Positions 1-25,051 of a DNA stretch of 25,051 bases are shown here, in pieces. Each line of letters begins with the position of its first letter. The stretch's first letter is position 1. This stretch comes from a virus, in IMG/VR virus record IMGVR_UViG_3300025771_000171, positions 1 to 25,051 of that record; one strand, written 5' to 3'. The notes beneath the pieces were generated by a model. That model was not told where the DNA came from and searched no databases. It saw only the letters and a program-made list of their open reading frames with translations. A program made the position numbers and the translations under genes.

Positions 1-117
1 TCTTTTATCTCTTCCCGCACAATGTGCTTTCTGAGAAAATCCTTTTGGATTTGAGCAATCTATACTCTTTTTATATTTATTAGACCAACTTTCTTTAAAT
101 TGTTTAAACGTTTTCAT
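1..117 (-). CDS. Small basic protein, N-terminal 39 codons only (cut by left edge)
   Basis: Read on the minus strand from the ATG at 117, this frame is open to base 1 and encodes MKTFKQFKESW, then a lysine-rich stretch and a C-S-N-P-K-G-F segment with cysteines at residues 21 and 33. The start overlaps the 3' end of the gp16 gene by 14 bases in another frame, which suggests translational coupling. In T4 the large terminase gp17 follows gp16, but this N-terminus is not terminase-like. Short basic proteins with an MKTFK start and a C-x-NPKGFS-x-K-x-x-C motif are, from memory, common in marine myoviruses and have no known function. The paired cysteines could bind metal or nucleic acid, but that is speculation. 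The C-terminus lies outside the window. Confidence 0.7.
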   Translation of the reverse strand, partial: MKTFKQFKESWSNKYKKSIDCSNPKGFSQKAHCAGRDKR

Positions 118-544
118 CTTCTTTTTGCTGCTTTAACAATTTACTAAGTTCTGCTGTGGATCCTATGAACAGTGCATTATTTGTGACACTTGTAGGACCT
201 TTCTTTTTATCATCAGACTGAATGTCCTTCAATTTCTTTTGCAAGTCAATTAACTTTTCAGTTGCATCAGATACGCTTTTTATTAACTGCCCAGCAACTT
301 CGTATGCTCTTGGCATCTCAGTTTCTTGGGCAAGTTCTATAACACCATTAAGTGCTTCTTGACCTTTTTCTATGATAGAATAGAGATTTCCTCTACTATA
401 CTCATAGTCTTTCCTAATATCTTCTGATACTTTTTCAAACTTATCTATTGAACTTTCTACTTCAACACTTTCAACTTCAACTGTCGGTTTCATAGTTTCT
501 TCTACATTAAAGGTCTCATCTAAATTGTCAAATTTATTACTCAT
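104..544 (-). CDS. gp16: Small terminase subunit (T4 gp16-like)
   Basis: This is the DNA-packaging recognition subunit, which works with the large terminase ATPase/nuclease (gp17, outside the window) to start packaging into the prohead. The 146-residue protein has an acidic, probably flexible N-terminus (about residues 1-40). A helical core follows with the D-Y-x-Y-x-R-x-x-L-Y block near residues 46-56, E-K-G-Q-E-A-L-N-G, and a P-R-A-Y-E-V-A stretch. Next comes a charged helix rich in K, D and L, and a tail reading T-N-N-A-L-F-I-G-S-T. I recognise this pattern from gp16 of marine T4-like phages. T4 gp16 is slightly longer (about 164 residues). The gene begins five bases after the gp15 stop codon with no obvious Shine-Dalgarno, so it probably depends on readthrough from gp15. 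Its position directly after gp15 matches T4 order. Confidence 0.9.
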   Translation of the reverse strand: MSNKFDNLDETFNVEETMKPTVEVESVEVESSIDKFEKVSEDIRKDYEYSRGNLYSIIEKGQEALNGVIELAQETEMPRAYEVAGQLIKSVSDATEKLIDLQKKLKDIQSDDKKKGPTSVTNNALFIGSTAELSKLLKQQKEDENV

Positions 545-549
545 AATTA

Positions 550-1551
550 TCAGAAGCTATCGCTAAATCCAAAGTCATCTCCAATTTCAATGTATGCATT
601 GTCTGCTGAAGTTATTACACTTACACCAGATCCTGATACGTGAAGAGATATTGGTGTTCCATATTCCCCTCTAGAAACTGTAAGTTTATTTCCAGTCTTA
701 GATTTAACATACAATGTTTCTGTGTCTATGGTAATATAAGACCCCTTAGATATAGCAGAAGAATCTGCTACTTCAAACATAGTTGCCTCTAAGTTAATAT
801 CCTCTGAAAGTGAAGTAGAAATTTCATCAATATATTTCTTAGTTGCTTGTGGTTCTACTCTGTAAGTAATATCTCTTGTAGGAGTTCCAGTATTCTCTCC
901 GGAAACAAAACCAATAGCAACTTTTTTGACAACATCTTTCGAGGAATCCTGAGAAGTTGGTCCAAAAATGTATGTTTTTGCTGTAAATCTTAAAGTATAA
1001 ATTAATGCTCTTCTTGAAGTAAAATCTCCTTCATAAGAATCGTCCATTGTAATATTGTCTAACGTGATTGGAATATCTCTATTTTCTCCAATCAATTCCA
1101 CCAAATCAATACTTATACTATATGAAGGTTGGAAATACGGAAGTATCTGCTCTACTATCTGGAGCATATCATCATTACTTTTTGTCATAATTGACAATTC
1201 AAAAGAAACATTATATGGTACTGGCATATAAGTTACTCTTAAATCACTCTTATCAGTTTTTGTTGAAGAAACAAAGCTCTGAATAGGAGTAACTTTCCTT
1301 GTAGGATCATAACTCAATCCTACCATTTCAAATGAAAGTCTTGGAAGAGTTATCTGAACTGGTTTGTTTAAATCTGGGGATTGTTCGAGTCTTGCTAGGA
1401 ACTTTTGAGTTGGTCCATATGCAATTGGAACTTCAACAATAGAAAAAACATTATCGGAGGAATCTTTTCTTTTAATCTTTATACTATTAAATAAGGTTCC
1501 AAACCCGATTACAGTTTTTCTTATAATTTCGTTATAAAAATATTCAAACAT
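550..1551 (-). CDS. gp15: Tail sheath stabiliser / tail completion protein (T4 gp15-like)
   Basis: gp15 caps the head-proximal end of the contractile tail, stabilises the sheath and forms the surface that docks onto the neck. The N-terminus (MFEYFYNEIIRKTVIGFGTLF), the central blocks (V-P-I-A-Y-G-P-x-Q-K-F near 41-51; R-V-T-Y-M-P-V-P-Y-N near 105-114) and the acidic IGDDFGFSDSF ending match marine gp15. At 333 residues it is longer than T4 gp15 (272). The extra length appears to lie at about residues 250-313, a separate module with the signature I-D-x-E-x-x-Y-V, L-T-V-S-R-G-x-x-G-T and H-x-x-G also seen in three other proteins of this window. The gene starts 34 bases after the gp14 stop and ends 5 bases before gp16. 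The gp15 assignment is firm; calling the module an insertion is inference. Confidence 0.93.
   Translation of the reverse strand: MFEYFYNEIIRKTVIGFGTLFNSIKIKRKDSSDNVFSIVEVPIAYGPTQKFLARLEQSPDLNKPVQITLPRLSFEMVGLSYDPTRKVTPIQSFVSSTKTDKSDLRVTYMPVPYNVSFELSIMTKSNDDMLQIVEQILPYFQPSYSISIDLVELIGENRDIPITLDNITMDDSYEGDFTSRRALIYTLRFTAKTYIFGPTSQDSSKDVVKKVAIGFVSGENTGTPTRDITYRVEPQATKKYIDEISTSLSEDINLEATMFEVADSSAISKGSYITIDTETLYVKSKTGNKLTVSRGEYGTPISLHVSGSGVSVITSADNAYIEIGDDFGFSDSF
613..801 (-). repeat. RG-GT-H-G module inside gp15
   Basis: Residues about 251-313 of gp15 carry the pattern I-D-x-E-x-x-Y-V then L-T-V-S-R-G-E-Y-G-T then H-V-S-G-x-G-V. Related copies lie in the 819-residue protein (about 435-478), the 1424-residue protein (about 522-586) and the YHYH protein (about visible residues 1398-1446). 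Alternating polar and hydrophobic residues suggest a small beta fold. The function is unknown; it may be a surface or interface domain reused among virion proteins. Confidence 0.65.
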
Positions 1552-1585
1552 ACATTTGTCCAGATACTATTGATTATTTAACTAT

Positions 1586-2962
1586 TTAAGGTGTTCCAAA
1601 TGGATTTTTTTCTGTAAAGTTCAGTATTTGATCTGCTTCCGTCTCAATTTCTATATTTTGACTGTAAGCATCATCCGTGTCTACCGTATTTATGGATAAA
1701 ACCTTATATGTTGCGCCAGATTCGCTGCCAGTGATAATTTCACCTACGGAGAATTCTCCGGTGAAATTCTTCAATTCCAAATCATTTGTGACTGAATTCC
1801 AAGACTCTACAAGAGCGGTTGCACTACTTGCAGATCCTGTAACAACTTCATTGAAAGTAAATGAACCAGATCCAAGTAAGTATGGGTCGGAAATCCTTAC
1901 AGTCGGTGCTTCGGTGTATCCAGCACCAGTGTTTGACAATCTTATTGCAGTAATAGATCCATTAGTGAGTATTGCAACAGCAGAAGCAGAGGTAGATGCT
2001 ATTCCAACAAAAGATACTATTGGTGCAGAATCATATCCTGATCCTCCATCAGTTACTGTAATTACACCAACTGCTCCATCTGAGATCGTTGCTGATGCAG
2101 CAGCACCAACCCCTCCACCACCAAAAAATGCAACCATTGGTACAGAGGTGTATCCATAACCAGGATTTGTAAGTTGCACACCCTGTACTTTATATTTTTC
2201 ATCTGTTTCTGAGCAATAATCAAACATTCCAGTTATTAGTGTTGCAATTCCAACCGCAGTTCCTCCAGAAGATGGTGAAGAAGATATTGCAACTCTTGGT
2301 GCTGAGGCATAATCTCTACCCCTATTCGTTACTGTAATGGAAGATACTGCACCATTTACGATATTTGTGATTGCTGTTGCAGTTCTTCCAGATCCAACCA
2401 ATCTGAGAGTTTGAGTATATGCCTGATCGACAAAATTATCATCTATCTGTTCAATATCAGTATCGACAACCTCATCGCCATATCTGAAGAGTTCACATCT
2501 CAATTCATAGACATAGTTCTTTTGTAGTTGATAAAATGGAGATTCGTGCTCAACATACTTTATTTCAAATATTCTATCCCCCAAAGGAAAATATACTAAA
2601 TCTCCTTCTTTGGGTCTAGTTGAAAGTTCTATATTGCTAACTGGTTTTATCAAAGGGGAAATATAGTTCTCGAATCTTTCTTTGGATATTACAAGAGTCA
2701 AATCATCAATATCTTGGATTCCAAATTTTGACAAAAGAGTTCCTTGTCCACCATAACCATCATAAGAAGAAACATATGCTTCAATTGGGTAAGCCTTATC
2801 AAACTTTGATTGTATTACTTCGGCGATTACTGTATTTTTAGTGATGTATCTTCTAGGAATATAATAAACCTCAACACCATACATTCTTATCTGTTCATTT
2901 ATTAAATCTTGAACTAGATTTTGTTCTCCTTTTGATCCCTGAAGAAAGAATGGATTAAGCAT
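1586..2962 (-). CDS. gp14: Neck protein (T4 gp14-like) with repeat insertion
   Basis: gp14 forms part of the neck ring that closes the portal after packaging and provides the tail docking site. Residues 1-190 look like the family core: MLNPFFLQGSKGEQNLVQDL, the Y-G-V-E-V-Y-Y-I-P-R-R-Y block at 28-39, R-P-K-E-G-D-L-V-Y-F-P at 116-126 and a conserved E-H-E-S-P-F-Y-Q-L stretch. The extreme C-terminus (N-F-T-E-K-N-P-F-G-T-P) is also typical. Between them, at about 195-425, lie four GSGY-type repeats followed by a G-x-x-SGA-type module. The protein is 458 residues against 256 for T4 gp14, and the repeat segment accounts for the excess. From memory other marine T4-like gp14 proteins carry similar repeats. 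The start lies two bases after the gp13 stop and has a good Shine-Dalgarno inside the end of gp13, so the two neck genes are tightly linked. Confidence 0.92.
   Translation of the reverse strand: MLNPFFLQGSKGEQNLVQDLINEQIRMYGVEVYYIPRRYITKNTVIAEVIQSKFDKAYPIEAYVSSYDGYGGQGTLLSKFGIQDIDDLTLVISKERFENYISPLIKPVSNIELSTRPKEGDLVYFPLGDRIFEIKYVEHESPFYQLQKNYVYELRCELFRYGDEVVDTDIEQIDDNFVDQAYTQTLRLVGSGRTATAITNIVNGAVSSITVTNRGRDYASAPRVAISSSPSSGGTAVGIATLITGMFDYCSETDEKYKVQGVQLTNPGYGYTSVPMVAFFGGGGVGAAASATISDGAVGVITVTDGGSGYDSAPIVSFVGIASTSASAVAILTNGSITAIRLSNTGAGYTEAPTVRISDPYLLGSGSFTFNEVVTGSASSATALVESWNSVTNDLELKNFTGEFSVGEIITGSESGATYKVLSINTVDTDDAYSQNIEIETEADQILNFTEKNPFGTP
1889..2380 (-). repeat. Four GSGY-type repeats within gp14
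   Basis: Residues about 195-358 contain four related units whose cores read R-G-R-D-Y-A-S-A-P-R-V-A-I (near 214-226), P-G-Y-G-Y-T-S-V-P-M-V (267-277), G-G-S-G-Y-D-S-A-P-I-V (306-316) and T-G-A-G-Y-T-E-A-P-T-V (345-355). Each is preceded by a short beta-like stretch (I-T-V-T, V-Q-L-T or similar) and followed by a run rich in alanine, glycine and serine. The units diverge in sequence, so this is an old protein-level repeat and not a recent DNA duplication. Confidence 0.85.
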
Positions 2963-2964
2963 AA

Positions 2965-3795
2965 TTATCCTATAAAGTCTAATGGTGGAATTTCATAATA
3001 AGATGACATTTGCTCCATTATCATATCTATTTCTCTTTGAGCATCATCGTATAATTGTCTACCATTAAACTCAATACCTCCGGGAAGTTTAACACCTTGG
3101 AATTTAATTAAGTTTTGCCCCCATTGCCTCTTAATTAGAGACGTTAGATATTTCTTTAACCAAGAATCATTCCATACATTAGAATAATCGTTTGGATTTA
3201 ATGCACTGTAACAGTCAATAACCAAGTATTCTCCAACAACTAAACTGCTCCAGTCAATATCAAGATATAATCTATTTTGTCTTTTATTGAATCTTATTTG
3301 CTTTTGAGTTGTAAGTAAAAAGTCAATATCTTCCAGATATGTTTTAGTCATTGCATAAGTTAGCAGTTCTGTTGAACCCCAATAGTAAATATCATTTAAA
3401 AATAATTGATATTTCAAACTAAACATATTTCTAGAAATGTCATTAGATCCTTCAAATTGAAAAATTTTATTAATCCCTATAATATGATTTGGAATTTGAA
3501 GGAAATTGGCATTTTCAAAGAAGTTAAAAGTTTCACTTGTTGTTGATGTTGCCGAAGTTGTGGCAATTCCAACACCACCATTTTTTGCTCTACCTCTATC
3601 AACATCTTCTTGAGTAACTCTATATTTTAAATACGTTTGAATTACTCCATCAAAGTGCCTTTCTTGAAAAAATTGCACAGCATCATCGACAAGATCTTCT
3701 ATTTGTTCATCAGCAACATTAATTTCTAAAACTGGATGTCCCAGTTTCCTTTTACAATAATCTATTAGTTCTTGTCTTGATGATGGTTGTGCCAT
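2965..3795 (-). CDS. gp13: Neck protein (T4 gp13-like)
   Basis: gp13 binds the portal after packaging and, with gp14, completes the head so that a tail can attach. The 276-residue protein opens with MAQPSSRQELIDYCKRKLG, followed by P-V-L-E-I-N-V-A-D-E-Q-I-E-D-L-V-D-D-A and F-F-Q-E-R-H-F-D-G, the N-terminal blocks I recognise from marine T4-like gp13. Later blocks include Y-Q-L-F-L-N-D-I-Y-Y-W-G near 128-139, a D-C-Y-x-A-L-N-P region near 194-201, W-L-K-K-Y-L-T-S-L-I-K-R-Q-W-G-Q-N-L near 212-229 and L-P-G-G-I-E-F-N-G near 237-245. T4 gp13 is 309 residues, so the size fits. The gene follows the 74-residue gene by 34 bases and abuts gp14, reproducing T4 order 13-14-15-16. Confidence 0.95.
   Translation of the reverse strand: MAQPSSRQELIDYCKRKLGHPVLEINVADEQIEDLVDDAVQFFQERHFDGVIQTYLKYRVTQEDVDRGRAKNGGVGIATTSATSTTSETFNFFENANFLQIPNHIIGINKIFQFEGSNDISRNMFSLKYQLFLNDIYYWGSTELLTYAMTKTYLEDIDFLLTTQKQIRFNKRQNRLYLDIDWSSLVVGEYLVIDCYSALNPNDYSNVWNDSWLKKYLTSLIKRQWGQNLIKFQGVKLPGGIEFNGRQLYDDAQREIDMIMEQMSSYYEIPPLDFIG
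2968..2971 (-). promoter_or_regulatory. Shine-Dalgarno (AGGA) of gp14
   Basis: On the minus strand AGGA precedes the gp14 ATG with a five-base spacer. It lies within the last codons of gp13 and supports ATG at 2962 as the start. It is the clearest ribosome-binding site in the window; most other genes here lack one. Confidence 0.7.
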
Positions 3796-3829
3796 TATTC
3801 TTTACAGTTTATTTTTCCTATAATATCTA

Positions 3830-4054
3830 TCATTTCATGTTATTCATTAAAGAAGAAAGCATTGACTTTATTTCATCAATATTATTTTTAATTTCACTCA
3901 TTTCATTTTCTAGATTTTCAATTTTTTTAGAGTTGTTTTGCTTGCTTCTTTTCAAATTTAAATAATTTTGATATTCCAAGTAATTTGTGTTTAAAATTGC
4001 ATTTGTACTTTCATCCCTCACCAGGTTCACATCTTCTTTTACTTTCTTTTTCAT
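3830..4054 (-). CDS. 74-residue coiled-coil protein between baseplate and neck genes
   Basis: The protein has a lysine-rich N-terminus (MKKKVKED), a middle segment with the pattern R-D-x-x-T-N-A-I-L-N-T-N-x-x-E-Y, and a C-terminal helix. From residue 45 to 69 the hydrophobic residues fall in an exact heptad pattern: I45, L48, M52, I55, I59, I62, L66, L69. This gives about four heptads of predicted parallel coiled coil. The ATG shares one base with the TAA of the 819-residue gene (TAATG), a classic termination-reinitiation junction. I recall a similar small protein beside gp13 in other marine T4-like phages, without known function. T4 has the coiled-coil fibritin gene wac in this position, but this protein is far too short to be called fibritin. 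Confidence 0.85.
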   Translation of the reverse strand: MKKKVKEDVNLVRDESTNAILNTNYLEYQNYLNLKRSKQNNSKKIENLENEMSEIKNNIDEIKSMLSSLMNNMK

Positions 4055-6513
4055 TATGCAACAGCAATAACTCTTAAATCTTTAATTCTTGGTGGATATG
4101 CCTGATTTGTAGAAGTTCCAACAAGTTTTATGCTAAAATACCTAAAAGATTCTAGGTTGTTTTCAGTAAACTCATATTCTCTAAATGCTTCTAAAGGACT
4201 TTCATTTGTCAATAAGTCAACTTTCTGAACCTTTCTGTCAGGATTTCCATCAGACAAAGACTCATCTATTGTTTGACCAAGATTATTTAAATTATTGAAT
4301 CCTGGGAATGGAAAATATATTGGATCTTCATATGGATCCTTTTGAATTGAATAAAAGGCTCTCAAATCACTAAAAGTATTAACATAAGCAGTACAAAGAA
4401 GTTTTATAGAAGTTGCTGGAACTTCCAATGATATTATATTTGAAGCGTATGTAAATGCTGTTGGATCTTTTTCTAAACTAGAAACTCGATCATCTGTGGA
4501 ATAATTTTCTATTCTCTTATTAACTCTGTTTGAAGTTAAAATAAGTCCAACTCTATCTAAATCTACTGTCGGAGAAACATAAGAATCTCCACTAAACAAC
4601 TGTAAATTTAATGTTAATGATTTATTTCCAGGAAGATTATTCAATCCAACAGACTCATTAACTTTTGAAAATATAGCTCTTGGACTAGAAAGATAGTTGT
4701 TAGAATCTAAATTTATAGACTCAAATCCATTATCTTCAAAAGAAGTTTCCGATCCATCAATACTTCTTCCCGAAACTGTTCTAATAGAAGGTGTTATAGT
4801 TGTTCCACTAAGAGTCAGTGTTTGAACAGTTGGTCTTACAATATTATATTGAATATTTTGAGTTGCATTTATATCCTCACCTCCAGTTGACTTGGATTCT
4901 TTAATATAAAGTTTAGGGTCTATACTTCTATCAACACCAATCAAAGTAGATCCATCGCTATCTGTAGATCCTGTTCTCAGTTTTATGTAATAATAATCTA
5001 AACCTATTGGATCTGGTAAAGTAACTTCTTCCAATCTATGGGTTTTATTTATCCTTCTCAGAGAAATAGAGTTTAATTCATATTTTCCTACAACATCTCC
5101 TGAAAAGTGATCTTCAATTTTTGTTCCATCAATTCCTCTTGTTATTCCTGTAAGAGAAGTTGCAGTTGTACCATTATATCTGATGATCTCATCATCTATT
5201 ACAACATATCCTGGATTTGAAAAAGAAACTGGCAAATTTTCAAAGGTTCCATAATTTGTGGTTGAGTTTACAAACAACTCACCAGTAGAATTTTTATCAT
5301 AATCTGCAGTCAATGTTATTGGTTTTATATCACTTACAACGTTTGAAATAGAAACTCTGTCTGTTGGCGAATGGTTTCCATGATTTTTGTGATTTACTTT
5401 TATATGAAGTCCATCATTAATAATTGCCTTACCACCTGTTGGTATTATGATGTTGCTGCCCAAAGGTGTAGAAGTTCCCGAATTGTTTATATAGTTTAAA
5501 TTGTATCCAGCACCTTCTTTAAATTCTCCTTGAACATTATCCAATAAAAGTTCATTGGTTCCTGCAATACCGACCAAAGATAATCTCAGATTTCTTCCCA
5601 GTTTACTGCCACCAAGAGTTTCTACTGTAAGAACGTCTCCAGCAACATAACCACTACCGCCAGAAGTTATTGATGCTGCTATAGCTACTCCACTACTGTC
5701 AATTTCTATGTCTGCCGTAGCATCTGCACCAGTTCCTGTTAAAGAAACCAAACTTTCATTAAAGTATGTTGCTGGGCCAACATACCCTATTCCACCATTT
5801 ACAATATTTAAAGATCCTGTTGCTGATCCAGCAGAACCAACATAATCTCCAGATCCATCGGACAAATCTTGCTGAACAGTATTTCCAAGAGTTAGTCCAG
5901 AACCTGTCAATAATTGATCCAACTTTATTCTTATAAGTCTAGAATCCATTTCAAATGAGTTTGAAGTCAAGTTTGCAATTTGACTATTCCCTACACTTAA
6001 CTCTGGACTATAAAAATTAATGTCTCCAGTTGGTTGGGTGAAGTTTGCCCTATAAAGTTTAAATTTTAAATCTTGATATGGTTCTTCTATCCAACTTGAA
6101 GAATTTTGAGATTTGAAGAGTCCTCCATTGAGAGGTTGTTTATCAATAATAACTTGATTTTCGGAAGCAGTGTCAACTTGACCCATTTCTGCAACCCAAA
6201 GCAAATAACTATCAGAGTTTGAAGAAATAACTATGGAATGAAATTGATTGCCTGTTAGATATACTGGGGATGGAAATGTCACTCTTGTCGGAATTATTCC
6301 AAATTCGGTAGTTTCAATATCAGAAGGAGATACGACAACTTCACCAAAAGGATATACGGTTCTAGATGGTTGACCCAATTCCATGGGTCTCAATTGAACA
6401 GTTACTGGTAAATTATTGTCCTTTCTATAAAAATATAAATCAATAGAAGTCACAAACATTCCATTGCTATGTTCAACATAGAATGATTGTGCTAAGGGAT
6501 TTAATAATTTCAT
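4054..6513 (-). CDS. Virion structural protein, marine T4-like family (819 residues)
   Basis: This is probably a baseplate or peripheral tail component. Residues 1-115 form an N-terminal module (N-P-L-A-Q-S-F-Y-V-E, then P-V-T-V-Q-L-R-P-M at 36-44, Y-P-F-G-E-V near 54-59 and S-P-V-Y-L near 82-86). In many marine phages, as I recall, this module sits in large DUF4815-associated structural proteins. Residues 236-300 hold two GSGY repeats. Residues 366-398 carry an H-K-N-H-G-x-H stretch, 435-478 carry an RG-GT-H-G module, and S-L-R-R-I-N-K-T-H follows at 484-492. The C-terminus (Y-F-S-I-K-L-V-G-T-S-T-N-Q-A-Y-P-P-R) is a conserved ending I associate with cyanophage structural proteins. A late promoter motif lies just upstream, and translation is coupled to the 74-residue gene downstream. 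The precise role is unknown; by position it could correspond to T4 genes 10-12. Confidence 0.82.
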   Translation of the reverse strand: MKLLNPLAQSFYVEHSNGMFVTSIDLYFYRKDNNLPVTVQLRPMELGQPSRTVYPFGEVVVSPSDIETTEFGIIPTRVTFPSPVYLTGNQFHSIVISSNSDSYLLWVAEMGQVDTASENQVIIDKQPLNGGLFKSQNSSSWIEEPYQDLKFKLYRANFTQPTGDINFYSPELSVGNSQIANLTSNSFEMDSRLIRIKLDQLLTGSGLTLGNTVQQDLSDGSGDYVGSAGSATGSLNIVNGGIGYVGPATYFNESLVSLTGTGADATADIEIDSSGVAIAASITSGGSGYVAGDVLTVETLGGSKLGRNLRLSLVGIAGTNELLLDNVQGEFKEGAGYNLNYINNSGTSTPLGSNIIIPTGGKAIINDGLHIKVNHKNHGNHSPTDRVSISNVVSDIKPITLTADYDKNSTGELFVNSTTNYGTFENLPVSFSNPGYVVIDDEIIRYNGTTATSLTGITRGIDGTKIEDHFSGDVVGKYELNSISLRRINKTHRLEEVTLPDPIGLDYYYIKLRTGSTDSDGSTLIGVDRSIDPKLYIKESKSTGGEDINATQNIQYNIVRPTVQTLTLSGTTITPSIRTVSGRSIDGSETSFEDNGFESINLDSNNYLSSPRAIFSKVNESVGLNNLPGNKSLTLNLQLFSGDSYVSPTVDLDRVGLILTSNRVNKRIENYSTDDRVSSLEKDPTAFTYASNIISLEVPATSIKLLCTAYVNTFSDLRAFYSIQKDPYEDPIYFPFPGFNNLNNLGQTIDESLSDGNPDRKVQKVDLLTNESPLEAFREYEFTENNLESFRYFSIKLVGTSTNQAYPPRIKDLRVIAVA

Positions 6514-6531
6514 CTCTTATACTTTATTAAG

Positions 6532-6539
6532 TATTTATA
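6532..6539 (-). promoter_or_regulatory. T4-type late promoter TATAAATA upstream of the 819-residue gene
   Basis: The minus strand carries an exact TATAAATA, the T4 late promoter -10 element used with gp55-type sigma, in the 44-base gap between the DUF4815 gene and the 819-residue gene. Eighteen bases separate it from the ATG at 6513, leaving a short leader. This is the longest gap in the window. Chance matches are expected in AT-rich coding DNA but are unlikely within so little non-coding sequence. Confidence 0.65.
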
Positions 6540-6557
6540 TTAATGATATTAATTATT

Positions 6558-6965
6558 TCAAAGTCCAATAGTTTTTCCAAATTGGTTTGCTATTTTTTCA
6601 TCAGCTCTCTTTCTTTCATTCCTTCTGTTGTTATTGTTACGGTTTCCTGCCTTATTATTCTTTGAAGATCCAGTATTTCCGTATTTTATATTTGGTTGAG
6701 GATTAACTGCTTGTGCTCTATCAAACAGTTTTTGACCTCTAGCATTTGAATCTCCTTGCTTCACTTGTGCATTAATACCAGAGTCTGAAAGATAATTGTT
6801 TAATCTTTCCGCAGCAGGAGCTCCAATTTTTGGTCCAGCTCTGTTAATTGTAATCTCTTCTGGTTGTGGAGCTGGTTGTTGTGGTTCTGGTTGTGGTGTG
6901 TTTGGTCTTGCTGGTGACGAAGAAGATGGTGGAGAATATGGTGTGGGTGATGGAATAGTTCTTAT
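6558..6965 (-). other. Low-complexity Pro/Gln/Asn-rich C-terminal tail of the DUF4815 protein
   Basis: The last ~135 residues begin with a run of P and S (P-S-P-T-P-Y-S-P-P-S-S-S-S-P), pass through a P-Q-P-E-P-Q-Q-P-A-P-Q-P segment and end in N-N-K-A-G-N-R-N-N-N-N-R-R-N-E-R-K-R. The composition changes sharply from the beta-rich body of the protein. It is probably disordered, and positively charged at the end. It may be a flexible linker or an attachment arm, but no function can be read from it. Confidence 0.7.
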
Positions 6966-9900
6966 TACTGTGCTATTGACTAGTTCATTAGGACCTACTT
7001 CTTGTGCATCTTTGGTTTCTGTTACATCTTCTGTAACAACAGATGCATTTCTAGTGATCAATATATTTTCTTGAACAGTATTTACTTTTCCTTCGGAATA
7101 ATAATTTTCTTCTGCCGAACTAGTTGTAACACCTTCTATTAGAGAGTTTGTAGAACTATTTGATAATCTGAATACTTTAGTTCCTGCTTCAAATTTTGGA
7201 TTTACATCAGTATTTGGGTTGGGAATCCAAATTGAACCAAGTAAATCTCCCAATTGATCTGTAACTAAATCCAATGATTCTATTCTAGCAGTAGCACCGC
7301 TGCTTCTTCCTCTTAAAATCATACCAACTTCAAGATTTCCATAATATTCTCCCTGCGGTTTATTTGCTAATGAATAAGTATCTAAATTTAAAATTTCAGA
7401 AGAGGATGAGTAATTTTCAGATAAAGTTGCATTTCTGTTGTAAGGGTTTTTAATGAAAGTTTCGGTCGGCGAATCGTAAGGACCAAATTTATGATTCGAT
7501 TTTGCTACTCTGCAACTAAAAGACTTTCCAGAGATTAACGTGTTAATTCTTTTTGCTGCTGCTGATCCTATTTTATTTTTTCTATTTTTTGAGAATGCCA
7601 CAACCATTTCTCCAACTTGGAATGTGCCATTTATCATAGAAATTTTGACCAATTTTGGGAAAGTATATCCCAAAATATCAACACCATCAAAGAATGAATA
7701 CATTTGAGTAAATGGTTTCAATCTTCTTGCAGTAAACTCTACATTTCTAGATCTCAAATATGGAACAACTCTCGAATCTAAAACCTGGTCGCCAAAAGAA
7801 GTATTATCAAAAGTTTCTCTTACAAGTTTTGTTTTTCCCGTTCTTGTTGAGGATCCAGTCTTAGTTACTTGCTCATAATCTTCTCTAACTACTTGATTAC
7901 CAACTCTTACCTCTTCAGAATCTTTCTTAACAGATTGTCCAGTCCAAACAGTTTCCCAAGAATTCCAAACTGTTGGGGTGAATCCTGCTTGCTGATCAAA
8001 ACCTTCATCTTCTACTTCATTTATAGTCTTTACATAATCGCCTTCAACACTGACAGTCTTTGGCTCTGCTCTAATCTGATCTACCCAAACATCAGAAGAT
8101 GGGAAAAGTTCTATTGTTCCATTAAAGTTTGAAGAAGAATAAGCTGATACATTTGCAACTTGACTGGAATATGCTTGATCAATTTCTAAGACCTCTTCAT
8201 AATCTAAAAGTACTAACTGACCAACTCTCTTTATATTAGATCCAACCAAATCAGTTGCAAATTTTGCATCGGTTGTTTGACTTGGAGAAACTCCAATTCC
8301 AGACAAAGAATTTGAACCAAGCAAAAGGTCTACTTGTGTGGAATAGTGAGAAGGTCTCAATTCGGAATTTGAAATATCAATAGAATTTTTTGATCCAATT
8401 AATTTCTTTTGAGTTTTTGTTGTTGAAAAATCATCAACAAAAAATCCAGATTTGAATCTATTTAAACCATCAGCATCTATTATTTGTAAGTTTGAAGTGT
8501 TAGATTCTAATATTGAAAGTGATGTATAATACTCTAAGTTTTTGATTCTATCTTCAAGTTTTTTGATATCAGACATTTGATATCTCTTATAATCTCTTAA
8601 AGTAATCCTTGAATCTTTAATATCGCAAAGATAAGCTGGAAGATTTATTTGTGCAATTTCAATTGAACCTAAAATAGGTTGAGGTAATTGTGGATCTTCA
8701 GCAGGTTCTCCACTTGCAAGTTGGAATGTTCCATCCTTTGAAAGATAGATTTTATCTATTCTTGGCAAATAGAAAGAATAATTTAACAATGAAGATTCAT
8801 CAGAAGCCAAAATATATTCGGAAGAATTATTATTTTCGTCAATTGATCTTCCTAAAAATTCAAATGGCGATCTTTGATTTTCTGATACTGTGTAATTTGA
8901 AACTCTAGGACGAACATCTATAACGTCACTGTTTCTAACTCCATTTATCTTTGGAATATTGCAATATTCAAATTGATCATATGAGCTTGTAGTTACTATA
9001 TCACCAGAACTTGAAACTGATGAAGATTCGAAGATTATTTTTAATTTTCTTTTTGGTTCTTTCTTTGAAACTTTTCTTACTATTTTTGAATAATCGTATA
9101 TTGTATTCTTTTGTTGATTGTTAAATACATAACTATCAGTTATATCATTGTTTTCAGAGTCTATTGAAGAAACTGCTGCATTAACTCCAGAAGTTTTAAA
9201 TTTTAATATTTCTCCCGGAATAATAGAATTTGAGGATAATTTAGTGTAAAAAATCTCTAAATTAGAGTTTCTTTCTACAAAAACTCCTGTTGCATTACTT
9301 TCGGATCCAATAAATTCTTCTCCAAGTATTAAATCCAAAGTATTTCCTGAAGGACCATTCAATGATGAAAATACAATCTTTGGAATTGTTGGGTTATTAG
9401 TATCACTAGATTCATATACTCCAAGAACTCTAACTACATCAGCCTCATTTAAAGAAATTTCCTCATCTTGAACTCTTGTCCCATAAGGGTAATTTCCATA
9501 TTCTAAACCATCATTTAAAGTTGTTGAACCTATACCAGAAGATTCGTATTTTGATTTTGTTACAATTATAGAATTTATATTATTTTTTGATTTAACTTTT
9601 GAAGTTACATTTATTTTTCTAAGAGTAGCAATTAACTTTGCACTTCCATTGTTGCTTAAACCACTAATTGTTAATTGGGATGATCCAGAAGAAAATGTTA
9701 TTTTATCCTGAGTAAGTTCTTCTGTGGAACCATTTTCATTTACTAAACAATATCTTTCTTCATCAAAAGGCAAGAAAGTTTCGTTTGGATCTGCACTTAG
9801 AGTAAAAGATCCTCCCGAAACAGATACTGTATATTGCTTTCTTATTGTTAGATCGGATCCTGTAAAATCGACAGACTTTACATTTGGTTTTGGTAGTTTT

Positions 9901-11948
9901 GTATACAGGGTGTTATCTTCAGAACTTTGGAATTTTGATCCCAAAACTCTAAAATCCGATGGAGTTATGGTTGCAGTAGGAAGATTTCCATCACAAACAC
10001 CTGAAACAGAAGTAACTGGTTCCAGTGTTAAACTTGATGCTGTAACCGCAGTAACTTTTGAAAACGTTGGGACACTATTACCTGGATTTGTATATGCTAC
10101 AATTGAGTTTACCTTTACTGAGTTTGTAAACACTACATCAGCAGAAGTTACTGTACTAGTTCCCAAAGTTCCATCACTTATAGAAACAAATCCAAATTCT
10201 GATAAAGTTGTTTGCTTAATATCTGCAGTAAAAGTATAAGCAGAACCAACAATTCCATATAATGATTTTACATCACTTGATCCATAAGAATTTACTGATG
10301 TAGAAATCCTACTATTTTTTATTCCATCAAAGGTAAAACTTTCACCTATAGAAAATTTGCCGCTAATACTATATGCTGTTATGATGCCAGAATTGTTGAC
10401 ATCGTGTCTAATATAACCAATAGCACCACTAGAATTGCCTTTTATTTGTGTAGGAACACTTAAAGTGATGGGTTCATTTAAAGTTATCTCAGTATAAGTC
10501 TGAATATCATATAAAGATATATCCCATTGATTTGATTCTGGATTTAAAGTATCATATGATCCAGATTCTAGAGCAAAATCATAAACTCTCGCAATTCCAA
10601 TTTCTTTTCCGCCAGGAGAATTGCTGTTTGATCCTACTCTATCTAGATGTAGACTAACAGAGTAATCAGAAAATCCAACCTTTGGAGATCCATATACTCT
10701 ATTTAAAGTATATGTTGGTCCAGTTACGTAATTTACACTTTGGTTTTTTAAATTTTTTGTAGTTCTTGGTTTTTTAAAATCAATATATGTCGATCCTATC
10801 GTTTTTATTTCATACCCCATTACATAAGCTTTTGTTGGGGATATTACATAAGTACCCAAATTTTCACTAGGAGTATTTCCATTATATGTTTTTTTATCAC
10901 TTGTGAAAATTCCATTATTTCCCTTTAAATCATTTAAAGTTTCTCTTATTGATAAATTTGGAGACTTTACATAATAATTTCCAGATTCGTCAAAAGTCCT
11001 TCTTGCAAATTCATTTGCTAGTTCATTATATTGTGGGAGATTTCTTGATGTTATCTCCTCACCTTCTCTTATTTCGCTTATAGTAATGAAATCATTTGTC
11101 TCTAGATCATCTAATTCCTTTTTATCGAGATATGCAAATATTTGAAATCTATCTGCACCTGGTGCAGTATAATTTGAGAATCCATTTGCATTATCATTCA
11201 AAGAAGAATCTTCATCAGAATTTATAATTCTTTCTTGAATTCTTAAACCTACTTTATAATTGCTTATGCTGCTGTAAGGATCCAAAAGTATTGTGGATTC
11301 GCCAACATTTATAAAATATCCTCTAATAAAGAAAACCCCAGATTCTATTTTTGCCGAAGATGCACGTCCAGTAGAATTTTCATTCCTTGTAAGGCAAAAT
11401 CCTTCACCCGCAGATAAAAATCTTTGTATTCCATCTACAATTATTGCACCTTCTTCATCATCATCGCCCAAATTTGGTTGATCGCTTTCTACTTCTAAAA
11501 CTTCACCATCTAAAAATCTTTCACTTTTATTGGCATCTGTTCCTGGACTTAAATATTTTACATATATTGTTGCATTTCCAATAAAAGAATTTTGTTTAGA
11601 AAGAGAAAAAATAATCTCAGCTCTTACTCCACTAGTTCTTCCTACTATTACTGCACCATTTAAAAAGTTCAAATATATTTGAACATCAACCCCAAAATAA
11701 TCATTCTCTAAAATTACATACTCTAATCTGTTATTATAAGATAATTCTCCGCCAAGAACTTTCGATCCATCAGTAAAAATATGAGTCCCAAATCTTTCAA
11801 TCTGAGACTGTAAGATTGACTGTAAAGTAGTCAGTTCCCTAGCTTGAACAGGATAACCTGGTTTAAACAATACTCTATGAAAATCCTTATCATTAGGATC
11901 ATAATCGTCAAAATATGGATATACGTTTAAGTTAGTTTCCTGTGGCAT
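6558..11948 (-). CDS. DUF4815-type giant virion structural protein (1796 residues)
   Basis: The N-terminus (N-V-Y-P-Y-F-D-D-Y-D-P, then F-K-P-G-Y-P-V-Q-A-R-E-L-T and L-Q-S-I-L-Q-S-Q-I-E-R-F-G-x-H-I-F) is the DUF4815 signature of large tail or baseplate proteins in marine T4-like phages. Further on are G-x-x-SGA modules (near 92-155, 485-536, 867-915 and 1537-1595). A short coiled-coil block, I-K-K-L-E-D-R-I-K-N-L-E-Y-Y-T-S-L-S, lies near 1126. Tryptophan-rich and V-P-Y-L-R-S-R-N-V-E-F-T-A blocks lie near 1320 and 1390-1410. Residues after about 1660 are low-complexity, first rich in Pro, Ser and Gln, then in Asn, Arg and Lys, and are probably disordered. The gene lies ten bases after gp8 with no clear Shine-Dalgarno, so it is likely co-transcribed and perhaps coupled. 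The family is recognised; its exact place in the virion is not established here. Confidence 0.87.
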   Translation of the reverse strand: MPQETNLNVYPYFDDYDPNDKDFHRVLFKPGYPVQARELTTLQSILQSQIERFGTHIFTDGSKVLGGELSYNNRLEYVILENDYFGVDVQIYLNFLNGAVIVGRTSGVRAEIIFSLSKQNSFIGNATIYVKYLSPGTDANKSERFLDGEVLEVESDQPNLGDDDEEGAIIVDGIQRFLSAGEGFCLTRNENSTGRASSAKIESGVFFIRGYFINVGESTILLDPYSSISNYKVGLRIQERIINSDEDSSLNDNANGFSNYTAPGADRFQIFAYLDKKELDDLETNDFITISEIREGEEITSRNLPQYNELANEFARRTFDESGNYYVKSPNLSIRETLNDLKGNNGIFTSDKKTYNGNTPSENLGTYVISPTKAYVMGYEIKTIGSTYIDFKKPRTTKNLKNQSVNYVTGPTYTLNRVYGSPKVGFSDYSVSLHLDRVGSNSNSPGGKEIGIARVYDFALESGSYDTLNPESNQWDISLYDIQTYTEITLNEPITLSVPTQIKGNSSGAIGYIRHDVNNSGIITAYSISGKFSIGESFTFDGIKNSRISTSVNSYGSSDVKSLYGIVGSAYTFTADIKQTTLSEFGFVSISDGTLGTSTVTSADVVFTNSVKVNSIVAYTNPGNSVPTFSKVTAVTASSLTLEPVTSVSGVCDGNLPTATITPSDFRVLGSKFQSSEDNTLYTKLPKPNVKSVDFTGSDLTIRKQYTVSVSGGSFTLSADPNETFLPFDEERYCLVNENGSTEELTQDKITFSSGSSQLTISGLSNNGSAKLIATLRKINVTSKVKSKNNINSIIVTKSKYESSGIGSTTLNDGLEYGNYPYGTRVQDEEISLNEADVVRVLGVYESSDTNNPTIPKIVFSSLNGPSGNTLDLILGEEFIGSESNATGVFVERNSNLEIFYTKLSSNSIIPGEILKFKTSGVNAAVSSIDSENNDITDSYVFNNQQKNTIYDYSKIVRKVSKKEPKRKLKIIFESSSVSSSGDIVTTSSYDQFEYCNIPKINGVRNSDVIDVRPRVSNYTVSENQRSPFEFLGRSIDENNNSSEYILASDESSLLNYSFYLPRIDKIYLSKDGTFQLASGEPAEDPQLPQPILGSIEIAQINLPAYLCDIKDSRITLRDYKRYQMSDIKKLEDRIKNLEYYTSLSILESNTSNLQIIDADGLNRFKSGFFVDDFSTTKTQKKLIGSKNSIDISNSELRPSHYSTQVDLLLGSNSLSGIGVSPSQTTDAKFATDLVGSNIKRVGQLVLLDYEEVLEIDQAYSSQVANVSAYSSSNFNGTIELFPSSDVWVDQIRAEPKTVSVEGDYVKTINEVEDEGFDQQAGFTPTVWNSWETVWTGQSVKKDSEEVRVGNQVVREDYEQVTKTGSSTRTGKTKLVRETFDNTSFGDQVLDSRVVPYLRSRNVEFTARRLKPFTQMYSFFDGVDILGYTFPKLVKISMINGTFQVGEMVVAFSKNRKNKIGSAAAKRINTLISGKSFSCRVAKSNHKFGPYDSPTETFIKNPYNRNATLSENYSSSSEILNLDTYSLANKPQGEYYGNLEVGMILRGRSSGATARIESLDLVTDQLGDLLGSIWIPNPNTDVNPKFEAGTKVFRLSNSSTNSLIEGVTTSSAEENYYSEGKVNTVQENILITRNASVVTEDVTETKDAQEVGPNELVNSTVIRTIPSPTPYSPPSSSSPARPNTPQPEPQQPAPQPEEITINRAGPKIGAPAAERLNNYLSDSGINAQVKQGDSNARGQKLFDRAQAVNPQPNIKYGNTGSSKNNKAGNRNNNNRRNERKRADEKIANQFGKTIGL

Positions 11949-11958
11949 GATTTTTTAC

Positions 11959-13536
11959 TTAAAATTGTAAAATAACCTTAATATCTTCTTTTTGATTGGC
12001 AGATCTTGTAATAGATGGTCTATTATCAACGTAAATAATGTCTCCTGAATATTTTTCTACTTCAGGATCAGATAAGCCAAAATCAAATTCTTGTCCCAGA
12101 TTATAGGTAGTCGTATTATTTATGACCGTAGTCAAACCACTAAATTCAGTATCAATACCTAGTGTCTTAGTTCCTCCAAGAATTTCTATCGATCCCCCTA
12201 CTTCAGGAGTAGATGTAAAGGAATATGCATTATATCCATATTCGGGAGTTTGTGTGCTTTGAATTAATGAAGCAGTATTGAATCCAGCTAATGCTCTATC
12301 TTGCCAATATTTAAGAACGCCAGTGTTGTTATCATATGAAATAACTCTTCCTACCGCTGTTTTTCCTGTTCCGATAGTTTGAGTTATTTGTGAATTTTGT
12401 GTAAATGTAGTATTTTGAAAATCACTAGAATTTAATACACCTTTTAATTTTAATGCTTTTGTCCCACTAATTTTATTGTCTGATAGTAAATCTTCCGAAC
12501 CCGGTTTTCTTGGATTTTTTACTATTCCAATTCTTGCTACTTTATTTCCAGTAATAAAGTTTGGATTTTGATCATCATTTTCAATTCTACTATACAATAA
12601 AACACTAAATGCGCCAAGTTCCCTGTAAATATCACTTCCATGTCCACCTGAAGGAGGAATGATTACATTAAAAACCGGAGATGTTGAAGAACTATCTACC
12701 AGAAGACCACCAGAACTTAAATCTAATGATCCAAAAGTATATCCAGATCCTCCAGAAGTAACTTCAACAGATTCTACTGTAAAATCTTCACCCACAACAA
12801 CAGTAGCTTTTCCCCCAGTTCCATCCCCAACAATATCAATATCAGAATAAGTTTGAGGTAGATTTCCAAGACCACTTCCTCTATTTGAAATGGTAATCAT
12901 TTTTAATTGCCCACTAGTTGCTGCATTTTCTCTTACAGCAGCATATTGGGAATTAGTTTTCCAATCTGATGGGACAGGTATGTAATTAGCCGTTTCAAAT
13001 TTTACAATATCATTTGGATTTATTGTGTAAAGATACTTCCAAATATATCCATCCCCACTGTCACCTGCTGGTCTTGGTTCAAGATCTGTAAAATTTGGTT
13101 CATCTAATGAGGGTCTACCTTCTGGATTTTCTGGATTTACTCCATTATTTAAACAAATATAAACTCTATAATTTGCATTTAACACATAATAATTCGAACT
13201 ATAAAGAGAAGATTTATTTGATGTCGTTGGTCTATCTCTACTTATATCATTTTTGTACATGTCATAAGTAGTTCCAGAAGTCCATTTTATTTTTCGGATA
13301 ACCTTCCTAACATCATCAGAGTTTATTTTTGTTAATCCGACAATAGTGTCCCATATATCATTACTATAATTAAATGAGTCTATTGGTGCTAGTGGAGAAT
13401 TATCCCAATTTGGATCATAATCCGAAGAATTTGTCAATCCAATGAAGGAATAATAACAAAAATTTGTAGATCCTACGGAAGATATAAAGGTATCTGAATT
13501 TAAAATCCTAAATTGGTCAGTAATAATTGCAGACAT
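11959..13536 (-). CDS. gp8: Baseplate wedge protein (T4 gp8-like)
   Basis: gp8 is a core wedge component of the contractile-tail baseplate; in T4 it pairs with gp7, gp10 and gp53 in wedge assembly. The N-terminus (MSAIITDQFRILNSDTF) and the blocks D-x-I-V-G-L-x-K-I-x-S-D-D-V-R-K-V-I-R-K at 63-82, Y-Y-V-L-N-A-N-Y-R-V-Y-I-C-L-N-N-G at 116-132, the G-D-G-Y-I-W-K-Y-L-Y-T-I segment at 161-172 and the ending S-I-T-R-S-A-N-Q-K-E-D-I-K-V-I-L-Q-F match marine gp8. At 525 residues it is longer than T4 gp8 (334). Part of the excess is at about 213-275, which contains one diverged and one canonical GSGY unit. A late promoter motif lies in the short gap upstream, and the next gene follows after ten bases. 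Confidence 0.93.
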   Translation of the reverse strand: MSAIITDQFRILNSDTFISSVGSTNFCYYSFIGLTNSSDYDPNWDNSPLAPIDSFNYSNDIWDTIVGLTKINSDDVRKVIRKIKWTSGTTYDMYKNDISRDRPTTSNKSSLYSSNYYVLNANYRVYICLNNGVNPENPEGRPSLDEPNFTDLEPRPAGDSGDGYIWKYLYTINPNDIVKFETANYIPVPSDWKTNSQYAAVRENAATSGQLKMITISNRGSGLGNLPQTYSDIDIVGDGTGGKATVVVGEDFTVESVEVTSGGSGYTFGSLDLSSGGLLVDSSSTSPVFNVIIPPSGGHGSDIYRELGAFSVLLYSRIENDDQNPNFITGNKVARIGIVKNPRKPGSEDLLSDNKISGTKALKLKGVLNSSDFQNTTFTQNSQITQTIGTGKTAVGRVISYDNNTGVLKYWQDRALAGFNTASLIQSTQTPEYGYNAYSFTSTPEVGGSIEILGGTKTLGIDTEFSGLTTVINNTTTYNLGQEFDFGLSDPEVEKYSGDIIYVDNRPSITRSANQKEDIKVILQF

Positions 13537-13555
13537 TTATTTAAATTTTTAAAAC

Positions 13556-13563
13556 TATTTATT
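13556..13563 (-). promoter_or_regulatory. Late promoter-like AATAAATA upstream of gp8
   Basis: On the minus strand AATAAATA overlaps the stop codon of the 1424-residue gene, 19 bases before the gp8 ATG. It differs from the T4 late element TATAAATA only in the first base, and a relaxed first position has been described for cyanophage late promoters as I recall. The distance to the start codon is within one base of that at 6532-6539, which supports both sites. Confidence 0.5.
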
Positions 13564-16500
13564 AGGTTATTGTGTAACCAGAATTCTTTAAAGAATTAAG
13601 TCTTCTTATTGTCGGAGTACTATTAAGTCCAACAACACCATAGTCAGTATTAACTAAAAATTCTTTTTGTGATGTTGATGAACCCGTTTCTATAAGTCCC
13701 CAACTATACTCTCCATAAAAATTACTAAATCCAGCACCAATACCATTATAATCCGAAACACTTACAACTACTTTAATCAAAGAAATTGGACCTATTCCAT
13801 AAGCCTCTGTTGATCCCACAGAAATAGAGGCTACTTTATATACATTATTGATAAAACTGGTTCCTATTCCTATTATGGATCCATTTTCATCTAGAGAAGT
13901 TATTCCATTTCCAATATTAGAATTAAATACTTCAAAGTAATATGAACTTTGTATTCCACTAGAATTATCTAATATTGGTGGGTTCAAATATCTAGAATCT
14001 TTAAGGACAGAATTTTCTGGAATTACTAAATCAAATTGAAGTCCAGTCACTGCATATCCAACCGAAACTTTATTGACTGCAGAAATAATTCCAAAATCTC
14101 CACTATAAGATACTCCATTTAAAATTTCTTTTTTGGTAGTTGGGGATTCTATTATTACTAAAGGTGGAGATGCATTTGAATATCCAGATCCTGGATTGTT
14201 GATAGATATTAAACTTACTTTGCCAGAAGATAAAGTGGCAGTTGCTATAGCCGTAACACCATTTTCTGGAGATGCTATAATTACCGAAGGTTCTTGTAAA
14301 TATCCAGATCCCCCATCAACAACATCAATAGAAGTAATTGTTCCAGATTGTGATACTATTGCAGTAGAAATTGCACATTTTTTCTCAGAATCTTCTATTA
14401 TTTCTATTTTATTAATAAATTCATTACTTGCAGGATTTTCGTTTTTGTAATCGAAAAATGTTTTTACAGAATCTACAAAAATATTTGTATCTCCAATGCC
14501 AATATTTTTTATTAATTTTGCTACGGGATTTATATTTGGAAGATATTCTATTCTATCTTTTGTGATATTTGTATCATCTATAATTAAATCGTTTCTTTGT
14601 TTGCACCAATTTACTGGTCTAAAAAGTTCTAAGTTTGAAGAAACTCCAACAGAAGAATATAAGTTTGTAACAACAGATGTTGGCGAATTTATATTCTCAA
14701 CCAATCTAGAAAGTTCATCAAAATTTTTATCATCTCCATTTATATCTAAGGAATCTCCAACTTTTAAAGTCTCAATAATATCAACATCAACAACATCTAT
14801 TCCACTTGTTCCCCTATAAAAAAGTATTTCGCAATTATCATCTTCATTTGGAGGTTCTAAGAAAGTTATATTGTTTCCACCATCAAATATATAAGATTCG
14901 TTTGGTATTTGAATAACATCGTTTAACAACACTAATATTGTTGCTTTAGTATCAATATTAGATCCTGATCTTGAAATTATAGTGAATATATTTCCATTTA
15001 ATGTTAAAGTAAATGTTTTTCTCAATCCATTGAATTTGGAACTAAAATTATCCAATTTCAGCAAGTTTCCTACCGACCATCCAGAAAAATTATCCTTAGT
15101 TACTTTGTCTATTACTATTGAGAACTCTTCAAATGGTTTTGAAGTATCTGTTGGTATTCCTGTGTTTCCTCCCACATCTACTGTAAGAATGTCGCCAACA
15201 CTATAAGAGTACCCATAATTTTTAATTACAAAATCTATTACACTAGATCCTTGTCCAACAACTATGTCTATCTTTGCTTCAGTTCCAATTCCAGGCGAAT
15301 ATTTTGAAGAATATTGAAGAGGAATATCTGAATATGACAATGGAGGATCTATCACAAGATCCGGAGGACTTGATGTAGTATATCCAGAACCTGGATTTGT
15401 TATAGTTATTGAGACTATACTTCCATTCTGAACACTTGCAGTGCCTATAAATTCTATGTTTGGAATTCCAGAACTATAAGTTTGAACACCAACTTTAATA
15501 TTTGTTTGTATGCCAGATCTATATCCAGACCCACTGTTACCAATAATGATTGACTGTACAGTTCCTGCGGAAGAAATTACCACAGTTCCGCCAGCAGATA
15601 CTAGTGGTTGATACCCAAAACCTTCGCTTGATCCTACCGATATTGGGATTCCTCCTCTTGGCACACTAGCATTATTTGGGTCATATGATATAGAGGTTCC
15701 AGATCCGGTAAAATTCAATTCCGTAGTAGATGATAGTGACTCTGATAAAGTAAAATCATCTTCTGGAATCTGAAGAACATTGTTTATTAATAGAATCGAT
15801 CTGTCCGTAGATATTCCAGAAACATCTTGATTTCCTGATGTTATGTTAAATGTTTTACTTGAAGAATTGAATGAGTTTGATACATCATCAAACAAATAGT
15901 TGTTTTTATACGTTTCTTGTGTTCCGTCAGGAACACCTGATCTGATAAAAACTCTTCCATGGAAAGTAGAGCTTACCTCGTTTTCTACAATTACTCCACC
16001 ACTTTCCGAAGATAAATCAGTCTTTACTTTTCCGTATGGTGCTGAAGCAAAATATATTCTACTACCGAGTATTCTATAATTTCCTGATAATTTTGTTATT
16101 ATTGATCCAGAAGTGTGAGTATTTAAAATAGAACCCAGAAAATTTCTTTGAACTTCTACAAATCCTGTACTTCCTACACCGACAGACTCAACTTTAAATA
16201 TTTCATTGTCTATTTTAAACAGGTCTCCGGAGAAAAATTCGACATTATTTGAAAAATCTAAAACTGTGTCTATTAAAGAAATGTCATTCCTTAATATGGA
16301 TGTGGTGGAAGTTGATACAATTGGAGATTGTATTACATTGTCTATTGCAATTATACATTTTACATCTTGGTTTGTTGATGTTATGTAATGAGTTTTACCT
16401 GTTCCAACTGAGTTTATATCTATTAAATTTGGTATAGTAGAAAGAGCTTTCTCTGCACTACTTGCAAATTTAATTTTGGTATCATCAACCTTATAAATGT

Positions 16501-17836
16501 ACAATTCTCCTGAAAGTTTATCTGTTACTCCAACACCAGCAATAGAAGTTGCAGCAATTCCTATTGAATTTAAAGTTGAATCTGGATCTATGTTGTTTGA
16601 TCTATATTCAACTCTTTCCCCTGTAACAAAAAAGTGATTTGGTATTAAAATATAATCTTGACTAACATCTACAACAGAAGAAGATTCGCCATCAAATAAT
16701 TTTTCGAATATAAAATCCCCTTTATACTTTAAATCAAAATCTGCTCTAAATTTTTCGTCAGAGTTAAATTTTGAAGATCCTGTGGTTATTTCTGAATTTT
16801 TAAGATCTATTGATGGCGGAAACTGTGCTCTTTGAATGTATGTAAGTAAATTTTGAAATAAAACTACTTCAACATCTATACTTGGATTTGGAGTAAAAAG
16901 AATTTCTGTGTTTGCAGATAATCTTGTGCTAAATGTTCCTAATTCGCCATTACTTTGAACTTCACCATATTCAATAGAATAAGAATCTAGTTCATTATTA
17001 AGAACAAAAAGTTCTGTTATTTGAACTTCGTTATTTGTTAAATCTGTTACTTGTGCTATAATGTAAGAAGATTGGTAAAGAGAATCATAGGATCCAACTA
17101 CTGTTGCAGTTGGTGTTGGACTTGAAGATATTGATGTCTTTTTCGATTCTAACTTTCCATATTTTAAATCTGAAAAACCTTCAGATGAAAAATTAGTATT
17201 TGCCAGAGAAACATTAACAACGTTTGCTGAAATATTTCCAATAGAAGAACTTTCTGGGTGAAAATATAAATTTAGGTTTGATCCAGAAACCTCTGCACTA
17301 TATGTTCCTAAACCTACAGATTGATTGTCGTTATCAAAGCAAAGGGTCCCAAAATTAGAAATTAATACTTCATTAGAATTACCTAAAACCAAATTTATTT
17401 CTGTATATTCATAAAATCTATTAGAAGAAGAAAGCTCTATTATAAATTTTGAAGAATTATAATCTAAAGGAATTTGCTTTATTATTGTAGTTGTTCCAGC
17501 ACTAATTGCAACATTAGTTGATGCTATACTTACAATGTCTCCCAAAGAAGTTTCGCTGGATTGACTTGCAAATTGTTTAGTGTCATAAGATAAAAAACTA
17601 TAAGTGTATTCATTAATTCTTCCATCTATTGGAAAAAATTGCAAAGATGCTACACTCCCAGATTTTGAAATATCAAAAGATCCTATTTCATCTTGAGTAA
17701 AATACTTGCCATATGTATTACTAATAATTTCATTTCCATTACTTAGAGTTGAAATAATAGAAACTTGTTTTCTATTTGCAAATCTTTCGTCAATTGCGTT
17801 AAGAAAAATCTTTTTTGAGCGTACTTTTGTTGCCAT
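13562..17836 (-). CDS. Virion structural protein, marine T4-like family (1424 residues)
   Basis: The N-terminus (D-E-R-F-A-N-R-K-Q-V-S-I-I-S-T-L, then G-S-F-D-I-S near 52-57) and the C-terminal region (Y-Y-F-E-V-F-N-S-N, then F-Y-G-E-Y-S-W-G-L-I near 1382) match a conserved but uncharacterised structural family that I recall from cyanophages. The interior is built from repeats: an H-x-x-x-T-G-E-R-V-E-Y module (about 396-460), an RG-GT-H-G-like module (about 522-586) and five GSGY units (near 762, 815, 875, 1180 and 1220). No enzymatic motif is visible. The gene begins seven bases after the giant YHYH gene and has no Shine-Dalgarno, so it is probably read by continued translation. Its position between the gp7-like slot and gp8 suggests a baseplate or tail-periphery part. 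A fibre role is possible, but no fibre hallmark (collagen-like or chaperone domain) is seen. Confidence 0.82.
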   Translation of the reverse strand: MATKVRSKKIFLNAIDERFANRKQVSIISTLSNGNEIISNTYGKYFTQDEIGSFDISKSGSVASLQFFPIDGRINEYTYSFLSYDTKQFASQSSETSLGDIVSIASTNVAISAGTTTIIKQIPLDYNSSKFIIELSSSNRFYEYTEINLVLGNSNEVLISNFGTLCFDNDNQSVGLGTYSAEVSGSNLNLYFHPESSSIGNISANVVNVSLANTNFSSEGFSDLKYGKLESKKTSISSSPTPTATVVGSYDSLYQSSYIIAQVTDLTNNEVQITELFVLNNELDSYSIEYGEVQSNGELGTFSTRLSANTEILFTPNPSIDVEVVLFQNLLTYIQRAQFPPSIDLKNSEITTGSSKFNSDEKFRADFDLKYKGDFIFEKLFDGESSSVVDVSQDYILIPNHFFVTGERVEYRSNNIDPDSTLNSIGIAATSIAGVGVTDKLSGELYIYKVDDTKIKFASSAEKALSTIPNLIDINSVGTGKTHYITSTNQDVKCIIAIDNVIQSPIVSTSTTSILRNDISLIDTVLDFSNNVEFFSGDLFKIDNEIFKVESVGVGSTGFVEVQRNFLGSILNTHTSGSIITKLSGNYRILGSRIYFASAPYGKVKTDLSSESGGVIVENEVSSTFHGRVFIRSGVPDGTQETYKNNYLFDDVSNSFNSSSKTFNITSGNQDVSGISTDRSILLINNVLQIPEDDFTLSESLSSTTELNFTGSGTSISYDPNNASVPRGGIPISVGSSEGFGYQPLVSAGGTVVISSAGTVQSIIIGNSGSGYRSGIQTNIKVGVQTYSSGIPNIEFIGTASVQNGSIVSITITNPGSGYTTSSPPDLVIDPPLSYSDIPLQYSSKYSPGIGTEAKIDIVVGQGSSVIDFVIKNYGYSYSVGDILTVDVGGNTGIPTDTSKPFEEFSIVIDKVTKDNFSGWSVGNLLKLDNFSSKFNGLRKTFTLTLNGNIFTIISRSGSNIDTKATILVLLNDVIQIPNESYIFDGGNNITFLEPPNEDDNCEILFYRGTSGIDVVDVDIIETLKVGDSLDINGDDKNFDELSRLVENINSPTSVVTNLYSSVGVSSNLELFRPVNWCKQRNDLIIDDTNITKDRIEYLPNINPVAKLIKNIGIGDTNIFVDSVKTFFDYKNENPASNEFINKIEIIEDSEKKCAISTAIVSQSGTITSIDVVDGGSGYLQEPSVIIASPENGVTAIATATLSSGKVSLISINNPGSGYSNASPPLVIIESPTTKKEILNGVSYSGDFGIISAVNKVSVGYAVTGLQFDLVIPENSVLKDSRYLNPPILDNSSGIQSSYYFEVFNSNIGNGITSLDENGSIIGIGTSFINNVYKVASISVGSTEAYGIGPISLIKVVVSVSDYNGIGAGFSNFYGEYSWGLIETGSSTSQKEFLVNTDYGVVGLNSTPTIRRLNSLKNSGYTIT
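14145..15560 (-). repeat. GSGY repeat clusters in the 1424-residue protein
   Basis: Five dispersed units occur: N-S-G-S-G-Y-R-S-G-I-Q (about 15490-15560), N-P-G-S-G-Y-T-T-S-S-P-P (about 15345-15410), a variant Y-G-Y-S-Y-S-V-G-D-I-L-T-V (about 15175-15235), G-G-S-G-Y-L-Q-E-P-S-V (about 14270-14330) and N-P-G-S-G-Y-S-N-A-S-P-P (about 14145-14215). Each is preceded by a strand-like stretch such as S-I-T-I-T or L-I-S-I-N. Boundaries are approximate. Confidence 0.8.
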
Positions 17837-17843
17837 GTTAGGA

Positions 17844-20800
17844 TTAGATATTAAATGATGTTACAAAGGTTTCTGGTATCTGAGTATTAAATTCTCCACT
17901 AATATCATCTATCAATAATACTCTATTTCCAATAGATTCTGAATAATCTTGAATGATTCTCGAAGCAAAATTTATTTGATTTGATGATAAAACGTTATCA
18001 ACAGTTAAAGAATTTTCTGTCACTAAATCATAATCAAAAGTGCAATTTACATCTACTACACTATTTAATTCAATAACAAGGTCACGTTCCACAATCTGAG
18101 TAGATATGCCTGCGGTTTGATTTGCCTCTAATTCAGAAACTATTTGAAGATCTCCAAATTTTTTAAATCCAACAGTGTGGTTTAAATTGTCAGTAGTTAT
18201 ATCCCAAGTATCAAAATCTATTTCGGACTTTAAAGAATACGAAAAATACTGATAATAATCATTATCCGAAATTTTTTGCAATCCATCATTTAAAAATCCT
18301 ACTCTATCAATCCAACCATTTTTAACTATAGAAGAAGAATCAATAGAATAAAAAGACTCAAATTCATCAGTTTCTTTAATAAATGCCTTTGAACTTGAAG
18401 AAAGACTTTGTACTTCAAGTTCTCCATCATATTTAAAATCTGTTTCTATTCTTAAAAATTCATTTTTCTCATCCCACCCAGTTACCTTTCCAATCTTTGT
18501 TCCAAATCTGACAGTTTCTCCAATAGCAAATGAATTTTTAATTAAACTGATATCAAATTTGGGGAAATATTTTTCGGGAGTAACTGTTCCAGAGGAATTC
18601 TCTGAATCAAATGTTCCCGGAGTTTGTGATCCAGTTAATAACTCAGATAAAGAATATTTTACAAATGCTCCACTTCCTCCAAATTTTGGATCTATATCTG
18701 TAATTTTAAATAAGTTATAATTATAATTTTTAGAATTAAATCCTATTCCATTTGAAGGAGTTATAGAAATTCCCTCAACAATAATGTTGTCTCCAACAGA
18801 AAATGGGAAGACATCGGATGAAGAAAACTGTTTACTTAAAACCAATGTAACTTTTTTTGTCAAAGAATCAAATGATGCCGAAGATATTTTTAAACCATTT
18901 GTATTATTAGTTGGAATTATTATAGGAGTTGTATTATAAAGTTCAGTTGTATTTTTTATAATTTTAATTGAAGGTTCAAAGACATCAAAATCCAATACTA
19001 CATCATCTACGACATTTTTGGTAAATCCATCAATCAAAATTAAATTTGGAGATGTGTTATAAAAAACTCCGATAGAAGTTATACCAATACTAGAAATTTT
19101 GGAAAGAGGTTCTATTCTTAATACTGAAGGATACTTGACTAATGGTTTTATTGTGCTGTCAATTGAATAATCATATCCAATATCAAATATCTTTGTAGAT
19201 TTAATTTTTCCAATTTCGTTAGATTCTGGTATAAGAATTGCTCCAGATCCAGAATCCGAATCTACCGATTTTATTGAAGGTAATTTGTGGTAATTGAAAC
19301 CTTTAGATTTAAGAGAAAATGTTTTTATTTCTCCGGTTTCTGTTTTAGAATTTGTTCTGTATGATATATTTGATTCTTGTGAAGTATATTGTCCAATTTC
19401 ATTAGTATTTCCAATAACATAAGTGAATGTGTTTAAAGTTTTTGATGAAATTCTATGTACACCTGACAATGAACTAGTATTCAAATTTATCGAATTTCTA
19501 AAATTAACCTCATCATCTACTTGAATTTGAATCTTTTCATTTTTATTTTTTTCAAATAAAATAGGATCTAAACTATAGTAAAAATTGTCTGGGAAAGATG
19601 AATCTATCAAAAGTTCAATTTTTGCTGTTAAGTCTACTCCAATTCTTCCAGTATATCTTATTTTTGAGTTCCCATCAGTATCAACTAAAAATAGTCTATC
19701 AGAAAGTTTTTTGTCATTGTAAAAATTGATATTGAATGAGGACTCTCTTTCAATCCCAGTAAAAACTGACAGAGATTGGTCAGAAACGTCAAAAACTAGT
19801 TTGCTATTTTTTATAATTTGTATTGGAGGGTTTATTGGTGATATGGTCCCAACAGAAGAGGTTGTTATATCAATTATACTTGGATTTTGCTTTTCTGAAT
19901 CATACTTTGAATTTGATAATCTTATTCTATTTTCGTCATATTTTACCACATAGTATATTTTATTATCATCTAATCCACCTGAGGGTGAGGTTGAATTGTA
20001 AATTACCTTTTGTCCAGTTATTAAATTATGTCTAGGTATTCTAATTGTGCTATTAATAGTATCTACATCAGATGCTAAAAATTCTGCTTTATTGATAATA
20101 ATTCTTCTATAATAATCATTATATTCTATCTTATATGATGTTTGTATTCCAGAAATTACATCCAAAACTACAAAATCATTTTTCTGCAAACTGTGTGTCG
20201 TAGCCGTTGAAACTGTAACATCATTCTTTGTTACGTTATACAAAGATACATCATCAATTTTAGTTTTAAAGCTATGATAAGAACCAACTCCGACCGAATC
20301 AAAATATAATAATCCTTCTGTTTCCTTAGAATTTAAATACTCTCCATTTGTATTCAAACCAACTTTATCTGTGGATATCCCAATAAAGTCATCAGTTAGT
20401 TTTGTGACATAAAATTCCGAATTTTCATTTAACTGGAATGTTGTTACGCCAGTTTTAGAGACAAATAATGGAGAACCGCCATTAGAATTGTAAATTACAA
20501 GAGTTCCAGATTTTAAATTGTGATTTTTTATGAATATCGATCTTGGTTTTGTTGTTATTGAAGTTTCTCCGGCACCGGGATTTGAGAAATTTATTGTAGT
20601 TTCAGTGTATCCCAATCCTACAGATTCACTTGGGTCAAAATATATTTCTCTATCCGAAAAATAATTTTCGCCTTGTAATTTTGGAATTATTTCAAATTTT
20701 CTAGAATTTTCGAATATTGTAGTAAATCCGGAGTGAGCACTTGTAGGTGTTCCTTCATAACCCCTAAGAACTCTAATTCTTCTAGATTTTTTATCTACAT

Positions 20801-23800
20801 TTAATATTTTTATTTTTTCGCTATCTATTGTGTAAACATCATTCTCTCGGATATTTGGATAATCTAGGTTTCCATTAACACTAAAATAATTTAAAACTCC
20901 ATCAGTTAAAGAATCTCCTACACCTACAGTCAATAAAAGTTTATTTTGATTTACGAAAACTTCAAATGATCCTTTTAATTGTGGTCCATTGTTATTTAAA
21001 GAAGTGATATTTACTTTATCTCCATTAGAAAAATTATGTGGAATTGTGGAAAATCCAATAATTTTTTTATTTGATCCTATATTGGAAAATTCAACGTCTT
21101 CAAAAATACTTGAAGACAAATCTATCTGATTTACCTTTTTTCCACCTACAGTCTCTACTGTGTAAATTGCTCCGGTTCCTTCTGTGCCTTCTTCGTCAAA
21201 AATTAGATTATCACCGACAGAATAATTTTGACCACCTGAAATAATTTTTATCGAATCAATTGATCCTTTGGTAGTTGTCTCGACTTTAGAATTTTTTACT
21301 CTATATTCGTTTTTATTTTCAAAAATAAAATCATATGAAGAATTTTTTGATTTGCTGTTATATGGGTAAGTATTCCTCAACAAGAATTTATTTGAAAAAT
21401 CAAAAGTATCTTGGCCAGAAAATACTTCAAAATTGTAATCTATTGGTGTTGATTTAAAATTCTTCCCAATAACGTATGGGAACTTTGGTTCATCATTTTC
21501 ATCTAAGGTACAAAAATATGCGTAAGTTCCATTTGGAAATTCTGGGGTTATGCAAAATCTTCCATTGTTTTCATCTAAATCTCCATTTGCAGTATATTCA
21601 TAGTCTTCTACAAAAAATCCACTTTCATATATTTCACTACTTGGTCTCCCTTCACCAATATCCTTTGCATCAGAATATCCCGAGATTATTTTCTTTACAG
21701 TTTTATTTGTTGTTGAAGTATAACCATAAGGTCCATAAATTGGGTTTCCATCATATGCCCATCCAACTATGGGAGAATGTAATTTTATTGCATTTGTATC
21801 ATTATCAAGGTCTTTTCTAAATACAACTCTTTCGTCTTGAATTGTTTTTGAAAAAAGTTTTTTTCTTAATACCTGAGGAAGATTTAAATGTGTATATTGC
21901 AAACCATAATTTGGATTCAATCCTTTGTATACGACACTTTCATCAGGTCCAAACTTTTTGGAAAGTCTATTAAATTTATTAACTACCCACTTTTTAATCT
22001 GTGCATTTAATTTGCATCCAGATCCATATGGAACTACTTCTAAGGTAGTGTTATTTTGTGTATAATTTAATCCACCATTAATTATTTTAACTTCCTTCAA
22101 TTGTCCATTTTCAATTATTGGAGTTAAAGAAGCTCCAAAACCAGAACCACTTATTATTATTTTTGGTGGAGATTTATAATTACTTCCACTATTAGTAACA
22201 ATTACTTTAACTATCTTTCCTCCAGATACTAGTGGTGCAATTTTTGCTTCAGATCCAGATTCAAAAGAAAATAATGGTTGTTTGTTGAAATTTAATATTT
22301 CCGATGATCCATATCCAACTCCACCATTTTCTACATATATTGATTTAATATTTCCGGAGAAAATTGGCTGCAATACTGAGTTAAAATCTTGCTGTATGGA
22401 AGTTGATGCTCCAACATAACCACTAATACTAACAACTATTGGTTCATAATTGAAAATGTGTGTTCCTAAACCACTAGATTCAAAATTTACGTATTGTTTT
22501 GTTACATAGTAAAAATCTTTGGCAATTGTTCCCACTCCAACTTCTGACAATTTAAAGTTTTTACTATCAATCCTTGTCAGATAGTAACTTCCAGTAGAAA
22601 GTCCTGCTATACTAGTTCCAGTGAAATCATAGTGAATTATTTCTCCACTTTGATATGGGTGATCATAAACTTCTATTGTGTCTGTAAAAGTGTTTACTCC
22701 AATTGGTTTTACAGTTATTTTTTTGTTTTTATATCCACTACCTGGATTTATTATTGAAATTGATCCAAGAGTAAATTTTTTCTCAATTGATTTTATTGTA
22801 TGATTTCCTTCACCATATCCAGTAATATCAATTTCATTTTGTCCCTTAGTGGAATCTGTAAAAGTATTGTACAGTTTTATTGAAAAATCATCTAAAACTC
22901 TGACATAGTAATTAGAACCACTCAAAAGACCTCCAATAACGGGTTGACCATTAGAACTGTAGTTTACAAGTTCACCCGTTCTCAATCTATGAGAAGTGCT
23001 AAATCCAATTTCATTTAGAGGATTAAGAGGTTTAATCTTGGTGTTAGTGGATGTCGAATTAAAATTAATTATATTTTCTATTGGTATAGTATTTGCTTCT
23101 GCAACAGCTCCTGAACCTCCACCACCAGAAATTTTAATTTGCGGATTACTTATGTAATCAAATCCAGGATCTACAATTTCAATTTTATTCAAAGATCCTT
23201 CTACTCCACAATAACCAGTTGCAGAAGAACCAGATCCAACAGATACCACTAATTTTGGGGGATTTATTATGTCATAGTCTTCACCCTCGTCAATCACATC
23301 AATAGATTCTATGGGACCATAATAAACTATATCTTCAGACTTATAGTTTAAAAGTTCTACTCCATTTAAAAATATTCCAGTAGTTCCTTTCTTTGTCGGA
23401 TTTATTTCTCCATCAGTTTGAGGTTCACTTATCTTTCTTATAAGTTTTTGTGGTTCAATTATTCCTGGTAAATTTTCTTTATTTGCAAATTTTAAAGGAC
23501 TTATAAAATTTCCATCAGAAATATTAGAGTTTCCAATGGACAAATATTTTCCAAAAAATATATTTTCTTTGCTTGATGCTAATTTAAAATTGTCTTCATC
23601 AATTTTTTTGATATAATAAATTCCCGAACTAATATTCAATTTAGTAGTGGAATCACTTGAAAAAGTGTATATTATAGCATCTCCACTATAATATCCATGA
23701 TTTTCATAATTAATTGTATTATTTGATACGTTTCTTATTGAAATTTTGTAATCTGAAATTGTAGTTTCGTCATAATTTGGTAAGGAGTTTGATGCAACAT

Positions 23801-25051
23801 AGATTTCATTATTTTTTGATGTATCTTTATATGTGTTTATTACATCAGAAACAAACTTACCATCATACTTAGAGATAACTTTTCTAACAGAAAATACTTC
23901 TCTAATATTTTCTCCAAAGTTATTAACTCTAAATGTTTTTTGTGGTTCACTTCCTGTTGGTACAACGACTTTAAATATGTTCGTTTTTCTAATACCTTCT
24001 ATGTTTGCATAAGATATTTCTACATGATCATTATTATAAATGTTATTGTTGTCATAAGTAGTAATTGTATAACTAAAATTCTGATTATCAATTAAAGAAC
24101 TTACTTGACAATTGACAGAAACGTTGAAAATCCAATTGTTACTTAAAACGTCTTCATCACTATTATATCCAAAGGATATTATTTTTCCAGTATCATTTTT
24201 CGAATAATATTTTCCAATTCCATCTGCGTTTGTATTTGAAATTACACCATTTACTCTAAATCTAATTTCAGAACCATCGTTTGATAGTCCATATGCATAA
24301 GAATTTGTAGGATTGAGCGAAATTTGACTTTTTGATGGGATACTTTCTGTTATTCCCGTGCAATTTTTAAATTCAGTTATAGATTTTTGATTGTAACTTA
24401 TTAAAATATTTCCACCCAATCCAGTATACCTCAAAATTCCAGATTCGGGAAATCCTATTGTAGAGTCTACAATGATAGTATCTGCACTCAGTGGAACCGT
24501 TTCTACTACTTTAGTTTTTGGTGTAATTGAAAAATTTCCAAAAACTGATCCGACGACATTTATGTCTTTATTAAAATCGGAGTCTAATTTTAATATGTAA
24601 TAATATTTTCTATTTCTATAAATTTTTTCAATATCAGTTACAGTCGCAAAAGACTTTATCTCTCCTTCACTTTTTTCAAATATTGTTTTGTTTTTTAATT
24701 CTTCAATATTTCCTGATATTTCTTCTACTACAATATCTCTAGTTACTCTATATTTTGCATCTGAAGGTTGAATCAAGTAATCTCTTGGTTTTATTACTGA
24801 TACATCCTTTCCAAATAAAACTCTGAATAGGATTTTAAAAGCTTCATCAGTTCCTTTTGATGAATAGAAATCTTTGGAACTCTTTAAGAAAAGTGAAGTA
24901 TTTAAGTCTTCGTAAAAACTTCTCCCTTCAAATCCAGGAAGAAATTGTTTTTTAGTTTTATTATAAAATTCTTTTAAGAATAAAACACTTAAATTTGTGA
25001 CTATGGAACCCTCAGAGTGAGTTTCTGTGAGAGTATCTTCAAATATAAAAT
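17844..25051 (-). CDS. Giant YHYH-domain virion protein, partial (gp7 slot; N-terminus beyond right edge)
   Basis: The frame is open from the right edge, giving at least 2401 residues without the true start. Reading through the TTG at 24776 yields S-V-I-K-P-R-D-Y-L-I-Q-P-S-D-A-K-Y, and upstream S-V-L-F-L-K-E-F-Y-N-K-T-K-K-Q-F-L-P-G-F-E. Both look like the conserved N-terminal region of the cyanophage giant baseplate/tail protein, so TTG is not the start. From visible residue 1, GSGY-type units lie near 590, 630, 770, 910, 957, 995, 1275, 1922 and 1963, with six or seven H-x-L-x-T-G modules between about 450 and 1716. A YHYH-type domain spans about 1050-1190, including H1091-S-P-I-V-G-W-A-Y-D-G-N-P-I-Y-G-P-Y-G-Y and F1171-P-N-G-T-Y-A-Y-F. 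An RG-GT-H-G module lies near 1398-1446. It precedes gp8, where T4 has gp7, but no direct gp7 similarity is visible. It is probably a wedge or tail-surface scaffold. Confidence 0.85.
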   Translation of the reverse strand, partial: FIFEDTLTETHSEGSIVTNLSVLFLKEFYNKTKKQFLPGFEGRSFYEDLNTSLFLKSSKDFYSSKGTDEAFKILFRVLFGKDVSVIKPRDYLIQPSDAKYRVTRDIVVEEISGNIEELKNKTIFEKSEGEIKSFATVTDIEKIYRNRKYYYILKLDSDFNKDINVVGSVFGNFSITPKTKVVETVPLSADTIIVDSTIGFPESGILRYTGLGGNILISYNQKSITEFKNCTGITESIPSKSQISLNPTNSYAYGLSNDGSEIRFRVNGVISNTNADGIGKYYSKNDTGKIISFGYNSDEDVLSNNWIFNVSVNCQVSSLIDNQNFSYTITTYDNNNIYNNDHVEISYANIEGIRKTNIFKVVVPTGSEPQKTFRVNNFGENIREVFSVRKVISKYDGKFVSDVINTYKDTSKNNEIYVASNSLPNYDETTISDYKISIRNVSNNTINYENHGYYSGDAIIYTFSSDSTTKLNISSGIYYIKKIDEDNFKLASSKENIFFGKYLSIGNSNISDGNFISPLKFANKENLPGIIEPQKLIRKISEPQTDGEINPTKKGTTGIFLNGVELLNYKSEDIVYYGPIESIDVIDEGEDYDIINPPKLVVSVGSGSSATGYCGVEGSLNKIEIVDPGFDYISNPQIKISGGGGSGAVAEANTIPIENIINFNSTSTNTKIKPLNPLNEIGFSTSHRLRTGELVNYSSNGQPVIGGLLSGSNYYVRVLDDFSIKLYNTFTDSTKGQNEIDITGYGEGNHTIKSIEKKFTLGSISIINPGSGYKNKKITVKPIGVNTFTDTIEVYDHPYQSGEIIHYDFTGTSIAGLSTGSYYLTRIDSKNFKLSEVGVGTIAKDFYYVTKQYVNFESSGLGTHIFNYEPIVVSISGYVGASTSIQQDFNSVLQPIFSGNIKSIYVENGGVGYGSSEILNFNKQPLFSFESGSEAKIAPLVSGGKIVKVIVTNSGSNYKSPPKIIISGSGFGASLTPIIENGQLKEVKIINGGLNYTQNNTTLEVVPYGSGCKLNAQIKKWVVNKFNRLSKKFGPDESVVYKGLNPNYGLQYTHLNLPQVLRKKLFSKTIQDERVVFRKDLDNDTNAIKLHSPIVGWAYDGNPIYGPYGYTSTTNKTVKKIISGYSDAKDIGEGRPSSEIYESGFFVEDYEYTANGDLDENNGRFCITPEFPNGTYAYFCTLDENDEPKFPYVIGKNFKSTPIDYNFEVFSGQDTFDFSNKFLLRNTYPYNSKSKNSSYDFIFENKNEYRVKNSKVETTTKGSIDSIKIISGGQNYSVGDNLIFDEEGTEGTGAIYTVETVGGKKVNQIDLSSSIFEDVEFSNIGSNKKIIGFSTIPHNFSNGDKVNITSLNNNGPQLKGSFEVFVNQNKLLLTVGVGDSLTDGVLNYFSVNGNLDYPNIRENDVYTIDSEKIKILNVDKKSRRIRVLRGYEGTPTSAHSGFTTIFENSRKFEIIPKLQGENYFSDREIYFDPSESVGLGYTETTINFSNPGAGETSITTKPRSIFIKNHNLKSGTLVIYNSNGGSPLFVSKTGVTTFQLNENSEFYVTKLTDDFIGISTDKVGLNTNGEYLNSKETEGLLYFDSVGVGSYHSFKTKIDDVSLYNVTKNDVTVSTATTHSLQKNDFVVLDVISGIQTSYKIEYNDYYRRIIINKAEFLASDVDTINSTIRIPRHNLITGQKVIYNSTSPSGGLDDNKIYYVVKYDENRIRLSNSKYDSEKQNPSIIDITTSSVGTISPINPPIQIIKNSKLVFDVSDQSLSVFTGIERESSFNINFYNDKKLSDRLFLVDTDGNSKIRYTGRIGVDLTAKIELLIDSSFPDNFYYSLDPILFEKNKNEKIQIQVDDEVNFRNSINLNTSSLSGVHRISSKTLNTFTYVIGNTNEIGQYTSQESNISYRTNSKTETGEIKTFSLKSKGFNYHKLPSIKSVDSDSGSGAILIPESNEIGKIKSTKIFDIGYDYSIDSTIKPLVKYPSVLRIEPLSKISSIGITSIGVFYNTSPNLILIDGFTKNVVDDVVLDFDVFEPSIKIIKNTTELYNTTPIIIPTNNTNGLKISSASFDSLTKKVTLVLSKQFSSSDVFPFSVGDNIIVEGISITPSNGIGFNSKNYNYNLFKITDIDPKFGGSGAFVKYSLSELLTGSQTPGTFDSENSSGTVTPEKYFPKFDISLIKNSFAIGETVRFGTKIGKVTGWDEKNEFLRIETDFKYDGELEVQSLSSSSKAFIKETDEFESFYSIDSSSIVKNGWIDRVGFLNDGLQKISDNDYYQYFSYSLKSEIDFDTWDITTDNLNHTVGFKKFGDLQIVSELEANQTAGISTQIVERDLVIELNSVVDVNCTFDYDLVTENSLTVDNVLSSNQINFASRIIQDYSESIGNRVLLIDDISGEFNTQIPETFVTSFNI
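19130..23310 (-). repeat. Dispersed GSGY and H-x-L-x-T-G repeats in the giant protein
   Basis: About nine GSGY-like units are spread along this segment, clustered at roughly 23130-23300, 22710-22765, 22030-22345, 21200-21250 and 19135-19310. They alternate with modules reading H-x-x-x-T/S-G-x-x-V-x-Y, then a variable loop, Y-Y-V-x-x-x-D and x-L (for example about 22870-22995, 22545-22670 and 19905-20035). The copies are diverged, with conserved glycine, tyrosine and histidine anchor positions. The giant size of the gene is largely explained by accumulation of these modules. Confidence 0.75.
21490..21902 (-). other. YHYH-type domain within the giant protein
   Basis: The core reads H-S-P-I-V-G-W-A-Y-D-G-N-P-I-Y-G-P-Y-G-Y (visible residues 1091-1110), later N-N-G-R-F-C-I-T-P-E-F-P-N-G-T-Y-A-Y-F ending at 1179. 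This matches the PF14240 (YHYH) family layout. The position expected for the name-giving YHYH is Y-T-H-L at 1052-1055, so the signature itself is degenerate here. The family function is unknown; related domains occur in bacterial secreted proteins and in marine phage tail proteins. Confidence 0.8.

Follow-up and report, generated by a model that had tools for sequence, protein, structure and literature searches.

A small coiled-coil protein that travels with the DUF4815 baseplate gene is likelier to belong to the baseplate or help assemble it than to be a neck whisker

The 25,051-nt stretch of viral DNA analysed here (the window; IMG/VR record IMGVR_UViG_3300025771_000171) carries on its minus strand, at 3830..4054, an ORF with an ATG start for a protein of 74 aa with a C-terminal coiled coil. 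Since T4 also has its PF07921 match just before gp13, the small ORF shares the slot of T4 wac, as a first-pass annotation of the window had pointed out. This raises the question whether the small protein is a reduced neck whisker or serves another part of the virion. The gene order of the window is wedge, gp8, DUF4815, small protein, gp13, gp14, gp15, gp16. The gene of a gp8-like baseplate wedge subunit (11959..13536, minus strand, phrog_438) precedes the DUF4815 coding region, of which the 819-aa C-terminal part (4054..6513, minus strand) ends at the small gene. The TAATG coupling that had been noted between these two genes was seen at 4052..4056 (minus strand), where the TAA of the 819-aa ORF overlaps the ATG of the small ORF. 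The position directly before gp13 was found as described too, the next ORF downstream (2965..3795, minus strand) being a gp13-like head-tail adaptor Ad2 that matches phrog_211 at 1.9e-48 after a gap of 34 bp. The gp14-like protein that follows (1586-2962) is extended at its C terminus; within the extension, residues ~170-440 match families of baseplate-wedge and other virion proteins. The interval 2965-4054 lacks a host-recognition (fibre) cluster between VrlC and gp13/gp14; in cyano- and pelagimyophages this cluster sits between VrlC and gp14, as stated in a section of PMC7029224.

Judged by its sequence, the gene belongs to an already catalogued family, phrog_473 / T4-GC112. The 74-aa protein matches phrog_473 at 4.4e-18 over its whole length (residues 2-72 on 3-73 of 75), which rules out an orphan gene, and all 48 aligned sequences, window included, match the same profile. 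In marine T4-like phages the family is annotated as 'virion structural protein', while its PHROG category 'head and packaging' was kept out of the evidence. With tblastn at E<=1, relatives were detected in 215 phage records, mostly of cyanophages, and the scan of bacterial genomes gave one relative, on a MAG contig and there too behind a phrog_358 protein. Each of the 8 phage genomes scanned holds a single convincing copy, a second match in Melnitz reaching 13.9 bits and containing an internal stop. The label T4-GC112 appears in the records of S-PM2 (S-PM2p088), S-SM1 (SSM1_107), P-SSM2 (PSSM2_116) and P-HM2. The family, which includes S-PM2p088, SSM1_107, PSSM2_116 and HTVC008M gp058, shares with the window protein its motif, its coil and the place behind the DUF4815 gene. 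Most of the isolates examined have other genes between the small gene and gp13, whereas in the window there is the short gap alone and the DUF4815 gene is split. S-RSM4 holds a homologue at 110429-110626 on the minus strand (locus L082), for which its record has no annotated gene. In the open literature searched, no two of the terms T4-GC112, S-PM2p088, phrog_473 and VrlC are mentioned together, and DUF4815 was found together with baseplate only in a Wolbachia paper.

For the conservation analysis, the best 80 of the 101 relatives from a scan of viral contigs were kept, corresponding to 79 loci. The 78 loci with a start, together with the window, gave 53 distinct proteins; the cut-off locus L054 was dropped. 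In alignment A1 (48 rows, window included) nine columns are invariant, namely L11, R13, D14, I20, N22, T23, Y28, Y31 and K63, and eight of these lie within residues 11-31. The mean column entropy is 0.87 bits for residues 11-31, 2.22 for 32-43 and 1.45 for 44-69; in the last segment the a/d positions have 1.10 and the others 1.61. The best-conserved part of the protein is thus the N-terminal hairpin motif around L-x-R-D-x-x-T-N-A-I-L-N-T-N, and the alignment, the entropy and the predicted structure delimit this module as residues 9-31 (3962..4030, minus strand), where the motif continues to Y..Y. Of 21 close pairs, six had saturated dS, and the remaining 15 gave a dN/dS of 0.03-0.24; together with the conservation this rules out a chance ORF. 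AlphaFold2, run on the alignment, placed strands at residues 2-5, 8-14 and 19-21 and a single helix at 25-73 (pLDDT 85, pTM 0.49), so that the predicted fold is a hairpin plus a helix. Foldseek and VIA found no useful match for this model in the PDB (best E 3.2; Z 2.8), and in BFVD there was no match at or below 0.001. The first 20 BFVD matches listed are proteins of 65-81 aa, of which the 15 that are named are all from phages. When PDB sequences were searched with the profile, the matches were coils, several of them trimeric by name (best E 0.0063); no homology was read from them.

The exact a/d ladder that the first-pass annotation had described was confirmed, with I45, L48, M52, I55, I59, I62, L66 and L69 spaced 3-4-3-4-3-4-3. 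In the single sequence such a ladder is out of the ordinary, yet not decisive: an eight-step ILMVF ladder arose in 125 of 200,000 composition-preserving shuffles of the 74-aa protein, and it occurs in 3 of the 26 window ORFs of at least 60 aa, the other two being a protein of 1424 aa and an ORF that runs antisense to its gene. What makes the ladder convincing is that its register is conserved across relatives. Among the 53 distinct sequences from the best 80 of 101 relatives, window included, all 424 core cells (53 x 8) are I, L, M, V or F, the eight core positions thus being hydrophobic in every sequence. As a control in the same sequences, a shift of the ladder by one or two residues left 12-61 of 424 cells hydrophobic; a shift by three residues, where the register is partly shared, left 215 of 424 and 265 of 417.

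The putative coiled coil spans residues 44-73 (3836..3925, minus strand) and starts with a trimerisation-type motif, (K/R)44-h-x-x-h-E49, in g-a-d-e register. E is present at the last position of this motif in 52 of the 53 sequences. The complete RhxxhE, which a passage of PMC5940361 describes as a trimerisation motif in this register (citing Kammerer 2005), occurs in the 26 of 53 that have R at the first position, and K replaces R in the other 27. Since the window protein itself carries K at position 44, its coil is only likely to form a trimer, as judged from this motif. The number of residues from Y28 to K63 was compared in 20 diverse members, window included: it is equal in 11, shorter by exactly seven in four and different in another way in five. 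A shortening by exactly seven fits a coil that has lost one heptad.

T4 fibritin is a long, segmented, trimeric coiled coil. The window protein has in common with it a coiled coil and the slot before gp13, but T4 fibritin is a 486-residue ORF with Fibritin_C, while the window protein has 74 aa, an N-terminal hairpin and no Fibritin_C match. Instead of a long segmented coil it has one helix and one coil only. The 74-aa protein has no Pfam match over cut-off, and no fibritin family is among the 15 Pfam matches at E<=1. PF07921 Fibritin_C exceeded its cut-off in T4 only (1 of 16 and 1 of 22 records). The 36 other records, all negative at this cut-off, comprise 15 phages, S-SKS1, which is presumably the St Kilda cyanophage, and 20 viral contigs of relatives, the absence from the contigs being weak because they are fragments. 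Sub-threshold Fibritin_C matches were seen in S-CREM2 (0.014) and S-SM1 (0.068), elsewhere in those genomes. The agreement with T4 therefore concerns the slot, given the Fibritin_C match just before gp13, while the gene content differs. Part of the text of PMC2984593 describes cyanomyoviruses as lacking wac, g10, g11 and g12.

The two flanks of the small gene differ in how constant they are. In the 79 loci from the best 80 of 101 relatives, the small gene starts at most 7 bp from the stop of the 819-aa homologue in all 76 that could be tested, the remaining three contigs beginning within 111 bp of the small gene. Within 571 bp downstream gp13 is found in 73 of the 79 contigs, and the other six have less than 400 bp of flank. 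Both neighbours are thus constant in the window phage's own group, as the counts fall short by contig ends only. Among named records, 20 of which gave both coordinates, the small gene lies 2-38 bp from the C-terminal DUF4815 match in 19; these counts are not independent, because several records are strains of one phage. The exception is P-SSM5, with 789 bp in between. In the P-SSM2 record two small ORFs stand between the DUF4815 gene and the small gene. The distance to gp13, available for six records, is 617 bp in one of them and ranges from 5.7 to 6.5 kb in the other five. In Pseudoalteromonas phage XG4 (locus L090) the small gene is placed between a split DUF4815 pair (1038 + 801 aa) and the large terminase, and in Sinorhizobium phage phiM9 it (a member at 1.5e-6) lies behind VrlC with DUF4815, gp13 being upstream of gp8. 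The small gene also stands behind a DUF4815 or phrog_358 protein in Stenotrophomonas Ps15, Vibrio K476, Kuja, S-CREM2, HTVC008M and Melnitz. From XG4, phiM9 and the distances in the isolates it follows that the constant partner is the DUF4815 protein and not gp13. Conservation next to gp13, which the first-pass annotation had proposed to look for in other phages, therefore holds in the window phage's own group and breaks down in XG4, phiM9 and most of the cyanophages examined, where other genes separate the two.

These neighbourhoods bear on the reading of the first-pass annotation, a minimal neck whisker or neck-tail linker that replaces fibritin. The T4-like slot, the coil and the proximity of gp13 in the contigs (73 of 79, from the best 80 of 101 relatives) speak for it, as do partial accounts according to which the neck whiskers of phi812 are unassigned (PMC12886913) and a St Kilda cyanophage has whiskers (PMC2984593). 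However, the small gene tracks DUF4815 and not gp13, the protein has no Pfam match over cut-off, and Fibritin_C was detected neither in S-SKS1 nor in the 20 fragmentary contigs of relatives. Likeness to fibritin and a link to the neck thus found no support, and we regard this reading as very improbable. Because the family travels with a giant tail-baseplate protein, a role in the baseplate, whether as one of its parts or as a helper in its assembly, is more likely for the 74-aa protein than one as a neck whisker.

Two further observations concern the space between the small gene and its downstream neighbour. In five related contigs (L014, L018, L048, L069 and L074) a small ORF of ~45-64 aa is present between the coil gene and gp13; the one in L014 is phrog_27081 by scan, and the 34-bp gap of the window leaves no space for such an ORF. 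A second conserved, helical-looking small protein is encoded directly next in S-SM1 (L086, 8757-8984), Syn9 (L088, 12188-12409) and S-TIM4 (L093, 12916-13131). The S-SM1 copy is phrog_580 by scan, and a large structural or fibre gene comes next.

The upstream partner is one phrog_358 protein in two parts, the 1796-aa ORF (6558..11948, minus strand) corresponding to positions 1-1410 of the profile and the 819-aa ORF to positions 1422-2055. PF16075 DUF4815 is carried by the 1796-aa part. VrlC is described in a part of PMC7029224 as integral to two-layered baseplates. Both parts match PDB chain 9euf_0, a 'DUF4815 domain-containing protein / ORF65', the 819-aa part with an E of 2.8e-19. The best structural matches of the model predicted for the 819-aa part (pLDDT 82) are phi812 baseplate chains, with Foldseek values of 3.3e-10 to 2.2e-8 against three of them. 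VIA aligned this model to residues 580-1151 of 9euf_0 with Z 18.9 (351 residues, rmsd 3.5 A), and to two other phi812 chains with Z 22.4 and 22.1 at rmsd 15.1. The partner is thus a homologue of a solved phi812 baseplate chain, which it matches both in sequence and in predicted fold. In the window (4054-11948) the DUF4815 gene is split just before a PLAQSF motif, and among the 49 of 79 contigs (best 80 of 101 relatives) that show both parts it is split in 12 and fused in 37. The DUF4815 protein of P-SSM2 is unsplit and has 2506 aa.

We propose that the 74-aa protein is a dedicated small partner of the DUF4815/'VrlC' protein. Its C-terminal helix would self-associate, probably as a trimer, into a short coiled coil of parallel helices, while the conserved N-terminal hairpin would dock on the DUF4815 protein, which would be made from the stop-start coupled cistron just upstream. 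In this way the small protein, presumably as a part of the virion, could hold DUF4815 chains of the baseplate together as a clamp or bridge. The gene pairing as such is an association and not a contact. The clamp agrees with the name 'virion structural protein' that T4-GC112 has in S-PM2, S-SM1, P-SSM2 and P-HM2. This name probably stems from Sullivan et al., who, as far as an extract of PMC3037559 tells, flagged proteins that had been found in virions of S-SM1, S-PM2 or Syn9, along with the orthologues of these proteins. Against the clamp stand the pTM of only 0.49 and the 5 of 20 diverse members that differ in length by neither zero nor seven residues.

Other virion data would fit a protein that leaves before the particle is complete. 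In this alternative, coil and hairpin would hold the nascent C-terminal domain of the DUF4815 protein until it has oligomerised or entered the wedge, and the stop-start coupling to the DUF4815 cistron speaks for a non-virion assembly chaperone of this kind. In agreement with this, Table 3 of the S-CREM2 virion proteome, as it appears in a portion of PMC10665884, gives the DUF4815 protein gp124 with 450 peptides and does not list the relative gp125. Also against the clamp, gp105 and gp108 are labelled structural in the record of Syn9, and the relative gp106 is not. For the analogous phi812 gp124 no chain was found in the PDB at E<=1, although the DUF4815 protein, gp125 and gp126/ORF67 each have one; their PDB entry also contains an ORF68 chain of 458 aa. 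However, mass spectrometry and map building can easily overlook small proteins, and the label 'virion structural protein' that several cyanophage records carry is at odds with a chaperone. For Sajous1, an excerpt of PMC10892097 reports two spectra for a 'gp142 putative virion structural protein'; these were not counted, because in GenBank the relative is gp141 and gp142 is a 113-aa hypothetical protein. Since the virion evidence is mixed, we give the clamp an even chance and consider the chaperone possible, although on the unlikely side.

The coil could also receive a host-recognition fibre while the hairpin binds DUF4815, so that the protein would be an adaptor between baseplate and fibres. 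Fibre or large structural genes come next, or after small ORFs, in P-HM2, Syn9, S-SM1, S-TIM4, S-PM2 and S-RSM4, and the host-recognition cluster starts after VrlC in the account given by a part of PMC7029224. In the window group, Ps15 and K476, however, gp13 is next or nearly next with no intervening fibre gene, and in XG4 the large terminase is the next gene, so that we consider an adaptor improbable. The clamp on the DUF4815 protein remains our preferred reading, and it places a small uncharacterised family of abundant ocean phages, formerly assigned to the neck, at a testable position on the DUF4815 baseplate protein.

Proteins of similar size are encoded behind DUF4815 genes in other phages. 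Members of phrog_4322, a Kuttervirus 'virion structural protein' (BSP101 gp203, Sajous1 gp141), lie directly behind the VrlC/DUF4815 gene. BSP101 gp203 matches phrog_473 at 2.9e-5, and Kuja_1820 matches both phrog_473 and phrog_4322, while the A1 profile did not find BSP101 at E<=0.1. The motif of phrog_4322 is degenerate and lacks R-D, whereas the window family has it. In Herelleviridae, a 52-73-aa protein is present directly behind the DUF4815 gene in all seven phages looked at (phi812, Twort, phiSA_BS2, SBSphiJ2, Goe24, Bp8p-T and LP-064). These proteins, exemplified by phi812 gp124 and Twort ORF232 and assigned to phrog_1074 by a scan of phi812 gp124, start at an RD-x-x-S-x-A motif, which is followed by a charged stretch that looks helix-like from the sequence. 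HHalign gave the Herelleviridae set (A4) 88% over 25 columns against a diverse set of 20 (A3) and 33% against the marine set alone. On these profile comparisons we take the phrog_1074 proteins as likely, though short of proven, homologues of the window family.

If they are true relatives, phages of Staphylococcus, Listeria, Bacillus, Salmonella and cyanobacteria would all pair one small factor with a baseplate protein, and what is missing from a solved baseplate would become a direct question. Tentatively, and with a little less than an even chance, we suggest a two-gene module of the DUF4815 protein and an 'RD-hairpin and coil' partner that extends across Kyanoviridae, Ackermannviridae, Pootjesviridae, Menderavirus and Herelleviridae, with the partner overlooked even in the solved phi812 baseplate (gp124). 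The partner would then be a general factor, transient or flexible, in the assembly of DUF4815-type baseplates. For Staphylococcus phage 812 itself, record KJ206559 splits the DUF4815 protein into two annotated ORFs, gp122 and gp123 (locus L099, 3641-7098); the phi812 DUF4815 chain in the PDB is one protein of 1152 aa.
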